Assembly (NCBI GenBank): GCA_903944085.1
Contig: CAJAQO010000134.1
Location: forward strand, 1 to 50,778
Direction of reading: 5' to 3'
Length of the DNA: 50,778 bases
Origin: an uncultured Verrucomicrobia subdivision 3 bacterium
GTDB taxonomy: Bacteria > Verrucomicrobiota > Verrucomicrobiia > Limisphaerales > UBA11358
This document shows, piece after piece, positions 1-50,778 of this stretch. Position numbers and translations under genes: made by a program. The notes below the pieces were generated by a model, which made no database searches, was not told where the DNA came from, and saw only the letters and a list, made by a program, of their open reading frames with translations. The stretch's first letter is position 1. Each line of letters opens with the position of its first letter.

Positions 1-267
1 CGGCGCGGTGATATAACCACTGCCGCCGAAAGTGACATTTATCGTGGTGATGAAACCGCTGATCGGATTCGTCGCCGTGGCGGTGGCCGTTTGATTGGCA
101 TTGGTGCCCGCGACCAGCGCAAACTGGAAAAGCCCGATGCCAGAGAAGTTGGTGCCGTTGTCCAAGACACGCCCCTGATACATAATGACGGTGTTCTGGG
201 CGGCAACGGGATAAGCGCTGGCGATTATAGCCAACAAGACGATCAGCAAAAAAGGTCTGGTTTTCAT
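1..267 (-). CDS. Secreted protein, N-terminal part only (gene runs off the left edge)
   Basis: Reading leftwards from the ATG at 267, the protein starts MKTRPFLLIVLLAIIAS, a clear signal peptide ending near VAAQ, so the product is exported. The mature part begins IMYQGRVLDNGTNFSG, which resembles the YQGRLxDNGxPxNG opening of many secreted Verrucomicrobia and Planctomycetes proteins. Residues from about 72 on read GFITTINVTFGGSGY, matching the GGSGY module of the large RCC1 protein at 48225-50330. The frame stays open to base 1, so the C-terminus is missing. Function is unknown; a surface or extracellular structural role is inferred. It is transcribed away from the DUF4139 gene. Confidence 0.75.
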   Translation of the reverse strand, partial: MKTRPFLLIVLLAIIASAYPVAAQNTVIMYQGRVLDNGTNFSGIGLFQFALVAGTNANQTATATATNPISGFITTINVTFGGSGYITAP

Positions 268-914
268 ATTAAATTCACATTTGGTCTCTTATTTTTAACG
301 CACCATTATTGTCGCCTCAACCCTTTGAAAGCGAATGGAAATTCGCCAGCGAGGGCGTCGTTGCGCTTGTTTTCTCCCGCGTGGGCCGTTTTGGGACGCG
401 GCGAACAAAATTTTCGAATCAATTCTCCCGCACAATTCGGCGTGACAAAATCGGCAACGAGGTTCGCCTGATTTTTCTGGACAATTCTTTTCTAATGTTT
501 TATATTAGCTGCTCTGTCTGCGACGAGAAGCTACAAGGAGCGGGCGGACAGAAAGCAGAAACACTGCGAGGAGTAGGGAACGGGGACGATAAGGCGGCCG
601 CCTGCTTGGAGCAGGCCGGCCGCCTTAATTAGTTAGTATAGCCATAGGAAACAAACCTCGAAAAAGCTCGTTTGCGAGCATTGTGCCAACTCAACGGCAC
701 GGAGGTCAGCATGTTGACATCACTGCTGGGCAAGAGTGATTGCGGCGGCGGACACAATTGTTGGGTGACTTATTTAGCTTGGAAAACATTCGGGTCCTAG
801 GAAGCAAAAAGTTTGTTCGAGAAATTGATGGCAGCGCAAGCCTCGGCCGACAAAAATTTTCCCTAATAACTTTCCTTCCCGCATGTCTTATGTTTCGATG
901 CTAACACATTCATT
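268..914. other. Gene-free divergent intergenic region
   Basis: About 650 bases between two divergently transcribed genes. It should hold promoters for both, but I see no convincing -35/-10 pair. TTGACA occurs at 714-719 without a good -10 at the right distance. Open frames across it have no recognisable protein content. It contains one strong GC-rich hairpin (591-626), listed separately. Confidence 0.6.
591..626. repeat. GC-rich hairpin with one-base bulge
   Basis: The left arm AAGGCGGCCGCCTGCT pairs with AGCAGGCCGGCCGCCTT across a three-base loop (TGG), leaving one unpaired C on the right. The stem is about 16 bp and very GC-rich. No T tract follows (AATTAGTTAG), so it is not a classical terminator. 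It lies about 290 bases before the DUF4139 start. Confidence 0.65.
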
Positions 915-2357
915 ATGAAATCCATTCCTGTGCTCGCCCTGCTTTCGCTGGCGCTTTCCGCCGCTGCGGAACCGGCTTTGACCATTTACAACCAAAACTT
1001 CGCCGTGGTGCGCGACACGGTGCCGCTGGATTTGAAGGCTGGCGCGAATGCCGTGCGCTACGCGGACGCGACGGCGCAGGTGGAGCCGGATTCCGTGATC
1101 CTGCGCGACCCGGCGGGCAAACATGCGCTGCAAATTCTGGAACAAAATTACCGCAACGATCCGGTAAGCGAGCCGCTGCTGCTGTCGCTGTTTGAAGGCA
1201 AGACGATTGATTTTGAAAAAGTGCGGCTGAAGGACAACACCCAGACGAGCGAACTCATTCCCGGCAAAATTGTCCGTAGCGGCTACGTTCCCGGCGGTGC
1301 CAACGAGCAGCCCATCATCGAAGTGAACGGCAAGCTGCAGTTCACCCTGCCCGGCCAGCCGCTGTTTCCCGATCTCGGTAGCGACACGGTGCTCAAGCCC
1401 GTGTTCAACTGGCTGTTGCAGTCGGATGCCGCCGGCAAGTTTAACGCCGAAGTCGGCTATGTCACCGGCGGCTTCGACTGGAGTGCCAGCTACAATCTCG
1501 TCTCGCCGGAAAAAGGCGACCTGGTGGACCTCGTCGGCTGGATCACGATGAAAAACGAGAGCGGCAAGACGTTTGAAAATGCCAGAATCAAATTGCTGGC
1601 CGGTGACGTGAATAAGATCCCGCCGCCGCAAGCCGCCGGGTTTGGCGGCATGAGAATGCGCGCCCTGCCGATGGCGATGAACGCGGCCATGGCCGACGCC
1701 GTGACCGAGAAAGCTTTCGACGAATTTCATCTTTATTCCATCGCCCGCGCCACGACGCTGCACGACCGCGAGACGAAGCAGGTGGAATTTGTTCACGCCG
1801 AAAAAATGTTTGCGCCGACGATTTATGTTTATGACGGCGCGGAAGGCTATCGGTTTTACGGCTTGAATTACGACCGGGGCTACGGCCAGAGCGACAACAA
1901 GAAGATCATTGTCCAGCGCGAGTTCAAGAACGCAGAGACCAACCAGCTTGGCCTCGCGCTGCCCAAAGGCAAACTGCGGTTTTATCGCCGCGACGACGAC
2001 GGCCAGTTGCAGTTCGTCGGCGAAAATGAAATTGACCACACGCCGCGCAACGAAACGGTCCGCGTGACGACAGGAAATTCGTTTGACCTCGTCGGGGAAC
2101 GCAAGCAGACCGATTTCAAAGTGGACACCGCCGACAAATGGATTGATGAGACGTTTGAGATCAAGCTGCGTAACCACAAGCAAGATGCGCCGGTGGAAAT
2201 CCGCGTCGTCGAACATCTTTACCGCTGGAGCAACTGGGAAATCAAAGCCAAGTCGGATGACTTTGAGAAAAAAGATTCGCAGACCATTCAGTTTCGCATC
2301 CCCGTCAAACCCGACGAGGAACGCACCTTGACTTACACGGTGCATTATTCATGGTAA
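915..2357 (+). CDS. DUF4139 domain-containing secreted protein
   Basis: 480 aa starting MKSIPVLALLSLALSAAAEP, a short signal peptide with cleavage expected after about residue 18. The rest matches the DUF4139 family (mucoidy-inhibitor-like and related proteins): an N-terminal part setting up NQNFAVVRDTVPLDL and, from about residue 170, the beta-rich DUF4139 core with VTGGFDWSASYNLV and a C-terminal WSNWEIKAKS segment. Related proteins are periplasmic or outer-membrane associated and biochemically uncharacterised. The gene stands alone between a divergent and a convergent neighbour, so it is probably monocistronic. A 485-residue antisense frame across it is a high-GC shadow. Family assignment is fairly sure, function is not. 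Confidence 0.85.
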   Translation: MKSIPVLALLSLALSAAAEPALTIYNQNFAVVRDTVPLDLKAGANAVRYADATAQVEPDSVILRDPAGKHALQILEQNYRNDPVSEPLLLSLFEGKTIDFEKVRLKDNTQTSELIPGKIVRSGYVPGGANEQPIIEVNGKLQFTLPGQPLFPDLGSDTVLKPVFNWLLQSDAAGKFNAEVGYVTGGFDWSASYNLVSPEKGDLVDLVGWITMKNESGKTFENARIKLLAGDVNKIPPPQAAGFGGMRMRALPMAMNAAMADAVTEKAFDEFHLYSIARATTLHDRETKQVEFVHAEKMFAPTIYVYDGAEGYRFYGLNYDRGYGQSDNKKIIVQREFKNAETNQLGLALPKGKLRFYRRDDDGQLQFVGENEIDHTPRNETVRVTTGNSFDLVGERKQTDFKVDTADKWIDETFEIKLRNHKQDAPVEIRVVEHLYRWSNWEIKAKSDDFEKKDSQTIQFRIPVKPDEERTLTYTVHYSW

Positions 2358-2423
2358 AAAAAACTCGCGGTGGCCGCAGCCGCTCCTGCCAGACCAGCGC
2401 TGGATCGCTGGCGAACGCCTGAC

Positions 2424-4487
2424 TTACGGCGCAACCATCACGCGGTAGAATCGCTGCTTTTGATGGGCGGCGGCGGGATCAAAAGCCTGCCAGATGGCAT
2501 TCGTGAGCATGCGGTTCGTCAGCGTGATCCAGTTAACCAAGTTCGTTGAAAACTGAATGGTGTTGGTATGCGCCACATCCCCGGTGATGGTGAAGAACGC
2601 GCCGCTCGCCGTGGAATAGCCGCCGCTTGTGAATTTCGGCACCGTGAGCGTGACGGGCGCGACAAAATTCGCCGTGGCCGTGCCCGTCAACTCGGTCACG
2701 TTGGTGCCCAAGATCGAATCATAACCCAGGGCGTTGAGTTCGTTGTTGCGCACGCTCACCGTCCAGCTTCCGTTCAAGACTTGGATCTGATAAAAACCAT
2801 TTTGGTCGGTGGTCACGCAGCCGGGGAAATAGCCACCGCTGGCATTGATGGGCTGATCCGCATCCACGGTTGCCCCGGCAATGGGATTGCCCACCGGGTC
2901 GGTAAGTTTGCCAGTGATGATGGCCGTGGCGCGGGGGAAAATCAGGCTCAGGCCGTTTAAATCCACGCCATTCGTGACCGAATAATTTAATCCGGAAATA
3001 TCCACATAGCCGCGATTCTGCGCGCTGACACATTCCAGCGCGAGATTCCAGACACCGCCACTAACGCCCACATCAAAGTTGCCGTTGCCATCCGTCGTCG
3101 GATACAGGGCACTGTTGCCATTGCCCTGCAACGGATAAGGTTGGACGACCAGCATGATGTTAGTGATTGGGCTGCCGTGATCGTCCAGAATTTGACCGCG
3201 CAAATGCGCCGTGACACCCTGCAAAATAAAATCCGCTGCCAAGGCCTGGCCGCCATTGATCACCAGGTTTGTGCTGGTGCCGCTGGAATAACCCGCCGCC
3301 GTGAGCGAATCATTGTTCGGCCCTGCGTTCCAATTATCGGCCAGCACACCCAGCGTATAGGTGCCATTCGTTTCCGTCAGGCCGATGGCTTCGTATAAAT
3401 TTTGATCATCATCCGCGACCATGCTGATGCCGGCGACGACATTGCTCAAAGAATCCCGCACCGTCCCGTAAATCAGCGCGGTGGCTTTTTGCAGGGCAAA
3501 GTTGAGGTTCGTGACGCTGCGGTTGGTGATGGTCAGGAGCAGGCTGCTTTGCGGCGCCAAATAGCTCTTTTGCGCCAAAGCTGCTTCATCCAACTTCACC
3601 TTCCATTGACTCGCGATGACGGGAAAACTGAAAAAACCGTTGGTGTCGGTGAAGGTGCCGGCGAAATAATTATTCGTGGACTCGCCGTTCACAAACACCG
3701 CGCCGCCCGGTTTGCCGCTGCCGGCGTCAACCAAAGTGCCGGAGATTGAATAATTGCCGCTAATCAAGGCGATATTGTTCGTGACAAATTGATTGGCCGG
3801 CACCGTCACATAACCGGCGTTCTCATCGGACACAAATCCGGCACCTACGGACACCACTGAATAACTGCCGGTCGGCGCGTAGAAATTAAAATAGCCATTG
3901 GTATCCGTCAGCACCACGGTCGTTTTGCCCGGGCCGGTGATGTTGATCAAGGCCAGTGCCGAATTGGTCAGCGGCTGGCTGCCGGGTGAGGTCAAGCGGC
4001 CACGCACGCCTTGGGGCTGGATTTTTTGCGCCACGGAAAAGACCTGCATCGCCAGCGTCACTCCGTTTTGATCCTCCAGACTGAAAATAAAATTGCCCGT
4101 CATGGCACCGGCTGGCCCGCCGAGTCCGGGATAGTCAAATGCGGCGCTGATCTGCCCGTTGGTGATTCCGTCGTCATCGCCCGGCACGTTGAGATTGCGC
4201 ACGCCGGCGATTTCCGGCAACTGACCGTCCGTCACCTTGAAACTTTGAAAAACAAAATCCTGTCCCGGATCAATCAGTCCGTTGCCGTTGACATCATAAA
4301 AGCGTTTCAGTTGCACCTGCTGGCCATTCGTCAGGCCGGTGATAGTGAATCGTATCTTGCCGGAGAAGTCGTTGGTGATGCCCGGCGGAGAAATCATCAG
4401 ACTGATGGTCGCATGGGCGGCAGGCAAAAGGCAAAGCCACAAGGTGGCAATGAGCCGGCCGGTCAAAATAAACATCTGAGATTTCAT
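2424..4487 (-). CDS. Large secreted protein with repeated carboxypeptidase-regulatory-like domains
   Basis: 687 aa with the signal peptide MKSQMFILTGRLIATLWLCL followed by LPAAHA. An N-terminal Ig-like segment (about 27-150) holds a dockerin-like acidic stretch, DVNGNGLIDPGQD. At least five tandem carboxypeptidase-regulatory-like beta-sandwich modules follow, each with a G-x-L/V-x-D start and a TDTNGYF, TDTNGFF or TDQNGFY turn (about 160-590). The C-terminal about 60 residues contain FSTNLVNWITL and end QRFYRVMVAP, a C-terminal module common in secreted verrucomicrobial proteins. The modules are structural; no catalytic site is visible. Probably extracellular or cell-surface. It converges with the DUF4139 gene and diverges from the helicase gene. 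Confidence 0.8.
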   Translation of the reverse strand: MKSQMFILTGRLIATLWLCLLPAAHATISLMISPPGITNDFSGKIRFTITGLTNGQQVQLKRFYDVNGNGLIDPGQDFVFQSFKVTDGQLPEIAGVRNLNVPGDDDGITNGQISAAFDYPGLGGPAGAMTGNFIFSLEDQNGVTLAMQVFSVAQKIQPQGVRGRLTSPGSQPLTNSALALINITGPGKTTVVLTDTNGYFNFYAPTGSYSVVSVGAGFVSDENAGYVTVPANQFVTNNIALISGNYSISGTLVDAGSGKPGGAVFVNGESTNNYFAGTFTDTNGFFSFPVIASQWKVKLDEAALAQKSYLAPQSSLLLTITNRSVTNLNFALQKATALIYGTVRDSLSNVVAGISMVADDDQNLYEAIGLTETNGTYTLGVLADNWNAGPNNDSLTAAGYSSGTSTNLVINGGQALAADFILQGVTAHLRGQILDDHGSPITNIMLVVQPYPLQGNGNSALYPTTDGNGNFDVGVSGGVWNLALECVSAQNRGYVDISGLNYSVTNGVDLNGLSLIFPRATAIITGKLTDPVGNPIAGATVDADQPINASGGYFPGCVTTDQNGFYQIQVLNGSWTVSVRNNELNALGYDSILGTNVTELTGTATANFVAPVTLTVPKFTSGGYSTASGAFFTITGDVAHTNTIQFSTNLVNWITLTNRMLTNAIWQAFDPAAAHQKQRFYRVMVAP

Positions 4488-4721
4488 TGGTTTTAATCAA
4501 AGCGGACATTCCATCAGGTTACCAAGGATGACAATTTCGCTAATGGCAACGACAAGGCAAGCAATAATTCTTCAATCTCTCGCATTGGTTCTAAAGCCAA
4601 GCAGGTCAGAATGCACTGCTAAAACTGGCCGGCCAAACCTTTCCCGGCTCGTGTTCGCCGCCAAGTGCTGGAAACTGATTTTAAGATTTTCAGGCGTCTA
4701 TGCCGACCGCATATTGAACGG

Positions 4722-7700
4722 ATGTCCGTTGAACTCACAGAAGCCTTGCTCGCCAAGGCCGCCGGCTGGGACGCCGTGAAACATGCCCGCGCCTACCTGG
4801 AACAAGGCCAGGTGGTCAGTTCCTATTGGGCGCCGCCGCTGTTGCGCGGCGTCGTGCAGGCCGGCGACAATTCTTTCCGCGCCTCGCTGGTCATTCATAA
4901 CGACATTGACATCGAGAACCTCTGCAACTGCCGCGAGGCGCGCGAATGGGGAAAAATCTGCGCGCATGTCGTCGCCGTCGGGCTGCATTGGTTGAAGGCG
5001 CATAAACCCGAAACTGCGCCGGCGGCGCGACCGGCGCCGGCTTTGCCGGCCAGAAAAACTCCCGCGCTCCGGCGCGAGGCCGGCGGCGAGCCGGCGGAAC
5101 TCTTCATCATCCTGCCGCCGAATTTCGACCAGGCGCTCGCGCGCGGCAAGGTGATGTTGGTGCTGGAAGCGAAGTGGGGCGGCGGGCGGTGTCCACTGAA
5201 CGCCCTGCCCAAAGGCCGCGCGTTTGCTTTTTCACCGGCCGATAATGCGGTCATCGAACGACTCGAAATTTTTACGAATGGCGAAACGCCCGCGCTGTTG
5301 CAAATGGAAACGAAAGATTTTGCCACGCTCATTCCGTTGCTGGTAGATCACGAAAATGTCACGCTGGGAAAATCCAGCGCGGTGAAAATCACGCGGACGC
5401 CGCTGAAACTGCCGCTGCGCGCCACGCTGGAGGGGAATGGAGAAATCGTTCTGTCGCTGAAAGAAAAGCCAGCGGCGCTCGTGCTGGCCGGCGATTGGGT
5501 CTGGCAAAACAATTCGCTGCAGCCGCTCGGCCTGCCGGCGGATCTGAAAGAGATTTTCCGCGCGCCGGTGCGCGTCACGCGAGCGCAAGTGCCGCAATTT
5601 TTGGGGCAGCAATGGCCGCGGTTGGCGGCGGACGGCTTGGCGGCCAATTTCAAGCTGGAAGATTTCACGCTCGAACCGCAGGCGCCGCGTTTTCTGCTTG
5701 CGCTCAAAGGCGGCCTCACGCAGTTGAGCGCGCTGCTGCAATGCGCCTACGGCTCGCGCATCATGACCGTCGGCGTGACGGCGTCCGATGAAAACATTTG
5801 GCTGCCCGATCCCGACGTGGCGACGCGCTATTCCACCCGCGACTTCACCGCCGAGCGCGCGGCGCTGGGCCGATTGCAGTGCAGCGGATTTTCCAGTCCC
5901 GACGCCAGCGGAAAACTGCAACTGGCCGGACAAAATTCCGTGCTGAATTTTCTCGCGCGGGAATTTCCAAAATTGCAGCGCGAATGGAGCGTCACGCTGG
6001 ACGAACAACTGGAAAACCGCACGCTGAAAAATCTCGAACGCGTCGAGCCGCAGTTTCAAATCACGTCTTCCGGCGTGCAATGGTTTGAGCTTGGCGTCGT
6101 GTTCGCGGCGGGCGGCGGCGAAACGTTTTCGGCGGCGGATATCCAGCGGCTGGTTCTATCCGGGCAAAACCATACACGGTTGAAGAATGGCAAAATGGCG
6201 GTGATTGACACCGGCGCGGTGGAGGAATTGCAGGAGGTTTTGCTCGACTGCGCGCCGCAACAAAACGCGGCGGGCTATCGCATCAACAACACCCAAGCCG
6301 GTTTTCTCGAAGCCACGCTGCGGCAGCACGCGGATTGGAAAGTTCAGGCTCCGGCGGCTTGGCGCGACCGGGCGGCGAAGCAAAGCGGCGAGGCCAGACT
6401 GGAATGTCCGCCGCTCGGCGATTTGGAAAACGTGCTGCGGCCTTACCAAAAACAAGGCGTGGCGTGGCTGCACTTTTTGCGCGCGAACGGTTTTGGCGGC
6501 ATTCTCGCGGACGAAATGGGCCTCGGAAAAACCCTGCAAACATTGGCGTTTTTTAAGACATTGCGGAGTGCGGAATGCGGAGTGCGGAGTAATTTGCCAA
6601 CCGCGCCCGCCGCCATTCCGCATTCCGCACTCCGCACTCCGCACTTGATCGTTTGCCCGACGAGCCTGGTGTTCAACTGGGTGGCCGAAGTGAAAAAATT
6701 TACGCCGGAGTTGAAAATCCTCGCGCTACACGGACCGGACCGGCATGCGCGATTTGATGAAATCGCCGCCAGCGACATCGTCGTGACAAGCTATGCGCTG
6801 ATCCGCCGCGACGCGGAAAAATATTGCGGCCTGGAATTCGACACCGTCGCGCTCGACGAGGCGCAGCACATAAAAAATCGCCAGACGCAAAACGCGCAGG
6901 CGGTGAAAGCGGTGCGGGCGAAGCACCGGATTGTGCTCACCGGCACGCCGCTGGAAAATTCCGTTTTGGATTTGTGGTCCATTTTCGATTTTCTCATGCC
7001 GGGCTATCTCGGCACCGCGAAAGATTTCCGCGAGCGCTACGAATTGCCCATCGCCAAGGAAAAAAATGCGGAGGCGCAGGCGCGGCTGGCGCGGCGGCTG
7101 CGACCGTTCATGCTGCGTCGTTTGAAAAAGGAAGTCGCAGCGGATTTGCCGGCGAAGATTGAGCAGGTTTCATTTTGCGACCTCACGCCGGATCAGCGCG
7201 GTGTTTATCAGCAGGTGATCGAGGCCAGCCGCAAGGAAGTGCTGGCCGCCGTCGGCGCGCAAGGCCTCGCCAAAAGCCGCATGGTGGTGCTGACCGCGCT
7301 GCTGCGCCTGCGGCAGGTCTGCTGCGATTTGCGGCTGTTGAAATTGGACAACGTGAATCCAGCCAATGCTTCGGGCAAACTGGATTTGTTCGGCGAACTG
7401 CTCGAAGAAGTGATTGACGGCGGCCATCGCGTGCTGGTGTTCAGCCAGTTCGTCGGCATGTTGGCGCTGCTGAAAGAGCGGCTGACGGCGGAGAAAATCG
7501 AATTCTGTTACCTCGACGGTTCGACGACGGATCGCGGCGCGGTCGTGGAGCAATTTCAGAAGAACGACGCGATTCCCGTTTTTCTGATCAGCCTGAAAGC
7601 GGGCGGCGTGGGCCTGAATCTCACGGGTGCCGACACGGTGATTCATTTTGATCCGTGGTGGAATCCGGCGGTGGAAGATCAAGCGACCGACCGCGCGCAT

Positions 7701-7877
7701 CGCATTGGGCAAACGAAAGTCGTAACCAGCTACAAACTGATCACGCGCGACACAGTGGAGGAAAAAATCCTGACGCTGCAAAACCGCAAACGCGAAATCA
7801 TCCAGGCGACGATTGGCGGCGAGGAGGCGTTCGCCGCGGCGTTGAACTGGGAGGAAATTCAGGAACTGCTGACCTGA
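4722..7877 (+). CDS. SWIM zinc-finger SNF2-family helicase
   Basis: 1051 aa from the ATG at 4722; a GTG at 4665 would add 19 residues, but MSVELTEALLAKAAGWDA looks like a natural start. A SWIM zinc finger (CNC...CAH) sits around residues 68-83. A long middle region separates it from a SNF2 ATPase: Walker A DEMGLGKT near 597, Walker B-like LDEAQHIKN, LTGTPLENS, then the second RecA domain with SLKAGGVGLNLTGAD and DRAHRIGQ near the C-terminus. The family remodels protein-DNA complexes using ATP; the precise role of bacterial SWIM-SNF2 proteins is unsettled. Between motifs I and Ia (residues about 613-641) an in-frame inverted repeat adds RSAECGVRS... and HSALRTPH, residues foreign to the family. 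Confidence 0.9.
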   Translation: MSVELTEALLAKAAGWDAVKHARAYLEQGQVVSSYWAPPLLRGVVQAGDNSFRASLVIHNDIDIENLCNCREAREWGKICAHVVAVGLHWLKAHKPETAPAARPAPALPARKTPALRREAGGEPAELFIILPPNFDQALARGKVMLVLEAKWGGGRCPLNALPKGRAFAFSPADNAVIERLEIFTNGETPALLQMETKDFATLIPLLVDHENVTLGKSSAVKITRTPLKLPLRATLEGNGEIVLSLKEKPAALVLAGDWVWQNNSLQPLGLPADLKEIFRAPVRVTRAQVPQFLGQQWPRLAADGLAANFKLEDFTLEPQAPRFLLALKGGLTQLSALLQCAYGSRIMTVGVTASDENIWLPDPDVATRYSTRDFTAERAALGRLQCSGFSSPDASGKLQLAGQNSVLNFLAREFPKLQREWSVTLDEQLENRTLKNLERVEPQFQITSSGVQWFELGVVFAAGGGETFSAADIQRLVLSGQNHTRLKNGKMAVIDTGAVEELQEVLLDCAPQQNAAGYRINNTQAGFLEATLRQHADWKVQAPAAWRDRAAKQSGEARLECPPLGDLENVLRPYQKQGVAWLHFLRANGFGGILADEMGLGKTLQTLAFFKTLRSAECGVRSNLPTAPAAIPHSALRTPHLIVCPTSLVFNWVAEVKKFTPELKILALHGPDRHARFDEIAASDIVVTSYALIRRDAEKYCGLEFDTVALDEAQHIKNRQTQNAQAVKAVRAKHRIVLTGTPLENSVLDLWSIFDFLMPGYLGTAKDFRERYELPIAKEKNAEAQARLARRLRPFMLRRLKKEVAADLPAKIEQVSFCDLTPDQRGVYQQVIEASRKEVLAAVGAQGLAKSRMVVLTALLRLRQVCCDLRLLKLDNVNPANASGKLDLFGELLEEVIDGGHRVLVFSQFVGMLALLKERLTAEKIEFCYLDGSTTDRGAVVEQFQKNDAIPVFLISLKAGGVGLNLTGADTVIHFDPWWNPAVEDQATDRAHRIGQTKVVTSYKLITRDTVEEKILTLQNRKREIIQATIGGEEAFAAALNWEEIQELLT
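6562..6643. repeat. Inverted repeat inserted in frame inside the helicase gene
   Basis: The left arm tgcggagtgcggaatgcgga (6562-6581) is an exact reverse complement of bases 6617-6636, giving a perfect 20-bp stem. Both arms are built of an approximate 7-8 base unit (GCGGAGT/GCGGAAT) and extend further in shifted register. The whole element stays in frame with the SNF2 gene and is translated. Confidence 0.85.
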
Positions 7878-8041
7878 TGTCTGTTCAACTGGACTGAGCT
7901 TCGTTCGGCCTTTGCGGTCACGACATCCACCGGGCGACCGAACGCAACCGATAAACGGGTTGGCAACGATGATTCAGGGCGGAGAAGTCGGGATGCAGCC
8001 CAGACTAAAACCGGATGAGATGCAGACGGCTTTTTTCGGCG

Positions 8042-8069
8042 TTGACTTTAGCAAGCATTCGGCTAAATT
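8042..8069 (+). promoter_or_regulatory. Candidate sigma-70 promoter for rpsT
   Basis: TTGACT (8042-8047) and TAAATT (8064-8069) are spaced by 16 bases. Transcription would start near 8076, giving a leader of about 30 bases before rpsT. Matches are 5/6 and 4/6 to consensus; this is by-eye evidence only. Confidence 0.45.
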
Positions 8070-8105
8070 CTCCGGCTCTTTACTTTAAACATTTAACACG
8101 AAACT

Positions 8106-8360
8106 ATGCCGAACACGAAGTCAGCCGAACGCCGGATGCGCAACAGCCAACGCAAGAACCTCCAGAACAGCGCCGTCAAATCCCGCCTGCGCCGCTCGGA
8201 GAAACAATTTCGCGCCACCGTGGCTGCCGGCAAAAAAGACGAGGCCGCCAAATTGCTTGCCGGCGTCCACTCTGCGTTTGACAAGGCCGTGAAGGTCGGA
8301 GCCATCACCCGCCCCACCGCCAATCGCAAAAAATCCCGCCTCGCCCTCTCGCTCAAGTAA
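8106..8360 (+). CDS. rpsT: 30S ribosomal protein bS20
   Basis: 84 aa, MPNTKSAERRMRNSQRKNLQ at the start, rich in Lys and Arg, with the helical-bundle sequence typical of bS20 (NSAVKSRLRRSEKQF, and ITRPTANRKKSRLALSLK at the end). Length fits the family (about 85-90 aa). bS20 binds 16S rRNA early in 30S assembly. It is a single-gene unit here, with a candidate promoter at 8042-8069 and a strong hairpin terminator just after it. Confidence 0.97.
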   Translation: MPNTKSAERRMRNSQRKNLQNSAVKSRLRRSEKQFRATVAAGKKDEAAKLLAGVHSAFDKAVKVGAITRPTANRKKSRLALSLK

Positions 8361-8388
8361 TTTCCCCGCCGCGCCCCGGCCAATTTGC

Positions 8389-8425
8389 AGCGGCGCTTGA
8401 CGAAAGCGCCGCTCATTTTATTTTC
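8389..8425 (+). terminator. Rho-independent terminator after rpsT
   Basis: A perfect 10-bp stem, AGCGGCGCTT/AAGCGCCGCT (8389-8398 with 8404-8413), has loop GACGA and is followed by CATTTTATTTTC. It lies 29 bases after the rpsT stop and before the convergent glycosyltransferase. Confidence 0.8.
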
Positions 8426-8473
8426 TGAGACTCAGGGCGCCACCGATCGGTTTTCAAACGGAGATCAAGCGGT

Positions 8474-9244
8474 TTAAGGAAAAAAGAGCTTCGGCTTGGC
8501 CAGCCCCAGTTTGGCCAGGCGAAATTTCATCCCGACGTTCAGACAGCCGAAGCCGTATTTGCAACTGCGCTGGAAATTGATGGACGAGGCTTCCTTGAAA
8601 TACTTCGTCGGACAGCTCACCTCGCCAATCGTGAAACCGTGCCACAAAATTTGCGCGATCATCTGGTTGTCGAACACGAAGTCATCCGAGTTCATCGCCA
8701 GGTTCGGTTCAAGCTTCTGCAAGAGCGTTTTTGAAAACGCGCGGTAGCCGGTGTGATATTCCGACAGTTTCGCGCCGAGCAAAAAATTTTCCGCCGCCGT
8801 CAAAAACCGGTTCGCCACGTATTTCCAGCCCGGCATCCCGCCTTGCAACGAATAGCCGCCTAAAATTCTGCTGGCCAGCACGCACTGATGCAGATCGTTG
8901 GCGATGATCGAGGCCATCGCCGGAATCAACTTCGGCGTGTATTGATAATCCGGATGCACCATGATGACGATGTCCGCGCCCGCCTCCAGCGCCAGCCGGT
9001 AGCAGGTTTTCTGGTTGCCGCCGTAGCCCGTGTTTTTTTCGTGCACATGGACGCGCACGCCCAGCAATGACGACGCCACCTTCACCGTGTCATCGCGGCT
9101 GCGGTCGTCCACAAGGATGATTTCATCCACGATGCCCTGCTGCAGCACCTCGTCCACCGTCATGGTGACGGTCTTGGCCGCGTTGTAAGCGGGCATGACC
9201 ACAACAATCTTTTTTCCAAAATACATAATCTGAATTTCTGACAT
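8474..9244 (-). CDS. Family 2 glycosyltransferase (polyprenyl-phosphate sugar transferase-like)
   Basis: 256 aa from the ATG at 9244 (MSEIQIMYFGKK); a start at 9226 (MYFGKKIVVVMPAYNAAKT) is equally possible. GT-A fold motifs are visible: VVVMPAYNAAKT at the N-terminus, EIILVDDRSRDDT, and an acidic metal-binding segment MVHPDYQYTP in place of the usual DAD/DxD. No strong C-terminal membrane helices are seen, as in the DPM1-like soluble class that moves a sugar from a nucleotide donor to polyprenyl phosphate. Donor and acceptor cannot be told from sequence. It faces rpsT and diverges from lutA. Confidence 0.85.
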   Translation of the reverse strand: MSEIQIMYFGKKIVVVMPAYNAAKTVTMTVDEVLQQGIVDEIILVDDRSRDDTVKVASSLLGVRVHVHEKNTGYGGNQKTCYRLALEAGADIVIMVHPDYQYTPKLIPAMASIIANDLHQCVLASRILGGYSLQGGMPGWKYVANRFLTAAENFLLGAKLSEYHTGYRAFSKTLLQKLEPNLAMNSDDFVFDNQMIAQILWHGFTIGEVSCPTKYFKEASSINFQRSCKYGFGCLNVGMKFRLAKLGLAKPKLFFP

Positions 9245-9358
9245 GCTGCCCAATCCCGGCGCGGCGGAGAAGCGAAAAAACCCGCCAGATTTTTTTAATG
9301 ACACTTCGCCTCGCCGGGTGAAGAATGTCGTTTTGAATTTGCCGTCAAACTGCCACGC

Positions 9359-10072
9359 ATGACTGTCACACTTTTCATTCCCTGTTTTGTGGACGCGCTA
9401 TATCCGCGCGCCGGCATCAGCATGGTCGAAATTTTGGAACGCCTCGGCCACACCGTCGTCTGTCCCGAGGAGATCGCCTGCTGCGGCCAGCCGCCGTTCA
9501 ACTCCGGCTATCACGCCGAGGCCCGTGCCATCGCCACGCCGGTGCTGGAAAAGCTGGCGGATGCCGAGGCCGTCGTCATCGGTTCCGGTTCTTGTGGCGC
9601 GATGGTGAAAAACTTTTATCCCGAATTGTTCAAAGCCACGCGCCACGCGGAACTGGCGAAACAAGTCGCCGCGCGGACGTGGGAATTTTCCGATTTTCTC
9701 GTCAGCAAACTCGGCGTGACTGATCTCGGCGCGAAATTTCCGCACAAAGTCACGTTTCACGATGGCTGCCACGGCTTGCGCGAGCTCGGCATCCACAAAC
9801 AGCCGCGCGCGCTGCTCGCCAACGTCCGCGAATTGGAACTCGTCGAGATGACCGAGGTGTCGTGCTGTGGTTTCGGTGGCACATTCGCCGCAAAATTTCC
9901 GATGATCTCCACCGCGATGGGCGAGGTGAAATGCGCCAGCGCCGCCGAGACCGGCGCGGAATACATCGTGTCCAGCGATTCGAGCTGCCTGATGCACATC
10001 CAAGGCCTGCTGTCGCGCCAAGGGAAGCCGACCAAAACCATCAGCCTCGCCGAGGTCTTGAACCACCAATGA
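9359..10072 (+). CDS. lutA: Lactate utilisation protein A, (Fe-S)-binding oxidoreductase subunit
   Basis: 237 aa of the CCG-domain family: two cysteine-rich repeats, the first with EEIACCGQPPFNSGYH (about 38-53) and the second with FHDGCHGLRELGI and VSCCGFGGTFAAKFP, plus a late DSSCLMHIQG cysteine. In the LutABC complex it acts with LutB and LutC to oxidise L-lactate to pyruvate in the cytoplasm or at the membrane. The stop overlaps the lutB start (ATGA at 10069-10072), showing translational coupling. It is the first gene of a tightly packed operon. Length matches the roughly 240-aa family. Confidence 0.93.
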   Translation: MTVTLFIPCFVDALYPRAGISMVEILERLGHTVVCPEEIACCGQPPFNSGYHAEARAIATPVLEKLADAEAVVIGSGSCGAMVKNFYPELFKATRHAELAKQVAARTWEFSDFLVSKLGVTDLGAKFPHKVTFHDGCHGLRELGIHKQPRALLANVRELELVEMTEVSCCGFGGTFAAKFPMISTAMGEVKCASAAETGAEYIVSSDSSCLMHIQGLLSRQGKPTKTISLAEVLNHQ

Positions 10073-11463
10073 GCACTTTTGTTTCCGATTTCAAAACGCG
10101 CGCCACCGAGAAAGCCGGCGATCTGCGGCATCGGCAAGTCATCCGCACCGCGCTGCGCGGCTATGAAATCGTCCGCGACAAGCGCAAGGCCGCGTTTCAA
10201 AGCTGGGAATCCGCGCGCCAGGCCGCTGCTGAAACCAAATGGGAAGCGGTCAACCATCTTGACAAGCATCTCGAAGCGCTGACGGCCAAGCTCGAAGCGC
10301 GCGGCACGAAAGTCCACTGGGCCAGCACCGGCGAACAGGCCCGCGAAATCATCGCCCAGATTCTCCGCGACAAAAAAGCGCGCTGCATTATCAAGTCCAA
10401 GTCCATGACTTCGGAGGAGATTCATCTGAATCACGCACTCGAAAAGGAAGGCTTCACCGTCGTCGAGTCCGACTTGGGCGAATTCATCGTGCAACTCCGG
10501 CACGAGCCGCCTTATCATTTGGTTTTCCCCTCGATGCACCTGACGCGCGGCGAGATCAAGGATTTGTTCCAAAAAGAACTCGGCGATGCGCCATCGGACG
10601 CGCCCGAAGAATTGACGATGGTCGCGCGCCGCGTCATGCGGCAGAAATATATCACGGCCGATGTCGGTTTCACCGGGGCCAATTTCGCCATCGCCGAGAC
10701 CGGCATGATTTCCATCACGGAAAACGAGGGCAACGCGCGCCTCACCGCCGCACTGCCCAAGACGATGGTCACGCTCATCGGCATTGAGAAAGTGCTGCCG
10801 CGCTTTGCCGATCTCGCGCTCTTTCTGCCGATGCTCGCCACCGCCGGTGCCGGCCAGCCAATGACGTGCTACAACACCATGTATTCCGGTCCGCGCCAGC
10901 CCGGCGAATGCGACGGGCCGGAAGAATGGCACGTTGTCCTGCTCGACAATCGCCGCACCGAACTTCTCGCCGATGCCGAGCAGCGCGACGCCCTGCACTG
11001 CATCCGCTGCGGTGCGTGCCTGAATGTCTGTCCGATTTTCCGCAACGTCGGCGGCCATACTTACGGCACCACTTACAGCGGACCGGTCGGCGCGGTCATC
11101 ACGCCGCATCTGCGCGGCTTGCAGGAATGGAAACATCTTTCCAACGCGAGTTCGCTCTGCGGCGCTTGCACGGAAGCGTGTCCGGTGAAAATAGATTTGC
11201 ACCATCACCTGCTGCAAAACCGCCGCAATGCCTCCGCGAGCGAACCGGCATTCTTCGAGCGGCTCGCGTATCAAATCTTCGGCATCGTGGCGAACGAACC
11301 GGCGTTCTGGTCGCTCGCCAAGAAGCTCGGCTGGCTCACGCAGCCGCTGCAGAAAGCTGTAAAAGGCTCCGCGCTCGATCCCGCGCGGGCCTGGACAAAG
11401 ACCCGCGACCTGCCGGCGCAGCCGCGCGAGTCCTTCAAGGATTGGTGGAGGAACCGCAAATGA
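10069..11463 (+). CDS. lutB: Lactate utilisation protein B, ferredoxin-type iron-sulfur subunit
   Basis: 464 aa from the ATG overlapping the lutA stop. The N-terminal LUD domain is about residues 60-290. Two 4Fe-4S clusters follow: CIRCGACLNVCP at about 311-322 and CGACTEACPVKIDLHHHL at about 364-381, then a short C-terminal domain. The cysteine spacing and length are typical of LutB. Its stop overlaps the lutC start (ATGA, 11460-11463). With LutA and LutC it makes the iron-sulfur L-lactate dehydrogenase. No lactate permease gene lies in the window. Confidence 0.94.
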   Translation: MSTFVSDFKTRATEKAGDLRHRQVIRTALRGYEIVRDKRKAAFQSWESARQAAAETKWEAVNHLDKHLEALTAKLEARGTKVHWASTGEQAREIIAQILRDKKARCIIKSKSMTSEEIHLNHALEKEGFTVVESDLGEFIVQLRHEPPYHLVFPSMHLTRGEIKDLFQKELGDAPSDAPEELTMVARRVMRQKYITADVGFTGANFAIAETGMISITENEGNARLTAALPKTMVTLIGIEKVLPRFADLALFLPMLATAGAGQPMTCYNTMYSGPRQPGECDGPEEWHVVLLDNRRTELLADAEQRDALHCIRCGACLNVCPIFRNVGGHTYGTTYSGPVGAVITPHLRGLQEWKHLSNASSLCGACTEACPVKIDLHHHLLQNRRNASASEPAFFERLAYQIFGIVANEPAFWSLAKKLGWLTQPLQKAVKGSALDPARAWTKTRDLPAQPRESFKDWWRNRK

Positions 11464-12179
11464 GTGAACGCGAAAATATTTTGGGCCGCATCCGCGAGGC
11501 GTTGAAAGTGAACGCTCCCCTGCCCGGCTGGCACGGCGAGCGGAGCGCGGAACATCTCTCCGCGGGCGACCCTGCCGCCAACGCGCGCAACCTGGCTGCG
11601 CGCTCCGGCACGGCCAGCGACTGGCTGCCGTTGGTCGGCGCCAGCGTCGCCGAACAATTCGAGCTTTTCGCCAAAAACGCCGCCGACTTGAAGGCGGATT
11701 TTCAACTGCTCGCCAGCCGCGACGAATTGAAAGCCGCGCTCCTCAAATTGCGCGACGCGGAAAAGTGGCGGCGCGTCGCCAGCCACGACGGTGAGTTGAG
11801 CAACTTCGCCTGCAAGGCGCTTGGCTTGCCGGTGCTACTCACCGACCGCGGCTACGACGTGCAGGAAATGGAGCAGTGCGATGCCGGCATCACCGAATGC
11901 GACGCGCTCATCGCCCAGACCGGCGGCGTGGCCGTGACCAGCCGCAGCGCGGGCGGACGCGCCTTGTCCGTGTTGCCGCCGCATCACGTCGTCATCGCGC
12001 GCCGCGAGCAGCTCGTCGCCGACCTGCCGGCGGCGTTCGCCTTTTTGCAGCAGAAATACACGCCGGATTTTCCGAGCATGATTTCGTTCATCACCGGCCC
12101 CAGCCGCACCGGCGACATCGAGCGCATTCTGGTGCTCGGCGCGCATGGGCCGAAGAAGCTCACCATTCTTTGTTATTGA
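11460..12179 (+). CDS. lutC: Lactate utilisation protein C (LUD domain)
   Basis: 239 aa, start MSERENILGRIREALKVNAP, a typical LutC opening. The LUD domain covers most of the rest, with GITECDALIAQTGGVAVTS and the conserved end FITGPSRTGDIERILVLGAH. This final TGPSRTADIE-type motif is diagnostic of the family. It completes the lutABC operon by a four-base overlap with lutB. The single-domain response regulator follows about 50 bases later and may be cotranscribed, though no functional link is known. Confidence 0.94.
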   Translation: MSERENILGRIREALKVNAPLPGWHGERSAEHLSAGDPAANARNLAARSGTASDWLPLVGASVAEQFELFAKNAADLKADFQLLASRDELKAALLKLRDAEKWRRVASHDGELSNFACKALGLPVLLTDRGYDVQEMEQCDAGITECDALIAQTGGVAVTSRSAGGRALSVLPPHHVVIARREQLVADLPAAFAFLQQKYTPDFPSMISFITGPSRTGDIERILVLGAHGPKKLTILCY

Positions 12180-12232
12180 ACCATTAAACCCGGCCGTCGG
12201 ATTCACCGATGAGCTATGAGAGATTTTTGAAT

Positions 12233-12682
12233 ATGACTCCAGCACCCGCAACTCCCTCACGAGGCCGCGTCCTTGTGGTTGACGACAACCCGATTATCCA
12301 GCGCACGATGTATTTCGCGCTGCGGGACAAGGGCTACAGCGTGCTCATGTCCGGCGACCTCACCGAGGCGCTGGCGATTGTCCGCAAGGAAAAGCTGGAC
12401 GTGATCCTGCTCGACATCAATTTTCCGCCGGACGGCACGGTCAACGGCGCCGGCGGGCGGGACGGTTTTTGGGCCTTGAGCTGGATGAAGCGCATGGACG
12501 AGGTCAAAGACATTCCCATCATCATTATTTCCGGCGACGACCCCGCCTCGGCCAGTCCCCGCGCCCGCGCCGCCGGGGCCGCCGCGTATTTGCACAAGCC
12601 GATCAACAAGGAAGAAATGGCGTTGATCATCGCCGAGCTGATGGCCGAGAGAAAAGCCGGCCTGCTGCCGCCCACCATTTGA
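12233..12682 (+). CDS. Single-domain response regulator (CheY-like receiver)
   Basis: 149 aa from the ATG at 12233, which has a purine-rich GAGAG upstream; an alternative ATG at 12209 adds eight residues. The receiver fold is complete: VLVVDDNP (acidic pair), DVILLDINFPP with the phospho-acceptor Asp, IIIISGDD with the Ser/Thr switch position, and LHKPINKEE with the conserved Lys. There is an insertion (DGTVNGAGGRDG) after the phospho-site. No output domain is present, so it must act by protein contact. No histidine kinase is nearby. Its place after lutC is suggestive but not evidence of control. Confidence 0.88.
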   Translation: MTPAPATPSRGRVLVVDDNPIIQRTMYFALRDKGYSVLMSGDLTEALAIVRKEKLDVILLDINFPPDGTVNGAGGRDGFWALSWMKRMDEVKDIPIIIISGDDPASASPRARAAGAAAYLHKPINKEEMALIIAELMAERKAGLLPPTI

Positions 12683-12760
12683 ATTGTCCTGTTCGCGCCC
12701 GCCGCCGCCGGTAAATTCATGGTTTGAAACCGGCCCGGTTCGCGCTAAAATGCTCTACCA

Positions 12761-13369
12761 ATGAAAGGCAAGATCCTGCTCCCGGCGATTTTCGTGACGA
12801 CGTTCGCGTTGTCGCGCATTCCCGGCCTGCTGCCGCCCAATTTCAGCGTGGCGTATGCGTTTGCTTTTTGCGCGGGCGTGTATTTTGGCGGTGCCTTGGC
12901 CTGGTGGCTGCCCCTGGGCGTCATGCTGGTGACGGATGTGGCGCTCAACGTGTTTTATTATCACACCGCGCCGTTCGGCTTTTATCTTGTCCTGAATTAC
13001 GCCGTCTATGCCCTGCTCATCGGGCTGGGAAAATTGTTTGGCCGCAAAGCGCCGCTGCTCAAACTCGTGCTTGGCGGCCTGGCCGGCGCGCTGATTTTCT
13101 ATGTCGTCACCAACACGCTCGCCTGGTTGCAGGACGCGGCTTATGCCAAGAACCTTGCCGGCTGGATTCAGGCGCTTACCACCGGCCGCCCCGACTGGCA
13201 TCCGACCACCTGGGAGATGTTCCGCAACACGCTCCTGAGCGGCGGGCTGTTCACCGCCCTTTTTGCCGCCTCGGCCAAACTCAGCGCCGAATCTCCCGCC
13301 GACAAAACCGCCGGCGCCCGGGAGCCGGCGCCGGAAGCCGAGGCCGAACCGGAGGAAGCCAAGGCGTGA
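12761..13369 (+). CDS. DUF6580-type integral membrane protein
   Basis: 202 aa with five or so hydrophobic segments between residues 5 and 180 (for example VAYAFAFCAGVYFGGALAWW and FYLVLNYAVYALLIGLG). It matches my memory of the DUF6580 family, thought to be related to substrate-binding membrane subunits of vitamin transporters; that relation is not proven. The C-terminal 30 residues are Ala/Glu/Pro-rich and probably disordered. It lies between the response regulator and a phosphodiesterase on the same strand. No ATPase partner is adjacent. Confidence 0.65.
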   Translation: MKGKILLPAIFVTTFALSRIPGLLPPNFSVAYAFAFCAGVYFGGALAWWLPLGVMLVTDVALNVFYYHTAPFGFYLVLNYAVYALLIGLGKLFGRKAPLLKLVLGGLAGALIFYVVTNTLAWLQDAAYAKNLAGWIQALTTGRPDWHPTTWEMFRNTLLSGGLFTALFAASAKLSAESPADKTAGAREPAPEAEAEPEEAKA

Positions 13370-13456
13370 ATGGTTGCCGGTTGAAAGTTGATGATGGCAA
13401 GCTGCCGCCGCGCCGCGCACTGGAGAACTTTCAACCTGCGAACTGCAATTTGTAAC

Positions 13457-13918
13457 ATGAAAATCGGCGTTATTTCCGACACGCACGGCTGGCTCGACCC
13501 GCGCGTGGAAAAGCTGTTCGCCGGCGTGGATCATATTTTGCACGCCGGCGACATCGGCAATCCGATGATCGAGCTGGAATTGAAATTCATCGCGCCCGTC
13601 ACGCTTGTGCTCGGCAACAATGATCCCGACCTGCACTTCAAGGAGACGGAACTCGTCAGCCTCGCGGACAAAACGTTTCTTCTGCACCACATCGTCAACC
13701 CCCGCGCGCTGTCGGAAAAGGTCGCCGCCCGCATCCAGCGCCACCAGCCGGATGCCGTCGTGTTTGGGCACACCCACAAGAAGTTTGCCGAGACGATGGA
13801 CGGCATTTTCTTTTTCAATCCCGGCTACGCCGGCAAGCCCAAGTTCGGCACGGAACGCAGCGTGGCCATTTTGGAATGTGACGCCGCCGGCATCCACCAT
13901 CACTTCATCCCGCTGTAA
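13457..13918 (+). CDS. YfcE/MJ0936-type metallophosphoesterase
   Basis: 153 aa from the ATG at 13457. The dimetal phosphoesterase signature is complete: GVISDTHG (Asp, His), HAGDIG, GNND, LHH and FGHTHK. Length is typical of the small YfcE family, which hydrolyses phosphodiesters in vitro with Mn2+; the cellular substrate is unknown. The GNNDPD motif follows the family. It is the last gene of the plus-strand block before the repeat island. Confidence 0.88.
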   Translation: MKIGVISDTHGWLDPRVEKLFAGVDHILHAGDIGNPMIELELKFIAPVTLVLGNNDPDLHFKETELVSLADKTFLLHHIVNPRALSEKVAARIQRHQPDAVVFGHTHKKFAETMDGIFFFNPGYAGKPKFGTERSVAILECDAAGIHHHFIPL

Positions 13919-13955
13919 CGCCACCACGGGTCGTCGGCAGATCCTAATGGGAACA

Positions 13956-14006
13956 CGGAGCATCGCTCCGCGCGGAAAGCCGATACAGCCCATGGAGCCA
14001 TGCTCC
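13956..14006. repeat. Two related GGAGC hairpins
   Basis: CGGAGC-ATC-GCTCCG (13956-13970) and GGAGC-CAT-GCTCC (13994-14006) are each followed by GCGC. They look like two copies of a short hairpin unit about 38 bases apart. Confidence 0.5.
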
Positions 14007-14230
14007 GCGCTCCGCTCGCCGGTTGAATCGGCATGGTTTGCTGAAGCCATTCCGAGGTTGAGGACGGGAACCATGGACTTGCCACCTTGGCCACCGTGGT
14101 TGGCATCGGGCCAAAAGGCATTGCGGCAGGCAGGACGGACATTCCGCTGACCGCCGATGAGGTTGGCTGCTGGACGACTGGGCGCACATAGTGACCCGCC
14201 CTACTTGCCACCGGCTCCAACGCCGTTGCC

Positions 14231-14314
14231 GTGACTTCCAAGACCGTTGCTGCGACCTCCAAGACCGTTGTTGCGACTTCCAAGACCGTTGGCGTGACTT
14301 CCAAGACCGTTGGC
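14231..14314. repeat. 21-bp tandem repeat, four units
   Basis: Four consecutive 21-base units share the core CTCCAAGACCGTTG or CTTCCAAGACCGTTG; differences are confined to the first and last few bases. Degenerate half-units flank both sides. In one plus-strand frame each unit reads TSKTVxx, but the frame has stops upstream and no start. Confidence 0.8.
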
Positions 14315-14549
14315 ATCGTTGCCGAGTGAGCATTTTAGTGCAAAGAGGCAAAAACTGCCTAGTCGGACCACAGCGCCCACGTCCCGGAGACCGTTTGCGT
14401 CCGCGCGCCCACTGTCGCGCCGGGCCAGCAGATGGGTGCGGCGAGGGCAAAGTTGGAGGACAAGGTTTCCGTCGGAACGCCACCCAACCCCGAGCCGAGG
14501 CGAGTCCGCCCCGGCCATGGCATCTGCGCCGCAAAGAGGCCGGCCCTGT

Positions 14550-14629
14550 GGAGTGCGGCGACAGGTCGCCGCTTTCCCACTGGGAGACATGTCTCCCAGT
14601 TCCAAAGCGCGGACCTGTCCGCGCACTCC
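14550..14629. repeat. 80-bp three-hairpin dispersed element, copy 1
   Basis: Three perfect palindromes in a row: GCGGCGAC/GTCGCCGC with loop AG, CTGGGAGACATGTCTCCCAG, and GCGCGGAC/GTCCGCGC with loop CT. They are enclosed by an outer stem GGAGTGC/GCACTCC that extends in this copy through CCTGTGG/CCACAGG (14545-14634). A second copy of the same length lies at 50422-50501 in the opposite orientation. Confidence 0.85.
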
Positions 14630-14719
14630 ACAGGCCGTGAGACCGATTATTTTAGGGACAAGGTCGTTTGCTCGAAGTTGGAATGCCTTTTTTCCGCGCT
14701 TTCCAATCGTGGTGAGACT

Positions 14720-15697
14720 TCATTTGGCCAGATGGCAGGAGACCCAGTGGCCGGATTCCACTTCACGCAAAGCAGGCACCTCCGTTTTGCACCGGGCCTC
14801 GGCCACCGGGCAACGCGGGTGAAAGGGACAGCCGGCGGGCGGGTGAATCGGCGAAGGCACATCGCCAGCCAGCACCATTCGGCGACGCTTTAGTTTGGGA
14901 TCCACAACCGGCACGGCGGAAATCAGCGCTTGTGTGTAGGGATGCCGGGGTGACTGGCAGACTGATCTGGCTTCACCCGATTCGACGATCCGGCCCAGAT
15001 ACATTACCAGGATGCGGCGGCTGATATGCCGGACCACGGCCAGGTCGTGGGCGACAAAAAGATAGGCCATGCCATGTTCCTGCTGCAAGTCGCGCAGCAG
15101 ATTGACGATTTGGGCCTGCACGGAAACATCCAGCGCGCTGACCGGTTCGTCGCAGACGATCAGCTTGGGCTGCACGGCCAAAGCGCGGGCGATGCCGATG
15201 CGTTGGCGCTGTCCGCCGCTGAATTCATGCGGGTAGCGTTGCGCGTGAGCCGCCTCAAGCCCGACGTCTTGCAGCAGACTTTCGACCCGTTGCCGGCGGG
15301 CCGTGGCATTGAGCACGAGGCGGTGGATGTCAAGCGCCTCGCCGATGATGTTTTCAACCTTTGCCCGGGGATTGAGCGAGGCGAAAGGATCTTGGAAAAT
15401 CATTTGGAACTTGCGCCGTTGCGCGCGCAGCGCCGCGCCTTTCAAGGGCACGAGATCCATGCCATCGAACAGAATCTGGCCGCCGGTGGGCTCAATCAGC
15501 CGAATCACCGCGCGACCCAGCGTGGTTTTGCCGCAACCACTTTCGCCAACCAAACCGACCGTCTCGCCGGGGGCGATGGTGAAACTGACGTCGTCCACCG
15601 CGCGCACGAACTCCGTGGGGCGCGCGAACAGACCGACATTCACGGGAAAATGAACTTTGAGGGCCTTAACTTCGAGGAGACTTTCGCTCATGGTCAT
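14720..15697 (-). CDS. dppF: Oligopeptide/dipeptide ABC transporter ATP-binding protein (F subunit)
   Basis: 325 aa from the ATG at 15697, 11 bases after the D-subunit stop; a longer frame upstream would overlap that gene. ABC motifs: Walker [13 protein letters not shown], signature [16 protein letters not shown], Walker [14 protein letters not shown]-loop VAHDLAVV. The C-terminal oligopeptide-type extension holds [14 protein letters not shown], cysteines that bind an iron-sulfur cluster in some relatives. It energises peptide import at the inner face of the membrane together with the D subunit. Last gene of the five-gene operon. Dipeptide versus oligopeptide specificity cannot be read from this subunit. 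Confidence 0.88.
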
Positions 15698-15708
15698 TTG
15701 CTTCGTGT

Positions 15709-16689
15709 TCAGGCTTTCAAGCTCGGTGAATTCCAATACGGGCAGCGCACCCAGCGGCGCGGTTCGACTTCGGCGAGCGGCGGAGGCGCTTGGGAACATT
15801 CCGGCCGGGCCACCGGGCAGCGCGGGTGAAACCGGCAGCCGGTGGGGAAGGCTCCCAAGCGCGGGACTTGGCCGGAGATGGTGGTGAGCCGTTCGGCGTC
15901 CGCCGCCAGCGTCGGAACCGATTTCATCAGTGCCTGCGTGTAGGGATGCAACGGCCGCTGCAAGAGGTCGTGCGCCGGCCCTTGTTCCACGATTTGTCCG
16001 GCATACATCACGGCCACGTCATCCGCGATGTCGCCGACAATGCCGAGGTTGTGGGTGATGAGCAGGATGGCCATGCCGAGTTGCTGCCGGAGCTGCGCGA
16101 GCAATTCGATGATCTGCGCCTGAATGGTGACGTCGAGCGCGGTGGTCGGTTCGTCCGCCACCAGCAGCTTGGGCTGGGGTGCCAGCGCCATGGCGATCAT
16201 CACGCGCTGTTGCATGCCGCCGGAAAGCTCGTGCGGATAGCTTTTCATTCGCGTCTCGGGCGCCGGAATGCCGACGAGTTTGAGCAGGCGAATCACTTCT
16301 GCGTCCGTGGCGGCTTCGGGGCGATGCAACTGCAACGCCTCTTTGATCTGGCCGCCGATGCGGAAGACCGGATTCAACGAGGCACCCGGTTCCTGAAACA
16401 CGTAGCTGACCAGGCCGCCGCGGATTTGCCGCAGCTCGGCCGCGCGCAACCGCAAGACGTCGCGGCCGGCCAAAAGAATTTCACCGCCCGCGTAAACTGC
16501 CGGCGGACAGGCGAGCAGCCGCGCGATGGCGAGCGCGGTAACACTTTTGCCGGAACCGCTCTCGCCCACGAGGCCCAGCGTTTTCCCCGGCTCGAGCGAA
16601 AGCGCGACGCCGTCCACGGCGCGCAGGGCTTTGAGGCCGTGGCCAAAGTCAATTTGCAGGTTGCGAATTTCCAGCAGAGGCATAATCAC
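15709..16689 (-). CDS. dppD: Oligopeptide/dipeptide ABC transporter ATP-binding protein (D subunit)
   Basis: 326 aa. Walker [15 protein letters not shown]-loop [10 protein letters not shown], signature [16 protein letters not shown], Walker [14 protein letters not shown]-loop ITHNLGIV, and a C-terminal [14 protein letters not shown] motif as in the F subunit. Starts at 16689 ([12 protein letters not shown]), two bases after the permease stop, or at 16683. It pairs with the F subunit to form the heterodimeric ATPase. Spacing on both sides shows cotranscription and likely translational coupling. Confidence 0.88.
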
Positions 16690-16691
16690 GT

Positions 16692-17615
16692 TCAGCTTGC
16701 CGATTTAATGCGTGGATCTATCCAGCCATACAACAGGTCCACCGCCCAATTCGCCCCCACGACCAGGATGGCGCTGAACAAGACCGTGCCCATGATGACC
16801 GGCGGATCCAGATTGAAAACACTTTGCACCGCGAGCGTGCCGATGCCCGGCAGCGCGAACACATTTTCCACGAACAAAACGCCGCCGAGCAATCCGGCCA
16901 CATCCATGCCGAGAATGGTGATCACCGGGATCATCGCGTTGCGCAGGGCGTGCTTGAAGAGCACGCGGGTTTCCGAAGCGCCCTTGGCGCGGGCCGCCCG
17001 GATATACGGACTGTCCAGCACTTCCACCATGTTGGTGTGAATCAAGCGCGCATAGTAGCCCACAAAGAGAATCGCCAGCGACGCGGCGGGCAGCAGCAGA
17101 TCGCGAAAGCTTCGGAAGAAGCCAATCGGAAACCAGCCTAGCTTGTAGGCGAACCAGTATTGCATCATCCGCGCCAGCCAGAACGCGGGCAGCGACAAGC
17201 TGACCGTGGCCACGACCAACGTGGAGCGGTCAAACCAAGAGTCTCGGAAACGCGCCGTGAGCGCGCCCAACGGCACGGCCAGCGCCACCCACATCACCAC
17301 GGCCAACGCCGTCAGCGCGATGGTGGTGGGCAGACGGGTGAGCAGCGCTTCCGCCACGGGCTGATCGGTTACATAAGAGTGGCCCAGATCGCCGTGCGCC
17401 AGCTGGTTCAAGTAGAGCGCGAACCGCTGCCAAACCGGATCGTCGAGATGATACTTGGCATGGATTTCTTTGATCACGTCCGGCGAGGCTTTGGAGCCGG
17501 CGATGACCCGCGCGACGTCGCCGGGCACGGCATTGAGCAGGAAGAAGGTGAGCAACACCGTGCCCAGCAGCGTGACCACGGACCAAATAAGGCGTCGGAA
17601 TAAACGAGTGATCAT
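16692..17615 (-). CDS. dppB: Oligopeptide/dipeptide ABC transporter permease (B subunit)
   Basis: 307 aa with about six membrane helices, beginning LIWSVVTLLGTVLLTFFLLN. The permease signature is visible as RAARAKGASETRVLFKHALR, followed by NAMIPVITILG, typical of DppB/OppB. The N-terminal PGDVARVIAG loop and the YHLDDPVWQRF segment also fit this subunit. It forms the membrane channel with the C subunit. The gene lies between the binding protein and the D ATPase, three bases after the binding-protein stop. Confidence 0.9.
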   Translation of the reverse strand: MITRLFRRLIWSVVTLLGTVLLTFFLLNAVPGDVARVIAGSKASPDVIKEIHAKYHLDDPVWQRFALYLNQLAHGDLGHSYVTDQPVAEALLTRLPTTIALTALAVVMWVALAVPLGALTARFRDSWFDRSTLVVATVSLSLPAFWLARMMQYWFAYKLGWFPIGFFRSFRDLLLPAASLAILFVGYYARLIHTNMVEVLDSPYIRAARAKGASETRVLFKHALRNAMIPVITILGMDVAGLLGGVLFVENVFALPGIGTLAVQSVFNLDPPVIMGTVLFSAILVVGANWAVDLLYGWIDPRIKSAS

Positions 17616-17618
17616 AGC

Positions 17619-19277
17619 TCATTGATCTTTCCACATCCGTTCAAAGCGAAAGTATAAAACCGGGTGCAGGCGAACCCCGTGCAGCCATGGTTGTCGCAGC
17701 GCGAAGACCCGCTGATAAAAGAGCGGCACCACCGGCGCATCGCTGACGATGGTTTGTTCCGCTGCCTGGTAAATGCGCAGCCGCCGATTCACGTCCGGGC
17801 AAGTCGCGGCTTCCGCAAACAATGCGTTGACCTTGGGGTTGTTGTAAAAAGTCACGTTTTGACAACCTTCTTCCGTGATCCGGCTGCCATTGAACTGCGT
17901 ATCCAGAAAATCGCTTGGATCGGGATAGTCCTGCGACCAACCGGTTAAGCCGCATTGCACTGTTTTCCGGCGTTCGCTGCTGTCAATGAAGGCGGGCAGA
18001 GTCACCGGATTGATTTGCGCTTTGATGCCGACTTGCGCGAGATCGTATTGAATCGCGGCGGCGGCGGGTTCCATCAGCGGATTGCCAGCCTCCAGCCAGA
18101 GCTTGCAAGCAAAACCGTTGGGGTAACCGGCGGCGGCCAGCAACTGACGGGCTTTCGCCGGATCGTAGGAATAGCCGGTCAGCTCCGGATTGAATCCCGG
18201 AATCGGCGGCGGCAGGATGCCCTTCGCGGGGATGACCGTGCCGTGGAGCAGCCGGACAATTTTGTCTTTATCAATCGCATAGTTCATCGCCTGCCGCACC
18301 GTGAGCTGGTCAAATGGCGTCAGCTCGGTGTTCAAGAGCAAATACCAATTGGACGCGGCGGATATGTCTTCAATCAAGCCCCGCCAGCGCGGGTTGTGCT
18401 GAATCCGCAGGAAGTCAGGCACCGGAATGCCGGGCTCCTGGGTGATGTCGGCAATATCCAATTCCCCGCGCTCAAACATCATCAGGTGCAGCGTGGTGTC
18501 GCCGCCCTCCTGCACTTCGATGGCATCCAGATACTGGCGGTCCGCCTCCGGAAAAAACGGGTTGCGCTCGAATCGCATTTCGCCACCGCGCCGCCATTGC
18601 TTGAGGACATAAGGCCCGGTGCCAACCGGGTGCGTCGCGAAAGATACGCCGGACTTTTCAACCGCTTCGTGCGGCACCACGAACGCGCCGGGCAAAGTGA
18701 GAATGTAAAGGAACGTCGGATCGGGCGCGGCCAGTTCAATCTCCAACGTGTCGCCGTGCGGCGCCCGAATGCCGCGGACATGCGGAGTTTTGCCGGCCCG
18801 AAAATCTTTCGCGCCGGCAATCCCTTCGAAAAAACTCTCGGTCAACGCGGCTAATTTCGGGTCCAAATTGCGTTCCAGCGTGAAGACAAAATCAGCGGCC
18901 ACCATTTCGCGCCCGTTGGAAAATCGGATGCCTGGCCGCAAATGAAACGTATAAGTCAGTTGGTCCGCCGAGACAGACCAATCTTTGGCCAGGCCGGGCA
19001 GCAGCTTCAAGCCATCGTCGTATTCGACCAATCCTTGATACAACAGCATGAGAAACGGTGCGGAAATCGTGTCAAAAGCAAAATCGGGATCGAGCGAACT
19101 GACATCGGAAGGCAACGCCAGCCGCAACGTCCCACCGCGTTTTGGAATGGACGCGTTGGTGCCCGACGAGTTCGACAAATCCGCCGCCGCCTCGCCACTC
19201 GTGCCAAGCGGAACGCAGCTTAAAAGAACAGCGATTACTAAAAGGATGCGAATGGTCAATCTCATGAATTCGTTCAT
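17619..19277 (-). CDS. Peptide ABC transporter substrate-binding protein
   Basis: 552 aa from the ATG at 19277, which overlaps the upstream permease stop by four bases; a further ATG at 19265 is possible. The signal peptide contains ILLVIAVLLSCVPLG; the Cys might be lipidated but the lipobox is imperfect. The mature protein matches family 5 solute-binding proteins: PKRGGTLRLALPSDVSSLDP, then YTFHLRPGIRFSNGR, and VRQAMNYAIDKDKIV near the middle. It captures peptides or related solutes outside the membrane and hands them to the B/C permeases. A longer upstream frame would overlap the C-subunit gene in another frame and is rejected. Confidence 0.9.
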   Translation of the reverse strand: MNEFMRLTIRILLVIAVLLSCVPLGTSGEAAADLSNSSGTNASIPKRGGTLRLALPSDVSSLDPDFAFDTISAPFLMLLYQGLVEYDDGLKLLPGLAKDWSVSADQLTYTFHLRPGIRFSNGREMVAADFVFTLERNLDPKLAALTESFFEGIAGAKDFRAGKTPHVRGIRAPHGDTLEIELAAPDPTFLYILTLPGAFVVPHEAVEKSGVSFATHPVGTGPYVLKQWRRGGEMRFERNPFFPEADRQYLDAIEVQEGGDTTLHLMMFERGELDIADITQEPGIPVPDFLRIQHNPRWRGLIEDISAASNWYLLLNTELTPFDQLTVRQAMNYAIDKDKIVRLLHGTVIPAKGILPPPIPGFNPELTGYSYDPAKARQLLAAAGYPNGFACKLWLEAGNPLMEPAAAAIQYDLAQVGIKAQINPVTLPAFIDSSERRKTVQCGLTGWSQDYPDPSDFLDTQFNGSRITEEGCQNVTFYNNPKVNALFAEAATCPDVNRRLRIYQAAEQTIVSDAPVVPLFYQRVFALRQPWLHGVRLHPVLYFRFERMWKDQ

Positions 19278-20221
19278 CGCCGTTGTTTTGGATCCACGAT
19301 TTCCTGCAAGCCCTGGCCCAGCAGGTTGAAGGCAAGCACCGTCAGCACGATGGCCAGACCGGGCACGATGACCAAATGCGGGTAAGTAATAAAATAGGGT
19401 TGCCCCTCGGAAATCATGGAACCCCAAGTGGGCGCCGGCGGCGGCACGCCGATGCCGAGATAACCCAGACCCGCTTCCAGCAGAATCGTATTCGCCGTGC
19501 TCATCACCGCCAGCACGATGACGGTGGGCAACAAGTTGGGAAGAATGGATCGCAAGATTATTCGGGAATCAGACGCTCCCAGCGAACGGGCGGCCAGCAC
19601 AAACTCTCTTTCCTTCAGCGCCAAGACCTGCGCGCGGATTACGCGCACCATCCCCGGCCAGCAAACAAACCCGACAATCAAAAAGACGCTCACCGCGCCG
19701 CGTTTGAGCGTGAATTCCAGAAAGTGCCACGGCAGCCAAGCCGGGTGAAGATGAATCGTCCGTCCGCTGATGTCCAGCAGGCCGGCAAACGCGATGGCCA
19801 GCAGAATCGCCGGCACGGTCATGTTCATCTCCGTGAACCGCATCAAAACCAGATCAAGTTTTCCTCCGTAGAAACCCGCGAGCAGACCCACCGCGACACC
19901 AATGACCGTGGCCGTGAGCATCGCGGCAATGCCAACCGACAGGGAAACTCGTGCGCCATAAATGACGCGTGACAACACATCCCGACCGAGATGATCGGTT
20001 CCGAACAGGTAAGCGCCACCCGCCGGATGGGGCAGTCCATCCGTATCGAGTCCCTGCTCATCCTGCTGATCCGGTGCGTGCAAGAGATGCATCCGCGTCA
20101 GCATCGGCGCGGCCAGGGCGAGCAATCCGAAGGCAATAAGAATTATCGCACCGGCTGCCGCCAGACGGTTGGCGCTCACCGGCTGGAGGCTTGTTTTGAA
20201 AAAACCAAAATTCGACAACAT
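19274..20221 (-). CDS. dppC: Oligopeptide/dipeptide ABC transporter permease (C subunit)
   Basis: 315 aa from the ATG at 20221 (MLSNFGFFKTSLQ); an upstream TTG at 20332 would add 37 residues. It has an N-terminal membrane helix (AAAGAIILIAFGLLALAAP), the DppC hallmark FGTDHLGRDVLSRVIYGAR, and the permease loop AARSLGASDSRII. About six helices in total, with the WGSMISEGQ segment near the end. A 30-residue hydrophilic loop (LHPAWLPWHFLEFTLKRGA) is somewhat longer than usual. First gene of the operon, ahead of the binding protein, which is a less common gene order. Confidence 0.88.
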   Translation of the reverse strand: MLSNFGFFKTSLQPVSANRLAAAGAIILIAFGLLALAAPMLTRMHLLHAPDQQDEQGLDTDGLPHPAGGAYLFGTDHLGRDVLSRVIYGARVSLSVGIAAMLTATVIGVAVGLLAGFYGGKLDLVLMRFTEMNMTVPAILLAIAFAGLLDISGRTIHLHPAWLPWHFLEFTLKRGAVSVFLIVGFVCWPGMVRVIRAQVLALKEREFVLAARSLGASDSRIILRSILPNLLPTVIVLAVMSTANTILLEAGLGYLGIGVPPPAPTWGSMISEGQPYFITYPHLVIVPGLAIVLTVLAFNLLGQGLQEIVDPKQRR

Positions 20222-20390
20222 ACGGGATAAAATATCCTCTCGGCGGGGCGCAAGGTGGTTCTTCTCCCACGTGCTGTCGAGAATATTTGTTTTGCGGTCA
20301 AGCAGGAATGCTTCTTTCAGTTTCTTGAGCAATTCACTTGCTCCAACGCCATGCCAAGCTCATCCCCTGCCCGACCTCGTTCGGCAACCT

Positions 20391-23300
20391 TTACTTTCCC
20401 AATTTGCCCGCCAACTCCTTGACGGCGCGCAGGTCGAGCTTGCCGGTGCCCAGCAGCGGGAAGTTTTCCACGCGAAAAAAGGCGTCGGCTTTCGGCTTCC
20501 ACAAATTCGGCAGGTCGCACGCGGCGAATTTTTCGAGGCACGCTTGCAAATCATTCTCCGCGAGCTTGTGCAACACCACCAAGCGCTCGCCTTTTTTCTC
20601 ATCGGGCACGCTGCTGATGACAAAGACCGTTTCGGCCGCGCCCGCGAGTTCCTGCAACTTCTCCTCGATCTTCAAATGCGGCACCATCTCGCCGCCGATT
20701 TTGCTGAAGCGGCTCAAGCGGCCGGTGATTTGCAGAAAACCATCCTCATCGAGCGTGGCCACATCGCCGGTGCAATACCAGCCGTGCCGCAAAACATCCG
20801 CCGTTTTCTCCGGCAGGCCGAGATAGCCGCGCATGACATTGGGGCCGCGCACGAGCAGCATGCCCGGTTCGCCGGCGAGCACGGTTTTATCGCTCCACGG
20901 ATGTTCCGGATCGGTGAGCCGCGCCATCATGCCGGGCAGAACGCGACCAATTTTCCCGCGCTTGCCGCCGATTTGATGAAAGCCGGCGGCGCGAAAATCC
21001 ATGATGTTGACCGCCACCGCCGGCGCGCATTCGGTCGTGCCATAACCTTCGAGCGGGCGGATGCCGAAGTATTGCTCGAACGCGTCGGCCAGGCGCTCGG
21101 ACAATTTTTCCGCGCCGACCACGACGAGTTGCAGGCTGCCGAAATCGCCGGACGGCACGCCGCGCATATATATTTGCAGGAACGTCGGCGTGGACAGCAA
21201 AATCGTGACGGCGTTTTCGCGCACGAGCGTGCCGATGGCGCGGGCGTCGAGCGGGTTCGGGTGAAACACCACGCCGGCGCCGATTTCCGCCGGCAGACAC
21301 AGCGTGACCGTGAAACCGAACGAATGGAAAAACGGCAGAATGCCGAGCAACCGGTCGCGGTGGGTGAAGTTCAGGATGTGGCCGAACTGTTCGAGATTGG
21401 AAAGAATGTTGTAATGCGTGAGCATCACGCCTTTCGGCTCGCCGGTGCTGCCGCTGGAAAAAATCACGGTGGCGAGATCGTCTAGCGCCACGTCCTTTTC
21501 CTGGCCGGCGATTTTTTTCAGCAGGCGGAACGGCGCGAACTTCGCGAAGAGCCAGGCGGTGAGTTTTTCGGCAGTCGTCGGCTTTGCCGCGAGGTCTTCG
21601 AGATAAATCAATTCGCCTGGCGGCGTGAGCTTGACCTTCTCCAGAAATTTCCGCGAGGTGATGACGGTCTTCAGGTCGCACTGCTGCGCGCAGTGCGTGA
21701 TGGTCGCTTCGGACAAAGTGTAATTCAGATTCACCGGCACCTTGCCGCAGAGGAACGCGGCATAGTTCACCAGCGCGCCGGGCACGCTCGGCGGCAGAAA
21801 CAGGCCGACCATTTCCTGTCCGCGCCAGACTTTTTTCAACCGTCGCGCGAGGAAAATGGTTTTCACCAGCGCGGTGCCGAAGTTGACCTTGCCGCTCGTC
21901 GCATCGGTCATGAAAAAACGGCGCGGATGCCGGCGGGCGCTGCGGACGAAATTGCGCGGCAGCGGCTCCATGCGGGCACGGCGGAATTGCCACGCGTCGG
22001 CGATCAGCGCCTGCACGGCTTCGCGGACCTCGATGTGCGAAGCACCTGACGGCATCACCGTGCCAAAACTCACCGTGACCGGATGCGGCACACGTTGCGG
22101 CAAGCGGCGCACCATTCGGCCGTGCTCAAAACTCGTCGGGCTGCCGAGCAAGCCGTCGAGCGCGACGGGAATGATCGGCGCGTCCACGTTTTTCATGATG
22201 CGCTCAAAGCCGCGCTGGAACGGCAGCAGTTGCCCGATGCGCGTGATCTGGCCTTCGGCAAAAATGCAGACGACTTCGCCCGCGCGAATGGCGTCGCTCG
22301 CGGCCTGCAAAGCGTGTAGCAGTTCGCGCGGGCGCTGTTCGGAAGAAACGGGAATCGCGCCGAGAATTTTGGCAAACGGCTTGATCCAGCGGCTTTCGTA
22401 AATGTCCTTGAATATCAAAAAACGGATCGGCCGGTCGGTCGAGGCGATGAGCAGCAGCGCGTCGGCAAACGAAAGATGGTTGCACACGAACAGCGCGCCG
22501 CCTTTGGCGGGAATATTGTCGCGCCCGACGATGCGGATTTTGTAGATCGTGTTCGTCACGCACCACAAAACAAAACGTAGCAGTGCGTCGGGCAGCAAAA
22601 ACAAAACATAAACCGCGCCGAGAAACGTCAGCGCTCCGCCGACGAGAAAAATGCCGCGCGGCGAAAAATGAAATTTCTGCGCGAGCAGCCAATGCGCGCC
22701 GGAGGCCAGAAACACGCCGACAAATCCGGTCCAATTCGCCGTGGCCTGCACCTGCCCTTTGTTGTCGCGCGCCGGACGGTGCTGCAACAAGGCGGAAATG
22801 GGCACGATAAAAAAACCGCCGGCAAAACCGAGCAACGCCAGCAGGAAATAAGATTGTTCGACGGAAACCGAGTTTCGCGCCAGCAACGCGGAGAAGAGCG
22901 AAAGCCCGAACGCACCGAGCGGCACCAGACCATATTCGATTTTGCCGCCGGACAAATAGCCCGCCGCCACGCTGCCCAAGCCGATGCCCAGCGCGAGCGC
23001 AACGTTCAGCAGGCCGATGTGCGTTTCGCTGACGTGCAAGGTTTCCGAGCCGTAGAAAAATAAATTCAGCAGCAGCAACATGCCGAGGAAGTTGAAATAG
23101 GCGTTGCCACACAGCGCCAGCCAGAGCGGACGGTCGCCGCGCATGGCCCGGATCTGCCGCCAGATTTCGCCGGGGAAATTGGGGTTGAACTTTTTTTGCG
23201 GATTTGCCGCCGGAATTTTCGTGATGCCCAGGCACGCGAAAAATCCCGCCACCGCCAGCGCGACCAGCACGACGCCGGAAAGCCATTGGCGTCCGCGAAA

Positions 23301-23825
23301 ATGCTCGGACATCAGCGCGGCGGCGACGGTGCCGAGGATGATGGCCATGAATGTGCCGAGTTCGAGGATGCCGTTGCCCCATGATAATTTTTTCTCCGGC
23401 AACAGTTCCGGCAGCGAGCCGTATTTGGATGGGCCGAACACCGCGCTATGCGTGCCCATGAGAAAAACGCTGGCTAGCAGCAGGTTTTTGTTCCACGCCC
23501 AAAGTCCGGCGAAGACGAGCGACATGATGAGCAACTCAAAAATTTTCACGCCCAGCATGACCGAGCGTTTGCTGCAGCGGTCGGCCAGAAAGCCGCCGGC
23601 CATGGAAAACAAAATAAACGGCAGCGCGAACAGCGCGGCGATGGATTCGCCGTAGCTGTTTTTTTCCCCGAGCGTCATGCCCGTGCCGAACAGCGCCACA
23701 AAGACGACGAGGTTTTTCAGCACGTTGTCGCTGAACGCGCCTTGAAACTGCGTGACGATGAGCGCCCAAAAACCGCGCTGGGATTGCGGATGGCGGATGG
23801 TGGATTGCGGATTATTGTCGGTCAC
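20391..23825 (-). CDS. aas: LplT-like transporter / PlsC acyltransferase / acyl-ACP synthetase fusion
   Basis: 1144 aa with three full domains. Residues about 17-420 are a 12-helix MFS transporter of the LplT lysophospholipid flippase type. Residues about 430-620 are a PlsC acyltransferase with the HxxxxD motif NHLSFAD near 450 and FAEGQITR. Residues about 640-1144 are an AMP-binding acyl ligase with SSGSTGEPKGVMLTH near 788, GYGTTECAP, CTGDVATLDEDGF and the C-terminal GTGKLDLRAVK lysine. Together they should import lysophosphatidylethanolamine and reacylate it, repairing membrane lipids. The start is GTG at 23825. The first 15 residues (NPQSTIRHPQSQ) come from a dispersed repeat, so the functional N-terminus may be shorter. 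Confidence 0.88.
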   Translation of the reverse strand: MTDNNPQSTIRHPQSQRGFWALIVTQFQGAFSDNVLKNLVVFVALFGTGMTLGEKNSYGESIAALFALPFILFSMAGGFLADRCSKRSVMLGVKIFELLIMSLVFAGLWAWNKNLLLASVFLMGTHSAVFGPSKYGSLPELLPEKKLSWGNGILELGTFMAIILGTVAAALMSEHFRGRQWLSGVVLVALAVAGFFACLGITKIPAANPQKKFNPNFPGEIWRQIRAMRGDRPLWLALCGNAYFNFLGMLLLLNLFFYGSETLHVSETHIGLLNVALALGIGLGSVAAGYLSGGKIEYGLVPLGAFGLSLFSALLARNSVSVEQSYFLLALLGFAGGFFIVPISALLQHRPARDNKGQVQATANWTGFVGVFLASGAHWLLAQKFHFSPRGIFLVGGALTFLGAVYVLFLLPDALLRFVLWCVTNTIYKIRIVGRDNIPAKGGALFVCNHLSFADALLLIASTDRPIRFLIFKDIYESRWIKPFAKILGAIPVSSEQRPRELLHALQAASDAIRAGEVVCIFAEGQITRIGQLLPFQRGFERIMKNVDAPIIPVALDGLLGSPTSFEHGRMVRRLPQRVPHPVTVSFGTVMPSGASHIEVREAVQALIADAWQFRRARMEPLPRNFVRSARRHPRRFFMTDATSGKVNFGTALVKTIFLARRLKKVWRGQEMVGLFLPPSVPGALVNYAAFLCGKVPVNLNYTLSEATITHCAQQCDLKTVITSRKFLEKVKLTPPGELIYLEDLAAKPTTAEKLTAWLFAKFAPFRLLKKIAGQEKDVALDDLATVIFSSGSTGEPKGVMLTHYNILSNLEQFGHILNFTHRDRLLGILPFFHSFGFTVTLCLPAEIGAGVVFHPNPLDARAIGTLVRENAVTILLSTPTFLQIYMRGVPSGDFGSLQLVVVGAEKLSERLADAFEQYFGIRPLEGYGTTECAPAVAVNIMDFRAAGFHQIGGKRGKIGRVLPGMMARLTDPEHPWSDKTVLAGEPGMLLVRGPNVMRGYLGLPEKTADVLRHGWYCTGDVATLDEDGFLQITGRLSRFSKIGGEMVPHLKIEEKLQELAGAAETVFVISSVPDEKKGERLVVLHKLAENDLQACLEKFAACDLPNLWKPKADAFFRVENFPLLGTGKLDLRAVKELAGKLGK
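23781..23815. repeat. ATTGCGG-type short tandem repeat at the start of aas
   Basis: GGATTGCGGATGGCGGATGG continues into TGGATTGCGGATTATT, built of GATTGCGG/GATGGCGG units of about seven bases. It encodes the unusual N-terminal NPQSTIRHPQS of the fusion protein. Related stretches occur at 26981-27010, 28294-28327 and 28679-28711. Confidence 0.75.
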
Positions 23826-23903
23826 GCCGTGAAATTAACCCATCGCGGCGCGAAGTGTGAATTGAAAAACTTGGGGGTGACATTGACGAAAGCAATTCTG
23901 GCG
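23802..23903. repeat. Duplicated about 100-bp upstream region, copy 1
   Basis: Covers the start codon and about 80 bases upstream of aas (minus strand). It is similar along its length to 26992-27106, with an identical 23-base core at 23855-23877 matching 27053-27075. It probably includes the aas promoter region. Confidence 0.75.
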
Positions 23904-23916
23904 GCACGCGCCACAA

Positions 23917-24468
23917 TCATCGCGCCTCTGCCTTCATCGCTTCGGCGTAGGGTTTGCCGTCCACGAAAACTTCCTTGATGTTCGCGCGGCCGGATTGGGT
24001 CACGGCGGCCAGCACGGTCAGTTTGCCGCGCGGATTGCCGGTGCCTTCGGCGACAAAATATTGTTCGAGTCCGTATTCCACATGCACGGAACCGGCGCGG
24101 TTCCGCCAGCTTTGCGACGCGGTGCCGCGCAGCACCACTTCGTTCGCTGCCGGGGCAAACCGTTCCGTGCTGGCGCGGGCCACTTCGTAAAACTGGTTCG
24201 TCCCCGCCGGCGCGACGGCGACGAAAACTTTCGTGCCGGGTGACACGTCAAAGGTCAATGGCGGCGCGAAAAACTTTTCACGCGGCACGTCGCTGATTTT
24301 GTAGTTCAGCCGCACATAATCGCCGCGCAGCAAATCGCGCGGGTCCACCGGCTGCGTTTCGAGCAGGATGATTTGCCCCACGCGGAGGGCGCGTTCCTGC
24401 GTGAAAACGGTGCCGAGCAGCCACACGCTTTGCAGCGCGAGCACGAGGATGAAGAGTTTGGTTTTCAT
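23917..24468 (-). CDS. GDYXXLXY-domain membrane-anchored protein
   Basis: 183 aa from the ATG at 24468; a TTG at 24480 would add four residues. One N-terminal hydrophobic segment (LFILVLALQSVWLLGTVF) anchors it, followed by an extracytoplasmic beta-rich domain with the family hallmark LRGDYVRLNYKIS, which gives the GDYXXLXY family its name. Such proteins are usually encoded next to DUF2157 proteins, and here a DUF2157 gene lies two genes upstream on the same strand. The role is unknown; a joint envelope function with DUF2157 is inferred. It starts nine bases after the preceding stop. Confidence 0.85.
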   Translation of the reverse strand: MKTKLFILVLALQSVWLLGTVFTQERALRVGQIILLETQPVDPRDLLRGDYVRLNYKISDVPREKFFAPPLTFDVSPGTKVFVAVAPAGTNQFYEVARASTERFAPAANEVVLRGTASQSWRNRAGSVHVEYGLEQYFVAEGTGNPRGKLTVLAAVTQSGRANIKEVFVDGKPYAEAMKAEAR

Positions 24469-24489
24469 GGCGTCATCCAATCGAGCATT

Positions 24490-25623
24490 TTATTTCAAGT
24501 ATCCTTCCAGTCGTTTGACGAGCAGTTGATCGCAGCGGTCGCGCGAAGTGATGCCGATGCTCTGGTAATCGGGCTGATGCGAATTTTGCATATCCACGAT
24601 GACCCATTCGCCCTTGCGGTCGCACACGACAAAATGCACGAAGCCCTGCTCGGTGTTTTGCGGATTGAAAGCGTAGTCCGCGTAAAGCGCGTAGTCGGCC
24701 GCCGGCGGATGGGCGCGAATATATTCCCGGAACTCGCTCGCCAGTCCCCAAAGCGCTTTTAACTCGTTCGGGTCGGCCTGCGATGCTTTGAGGACGACGG
24801 TCGCGTCAGCCGCAACGGTTTTGCACAAGCCCGCTTCGTTGAGCAGCCGCATGACGTTGGTTGCGCTCGACACGTTGGCCTGGTTCCCACCGACGCGCGC
24901 CGGATAAACCAGCAGCGTCGCGCCGGGCAGCGCCTGTTTCATCGCCTGCTGACGTTCGGGCAGCGCGGCTCGTTCATTTTCGGGCGGCAGGCCGCTCCGC
25001 TGATTCAATAGCGCCGCGAGTTTGCCTGGCTTGGCCGCCTTGGCCGTTTCCTCGTTGAGGCCGAGTTGCGGTCCTAGTCTCTCGACAAGCAGAACGGATA
25101 AAGTCATTGGATCGCGCTCGCCAATCTTTTTCATCGCTTCGTCCTGCGGCGTCAGCCGCTCAGTCCAGACCACCGCGCCGGCCTGATCCACGACGACCGC
25201 GCGCAGATCTGTCAATCCGGTTTGACGGCTGCCGTTATATTCGGCGTAAAGCGCGTAACTGGTGGAAATCAGATTGGTTTTTACAAAACCACCGATGGCC
25301 GCGGCCAACTGTTCCAGATTCGTTTCCACCGGCGTGGCGGGAATTTTGCCAAGCTCGATATTTTTCAATCCCTGCTTTTCGAGCAAAACGCCGACGACTT
25401 CCGTGACGCGATCCCACGGTTTGCCGGCCAGCCGCACGGGCAGGATGGTGAGCGAATTGTCCGACCCCTTGGACTTCATTAAGTCCAGCCTTTGCTGTTG
25501 CTCGGGCGCAATGCCGGCACGGGTTTCGGCGACGCCCGCAAAAAGACTCATGGCGATCAGCGCGAGTGACAGCGATCGGTTTACGATGCGGATCGAACTG
25601 ATGGCGGCGATTTGTTTTTTCAT
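24490..25623 (-). CDS. Secreted protein of unknown function
   Basis: 377 aa from the ATG at 25623, overlapping the DUF2157 stop (ATGA), which fixes the start; a longer open frame upstream is a shadow of the DUF2157 gene. The N-terminus is hydrophobic (NRSLSLALIAMSLFAGVAET), a signal peptide. I recognise no family. It has two similar-looking halves: each contains a Y-A-L-Y-A-x-Y motif (STSYALYAEYNGS near 120 and ADYALYADYAFNP near 325), followed by a strand reading xxVVxDxxGxxVW/V. This suggests an internal duplication or a repeated beta fold. Its place between DUF2157 and GDYXXLXY genes suggests a shared envelope role. Confidence 0.7.
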   Translation of the reverse strand: MKKQIAAISSIRIVNRSLSLALIAMSLFAGVAETRAGIAPEQQQRLDLMKSKGSDNSLTILPVRLAGKPWDRVTEVVGVLLEKQGLKNIELGKIPATPVETNLEQLAAAIGGFVKTNLISTSYALYAEYNGSRQTGLTDLRAVVVDQAGAVVWTERLTPQDEAMKKIGERDPMTLSVLLVERLGPQLGLNEETAKAAKPGKLAALLNQRSGLPPENERAALPERQQAMKQALPGATLLVYPARVGGNQANVSSATNVMRLLNEAGLCKTVAADATVVLKASQADPNELKALWGLASEFREYIRAHPPAADYALYADYAFNPQNTEQGFVHFVVCDRKGEWVIVDMQNSHQPDYQSIGITSRDRCDQLLVKRLEGYLK

Positions 25624-26855
25624 AATTTTGCTCCGGTGGTTTGGGCGCTGATTTGTTTCATCAATGCGCGCCGTTTTTTCTCCAGAAACACGGCGAACAA
25701 AATCAGGAACACGCCGGAGACGACAAACATCAAACCCGTGAACGCCATCGTGCTGAACAGGCCGATGTAAGTGGCAATGATGTCCAGCGCGATGAAGACG
25801 ACGCCGAGATTGACGAGAAAACGCGAACGTTCCTGCACGCCGACCTGGACTTGCAACAGGCCGTAAACAAAAAAGGTGATGGCCGCGACGATGTTCAGCG
25901 GCGTCAGGTGGCCGAACCAATACCAGCCGCTTTGCTGCGGAACAAAATTGGCCACGACGACCAGCGCCGCCGCGCCGGCGAGCGTCGCGCCCCAAGTCAC
26001 GCGCCATTGCGTCGTAAGCGCGGTGAGCTGGCGGCAGCCCAGCGCGACGAGCAGCGCAGCCAGCGTGCCGAGCCCGGGCAGCAGCCAAGGATTTAATTCA
26101 GCGTGCCGGTAGCCCCAGCTCAAAAAGCCCGACCACGTCAGCGGATAGGAAAAAATGGAGAATGCCAGCAGGCCAAAAGTTTCCGCCACGGTGGAGAAAT
26201 CTTTGTTGGCACTGCGCCGCAGTAAAAATCCGAAGCCGGCGAAAACCAAGCCCAGCAGCGCGTAAACCAGCACCTGATGCTCGTCGTCAAAACGGATGAG
26301 GCTGGTGGCATCGTTGATTTCAACGCCCAGCCAGATGCCGATGCCGAGGAGCAGCAAGGCGAATTGCGCGGCGGAACGCAGCAACCACGGCAGCGCGGCG
26401 ATGCCGAGCCACCAGAGCAAAAAGGCGTTGGCCGGGCGCGATGAGAGATGATAAATCTGGCCGACGAGCGCGATGTTGGCGAGGAACAGCAGCGAGCCGG
26501 CAAAGTGCAGCGCCTCGCCGATTCTGGGATAATTTCCGCCTGGCTGCGGCGCCCCCGTCGCCGGACGGGCTGGCGACGGGGCGTCGCCGCCACCGCGCAA
26601 CCACCAGCCCATGCCGTGCGCACCGAGCACGAGCGCAAGACCGGCAAATAACTTCACGCCGCGCGGGATTTCATCCCAGTGCGCGCCGATGAGCAGCGCG
26701 ATGCCCGCCGCCACCAGCACCGCGCCGATGAACGAAACGATGACGAGAAATTTGCCGGTGTCATCCTTCAAACCGAAACGCGCGATGATCTGGTCGCGCT
26801 GCTCGGCGGTGATGATCCCGGCCGCGTGAATTTTTTCGATGTCGGAGATCTTCAT
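25620..26855 (-). CDS. DUF2157 polytopic membrane protein
   Basis: 411 aa. A short N-terminal helical part, MKISDIEKIHAAGIITAEQR, is typical of DUF2157, followed by ten or more hydrophobic segments (for example FLVIVSFIGAVLVAAGIALL). The family is a predicted integral membrane protein of unknown function that often neighbours GDYXXLXY proteins, as here. A proline/glycine-rich loop (SPARPATGAPQPGG near 95-110) sits between helices 2 and 3. First gene of a three-gene cluster, coupled to the next gene by a four-base overlap. Confidence 0.85.
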   Translation of the reverse strand: MKISDIEKIHAAGIITAEQRDQIIARFGLKDDTGKFLVIVSFIGAVLVAAGIALLIGAHWDEIPRGVKLFAGLALVLGAHGMGWWLRGGGDAPSPARPATGAPQPGGNYPRIGEALHFAGSLLFLANIALVGQIYHLSSRPANAFLLWWLGIAALPWLLRSAAQFALLLLGIGIWLGVEINDATSLIRFDDEHQVLVYALLGLVFAGFGFLLRRSANKDFSTVAETFGLLAFSIFSYPLTWSGFLSWGYRHAELNPWLLPGLGTLAALLVALGCRQLTALTTQWRVTWGATLAGAAALVVVANFVPQQSGWYWFGHLTPLNIVAAITFFVYGLLQVQVGVQERSRFLVNLGVVFIALDIIATYIGLFSTMAFTGLMFVVSGVFLILFAVFLEKKRRALMKQISAQTTGAKL

Positions 26856-26873
26856 TTTTTCGTTGGGTCGGGT

Positions 26874-27023
26874 TTATTTTGACCAGGTCTGAAATGGCGC
26901 ATTGTTCCGGCTCATGGCCAGCGACCACAAGTGAAACCCATCCCGGCGATGATCGCGATGACAAGCCACTTGGGCGGGTGATTGCGGAAGACGGATTGCG
27001 GATTGGGGATTATCGCCGGTCAT
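26874..27023 (-). other. Short frame after the duplicated start region, probably a gene remnant
   Basis: A 49-residue frame starting MTGDNPQSAIRLPQS, closely like the first residues of the aas fusion (MTDNNPQSTIRHPQS), then diverging into sequence I do not recognise. In another frame the same stretch reads PPKWLVIAIIAGMGFTCGRW, which looks like a membrane segment and may be the true remnant. It follows the second copy of the duplicated upstream region. Expression is doubtful. Confidence 0.35.
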
Positions 27024-27106
27024 GCGATGAAACTAACCGATCGCAGTGTGCGGTGTGAATTGAAAAACTTGGGGGCAACATTGACGGAAACGATTATCCG
27101 CCGGCG
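26992..27106. repeat. Duplicated about 100-bp upstream region, copy 2
   Basis: Direct-orientation second copy of 23802-23903, about 3.2 kb away. The 23-base core at 27053-27075 is identical, and the flanks match at roughly four of five positions by eye. It includes the ATTGCGG repeat and a start codon at the equivalent place. Confidence 0.75.
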
Positions 27107-27182
27107 AAGGTGGCCCTGCTCCTGCTGGTGAAAACAGTTGCCGGGCGATAGTTGATCACTACGTGTAGGGTTCATTTGGCTT

Positions 27183-27615
27183 GTGATCTTGGTTTCCATC
27201 GCCCGGTTCCATTCACATCAACTCCGCCGCCAGCGCTGGACTCCCGCGGGCAACGGGAACCGGCAATGGCTGGTCGAGCCGGATGAACACGATTATCCGG
27301 CCGCCTACTCCTACTTAAACCTGCTCTATCCTAAAAAAAACGGCCCGGGCGTTCGTCAAAAAACTGAAGCGGGCGGCGATGACGGATTTCAAATCCAAGG
27401 ATATTTTCCGGGCCTCGGCCTTGGCCCTGCTCGGCAGCGACAATTCCCATGTGCGCAAGGATCGGAAAAGAATTGAGGCGGCCCAGAAATTGTCCCCGCT
27501 CCTGCTCGTCCGGGATGAGGCGCAGCGAAAAGTCCTGATCGCGGACGGCTACCATCGTCTGTGCGCGGTTTATTCCTTCGATGAGGACGCGGTGATTCCC
27601 TGCAAAATCGTCTAG
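27183..27615 (+). pseudogene. ParB-N-like small protein gene, frameshifted at an A8 tract
   Basis: The first part, from a GTG at 27183, carries RQWLVEPDEHDYPAAYSYLN. After the A-run at 27333-27340 the matching continuation lies in the next frame: RAFVKKLKRAAMTDFKSKD, then SDNSHVRKD and VLIADGYHRLCAVYS, ending IPCKIV at 27615. Removing one A joins both parts smoothly (LLYPKKTARAFVKKL). The whole resembles small standalone ParB N-terminal-like proteins (about 130 aa) known in many bacteria, of unknown function. The break may be a real mutation, a sequencing error in the homopolymer, or a slippage site. The true start is uncertain; residues before RQWL look unlike the family. Confidence 0.7.
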
Positions 27616-27685
27616 GCTGGACGGCACCGCTGGCGCGGACGATGGATTTGAAGACGTTTCAAAACCAGACGGCCAACCTGCCGTG

Positions 27686-27770
27686 GTAGGAGCCGAGGTG
27701 ACGAGGCTCAAATTAATTTGGATTTTGGGTTTCGGAATTTTAGCTGGAGCCGCCTCACGTCGGCTGCTAC
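27686..27770. repeat. Long inverted repeat element, copy 1
   Basis: Two 24-base arms (27686-27709 and 27747-27770) pair with 20 of 24 matches around a 37-base AT-rich loop. The arm sequence GTAGcAGCCGAcGTgAgG is clearly the same family as the element at 33245-33340. It sits between two convergent genes. Confidence 0.8.
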
Positions 27771-27842
27771 CTGTATTTTCCCGCCATCGGCTGGTCGGCC
27801 AGCCGGCGCGACCGCAAGGAGGACACCGCACCGAGGGAGCAG

Positions 27843-28928
27843 CTACTTTGATTGGACCAGCACGCGGAAGGCGCGGCCCAGATGTTCCGGATGCGTGAGC
27901 GTTTGCCATTGGCGCGTGCGGCGGGCGTCCCATTCGGTAAAATATTTTTCCGCCACAGCCTTTTGCAGAATGCGCGTGAGAAATTGCGGCTGGGTGGAAA
28001 AAGCTTCGGTCCGCAACCCGGTGGCCTCGCCCGTTTTTTCGAGCGCGGAGAAATTGACATGCGCCGTCAAATCCTGTTCGCCGGGATTCGCCAGAATGTC
28101 ATCGGTGACGTGATGGCGGTGATACGCGCGAAGCGTGCCGCGCGTGCGGCCGGGGGAAAATATTTCGTCGGTCGTGAAGCCGTAGTCAATCGCCAGCAGT
28201 TTGCCGTGCGCCAAATTGCCGGCGGCGGCGCGCCACCAGGTTTCGGCGGCGGGCGAAGTTTCGATGGTGTAATTGTCGGGCAAAAAAGATTCCAATTGCG
28301 GATTGCGGATTGCGGATTGCGGATTGGGAATTTTGTGCCAGACGAATTGTCCGTCGGCGAACCCGACGCCCCACTCGAACCATTTTTTTTCGTTTGCATC
28401 CCAGCCGTGGCGGTGGACGGGAAAGGCGTCGAGCAGCTCGTTGCTGAAAATGATGCCGGCGAGTTTTGCGTTTTGAGTTTTGAGTTTTAAATTGGCGAAA
28501 TCGGAAAACCAGCGGACGCGCGGTGCAAACTTTTCCAGCAATTCTTTTTGCCAGGTTTCACGGCGCACGGAGGGTTCGAGAATGACGTATTCGATTTCCG
28601 AAAACAGTTTGGGCCGGTGCGTTTGCAGCCAGCTTAGTATGTCAGCGGCGAGTTTGCCATCATGCGCGCCGGCCTCGACAATCCGCAATCCGCAATCCGC
28701 AATTCGCAATGCCTCCAGCCATTCGGCGAATTGAAATGCGAGCAGTTCGCCGAACAAACTGCCCACGCTGACGCTGGTGATGAAGTCGCCGCGCTGTCCC
28801 ACCGTGTCTTTTTTTGATTCGTAATAGCCCGTTTCGGGACAATACAGCGCCAGTTCCATGAAGCGCGCGAAAGAAATCACGCCGCTTTTGAGAATTTCTT
28901 CGCGGATGACAGCGGCGGGCATTTTCAT
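27843..28928 (-). CDS. MidA/NDUFAF7-family SAM-dependent methyltransferase
   Basis: 361 aa from the ATG at 28928 (MKMPAAVIREEILKSG). Family markers are MELALYCPETGYYESK, GDFITSVSVGSLFGELLA, IVEAGAHDGKLAADIL (SAM loop), IIFSNELLDAFPVHR and LLAIDYGF. Mitochondrial members methylate an arginine of a complex I subunit; the bacterial target is unknown. Two repeat-derived insertions are translated: LRIADCGLRI after residue about 71, just before the SAM loop, and NPQSAIRNPQ near 200-212. They are absent from the family as I know it, and the protein may tolerate them as surface loops. Confidence 0.85.
   Translation of the reverse strand: MKMPAAVIREEILKSGVISFARFMELALYCPETGYYESKKDTVGQRGDFITSVSVGSLFGELLAFQFAEWLEALRIADCGLRIVEAGAHDGKLAADILSWLQTHRPKLFSEIEYVILEPSVRRETWQKELLEKFAPRVRWFSDFANLKLKTQNAKLAGIIFSNELLDAFPVHRHGWDANEKKWFEWGVGFADGQFVWHKIPNPQSAIRNPQLESFLPDNYTIETSPAAETWWRAAAGNLAHGKLLAIDYGFTTDEIFSPGRTRGTLRAYHRHHVTDDILANPGEQDLTAHVNFSALEKTGEATGLRTEAFSTQPQFLTRILQKAVAEKYFTEWDARRTRQWQTLTHPEHLGRAFRVLVQSK
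28294..28327. repeat. ATTGCGG tandem repeat inside the methyltransferase gene, right-hand reading
   Basis: Four to five head-to-tail copies of ATTGCGG starting at 28295. Read on the minus strand it encodes NPQSAIRNPQ. It forms an inverted pair with 28679-28711, about 385 bases away in the same gene. Confidence 0.85.
28679..28711. repeat. CCGCAAT tandem repeat inside the methyltransferase gene, opposite orientation
   Basis: Four copies of AATCCGC or a close variant, the reverse complement of the unit at 28294-28327. Read on the minus strand it encodes LRIADCGLRI. Confidence 0.85.
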
Positions 28929-28980
28929 TGCTTGCAGAGCGGCATGGCTTTGATTAGTGTCGCGACGAGCATGAGAATTT

Positions 28981-30078
28981 ATGGCTAAAATTGACGCGTT
29001 TTTCAATCTGATGTTTGAGCAGCGGGCTTCCGACCTGCACATGGCGTCGGGCAATCCGCCGATGATGCGCATCAACGGCGAGCTGCAGCGCGTGGATTAT
29101 CCGCCGCTGGAAAGCGATTCGCTCAAGGCCATGCTCTACGAAATCGCGCCGGATTACAAAATCAAACAGTTTGAAGAAACCGGCGACGTGGACTTCGGCT
29201 ACGAAATTCCGAACATCTCGCGCTTCCGCGTGAATTTTTTCAACCAGAAAAACGGCGTCAGCGCGGTGTTCCGGCAGATTCCCAGCCGCGTGCTGTCGTT
29301 CGAGGATTTTGACAAACTGGAAGCGCCGCTGCCGGTGGTTTTCAAAAAATTTGCGATGCTGCATCGCGGCCTCGTCGTCGTGACCGGGCCGACCGGCTCC
29401 GGCAAATCCACCACGCTCGCGGCCATCGTGGATTATTGCAACCGCAACCGCAAAGACCACATCATCACGATTGAAGACCCGATTGAATTTGTCCACGAAA
29501 GCAAAAACTGCCTCGTGAACCATCGCGAGGTCGGCGTGCATACCAAATCATTTGCGTCGGCGCTGCGCGGCGCGTTGCGCGAAGATCCGGACATCATTCT
29601 CGTCGGTGAAATGCGCGATTTGGAAACCATCGAGCTGGCGATCACGGCGGCGGCCACGGGCCACTTGGTTTTCGGCACGCTGCACACGCAGAGCGCGGCC
29701 AAGACGGTGGACCGCATCATTGACGTTTTTCCGGCGGATCAGCAGAACAAAATCCGCCAGACGCTGTCCGAAGCGTTGAAAGGAATTGTGGCGCAGACAC
29801 TGTTCAAGCGGTCGGACAAAAAAGGCCGCGTCGCCGCGTTTGAAGTTTTGGTGTTCAACACCGCCGTCGCCAACCTGGTGCGCGAGGGCAAGACGCACCA
29901 AATTCAAGGCATGATCCAGGTCGGCAAAAAATTCGGCAACCAGCAGTTGGACGATCACATCATGGAGCATGTCCGCATGAAGCGCATCACGCCGGAGGAC
30001 GCCTATGACAAGGCGCTCGACAAGAAAAAATTCCGCCCGCTGCTGGCGCATCCGCCGGATGACGACGAGGCGATGTAA
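28981..30078 (+). CDS. pilT: Type IV pilus retraction ATPase PilT
   Basis: 365 aa, start MAKIDAFFNLMFEQRASDLH, the usual PilT opening. Motifs: Walker A VTGPTGSGKSTT near 136, Asp box ITIEDPIEFVH, Walker B DIILVGEMRDLETI, His box LVFGTLHTQSA. The C-terminus lacks a zinc-finger motif, as expected for retraction rather than assembly ATPases. It forms a hexamer at the inner-membrane base of the pilus and drives pilin removal. It is followed 108 bases later by pilU. No other pilus genes are in the window. Confidence 0.92.
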   Translation: MAKIDAFFNLMFEQRASDLHMASGNPPMMRINGELQRVDYPPLESDSLKAMLYEIAPDYKIKQFEETGDVDFGYEIPNISRFRVNFFNQKNGVSAVFRQIPSRVLSFEDFDKLEAPLPVVFKKFAMLHRGLVVVTGPTGSGKSTTLAAIVDYCNRNRKDHIITIEDPIEFVHESKNCLVNHREVGVHTKSFASALRGALREDPDIILVGEMRDLETIELAITAAATGHLVFGTLHTQSAAKTVDRIIDVFPADQQNKIRQTLSEALKGIVAQTLFKRSDKKGRVAAFEVLVFNTAVANLVREGKTHQIQGMIQVGKKFGNQQLDDHIMEHVRMKRITPEDAYDKALDKKKFRPLLAHPPDDDEAM

Positions 30079-30086
30079 CTGTAATT

Positions 30087-30176
30087 ATGAAGTTTGAATT
30101 ATGAATGATGAATTGAACATTTGGGCTCGCGTGCGCCGAAGTTCCTTCACTTCATCATTCATCATTCATACTTCAT
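30087..30176. repeat. Inverted repeat between pilT and pilU
   Basis: Two 29-base AT-rich arms (30087-30115 and 30148-30176) pair at 26 of 29 positions, built of ATGAATGATGAA-type units. The loop is 32 bases and GC-rich. It leaves only ten bases before the pilU start, so it may affect pilU translation. Confidence 0.85.
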
Positions 30177-30186
30177 CCTTTTAACC

Positions 30187-31386
30187 ATGCGCCGGCCTGA
30201 ACTGGACCAAATTTTGACGACGATGCTGGCTTCGCAGCCGGAAGTTTCGGACCTGCTGTTCACCAGCGACCGGCCGCCGCAGGTCGAGGCTTACGGCGAA
30301 CTCAAGCCGGTGGCGCTCGATCCGCCGATTGAAAAACTTACGCCCTTTCAAATCGAAGCCATCGCGATGAACATCATCGGCGATAATCTCTGGCAGATCG
30401 AGGATTTGCTGCGGCACGGCTCGTGCGATGCCTCGTATGCGTTGAGCGACCAGGCGCGTTTTCGCGTGAATGTGTTTTCGCAGCGCGGCAATTATTCCAT
30501 CGTCTGCCGCCAGCTCAACACCAAGATCCCGACGCTGGACCAGTTAAAGTTGCCGGAAACACTGAAGCTGATTCCGCGGGAAAAAACCGGCTTGGTGCTC
30601 GTCACGGGCGCGACCGGCTCCGGCAAGTCCACCACGCTCGCGGCGATTTTGAGCGAGATCAACCGGGACAAGGCCGTTCACATCGTCACGCTCGAAGACC
30701 CGGTGGAATATCTGCACGTGCATGACCGGGCCACGTTCAACCAGCGCGAGATGGGAATTGATTTTGATTCGTATGCCAACGGCTTGCGCGCCGCGCTGCG
30801 CCAGGCACCGAAGGTAATTCTCGTCGGCGAAATGCGCGACCAGGAAACCGTGAAAATCGCCTTGAGCGCGGCAGAGACCGGCCATCTCGTGTTGAGCACG
30901 CTGCACACGATCAATGCCGGCGAAACCGTCAACCGCATCCTCGGCATGTTTGAACCGGAGGAGCAGGAGCAGATTCGCATCCGGCTCTCGGATTCGCTGC
31001 GGTGGGTGGTCAGCCAGCGGCTGTGCCCGCGCATCAGCGGCGGCCGGCACGCGCTGATCGAAATCATGGGTTCCAATTTACGCACGCAGGAAGCCATCCG
31101 GCTGGGCGAAAGCGAGGGCAAGACGTTTTACGAAATCATCGAGGCGAGCTACACTTTCGGCTGGCGGCATTTTGACCATGCCTGCTTGGAATCCTACGAG
31201 CACGGGCTGATCACCGAGGATAACGCCCTGCTCTACTGCACCAAGCGCAGCGTGGTGTCGCGCGGGATTGACAACCAGAAAAAAGCGCGCGGCGAAGTCA
31301 CCACCGACCTCAGCGCGCTGCGGATGCGCTCCGGCGGCCAGAGCGGCGGCAGCGGCGAAAAACCGCCCACTTTAAAATTCAAATGA
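30187..31386 (+). CDS. pilU: PilT-like retraction ATPase, PilU paralogue
   Basis: 399 aa from the ATG at 30187; an earlier frame would translate the upstream inverted repeat. Motifs: Walker A VTGATGSGKSTT near 140, VTLEDPVEYLH, Walker B VILVGEMRDQETV, His box LVLSTLHTINA. The second-gene position after pilT and a longer C-terminal tail (SALRMRSGGQSGGSGEKP) fit a PilU-type accessory retraction ATPase. It should work with PilT on pilus retraction. Its stop overlaps the start of the next gene (ATGA at 31383-31386). Confidence 0.82.
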   Translation: MRRPELDQILTTMLASQPEVSDLLFTSDRPPQVEAYGELKPVALDPPIEKLTPFQIEAIAMNIIGDNLWQIEDLLRHGSCDASYALSDQARFRVNVFSQRGNYSIVCRQLNTKIPTLDQLKLPETLKLIPREKTGLVLVTGATGSGKSTTLAAILSEINRDKAVHIVTLEDPVEYLHVHDRATFNQREMGIDFDSYANGLRAALRQAPKVILVGEMRDQETVKIALSAAETGHLVLSTLHTINAGETVNRILGMFEPEEQEQIRIRLSDSLRWVVSQRLCPRISGGRHALIEIMGSNLRTQEAIRLGESEGKTFYEIIEASYTFGWRHFDHACLESYEHGLITEDNALLYCTKRSVVSRGIDNQKKARGEVTTDLSALRMRSGGQSGGSGEKPPTLKFK

Positions 31387-31856
31387 ACGGGTCTTTCGAT
31401 TTCGTCAGCAACGAGGACAAGCCGGCCTTGATCGCCTTTTCCACGCCGGAATGGATGGAGGAGGCCAAAACCGCGTTGCAGGAACTGGGCTACAAAATCC
31501 ACACCGCCGCCACGCACAGTGATTTTCTGATGCGCTTCAGCCAGGTGCATTATCAGGTCGTGCTGGTGGAGGAACTTTTCGGAGCCAACACGCCCGACGA
31601 GAATGTGACGCTCAAAGCGCTACAGACCATGCCCATGAACCAGCGCCGCCACGCCACCGTGCTGCTCATCGGCAATTCCTTTCAGACGTTCACGCCGATG
31701 GAGGCGTTTAAGAACAGCGTCCACGCCGTCATCAACAGCTCCGAAATGTTCCTGCTGAAACAGCTCGTGGAAAAAGCCGTGGCGGACAACAATCTTTTTC
31801 TCCAAAGCTACCGCGAAGTGCAGGCCCGCATTTTCACCAGCGGCACCCGCACCTGA
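31383..31856 (+). CDS. Degenerate receiver-like protein coupled to pilU
   Basis: 157 aa. The pattern ALIAFSTPEWMEEAKTALQE, then YQVVLVEELFG and ATVLLIGNSF matches the beta-alpha order of a receiver domain, but the phospho-acceptor Asp is replaced (VVLVEEL) and the N-terminal acidic pair is missing. It is thus a pseudo-receiver, if a receiver at all. No output domain is seen. The four-base overlap with pilU shows translational coupling and suggests a role with the retraction ATPases. Family membership is inferred from pattern only. Confidence 0.65.
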   Translation: MNGSFDFVSNEDKPALIAFSTPEWMEEAKTALQELGYKIHTAATHSDFLMRFSQVHYQVVLVEELFGANTPDENVTLKALQTMPMNQRRHATVLLIGNSFQTFTPMEAFKNSVHAVINSSEMFLLKQLVEKAVADNNLFLQSYREVQARIFTSGTRT

Positions 31857-31881
31857 CGGCCCCGGGCTTGGCCAAACATAG

Positions 31882-32586
31882 TTAATCGTGGTATTCGCGA
31901 AAAACCACCGCCGTCGAGGTGGCGGGATCATACACCGCATAAACTCCACCGCGCTGGTGCTCCTCCGATTCCTTGAAGATGCGCTGGAAGCAAAGCAGAT
32001 TGTTCCCCGCCGGCAGACTTTGAAACAACCGGGTGCCTTGGTGCGCTGAACGTTCGAGCCGCTGCTTGAATTCAAAAGCGTCCGCCGGCACCAGTTTTGC
32101 CCCGGCGACCATCGTTTGAAAATCCTTCTCCCCGACGTTGAAAACCGCCAGCCATTCGCTGCTCAGAAAAGTCGAGTAACCCGCGATCTGCACATGGCTG
32201 GCCGACGCGGGCGCATTCCCCAAACAAATAAAAGCCAGCCGGTGACCGGGCGATTTGCCGGCCCCGAGCAGCCCGAGCGCCAGCGTCACCACCAGCGCGG
32301 GGCCGACCAGCAATGCCAGCGCCGCTGGCCGCGGCACCGCGCGTTTCTCAATCCAGACCTTGGTCAGGGCGAAGACCGTGCTGCCCCCGCCGCCGACCAG
32401 CACCAGAACCGGTATCAACGGCAACAACGCCATGGCACACGCCTTGCCGAAGAATTCATAGGTGCCGTATTGCAGCGCCAGAAAAAACAGGATGCCCGCG
32501 CTCACCAGCACGGTATCGAACAGCCAGAGCCGCCAGTAATTGATCCGGCGCGGATTCACGCCAGTTTGATCTTCAACAGTATTCAC
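31882..32586 (-). CDS. Membrane protein of unknown function
   Basis: 234 aa with three hydrophobic segments in the first half (LFDTVLVSAGILFFLALQYG, then ALLPLIPVLVLVGGGGS and AALALLVGPALVVTLALGLL) and a soluble C-terminal half of about 120 residues beginning GKSPGHRLAFICLG. No recognised domain or motif. It converges with the pilU operon, stopping 25 bases from it. Downstream and upstream there is no gene on the same strand, so it is probably transcribed alone. Confidence 0.65.
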   Translation of the reverse strand: MNTVEDQTGVNPRRINYWRLWLFDTVLVSAGILFFLALQYGTYEFFGKACAMALLPLIPVLVLVGGGGSTVFALTKVWIEKRAVPRPAALALLVGPALVVTLALGLLGAGKSPGHRLAFICLGNAPASASHVQIAGYSTFLSSEWLAVFNVGEKDFQTMVAGAKLVPADAFEFKQRLERSAHQGTRLFQSLPAGNNLLCFQRIFKESEEHQRGGVYAVYDPATSTAVVFREYHD

Positions 32587-32643
32587 GTTCGCATCAGGAA
32601 AGCCGACTGGTATGCAAACGCAAGGTTTTAAGGTTGCGGTGCA

Positions 32644-33000
32644 GACACCGTCGGTTTCGTTTCTTTCGCGGCGTCACAATTTCCGCCCACCACACCGTGG
32701 AAGCCTTTCACCATGCCGAAAACTCCCGGCGCGGCATCGTCCGAGCGAGTTTCCGCACCGGACCGGCCGGTCACCACCCCGCGAAAGGATGTCACCACGC
32801 CGTCGAAGGAATTCACCACGCCGAAACTTCATTTCCCGGCACCGTCTCCACCGTGGACGGTGCGGAAAAATGGTCTGACCACACCAGGAAATCATTTCAC
32901 CATGCCTGCAACCGGATTCACGGTGCCGAAAAATCATCTTTCGGTGTGTAAAAATCATTTTTTCGTTCGGTCGAATCGTTTTACCGTGTGGGCAAAATAC
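32644..33000. repeat. Degenerate 21-bp periodic tract, about 17 units
   Basis: The sequence can be cut into consecutive 21-base units starting at 32644, for example TTCACCACGCCGAAACTTCA plus one base, many carrying TTCACCA/TTCACGG at the start and CCG/CCC in the middle. In the plus frame each unit gives seven residues of the pattern F-T-T/V-P-K-x-H. The units diverge strongly, so the array is old or under selection for period rather than exact sequence. Confidence 0.75.
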
Positions 33001-33036
33001 TTCGCCACAATGATTTACGACCGAACCCTGCCATGA
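32713..33036 (+). CDS. Possible small heptapeptide-repeat protein
   Basis: 107 aa beginning MPKTPGAASS. It consists almost wholly of seven-residue units such as VTTPRKD, FTTPKLH, LTTPGNH and FTVPKNH, ending FATMIYDRTLP. A GGAAG sequence lies nine bases before the ATG, a fair ribosome site. The stop overlaps the next small frame by ATGA. The product would be basic and unlike anything I know. The period alone could reflect a non-coding array, and the minus strand is also open, so coding is doubtful. Confidence 0.35.
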   Translation: MPKTPGAASSERVSAPDRPVTTPRKDVTTPSKEFTTPKLHFPAPSPPWTVRKNGLTTPGNHFTMPATGFTVPKNHLSVCKNHFFVRSNRFTVWAKYFATMIYDRTLP

Positions 33037-33155
33037 TCAGTAAAAAACCTTCAAAACGAACACCTCGCTCCGATTCCACAGCCAAAACTGGCACGCAAAT
33101 GCTTTTCCAGCCGGGCGAAGGCACGGGTAAAGGCGACTGGAGCGTCAGTCTGTGA
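33033..33155 (+). CDS. Possible 40-residue basic peptide
   Basis: Starts MISKKPSKRTPRSDSTAKTG and ends TGKGDWSVSL, overlapping the previous frame by four bases. Lys/Arg-rich first half. No family recognised. The overlap and normal-looking codons are the only support. Confidence 0.3.
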   Translation: MISKKPSKRTPRSDSTAKTGTQMLFQPGEGTGKGDWSVSL

Positions 33156-33244
33156 CCGACGACGGAGGGGCGAGCGTCCCCGCGAGCCGGGGTTTCCAAT
33201 GGTGGCCGTCCGCAAGAATTCCCCGAAACGATTCGCGCCTTGAA

Positions 33245-33340
33245 CCCCTGAACCGTAGCCGCCGACGTAAGGAGGCTCTAACTTGATTTGACTAATTTCA
33301 GATGGAGCCTCCTTACGTCGGCTGCTACAAGGTTCAGGGG
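33245..33340. repeat. Long inverted repeat element, copy 2
   Basis: The central arms (33255-33278 and 33305-33328) match at 23 of 24 positions; an outer CCCCTGAACC/GGTTCAGGGG pair (33245-33254, 33331-33340) extends the stem after a two-base bulge. The loop is about 26 bases and AT-rich. The arm sequence is shared with 27686-27770. It is followed at 33345-33361 by a small perfect hairpin, GGCGCTG-ACA-CAGCGCC. No gene is seen from 33156 to 33497. Confidence 0.88.
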
Positions 33341-33497
33341 GAGAACCGGCGCTGACACAGCGCCGCTACTGAAAATCGGGGAGGTGATGTTTGCGGACGG
33401 CTGCCGCCAAAGATGCGCCGGTGGCCGAGGCCAGGCACTCCCATTTTTCAACGGCGCGTTATCCGTCAACGGGATGGGAAAAAGTTTGCGCCGCTTT

Positions 33498-35540
33498 TTA
33501 CGATTTGTAAGGACCAAGAAATTTATCGCCGTCGAAATGAATCATGTGGTCAGGCGCATCAGCAATCCAAACTTCGGTTTCCCAAGCAATATCAGGGGCA
33601 TTTTTACGGAAAGCATTTCGATTTAGAAATGCAGTGATGAAAACGATGTCCGCCGTGCAATTCTTGGCCAGCCGCTTCAACTCCAGAAGCCTCATGGGGG
33701 AAATGGGGTTGGCACTGTGAACCGCCTCAATTAAAAACAGCCAGTTCTTTTTTTCTGAATAGGCAACGACATCCGGCAACTCGCCATGCTCCAGTTCAAA
33801 GAATTTCAGCGATTTGAGTTTTTGTTCGTCGCGGACAAGGAATTTTTTAGCGGTATCGCCGACATACAAAACTTCCGCACCAAAACCGTAGCGAGGCAGG
33901 AACTGTTCGATGATGGCTTTTTGCAGCAGATTATGTTCGCCGGGGCTGAATTGAAGCGTCTGGCCGTCCGGTAATTTGATTGGAACATGGTTGAGTTGCC
34001 GCGCAGCCTCAAGACGTTCAGCGAGTGTCGGTCTGTCAGCCATGAACTCCTCGATTGTTTCCAGCCAATCTGTTTGTCCGAACCGGCAGATGAGTTCGAC
34101 ATATTCGGGCGACAAAGAATAACCGCGCGTAGGATCATTGCGGGCAGCATTGGGTTTGTTCGCACTAGCAATGATGATTCCCGCCACAACCGGCAGCTTC
34201 AAATCTTTCCGCCGGATGTCATCGTAAGAACCTTTTGAAATGTTTTCCTGAAAATGTTCATTGATGTAGGATATGATGTCGCGTGACTTGAGTGTATTTT
34301 TGCCTTCGCGAATTCGCGCTTTAGACCATTCAGAACTGCGCTTCACATCGGCTACCGCGAGAAATGACATGGCCATCTTTTCCAGTTCGCGTGGTCTCAA
34401 GCTCTCCAACGGAATTCCCAGCTTGGACAAAATCAGCAATGACTCATTGAAAAGCTTCACGAGCTTGGCCGGCTTGTCAGGATTGATGACAAAGGTTGGT
34501 ATTTTCATTTCGGTTGATTCCTTAAATTCGAGCGGCAGGGCAAACTGGTCGGGCAAATTCCGATAAAGGATCTCTCCAGAAGAGAGCCGTTTGGTTGTGG
34601 CAAGATACTTTTTTATTGAGCCAGCTAGATGCCACGCCAGCAATGGCGCAACGGCATTGCCAACTTGATTGAACTGGCTGGTCTCTCCGCCACAAAATTG
34701 AAACCAGTCGGGAAACGATTGCAACCTGGCAGCTTCGTGAATCAGCAAACGTCTGCGGCGACCATCCGGAAGGCGGATGCGGTGCATATCGCCAGTCGCA
34801 CCTGCAAGGTTTCGGCAAGTCAGCGTGCGGGCAGGAAGTTCAGGATGAAGATCGCGTGGCCGCGTGCAAAAGGAAGCGCGCTCATATTTTGCAACGTATT
34901 CATCCATGCTCGGCGTTAGAAATCTGGATTCTGGCGGTGCTTGAAACATCAATTCACCAAGCGCTTCGCCTGCGGTAAGCCGATTAGGTTCTTCAGCAAA
35001 AAACTGAAACTCGCCGCGATGCCCGACGACAATCACACGCTCGCGATTTTGCGGCACGCCATAATTCACGGCATTGACCAGACGCACTTCGATGACGTAA
35101 TTCAGCGCCTTCAACGCTTCGAGTATCTGCTCAAAATACCAGCGGTTGCTATAAAGGACGCCCCGGACATTTTCAAAAACCCAAATCTCCGGCTGAACTT
35201 GCTTCACGGCGGAAATGAAAATTGGAAAACCATCTCGCGAATCTTTCAATCCCATTTGATGACCGCCAACGCTGAACGGTTGGCATGGCGGGCCACCGAT
35301 GATTACGTCCGCCTTTGGAAATTGGGTTTCAGTCGTTAGCATGACTTGTTTGCATTCTCCTTTGAGATTTCGCCGGTAAGTTTCACAAGCGTCAGCGTCT
35401 TGCTCGAAGCCAAGTGTTTCAAATCCCTGTGCCTCGAAGCCCAGCGCCAACCCGCCGCAGCCTGCAAATAAATCCAGCACGCGGGTTTTTCCTTCTGGGT
35501 TTGGCCGGAGCACCGAATTGATTCTTTCAACGTAGTTCAT
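33498..35540 (-). CDS. Fused C5-cytosine DNA methyltransferase and BsuBI/PstI-type restriction endonuclease
   Basis: 680 aa. Residues 1 to about 330 are a complete C5-cytosine methyltransferase: DLFAGCGGLALGF (motif I, 23-35), GGPPCQPFS with catalytic Cys86 (IV), ENVRG (VI), PQNRERV (VIII) and QVGNAVAPLLAW (X). From residue 345 (MKIPTFVINPDKP) to the end is a full-length BsuBI/PstI-family endonuclease of about 336 aa, with VLYVGDTAKKFLV, LPDVVAYSEKKNWLFLIEAV and the C-terminal IAWETEVWIADAPDHMIHF. The join has no stop codon. ATG at 34508 has an AAGGA ten bases upstream, so the endonuclease might also be made separately. PstI-type enzymes normally pair with N6-adenine methylases, making this pairing unusual. 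By eye it is more AT-rich than its neighbours, suggesting transfer. Confidence 0.9.
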   Translation of the reverse strand: MNYVERINSVLRPNPEGKTRVLDLFAGCGGLALGFEAQGFETLGFEQDADACETYRRNLKGECKQVMLTTETQFPKADVIIGGPPCQPFSVGGHQMGLKDSRDGFPIFISAVKQVQPEIWVFENVRGVLYSNRWYFEQILEALKALNYVIEVRLVNAVNYGVPQNRERVIVVGHRGEFQFFAEEPNRLTAGEALGELMFQAPPESRFLTPSMDEYVAKYERASFCTRPRDLHPELPARTLTCRNLAGATGDMHRIRLPDGRRRRLLIHEAARLQSFPDWFQFCGGETSQFNQVGNAVAPLLAWHLAGSIKKYLATTKRLSSGEILYRNLPDQFALPLEFKESTEMKIPTFVINPDKPAKLVKLFNESLLILSKLGIPLESLRPRELEKMAMSFLAVADVKRSSEWSKARIREGKNTLKSRDIISYINEHFQENISKGSYDDIRRKDLKLPVVAGIIIASANKPNAARNDPTRGYSLSPEYVELICRFGQTDWLETIEEFMADRPTLAERLEAARQLNHVPIKLPDGQTLQFSPGEHNLLQKAIIEQFLPRYGFGAEVLYVGDTAKKFLVRDEQKLKSLKFFELEHGELPDVVAYSEKKNWLFLIEAVHSANPISPMRLLELKRLAKNCTADIVFITAFLNRNAFRKNAPDIAWETEVWIADAPDHMIHFDGDKFLGPYKS

Positions 35541-35552
35541 TCGCCGTTCAAT

Positions 35553-36767
<1,215 letters not shown>

Positions 36768-36778
36768 GGTTTCATTTT

Positions 36779-36804
36779 CACGCAAAGACGCAAAGACGCA
36801 AAGG
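36779..36804. repeat. CGCAAAGA short tandem repeat
   Basis: Three copies of ACGCAAAG in tandem in the 5' leader of trpB. On the minus strand it reads CTTTGCGTC, a short repeat I recall from many environmental genomes. No clear role. Confidence 0.7.
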
Positions 36805-36815
36805 ATTTTTCCGGC

Positions 36816-37181
36816 TCAAAGGGTAAGTTTCCGCAGCGCTTCCGCCAAAGTCTCGCATGTGATAATGCGCGGATGATGCGGGTAATGAAACGCGGTCAGG
36901 ATGTTCATACCGATGTCCTTGGCCGGGTCGGGAATCACGCGCACGATCAAGCCCACGCCAGCTTGGTCAAATAATTCCATCGTCCGCCCGATCTCGGTCG
37001 CGCATTCGGGATCAATGGATTCCACCTGGCTCAAGTCCGCCAGCAACCGAAAGCGTGGTTTGAGATCGGCCAGCAGCGCGGTGACATCCGCGTGTGCGAG
37101 TTGCAATTCGGCGGGCCGCACTTGCCCGATGTAATTCATGCAGAGCAACTGTTTTGTCTTGTTCGAGGTGACCAGAAACAT
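36816..37181 (-). CDS. STAS/SpoIIAA-like small protein
   Basis: 121 aa. After a short N-terminus the pattern YIGQVRPAELQLAHADVTAL, then RFRLLADLSQVESIDPECAT and GVGLIVRVIPDPAKD fits a STAS-like or SpoIIAA-like alpha/beta fold: a strand, helix, strand ending in DLS, helix and strand. The Ser of the DLS turn could match the phosphorylated Ser of anti-sigma antagonists, but this is not certain. No anti-sigma or kinase gene is nearby. It may be cotranscribed with trpB, about 50 bases downstream. Confidence 0.6.
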   Translation of the reverse strand: MFLVTSNKTKQLLCMNYIGQVRPAELQLAHADVTALLADLKPRFRLLADLSQVESIDPECATEIGRTMELFDQAGVGLIVRVIPDPAKDIGMNILTAFHYPHHPRIITCETLAEALRKLTL

Positions 37182-37232
37182 GCGTCAGACTAGCCTTTCG
37201 CAAAGCCAACCGCAAATCCGGGGGCGGAAAAA

Positions 37233-37841
37233 TCAGCCTTTGGCAACCCGCGGCAGTTTGACGCGCGGCTGCACGTCCGGCACCGCCGGGCCGCGCGCCT
37301 GTTTGAAGTGCATGGGCGAACGCAGCAGCAAGGTGCCGAGCAGCAAGTCGGCGAGCGGCAGGACGACATTGAAATTTTTCCGCATGTAGCGGTGGTGCAG
37401 GAGGTGATGGCCGTTGAGCCGGAAGAAAATTCCGGAACGCTCGACGTTGCGTTTCCGGGGCAGGTGCATGCACCAATGGATGTATTCGTAAGTGGCGTAA
37501 TAACCGGCGCACGCAACGCCCGCGCCGGCCAGCAGCCACCAATGGCCAACTCACCCGGCGATTGCGACAAACGGCAGCAGGCCGAGCAGCACCAGCACCG
37601 GGCCGTTCCACCAAGCCATCGGGATGGTCTGCGCATCCTTGGGATTGATCAAATGATAGGTCTCATCGGCGCGGAAAACGTGATGATGAATCAGGGTGTG
37701 CGCCTCGAAGGGATATCGGAATTTTCCAAGCGGCCGGTGCATGACATAGCGGTGCAGCGCCCATGCGTAAAAGGACGCAAAAATCACGGCGATCAAAAAC
37801 CCGGCGGCGGGCCAGAACATGGCTTCTGAAAATTGATTCAT
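37233..37841 (-). pseudogene. Fatty acid hydroxylase superfamily gene interrupted by an in-frame TGA
   Basis: 203 codons in one frame with a single TGA at codon 97 (37551-37553). Before it: HRYVMH (30-35) and HTLIHHHVF. After it: IHWCMHLPRK and GHHLLHHRYMRKNFNVV. These histidine clusters are the di-iron ligands of the fatty acid hydroxylase/sterol desaturase superfamily, and hydrophobic segments flank them in the usual order. Removing the TGA restores a full-length protein. The frame has kept its sense on both sides, so the mutation is recent, or it is a sequence error. The remaining halves are probably non-functional apart. Confidence 0.8.
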
Positions 37842-37926
37842 GAGCCGCCAGCATAACCTGCTTTAGACCGGCTACGCAACCACCACCTGCCATAATTCTT
37901 CCGCCGCCCGGCTTTTGCCGGCGGCA

Positions 37927-38835
37927 TTAAAACCGTTTCGTGAGTGTCAGCGTGACGGTGTGGCCCTGCGGGCGGTCTTTGGCATCGGCTTCATAGACGT
38001 AACGCAGCGTGGAAATCAAACCGATTTTCTCCCAAAGCACGCTGACTTCTGGACCAACGCCGACGACATGCGACAGCGCGGTGGCCGCGTGGACCCCGCT
38101 GTCTTCGGTGGTTTCTTGCTGCCAATAGCCGACCAAACCCACGTCAACGCCTTGCGCGACGGTTTTGCTGACACCCCATTCGAGTGAATACATGTTGCCG
38201 GGCGTGATCTGCGTCTGATCCTGTTCGGTGTTGATTTCGTAGCGGTTCAACAGCGAGACGGCCCAGGTTTTTTTCGCGTCCGGATACCAAGTGCCGCCGA
38301 GCGTGATCATGTGCGACCAAAAACCATCGCCGGGGCTGTCCAACCCCCGCAATGGCGCGCTGGACGTGCCGGGGTCAAAATTCCCCGACGGTGCCCAAAT
38401 GCCGTAGGCGAAGGAGAAATCAAATTTCTGTAGGTGCCACGACAGCAGCAGCGGACAGGCGTAGATGTCGCCCAAACCGAACTGGCCGGCGGTGCCAAGC
38501 TGGCCGGAAATGTTTTTGTAGGGGAACGGCACAATCATGTCCACGCCCCAGTTTGCGCCGAGAATTTTGTAATCCGTGAGGTAAACCAGTTTCAGCGCCT
38601 GAACATAGGCAAAGAAATCCATCTTGGCCGGCAACCCGTCCACCTTGTCGGCGTAATAAAAATAATTGTAGTCGCGCACATAAAATCCCGGTGGCGGCAG
38701 CGACGCGCCCTTGAGCCCTTCGGCACCGATGGGATAATGGCTGCCGACCGGCAGGACGGCAGCCGGCTCGGCGTAGGATTGTGTTGCCACCGACAGGGTG
38801 GCGGCGATCAGAATTAAACGAGCGAGTATTTTCAT
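37927..38835 (-). CDS. MetA-pathway-type outer membrane transporter (porin-like)
   Basis: 302 aa with signal peptide KILARLILIAATLSVATQSY ending near AEP. The mature part has alternating beta strands: PPPGFYVRDYNYFYYADKVD, ANWGVDMIVPFPYKN, FGLGDIYACPLLLSW and a C-terminal aromatic residue (TLTLTKRF), as in outer-membrane beta barrels. It matches the Phenol_MetA_deg family, commonly annotated as transporters for hydrophobic compounds. Substrate unknown. It follows trpB2 on the same strand after about 35 bases, possibly cotranscribed. Confidence 0.82.
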   Translation of the reverse strand: MKILARLILIAATLSVATQSYAEPAAVLPVGSHYPIGAEGLKGASLPPPGFYVRDYNYFYYADKVDGLPAKMDFFAYVQALKLVYLTDYKILGANWGVDMIVPFPYKNISGQLGTAGQFGLGDIYACPLLLSWHLQKFDFSFAYGIWAPSGNFDPGTSSAPLRGLDSPGDGFWSHMITLGGTWYPDAKKTWAVSLLNRYEINTEQDQTQITPGNMYSLEWGVSKTVAQGVDVGLVGYWQQETTEDSGVHAATALSHVVGVGPEVSVLWEKIGLISTLRYVYEADAKDRPQGHTVTLTLTKRF

Positions 38836-38871
38836 GATATTTTTTTGGGGAATTGTGTTTGTTTTCGGGGT

Positions 38872-40179
38872 TTAAACGTCCTGGATTTTGCCGTGCAGAT
38901 AACTTTCAAACGAACTCAAGTCGAGCAGCCCGTGGCCGGAAAGGTTGAACAGCAGCACTTTTTTCGTCCCGGCTTCGCGGCATTTGATGGCCTCGTTCAC
39001 CACGGCGGCGATGGCGTGGGATGATTCCGGCGCAGGCACCAGCCCTTCGTTCCGGGCGAACAGCACCGCCGCCTCGAACACTTTGGTCTGGTGAATCGCT
39101 TCAGCTTCGATGAGCCCGAGTTTGAGTGCGTGACTGACCATCGGCGACATGCCGTGGTAGCGCAGTCCGCCGGCGTGAATGCTCGGCGGAATGAAATCAT
39201 GGCCGAGCGTATACATTTTCATCAGCGGCGTGGTCTCCGCTGTGTCGCCGAAATCGTAGCGGAGTTCGCCTTGCGTCAGCGACGGACACGCGGACGGCTC
39301 GACACCGACGATGCGATATTTTTTTCCGTCGCGGATTTTTCCCCGGATGAACGGAAAAGTGAGTCCGGCAAAATTGCTGCCGCCGCCGCAACAACCGAAA
39401 ATCACGTCCGGTTCCTCGCCGGCGATTTCCATCTGCTTGATGGTTTCCTCGCCGATAACGGTCTGATGATGACAAACGTGATTCAGCACGCTGCCGAGGG
39501 AATATTTCGTGTTCGGCGTTTTCACCGTGTCCTCGATGGCTTCGCTAATCGCGATGCCCAAGCTGCCGGGATGATGCGGGTCCTGCGCCTGCAATTTGCG
39601 GCCGTATTCCGTCTGGTCGCTCGGACTCGCGTGAACCGTCGCGCCCCAAGTGTGCATGAGCATGCGGCGATACGGCTTTTGATCGTAGCTCACTTTGACC
39701 ATGTAAACATTGCACTCCAGTCCGAACAAACTGCACGCAAACGCCAGCGACGAACCCCACTGGCCCGCGCCGGTTTCCGTGGCGAGCCGTTTGGTGCCGG
39801 CGATTTTGTTGTAATACGCCTGCGGCACCGAAGTGTTGACTTTGTGGCTGCCGGCGGGACTGACGCCTTCGTATTTGTAATAAATATGCGCCGGCGTGTT
39901 CAGCGCTTTTTCCAATCGCACCGCACGCAGCAACGGCGTGGGCCGCCACAACGCGTAGATGTCGCGCACCGGTTCGGGAATCTCGAGGTATTTCTCGGCG
40001 CTAATTTCCTGCTCGATGAGGTTGCGTGGAAAAATCGCCTCCAAGGCTTCCGGTGGCATCGGCTCTTTGGTGCCGGGATGCAGCGGCGGCGGCAGCGGCT
40101 CGGGGAAATCGGCGTTGAGGTTATACCAAGCCGACGGAATATCCGCCTGCGTCAGATCGAAGCGCGTTTTCTGGCTCAT
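38872..40179 (-). CDS. trpB2: TrpB2-type tryptophan synthase beta-like PLP enzyme
   Basis: 435 aa, longer than classical TrpB, with the TrpB2 opening [23 protein letters not shown] lysine in [34 protein letters not shown], and [17 protein letters not shown]. The end [15 protein letters not shown] is also typical. TrpB2 proteins can make tryptophan from indole and serine and often act without TrpA, or on phosphoserine in some archaea; the physiological role here is unknown. Its presence beside a classical trpB in one genome region suggests a different function, such as indole salvage. Confidence 0.94.
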
Positions 40180-40568
40180 GTGTAAAGTGGATTACCGCTA
40201 CATCATCACCAAAGCCGCGAATCGAAACCAGCCGTGGACTGCCAAATGTTAAACAATTTTTGGCGTCGGCGCATTTTCCTGCCGGGCACGTCGGCAACGC
40301 AACCCGCCACCGGACAGACTTGGTGGTCGGGATGGGTTTTGAAAAAATCGCGCTGCATCCAAGTTGATTTGCGCAATCCTTGCCGGCCATTGGCCGGCCC
40401 AGCGGCCGGAAACCGCACTGCGCCACAATAAATTTATTCCGACGGTTGACTTGACCTTTGGCGGCAAATCTCCATTATACGCAACCCGGCAATTCCGTCG
40501 CTTTCCCGTTCGTGCCCCTTGTCACGTCTGGTATATTAAGCGACGTGAGTATTCCGAAATTTTACGAT
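40180..40568. other. Intergenic region upstream of typA
   Basis: About 390 bases between divergent trpB2 and typA. It has one candidate promoter for typA (40451-40479) and a short GGCCGG-rich palindromic stretch (CCGGCCATTGGCCGG around 40382-40396). Otherwise no feature is seen. Confidence 0.5.
40451..40479 (+). promoter_or_regulatory. Candidate promoter for typA
   Basis: TTGACC (40451-40456) followed after 17 bases by ATTATA. The -10 is weak, so this is a tentative call. The leader to the typA start would be about 85 bases. Confidence 0.35.
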
Positions 40569-42404
40569 ATGAAACACATCCGAAACATCGCCATCATCGC
40601 GCACGTTGATCATGGCAAAACCACGCTGGTGGACTGTCTCCTGAAACAGTCCGGCACCTTCCGCGCCAACCAGCACGAATCTTCCGAGGAACGCCTGATG
40701 GACTCGATGGACCTCGAAAAAGAAAAGGGCATCACCATCCGCGCCAAAAACGCCGCCTTCAAATACAAGAACTATCACATCAATATTGTGGACACTCCCG
40801 GCCACGCGGATTTCGGTGGCGAGGTGGAACGCATCATGAACATGATTGATGGTGTGCTATTGGTGGTGGATTCCGCCGAAGGCCCGCAGGCGCAGACGCG
40901 CTTTGTGCTGCGCAAGGCGCTCGAAGCCGGCGCCAAGCCGATTGTGGTCATCAACAAAATTGACCGCGAGAACGCCAATCCCAAAAAAGTGCTCGACCAG
41001 GTTTTTGAATTGTTCATGTCGCTGAACGCGACGGATGAGCAGTTGGATTTTCCGTTCATTTATTGCTCGGCCAAGGAAGGTTACGCCAAGGCGGAACTCG
41101 ACCACGTCACCGGCACGATGGAACCGCTCTTTGATGCCATCGTGAAATTCATCCCGCCGCCGCGCGCGAAGGCCGGCGACGGTTTCCAGGTGCTGGTCGC
41201 GAATCTGGATTATTCAGACTACCTCGGCCGTATCGCGTTCGGGAAAATTTACGAAGGCAAAATCAAGGTCGGCGATGCCGCCATGTGCCGCCACGGCAAC
41301 GGCAATGTTTCCAAAAATAAAATCACCATGCTCTATCATTTCGAGGGCATGAAACGCATCGAGGTGCAGGAAGCCCACGCCGGCGACATCATCGGCATCT
41401 GCGGTTTCGAGGATGTCTTCATCGGCGAAACGATCACCGACAGCGAACTGCGCGCGGCGCTGCCCTACATCCCGATTGACCCGCCGACGATTCAAATGGA
41501 ATTCGCCGTCAACGACGGTCCGCTCGCCGGCATGGACGGCAAGCTCGTCACCGCGCGTCACATCTGGGACCGGCTGGTGAAGGAAATCCGCACCAACGTC
41601 GCCCTCCGCATCGCGCAGACGCCCGACCCGAAAATTTTCGCGGTCAGCGGACGCGGCGAAATGCAGATCGCCATTCTCGTCGAACAAATGCGCCGCGAAG
41701 GCCATGAAGTCTTGGTCTCGCGCCCCGAAGTGCTTTGGAAAAAGGACAAAGACGGCAATCCGTTGGAACCGATTGAAAAGCTGTTCGTGGAAATTCCCAA
41801 CGACTGCCTCGGCAGCGTCATGGAGAATCTTTCCGGCCGCAAGGCGCAGATCACGAACATGGCCCACGTCGGCAATCAGGTTTCCGTCGAGGCACTGGTG
41901 CCGATGCGCGGATTGATCGGCTTTGAAACCGACCTCGTGAACATGACCAAGGGCATGGGCGTGATGAGCCATCTCTTCCACGAATACGGCCCGGACTGCG
42001 GTGAAATTGCCGCGCGCAAAAACGGTTCGCTTGTCAGCATGGACGCCGGCGAAGCCACCAGCTACGCGCTCAACATGGTGCAGACGCGCGGCCGCCTGAT
42101 GGTCGAGCCTGGCGACATGATTTACGTCGGCATGATTGTCGGCGAAAACGCCCGCGAAAACGACATTCCCGTGAATCCGGTGAAAGAGAAGCGCCTGACC
42201 AACATGCGTTCGCAAGGCGATGGCAAAGGCATCTCGCTCTCGCCGCCGATGAAGCTCTCATTGGAACGCGCCTTGGAATATATTGACGTGGATGAATTCG
42301 TGGAAGCCACGCCGAAGAATCTGCGTCTCCGCAAAAAAGAATTGGACGAAACCAAACGCAAGCGCACCGAGAAATCCCGCGTGATCAAGTTCATTCAGGA
42401 ATAA
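40569..42404 (+). CDS. typA: Translational GTPase TypA/BipA
   Basis: 611 aa from the ATG at 40569 (MKHIRNIAIIAHVDHGKTTL). G motifs: G1 AHVDHGKT, G2 KGITIRAKNAAF, G3 DTPGHADFGGEV, G4 NKIDRENA, G5 CSAKEG. The C-terminal TypA-specific part has SRPEVLWKKDK and YVDVDEFVEA-like IDVDEFVEATPKNLRLRKK. It is an EF-G-like ribosome-binding GTPase involved in 50S assembly and stress or cold adaptation. Longer in-frame N-terminus is rejected as it lies in the leader. A strong terminator follows, so it is a single-gene unit. Confidence 0.96.
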   Translation: MKHIRNIAIIAHVDHGKTTLVDCLLKQSGTFRANQHESSEERLMDSMDLEKEKGITIRAKNAAFKYKNYHINIVDTPGHADFGGEVERIMNMIDGVLLVVDSAEGPQAQTRFVLRKALEAGAKPIVVINKIDRENANPKKVLDQVFELFMSLNATDEQLDFPFIYCSAKEGYAKAELDHVTGTMEPLFDAIVKFIPPPRAKAGDGFQVLVANLDYSDYLGRIAFGKIYEGKIKVGDAAMCRHGNGNVSKNKITMLYHFEGMKRIEVQEAHAGDIIGICGFEDVFIGETITDSELRAALPYIPIDPPTIQMEFAVNDGPLAGMDGKLVTARHIWDRLVKEIRTNVALRIAQTPDPKIFAVSGRGEMQIAILVEQMRREGHEVLVSRPEVLWKKDKDGNPLEPIEKLFVEIPNDCLGSVMENLSGRKAQITNMAHVGNQVSVEALVPMRGLIGFETDLVNMTKGMGVMSHLFHEYGPDCGEIAARKNGSLVSMDAGEATSYALNMVQTRGRLMVEPGDMIYVGMIVGENARENDIPVNPVKEKRLTNMRSQGDGKGISLSPPMKLSLERALEYIDVDEFVEATPKNLRLRKKELDETKRKRTEKSRVIKFIQE

Positions 42405-42424
42405 ACCGGCAAATTTGAATCCAG

Positions 42425-42461
42425 CCGCCCGGATGGTTAAAACCGTCCGGGCGGTTTTTTT
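42425..42461 (+). terminator. Rho-independent terminator after typA
   Basis: Perfect nine-base stem CCGCCCGGA/TCCGGGCGG (42425-42433 with 42446-42454), 12-base loop, then seven T. It begins 21 bases after the typA stop. Confidence 0.9.
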
Positions 42462-42545
42462 CTTTCAGCGGCCGGCACAAATGAATCGCACGGCGAGCGC
42501 GCTTTGAAAATTGAATTCGCCGGCGCACTCGGCCACACTTCTGCC

Positions 42546-43559
42546 ATGCCGTCGAGCCTCGAAAATTTACCGCGCGTCAGCTTCATCATGCCGACGCTGA
42601 ACGCCGAGGCGTTGCTCGACAATGTCCTGGCGTCCATCGCGCGCCAGACTTATCCGCGCGGCAAAATGGAAATCATTCTCGCCGACGCGTATTCCCAGGA
42701 CGGCACCCGCGCCATTGCCCAAAAATACGGCGCGCTCGTTCTCGACGATAACGGCAAAAACATGGAGGAAGGCAAACGCCTCGCGCTCCAGCACGCCACC
42801 GGCGAATACATTGTCTTCGTGGATGCCGACAACGAAATCACGCATCCCGATTACATCGAACTCGCCGTGAAAGCGCTGGCGGCAAATCCGCAGGCGCTCG
42901 GCGTGGAGGCGTATTATTTGGCCTCGCCCAAAATGAGTTCGTTTTGCGCCTACCTCACCGCGTTGCTGCACATCAGCGATCCGATCTGTTGGCTGATGAG
43001 CGCCAATCCCAAACTCATCGCGCGCGACGGCGAGACGGAACGCTGGGCGCTGCCGGGAAATTCCTTTTCCTATCCGCTCGGCGCGAATGGCTTTGTCTAT
43101 CGCCGCGCCGATTTGCAATCCGTCCAGGCGAATGAAAAATTCCAGGACACGCACGTCGCGTTGTTCCTGATGAAAAATGGCAAACGCGAATGGCTGCGGA
43201 TTCGCGGGCGCGGCGTGCATCATTATTACATCCAGACGCTCTGGAAATTCGTGCAGAAGCGCCGTCGCGCCACGGTGCATTTTCTGCGCGTGCAGGAAGA
43301 AATGCCGGTGAACTGGATGAAGGAAAAGCCGCCCGTGCCGCTGTGGCTGGCGACGATTTACTGCGTCACTTTTTTCGGCCCGATTTTTCACACGCTGCGC
43401 GGCCTGGTTCGCGACCGCGACGCGCGCTGGCTCTGGCATCTGCCCGCGTGCCTCGGCAGCGTTTTGGGCAATGCGTGGGGCGTGTGGACTTATCAGCAGC
43501 GCGGCGGGGACAAGACACTTATCGCCGAATTGCAGGTAAAGCAGGAATTGAAAAAATGA
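42546..43559 (+). CDS. Family 2 glycosyltransferase
   Basis: 337 aa from the ATG at 42546 (MPSSLENLPRVSFIMPTLNA); a frame start at 42504 adds 14 residues. GT-A motifs: VSFIMPTLNAEALLDNVLAS, EIILADAYSQDGT, VFVDADNEITHP (DxD) and a possible acceptor region WALPGNSFSYPLG. The C-terminal part has two hydrophobic segments (VPLWLATIYCVTFFGPIF, then LACLGSV-like PACLGSVLGNAWGVWTY), suggesting membrane attachment. Likely acts in envelope or extracellular glycan synthesis; sugar unknown. It is the first gene after the typA terminator. Confidence 0.85.
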   Translation: MPSSLENLPRVSFIMPTLNAEALLDNVLASIARQTYPRGKMEIILADAYSQDGTRAIAQKYGALVLDDNGKNMEEGKRLALQHATGEYIVFVDADNEITHPDYIELAVKALAANPQALGVEAYYLASPKMSSFCAYLTALLHISDPICWLMSANPKLIARDGETERWALPGNSFSYPLGANGFVYRRADLQSVQANEKFQDTHVALFLMKNGKREWLRIRGRGVHHYYIQTLWKFVQKRRRATVHFLRVQEEMPVNWMKEKPPVPLWLATIYCVTFFGPIFHTLRGLVRDRDARWLWHLPACLGSVLGNAWGVWTYQQRGGDKTLIAELQVKQELKK

Positions 43560-43581
43560 CCGGGCGGGCATCAACCAGCAT

Positions 43582-44727
43582 TCATTCCGGAATGAAGTTT
43601 GGCCCATGCCCATTGAAAATAACCCGGCCCGATGAGACAGTTGGCGGCGGCATCGGTTCCCCATTGTTTTCCTCCGTGCAAATCGCCTGAATCTCCGCCG
43701 CCGACAGCGCACGATTATAGATGCCAAACTCGTCCAAGTCTCCCGAGTAGGCGTTCCCCGGGTTGGTTGCCGAATTATAGGTCGTCTTGGCACCGAGCAA
43801 CAAGTTGGCAAAGCTCGTCTGCGGCGTAAAAATTCCGAGATTTGATTTGGCCACGGCAACACCGTTCAAATAGATCGCCGCCGTTCCGGTGGTTTTGTCG
43901 TAGGACAAAGCAACATGTTGCCAGACGCCCGGCACCAGTATATTTGCCGGCGAAAATATAATATGACCGGCACCGTCAACATCCACCAAGTTGGCATACA
44001 AACATCCCATCCCCCGGCCATTGGCGGAAAAACGGTGGATGGCCAGTTCCATGCCGACATCTGAACCGTTGGCGGTCCCAAGCTCCCTTTCATATTCAAA
44101 AATCAGCATGTCTTGGGCGATGGTTGCCGGCTTGATCCAGCCTTCAATCGTAAGCCCGCTTGCCAGCCCAATGTTCAAAGCCGCATTGGGGCGGATCTGC
44201 AAATACGAATTCTCGCCGTTCAAGTGAAAAGCCCGGCCTTGCTTCCCGCTGGCAAACGTCACCTCGCCCACGGATTCGGCGGTGTTGCCGTTAACCAAGT
44301 CAACGCCACTGCCTTCGCCCGACCAGAGCGCAACCAACCCCATTTTTGTTCTGCCCGACAAGCTCGCAGCCGAGACTTGCAAACGGCGGATTGAATCCAC
44401 GGAAATTGTTACGTTGCCAAATGACGTTTCGAGGTGAATTTCTTTCATGTCAAACGCGACCGTCAACTGGTCGCCATTCACGGCAATCAGTTTCACCAAA
44501 TTGGTTTTAGGCTGACATTCGATTGAACCAATTTGATCCAGCGGCAGTTTTAATTCACCCAGAATCGTGGAGTTGAATTGAAATTTTTTATCCCCGCTTT
44601 TGCCAACTACCCGCGAACCATCCTGCAATTCCAAGGTCATCCGCAAACTGTTCGTTGCAGCGGCTTGGATCTGAGGCCCGCCAAAGAACAGCGTCCATAA
44701 ACAAAGAACCCGAAGAATTGCATTCAT
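43582..44727 (-). CDS. LamG-domain secreted protein
   Basis: 381 aa from the ATG at 44727 with signal peptide ILRVLCLWTLFFGGPQIQA. Residues about 30-130 form an N-terminal beta domain of the kind NSLRMTLELQDGSRVVGKSG, seen in similar verrucomicrobial proteins. Residues about 140-355 are a laminin-G-like/concanavalin-like lectin domain: GLVALWSGEGSGVDLVNGN, AFHLNGENSYLQI, GLTIEGWIKPA and the typical end LDEFGIYNRALSAAEIQAI. Such domains bind carbohydrate or act as structural modules. Extracellular. A longer upstream frame is spurious. Confidence 0.85.
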   Translation of the reverse strand: MNAILRVLCLWTLFFGGPQIQAAATNSLRMTLELQDGSRVVGKSGDKKFQFNSTILGELKLPLDQIGSIECQPKTNLVKLIAVNGDQLTVAFDMKEIHLETSFGNVTISVDSIRRLQVSAASLSGRTKMGLVALWSGEGSGVDLVNGNTAESVGEVTFASGKQGRAFHLNGENSYLQIRPNAALNIGLASGLTIEGWIKPATIAQDMLIFEYERELGTANGSDVGMELAIHRFSANGRGMGCLYANLVDVDGAGHIIFSPANILVPGVWQHVALSYDKTTGTAAIYLNGVAVAKSNLGIFTPQTSFANLLLGAKTTYNSATNPGNAYSGDLDEFGIYNRALSAAEIQAICTEENNGEPMPPPTVSSGRVIFNGHGPNFIPE

Positions 44728-44768
44728 GTTTGGGAATCTGATTCCCGTGAGCCGTTGGGTCAAGTGCA

Positions 44769-45341
44769 TTATTGAGCCAGGCTGCGCAGCAATTTTGCCG
44801 GCGCACCCGCCACCACCGATCCGGCTTCGAAGGATTTGGTCACCACCGAATTCGCGCCAACGACGCAGTTGGCACCGAGCCGCACGCCCGGCATGATAAC
44901 TGTGTTGCAACCGATGAAGCAACGGTCGCCGATTTCCACCGGCTTGCCTGCGGTCAGTCCGCTCGAAACCGGCTTGATGTTCCAGCCGGTGGCGTGCGAG
45001 TGATCCATCACGGTGACACGATAGGACAGCAAGCAGTCGCTCCCGATTTTGATTGAATCATTCGCGGTGATGACAAAATCATTGCCAACGGCGGAGCGAG
45101 CACCGATTTGAATCCGCGCCTGCCGGTTGTTTAACGGCAGATAAAACCAGCCGCGTTTGCCGAGGCTCACGGCATCAGCAACCTGGATGTTTCGCAAATT
45201 TCCGAGCGGCCATTCGATGCCGCCGCCGGCACGCACGTCGCGCCCGGTTCGCAGGCCGAGACAGCGCGGCAACAGCAGCCGGAAAAAACTCACGGCGGCA
45301 TTCCATCCGCAGTGCGCGCAACGGAGAAAATTCACCAGCAT
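44769..45341 (-). CDS. Hexapeptide-repeat acyltransferase
   Basis: 190 aa from the ATG at 45341, just two bases from the preceding glycosyltransferase stop. Left-handed beta-helix repeats are visible: VEIGDRCFIGCNTVIMPGVR, LGANCVVGANSVVTKS, with the catalytic-type His in VMDHSHATGW. The end VVAGAPAKLLR is the usual signature. Relatives O-acetylate sugars in polysaccharides. It is coupled to the upstream family 4 glycosyltransferase, suggesting both modify the same glycan. Confidence 0.87.
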   Translation of the reverse strand: MLVNFLRCAHCGWNAAVSFFRLLLPRCLGLRTGRDVRAGGGIEWPLGNLRNIQVADAVSLGKRGWFYLPLNNRQARIQIGARSAVGNDFVITANDSIKIGSDCLLSYRVTVMDHSHATGWNIKPVSSGLTAGKPVEIGDRCFIGCNTVIMPGVRLGANCVVGANSVVTKSFEAGSVVAGAPAKLLRSLAQ

Positions 45342-45343
45342 AA

Positions 45344-46543
45344 TCACTTCTGGGGTTGGATAAAAAACGGTTTCGCGTCCGGCGCGAGGCTGCGCTCGAT
45401 GGCGTCCCACATGGATTTGGCGCGGGCGTTCCAATCCCATTCCAGACCGGCGGCGAGGGCTTCCTGGCTCGTGGCGGCGTAAAGTTTTTCGTCGGTGAGC
45501 AGGCGATGGATGCAGTCGGCGAGGCCGGCGAAATCTCCCGGCGGCGCCTTGAGCCAGCCGCGCGGATAATACACCCGCAGCGGCGGCAGATCAAAGGACA
45601 CGCCGGGCAGCCCGCACGCCAAGGCTTCCGCCGAGGCCATGCCGCCGACTTCGAACACCGCCGGATAGACCACGACGCGGGCGGACTTGATGATTTTGTA
45701 TTTTTCCACGCCGTCGCGGAAGCCGAAGAATTCCACGTTCTTCGCGATGCCGAGTCTTTCGGCTTTGGCTTTGCACGGCGCGTCGAGCGGGCCGGAACCG
45801 ATCATGGCCAGCCGGGCGTCGGGCTTTTTCGCCGTCAAAATTTTCCAGACATCCATCAATTCCATCGGGCCTTTTTGCGGATGCAGGCGGCTGATGAAAA
45901 CGGCGTCGAAAGTTTTCTGCGCCGGCTCCGGCACGCTTTGCGGGATGGTCAAATCCACGCCGCCCATCACGGCATAGACGGATTCCGGCGAGCGCCCGTC
46001 AGCGATCATCAGATCCCGGTCCTGCGGCACGGTGGTCAAAATCATTTCGGCCTCGCGCAAGGTGCGCTGGTAAATCCGTTGTTGAAACGGACGGTAGGCC
46101 GTGAACATCAGGCCGGGGCCAGGCTGGCCGGAAAACCATTTCGGCGCGAAGAAATAAAGTCCCACCACGAGCGGCGCGTTGGGATAACGCTTTTTCAGCC
46201 GCATCGCCGGGAGGCAGCTCGGATGAAATTCCGACGTGGCCATGATGAGATGTTTCTCATCCGGCGAAAATTTTATGTCCGCCACCGCGCGGTTGCCTTT
46301 GATCATTTGCATGAACCACCAGAAGAGCCGACCGTATTTTTTGAGGTGGTCCGCCGGCCAGGTGACGTGCTCGATGCCTTTTAGCTCAAACCAATCGCAG
46401 AGCTGCTTCGAACCTTCGTTGCCATAGACGGTGATTTTGTGATCCTGGCTCCAGCGGCGGATGCACTCGACCATGATGCGGTCCCCGCCGCTCAGGGAAA
46501 TGGGCGGCGGCACGGTGGTGTTGGCGATCCAGTGGATGTGCAT
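45344..46543 (-). CDS. Family 4 glycosyltransferase (GT-B)
   Basis: 399 aa from the ATG at 46543 (MHIHWIANTTVPPPISLSGG). A longer frame upstream lacks protein character. GT-B features: FDAVFISRLHPQKGPMELMD at the start of the nucleotide-sugar-binding half, ARLAMIGSGP, NVEFFGFRDGVEKY, and the E-x7-E motif in VVYPAVFEVGGMASAEALAC. It transfers a sugar from a nucleotide donor, probably in surface glycan synthesis with the adjacent acyltransferase and GT2. Donor unknown. Confidence 0.88.
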   Translation of the reverse strand: MHIHWIANTTVPPPISLSGGDRIMVECIRRWSQDHKITVYGNEGSKQLCDWFELKGIEHVTWPADHLKKYGRLFWWFMQMIKGNRAVADIKFSPDEKHLIMATSEFHPSCLPAMRLKKRYPNAPLVVGLYFFAPKWFSGQPGPGLMFTAYRPFQQRIYQRTLREAEMILTTVPQDRDLMIADGRSPESVYAVMGGVDLTIPQSVPEPAQKTFDAVFISRLHPQKGPMELMDVWKILTAKKPDARLAMIGSGPLDAPCKAKAERLGIAKNVEFFGFRDGVEKYKIIKSARVVVYPAVFEVGGMASAEALACGLPGVSFDLPPLRVYYPRGWLKAPPGDFAGLADCIHRLLTDEKLYAATSQEALAAGLEWDWNARAKSMWDAIERSLAPDAKPFFIQPQK

Positions 46544-46883
46544 GACAGGCGGATAATCTAGCGAGAAAAAAGCCCCAGTGTCCACCGGCAAGTGATGCCG
46601 CGCCCGCTCTTTCCGCCCCGGCGGACAACAAAAAAGTGCCAGCATTTCGCAAATTTTGGGGACTGTTTTTAAGTGACATGGCCGGTGCGCGGAGGAATAA
46701 TCAATCCAATTCATCCCGCAGTGGTTTGGGCTGGTGAACAATGGCTTTTAAAATTGGATATGGCAGCGTGGCTGGACAATTTGGTTTCGGGCTTCGGTCG
46801 TTCTCTTGCAAACGGCAACCGCTTTTTTTACCCCCATCCGTTCCCCCCATTCGCGCCCGGTTCAGCTTTCGGTTTTTTGATCC

Positions 46884-47147
46884 AGCCACCGCCGTGTCCG
46901 GATTTTTTGGGAGTTTTTTTTTCTGGACACGGCCGTGTCCGGACTTTTCAGAAGCTTTTTTTCCCGGACACGGCCGTGTCCGGAGTTTTCAAGAGTTTTT
47001 TTTCCTGGGCACGGCCGTGTCCAGAGTTTTCAGGAGCTTTTTTTCCGGGACACGGCCGTGTCCGAAGTTTTTGGGAGTTTTTTTTCTTGGACACGGCCGT
47101 GTCCGGACTTTTGGGAAGCATTTTTTGCCAGGCACGGCGGTGCCCAG
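46884..47147. repeat. 41-bp palindromic tandem array, about 6.5 units
   Basis: The 16-base palindrome GGACACGGCCGTGTCC, or a variant, begins at 46925, 46966, 47007, 47048, 47089 and 47130, exactly 41 bases apart; a degenerate half-unit precedes it near 46884. The 25-base interval is T-rich and similar but not identical between units (for example GGACTTTTCAGAAGCTTTTT). Each unit thus looks like a GC-rich stem followed by a T-run, on the plus strand. Spacers are related, so it is not a CRISPR. The rest of 46544-46883 and 47148-47194 shows no gene. Confidence 0.93.
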
Positions 47148-47194
47148 CCGATTTTCCTGCCTAAACACTAAAAAACAACAACAAATCAAAGTAT

Positions 47195-48130
47195 ATGGGT
47201 TCAAATAGATTACCGGATGCCCAAGCCCCGTTGTGGGGCATGGCGCATAAAATGCAAGCTGGCGCGGACAAGCACGGGGCCTTCCTCGGCCTGGTTCATC
47301 ATACCGCCGTCACCCTCGGCGTGGCGCTGAATCTGGCCGAAAACACCCAGGCCGATTTCACCAAGGCCGACAAGGCCAGTGCCGATGCCGCCGCCGCCTG
47401 GGACGTGGCCGATGCCAACGGCAAAACCTTCATTACCCTCGTGCATGACGCGCTCAAGCCCAAGTTGGGCAAACGCTTCAGTCCCGAATGGGCCGAGGTC
47501 GGCTACAAGAATAATTCGCTGGCCGTGCCCGCTTCCCCGGATGAGCGCCTGACCCTGCTGAACAGCGTCAATAAGTATTTCAGCGACAATCCCGCGATGG
47601 AGATCAATGATCCCGTGCATAACCTCATCGTGACCGCCGTCGCCGCCAAGACATTTTGGCAGGCCATCATGGACGCAAATAGCGGCGTGAATGAAGCCGA
47701 GGAGGATTACGACCAGAAAATGACCGCGCGCGACAATGCCGACCAGGCTTTGCGCGCCGAGATGTCCGGCATGATTGCCGAACTGGGCGATTTGCTGGAC
47801 GACCTGGACCCGGCCTGGCTGTGGTTTGGGCTGAACCAACCGGGCGCGGCGACCGCCGCCGACCCGGTGGAAAACTTGAGCGCCACGCCGATCGCCGGCG
47901 GTTTCCTGGCCGTGTGGCCGCATGCGGCCAACGCCAATATTTACCATGTGGAAATCCAAATCAGCGGGACGGATGCGGATTTTCGGCGCGTGGCCACCAC
48001 GGCGGAAACCACGACGACCCAAACCGGCCTGCCGCCCGCCGCCACGGTGGACGTGCGGGTATTGTCCGTAAGCGCCACCGGCGGGGAAGCCGCGCCAAGC
48101 AATGTGGTGCGGATTGTGACGGGAAATTAA
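47195..48130 (+). CDS. Fibronectin type III domain protein with unknown N-terminal helical part
   Basis: 311 aa, no signal peptide. Residues about 1-215 are mostly helical and Ala-rich (LGVALNLAENTQADFTKADK); I do not recognise the family. Residues about 225-311 form a fibronectin type III domain (VENLSATPIAGGFLAVWPHA, TGLPPAATVDVRVLSVSATG). Short segments ADKASADAAAAWDVADANGK and MTARDNADQALRAEM may form coiled coils. It follows the 41-bp array directly, so its promoter must lie in or beyond the array. Function unknown; similar proteins occur in other Verrucomicrobia to my memory. Confidence 0.75.
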   Translation: MGSNRLPDAQAPLWGMAHKMQAGADKHGAFLGLVHHTAVTLGVALNLAENTQADFTKADKASADAAAAWDVADANGKTFITLVHDALKPKLGKRFSPEWAEVGYKNNSLAVPASPDERLTLLNSVNKYFSDNPAMEINDPVHNLIVTAVAAKTFWQAIMDANSGVNEAEEDYDQKMTARDNADQALRAEMSGMIAELGDLLDDLDPAWLWFGLNQPGAATAADPVENLSATPIAGGFLAVWPHAANANIYHVEIQISGTDADFRRVATTAETTTTQTGLPPAATVDVRVLSVSATGGEAAPSNVVRIVTGN

Positions 48131-48224
48131 ATGTTTTGGGCAATTAGTTTACTAGACCCAAATACGCTTCTTAGCTGTTTTCTTCGACCAAGAAACGCTA
48201 AAACTAAAAAGCGGGCAATTTTAC

Positions 48225-50330
48225 ATGAAAAAAAACATCAAACATGGAATCGTAAGCAGCATTTTAACCTCGGCAATATGTCTATTCGCAGTCACCAGTT
48301 TTGGCCAGACTACAGGAACTGTGACGGGATGGGGAGCATGCTGCGGTTACGATGTTGGACAAGTTACCCCGCCTGCCGGAGTAAGCAACGTGGTCGCCAT
48401 CGCTGCGGGAAGCTACTTTAACTTGGCGTTAACTTCCGGTGGAACGGTTGTGGGCTGGGGGGCCAATGGTTCCGGTCAGATTAACATCCCCACCGGATTG
48501 AGCAACGTGGTTGCGATTGCAGCGGGCGAATTGCATAGCTTGGCACTCACGGCCACGGGAACCGTGATTGGCTGGGGAGCCAATGGTTCCGGTCAAACTA
48601 ACATTCCCAGCGGACTCAGCAATGTAGTGGCCATCGCAGCCTTTGGTGAACAAAGTCTGGCGTTGACCGCATCCGGTTCTGTGGTGAGTTGGGGGGATAA
48701 CAGCGCGGGCCAACAGAATATTCCCATTGGCTTGACCAACGCGGTAGCCATCTCCGCAGGATATTACTTTAATCTGGCTTTGACTGCGAACGGCAAAGTA
48801 GTGGCATGGGGCAGTAATGCCGACGGCCAGACCAATGTGCCCATTGGATTGACTAACGTCATTTCCATCGCAGCCGGATCATCGTCGCCTGGCAATGGCC
48901 AGAGCTGGGGACTTGCCTTGACATCGCGAGGACAGGTGGTGGGTTGGGGCGGAAACAATTTTGGTCAAATCAGCCTGCCCACCGGACTAAGCAATGTAGA
49001 AGCCATTGCGACCGGATGGTATCACAGCATGGCTTTGAAAGCCGATGGGACTGTGGTTGCTTGGGGGGCCGGTGGTGATGCGAGCTTCGGGCAAACGGCT
49101 GTCCCCGCTGGGTTGAGCAACGTGGTGGCCATTGCCGGTGGCAATGTGCATAGTATTGCGCTGATCGGCAGCGGGACGAATCAACCAATCACCATTACCG
49201 GACAGCCGCAAAGCGTGACGACACAGGCAGGCAGCACGGTCAGTTTCAATGTGGCGGCAACGGGAAATAGCACATTGAGCTATCAATGGTTTGCAAATGG
49301 AATGCCATTGATCGGCGGCACTAACAGCACGTTAACCATCTTCAATGCGCAACCGGCCAATAATGGTAATTACTCTGTGGTAGTGTCCGGCCAGTATGCC
49401 CGCAAAATCGTCGGTTTCGCAAGCTTGTTCGTCAACCAAATCCATGCGGCGACTGCCTCACCCATCATAGCTTATAATTTCTTCGTGGGAGCTACCATCT
49501 CCGACAGCGGCTACGGCTATACCAACATACCCAGCATCAGAATCATTGGCGGTGGCGGCAGCGGGGCGCAGGCGGTGGCGGTGGTCAGCAATGGCGTGGT
49601 GGTGGCCATCAATGTAATTAACGCCGGCTCTGGCTATACAAGCGCACCCGCGCTGATTATCGAACCGCCATATATCGTCAGTCCGGTTTTAAGCATCGCT
49701 CCCATGTCGTTCCTCTCCTTTTCCAATCTGGCCTTGGGCGGGAACTATCAGTTGCAGCAGTGGGCTTCGTGGTATTGGACCAACCAGCCAGTCAACTTCA
49801 CGGCCAGCAATGACAGTTACACACAAATGGTTTCGGGCGTGGCGGGCAGCGGGAGTTACCGATTGGCTTTAAACCCGGTGCCCACGCAGGCGTTTGCCAC
49901 TCCCGTGATCTATTACGGCTTCCTGGTTCACGCCACGATCACCAGCGGCGGTTCCGGCTACGCCACGAGTCCGGCCATCAGCATCGTCGGTGGGGGCGGC
50001 ACCAATGCCACGGCCACGGCGCAAATCTCTGGCGGCATGGTGACAAACATCCTCATCACCAGCCCCGGCACCGGCTTCACCGGCACGCCGCTCATCAAGA
50101 TCGCCGCGCCCCCGGCCGCCGCCGTGGCGCCGTTGGTTCTGCCTGTCATGCGGTTGGACAGTTCGCTTCTGGCACCCCTTCACAACTATCAAGTTCAATT
50201 CATGCCAGCGCTGGGCGGCACATGGGTCAATTGGAGCAACGGATTGTTCAGCCCCACAGACGGCACGAATTCGCAATATCTGTTCATCACGAATGACATT
50301 GGATTCTTCCGGCTGCAATATCTGCCGTAA
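48225..50330 (+). CDS. Secreted RCC1-repeat/Ig-like/GGxGY-module protein
   Basis: 701 aa with signal peptide GIVSSILTSAICLFAVTSFG. Residues about 35-320 are seven RCC1-like blades, each with a GTVVGWGANGSGQ strand and a GLSNVVAIAAG turn. Residues about 325-405 are an Ig-like domain (SYQWFANGMPLIGG). Then come repeats of the type GYTxxPxIxIxGGGGSxAxA, twice (about 425-480 and 560-620), separated by a module reading SLSFSNLALGGNYQLQQW-like. The end GFFRLQYLP is a secreted-protein C-terminal type. A seven-bladed propeller with binding modules suggests a surface or extracellular binding role. Length and order are unusual only in combination. Confidence 0.85.
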   Translation: MKKNIKHGIVSSILTSAICLFAVTSFGQTTGTVTGWGACCGYDVGQVTPPAGVSNVVAIAAGSYFNLALTSGGTVVGWGANGSGQINIPTGLSNVVAIAAGELHSLALTATGTVIGWGANGSGQTNIPSGLSNVVAIAAFGEQSLALTASGSVVSWGDNSAGQQNIPIGLTNAVAISAGYYFNLALTANGKVVAWGSNADGQTNVPIGLTNVISIAAGSSSPGNGQSWGLALTSRGQVVGWGGNNFGQISLPTGLSNVEAIATGWYHSMALKADGTVVAWGAGGDASFGQTAVPAGLSNVVAIAGGNVHSIALIGSGTNQPITITGQPQSVTTQAGSTVSFNVAATGNSTLSYQWFANGMPLIGGTNSTLTIFNAQPANNGNYSVVVSGQYARKIVGFASLFVNQIHAATASPIIAYNFFVGATISDSGYGYTNIPSIRIIGGGGSGAQAVAVVSNGVVVAINVINAGSGYTSAPALIIEPPYIVSPVLSIAPMSFLSFSNLALGGNYQLQQWASWYWTNQPVNFTASNDSYTQMVSGVAGSGSYRLALNPVPTQAFATPVIYYGFLVHATITSGGSGYATSPAISIVGGGGTNATATAQISGGMVTNILITSPGTGFTGTPLIKIAAPPAAAVAPLVLPVMRLDSSLLAPLHNYQVQFMPALGGTWVNWSNGLFSPTDGTNSQYLFITNDIGFFRLQYLP

Positions 50331-50421
50331 GTGAGTTTATTGTCTTCCGCGTCCTCCAGGGACGTGCCGGGGCCGGAACGGGAAACCGCTCCGGCCCTCG
50401 GCATTTCAGGGGGCGTGATTT

Positions 50422-50501
50422 GGAGTGCGCGGACAGGTCCGCGCTTTGGAACTGGGAGATATGTCTCCCAGTGGGAAAGCGGCGACGTGTCGCCGCACTC
50501 C
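50422..50501. repeat. 80-bp three-hairpin dispersed element, copy 2
   Basis: Same three palindromes as 14550-14629 in the opposite orientation: GCGCGGAC/GTCCGCGC, CTGGGAGATATGTCTCCCAG (one mismatch) and GCGGCGAC/GTCGCCGC, enclosed by GGAGTGC/GCACTCC. Equal in length to copy 1. Confidence 0.88.
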
Positions 50502-50522
50502 ACAATTTGGAATACGGTGCGG

Positions 50523-50600
50523 TCCTAATCTTAATCCTGTTCTTAATCGTAATCGTTGTTTAAAGCGGATGAAGATTACGATGACGATTAGGATTAGGAC
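50523..50600. repeat. Imperfect inverted repeat of TAATC/GATTA units
   Basis: The left arm TCCTAATCTTAATCCTG continues to TAATCGTAATCG, and the right arm ends GATTAGGATTAGGA; they pair imperfectly around AAAGCGG. Together with 50331-50421 and the preceding element this fills the gene-free gap before the last gene; nothing else is seen. Confidence 0.65.
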
Positions 50601-50670
50601 ACGGTCCAGAACATTGCCGGATGGACGAGGGCGGGATTCGCCTTTAGACTTTCCACATTCGTTCACTTAA

Positions 50671-50778
50671 ATGAAACACATTCTCGTCACCGGCGGCGAT
50701 GGGCTGCTGGCGTATCAATTGAAACAAATCGCGCCGCCGGATTTTAACTTTTCCTTTCTCGGCCGCGCGGAGTTTGAC
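50671..50778 (+). CDS. NAD(P)-dependent sugar reductase/epimerase, N-terminal part only (RmlD-like)
   Basis: 36 codons are visible before the window ends. They read MKHILVTGGDGLLAYQLKQI, a Rossmann-fold start with the GGxGxLA pattern found in dTDP-4-dehydrorhamnose reductases rather than the GGxGFIG of epimerases. RmlD relatives complete dTDP-rhamnose synthesis, which would fit the nearby glycosyltransferases, but the fragment is too short to be certain. Confidence 0.65.
   Translation, partial: MKHILVTGGDGLLAYQLKQIAPPDFNFSFLGRAEFD

Follow-up and report, generated by a model that had tools for sequence, protein, structure and literature searches.

How is a host protected before cutting begins if its methylase and its restriction endonuclease are made as one chain? 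The question is raised by a gene in a 50,778-nucleotide stretch of DNA (the window) from an uncultured Verrucomicrobia subdivision 3 bacterium. The partner methylases of the BsuBI and PstI endonucleases are separate N6-adenine (N6A) methylases. The original prediction placed the motifs of a C5-cytosine methylase, with Cys86, and a full BsuBI/PstI-type endonuclease in one open frame of the window, and took this combination to be unusual and perhaps undescribed.

The fused gene (33498..35540, minus strand) is a single open reading frame that starts with ATG and encodes 680 amino acids. Pfam assigns PF00145, the C5-cytosine methyltransferase (M) domain, to residues 20–311 (34608..35483, minus strand; E 3.8e-60). 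The endonuclease (R) half consists of the BsuBI/PstI N-terminal HTH domain, PF17728 (BsuBI_PstI_RE_N), at residues 362–508 (34017..34457, minus strand; E 5.7e-26, 91.5 bits against a curated cut-off of 27) and the endonuclease domain, PF06616 (BsuBI_PstI_RE), at residues 519–671 (33528..33986, minus strand; E 4.1e-63, 211.9 bits against a cut-off of 27). No N6A methylase family is matched by Pfam in the 680-residue chain. C5-cytosine methyltransferases share a SAM motif, the PCQ cysteine, ENV, QxRxR, RLQxFPD and GNAV. The M half has this full set as FAGCGG (from residue 25), GPPCQP (from 83, with Cys86), ENVRG (from 123), QNRER (from 164), RLQSFPD (from 272) and GNAV (from 294), and among solved structures it matches the HaeIII and HhaI methylases. 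SdaI aligns with the R half (E 7e-49), which keeps the acidic residues of the family's PD…E segment, PD (Asp590) and EAVHS (Glu605, followed by His608). A fold model of R alone (15 rows) has a pLDDT of 86.8, and SdaI is its sole strong fold match in the PDB (Z 24.2, 300 aligned, rmsd 16.0); given the large rmsd, the domain orientation is not trusted. The fold of the full-length chain (4 rows, pLDDT 57.6) is too poor for use. Read from the sequence, both domains are complete in one frame, as predicted: coordinates, cysteine, Pfam assignments and motifs agree, and no stop codon separates the halves. By joining both kinds of domain in a single chain, the protein has the architecture of Type IIC; its methylase is a PF00145 C5 enzyme and not the gamma-class domain of Type IIG.

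Eight intact C5 fusions were found. Five are in the phylum of the window (L001, the window itself, L027, L028, L029 and L062) and three outside it: L004 (Chloroflexota, Dehalococcoidia), L005 (Cyanobacteriota, Roseofilum halophilum) and L006 (Pseudomonadota, Gammaproteobacteria). The frame of L027 (690 codons), from another genome of the phylum, is likewise uninterrupted and 77% identical to the fusion of the window. The same families occur as adjacent two-gene M and R pairs at 11 loci (L003, L007, L008, L030, L057, L058, L059, L065, L068, L069 and L072). L059, counted as a pair, has a truncated R frame: relative to the query, roughly the first 96 residues of R are missing. R is more distant in L068, L069 and L072, which are contigs from a viral collection. 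L009, interrupted by stops or frameshifts, was counted neither as a fusion nor as a pair; L063 has a fusion-like frame of 653 amino acids, but the end of its methylase is in a different frame, and it was left out of the fusion count. The pairing of a C5 methylase with a PstI-type endonuclease in one chain is real, and it is not unique to the window.

In a sample of the phylum, R is matched at 1e-20 in 35 of 387 genomes. Thirty of the 36 match rows were cut out as loci (the other six rows come from five genomes); these hold four C5 fusions, the window included, one C5 pair and 25 loci without such a C5 methylase in the roughly 1.5 kb of flank covered. Matches at 1e-100, with already-known genomes counted, number 4/339 in the phylum of L005, 1/343 in that of L003, 1/297 in that of L007, 2/251 in that of L004 and 5/240 in the class of L027. 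Among viral contigs, 7 of 79 loci were domain-checked and comprise three unfused C5 pairs and four loci with M only; in a second set, all 45 loci were checked and this C5 methylase is present in none. No C5 fusion was seen in either group of checked viral loci, and no plasmid or phage record has one place covering 80% of the query.

Two deflationary readings of the locus can be weighed against these relatives. One is that an assembly error, or the chance loss of a stop codon, joined two separate genes in the genome of the window alone. The host assembly is indeed a draft (335 contigs, 4.67% contamination); it has one full-length copy of the gene and, at another place, a weak match (30%) to the M half. 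Of the 49 genomes in the genus, moreover, the window's alone has the full gene, for which reason we think it was probably acquired. Seven other intact fusions in other genomes speak against an error, the 77% identical one directly so. The placement of the contig is further supported by the upstream gene (35553..36785, minus strand), trpB-like by eye and separated from the start of the fused gene by 12 nt; of the 12 other genomes of the genus that were searched, 9 have copies of it with 85–96% identity. An artefact is thus very improbable. The other reading, a solitary regulatory methylase with an inactive nuclease half, draws on residue 608, three positions after Glu605. Most rows of the rest of the family (75 of 80) have Thr at this position and SdaI has Lys, whereas in C5-linked rows it is His in 16 of 21 (Thr in three, Tyr in one, Asp in one); gapped rows, one C5-linked and seven other, were set aside. 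At least some of the other rows are N6A-linked (four fusions by Pfam, and the four plasmid regions looked at, where annotation gives Eco57I-type methylase neighbours). The 16 histidines include all eight fusions, the damaged L009 and L063 and also unfused loci, and His608 looks like a trait of the subfamily and not like decay. No C5-linked row with letters at these positions (21 in all) has lost Asp590 or Glu605, and between L001 and L027 R is as conserved as M (80% and 77% identity). We regard an inactive nuclease as improbable.

Other features of the neighbourhood were noted. A second, longer gene that is trpB-like by eye lies near the first (38872–40179), and two genes at 28981–31386 resemble PilT/PilU-type ATPases by eye. 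Downstream of the fused gene is an inverted repeat with 29-nt arms that are 90% complementary (33255..33328), which may represent either a terminator or a small repeat element; its arm core recurs once, with two mismatches, at 27747.

The fused state did not arise once and simply persist. In a concatenated M and R tree of 16 rows (eight fusions and eight pairs, L059 among them; L063, L009, the three viral-collection pairs and the four methylase-only loci were left out), a single clade of fusions is rejected (AU p = 5.3e-5) and the fusions form one group in 0 of 200 bootstrap trees. L004, L005 and L006 group with the unfused L003 and L059, and on the far side of that branch are the window-phylum fusions; this implies at least two fusions, or one with later splits. 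A clade of the five window-phylum fusions is absent from the best tree, yet is not rejected (AU p = 0.11). Trees of 24 and 20 rows took in L063 and the viral-collection pairs, and only the M tree also the methylase-only loci; L009 was again left out. By the 16-row tree, these genes have passed between the fused and the separate state more than once.

The unfused locus L057, from a genome of L005's phylum, suggests how such a change comes about. Its M gene ends in TTT TAA TAA, and the ATG of R follows two codons on in the same frame. By eye, this start aligns with an internal in-frame ATG of the window's fusion, Met345 (34506..34508, minus strand), which has a Shine–Dalgarno-like (SD) AAGGA 10 nt on its 5′ side (34519..34523, minus strand). 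From this alignment, the linker (about residues 312–361; 34458..34607, minus strand) consists of the C-terminal tail of M, the former junction and the start of R. An adjacent M-then-R gene pair would have become one gene through loss of the intervening stop, leaving the R start codon inside the linker. In the five window-phylum fusions the internal Met comes 51, 51, 53, 53 and 52 codons after GNAV, and the changes in length have kept the frame.

Whether the internal start still functions is a separate matter. AAGGA lies 7–10 nt upstream of the junction ATG in all five window-phylum fusions, in three of them as AAGGAG. When strong SD 5-mers at a spacing of 4–12 were scored, the junction ATG has one in 5/5 genes; among the remaining in-frame ATGs of these genes, counted from codon 11, only 2 of 59 do, and the L027 M start accounts for one of them. 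The enrichment has a Fisher p of 2.8e-6 with relatedness ignored; the five genes are related and are not five independent cases. Recoding with the protein fixed and each gene's own codons yields an SD 5-mer in 40–50% of recodings for each gene, and the joint probability of about 0.022, a product of five values, is modest. In the other group of fusions (L004, L005 and L006), such a site is present in two of three, with none at the linker ATG of L005. As a side observation, an SD 5-mer accompanies an in-frame ATG near the junction of the N6A fusions L014 and L031, and a TTG near that of L015; L037 has none there.

The use of SD sequences by the hosts also bears on this point. In a sample of the window's host, SD 5-mers precede the first ATG in only 4 of 148 long frames, hardly more often than they precede internal ATGs (20 of 1430); for first ATGs in four other hosts of the phylum the counts are 8/65, 4/25, 13/48 and 8/25. 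With so few first ATGs carrying one, AAGGA may not serve as a ribosome site in the window's host. The M starts of the five fusions (those of L062 and L029 are uncertain) have an SD 5-mer in one case, L027; the window's has none. Outside the ATG and AAGGA, the linker has diverged to 36–58% identity among the window-phylum fusions. A synonymous distance was returned in only 2 of 18 region comparisons; the missing 16 were taken as saturated, and dN/dS was not used for this reason.

Two accounts of the linker can be set beside each other. The full-length chain may be the sole product, the internal ATG and AAGGA being relics from before the fusion that no longer serve a function; we give this a little less than an even chance. 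The scarcity of SD sequences at first ATGs in the host sample, the fusion L005 without one at its linker ATG, and the frequency with which protein-fixed recoding recreates the 5-mer all suit relics, whereas retention of both elements in 5/5 phylum fusions, despite the divergence of the surrounding linker and synonymous sites taken as saturated, sits less easily with them. The alternative is that one frame gives two R-M proteins, a full-length host-protecting M-R chain and a free nuclease from the retained start, as a recurrent design in which at least two C5 groups came independently to a fused state with the start. We consider this possible but doubtful. The second product would be a free R protein of 336 residues started at Met345, and could restore nuclease output. 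The SD signal is enriched at the junction, yet it may be inherited and not used in the window's host.

With the relatives and the junction taken together, we think the gene is probably a compressed single-gene Type II R-M system, Type IIC by architecture, derived from an adjacent M-R pair with the internal R start kept. What can be read directly from the DNA is two complete domains, the anatomy of the junction, a recurrent change of state and a linker held in frame across five relatives; both activities, methylation and cutting, are predicted for the fused chain. The N-terminal C5 methylase would mark the target, probably palindromic, and the C-terminal BsuBI/PstI-type nuclease would cut unmarked copies. 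The gene may yield two products, this chain and the free R protein started at Met345. C5 methylases act as monomers, and PstI/SdaI-type nucleases work as dimers. From this difference we infer that the chain would methylate before it cuts: as a monomer it would modify the host DNA, and it would cleave only after its R halves had dimerised. The same assembly logic, in which the monomer methylates and the dimer cuts, is proposed for Type IIC in the available text of a 2025 review (PMC12707154).

The target of BsuBI/PstI systems proper is CTGCAG (or CCTGCAGG), which for the fused protein is an assumption. Palindromes were counted in samples of 72 to 465 kb from seven fusion hosts and two relatives (the host of L006 was left out). 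In the window's host (465 kb) CTGCAG occurs 48 times against 138 expected, with 12 other palindromes at lower ratios; many palindromes are depleted there, GTAC (0 against 390) and GTCGAC (3 against 70) for example. The CTGCAG ratios in the six other fusion hosts range from 0 to 0.86 and are not consistently low. Site avoidance was rejected as a guide to the target: no listed palindrome is low in all seven fusion hosts, so no assignment is made. The window itself has no GTAC against 43 expected from shuffles, and a same-genus genome has 95 against 160; this suggests strong selection against GTAC, perhaps through another restriction system. From the Roseofilum sample (L205–L224, 317 kb) at least ten 6-bp palindromes are absent altogether, CTGCAG included.

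Among known systems, the two-gene Type IIP enzymes BsuBI, PstI and SdaI/SbfI share both R family domains with the window's protein, SdaI being its best match in sequence and fold. The window differs in having a C5 methylase, fused in the same frame, and His at residue 608, where the family otherwise has mostly Thr. An Eco57I-type N6A methylase is fused to a BsuBI/PstI endonuclease in all four long frames tested by Pfam (L014, L015, L031 and L037). These have the M-then-R order and the same R family, with another methylase class and longer frames (840–954 amino acids, against 680). The window's R half also matches the C-terminal part of the PADLOC model PDLC03359 and of phrog_1639 (840 and 838 aa), which are probably N6A-methylase fusion models, the N6A start being deduced from model length. 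Single-chain Type IIC/IIG enzymes such as Eco57I, MmeI and BtgZI resemble the window's protein in joining both activities, predicted here, in one protein. According to the accessible part of PMC4081073, they mostly have a gamma-class methylase, place the nuclease first and cut off-site; BtgZI, alpha-class with M first, is the lone such case described there among single-chain R-M enzymes.

The Eco29kI methylase is a C5 enzyme. As far as the available text of PMC3039593 goes, RM.Eco29kI is an engineered fusion of this Type IIP endonuclease and methylase that works as a single chain; neither activity is lost, R activity being three times lower and phage protection 100-fold less. Natural counterparts were suggested. 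It is laboratory-made, with R first and a GIY-YIG nuclease, whereas the window's protein is natural, with M first and a BsuBI/PstI nuclease. C-REase fusions such as CR.NsoJ138I, as presented in the accessible portion of PMC3850674, are natural fusions of R-M parts, as here, with other partners. A second protein from an internal start, as proposed here, is known for McrB, where the short form withdraws McrC from the active complex (PMC12707154, available text).

No report of a natural C5-methylase–endonuclease fusion was found in the literature among the matches listed, and the available parts of PMC5608340 and PMC6158711 hold nothing on a C5-methylase/PstI-type pairing. The claim of an undescribed combination stands to that extent and has to be narrowed, since N6A-methylase fusions to the same R family exist. 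The joining of ordinary two-gene Type II systems had been proposed and engineered before (PMC3039593, in the part available) and was judged rare: Type IIC systems that resemble two-gene systems make up only 0.9% in the accessible text of PMC4176335. Here, a natural series with a C5 methylase is seen, unfused, in frame but split, and fused, in which the state has changed more than once. The series puts single-chain host protection before cutting within direct testing, and its carriers are candidate enzymes whose target could be read from 5mC maps. If the two-product design were true, every message that bears the nuclease would also encode the methylase.
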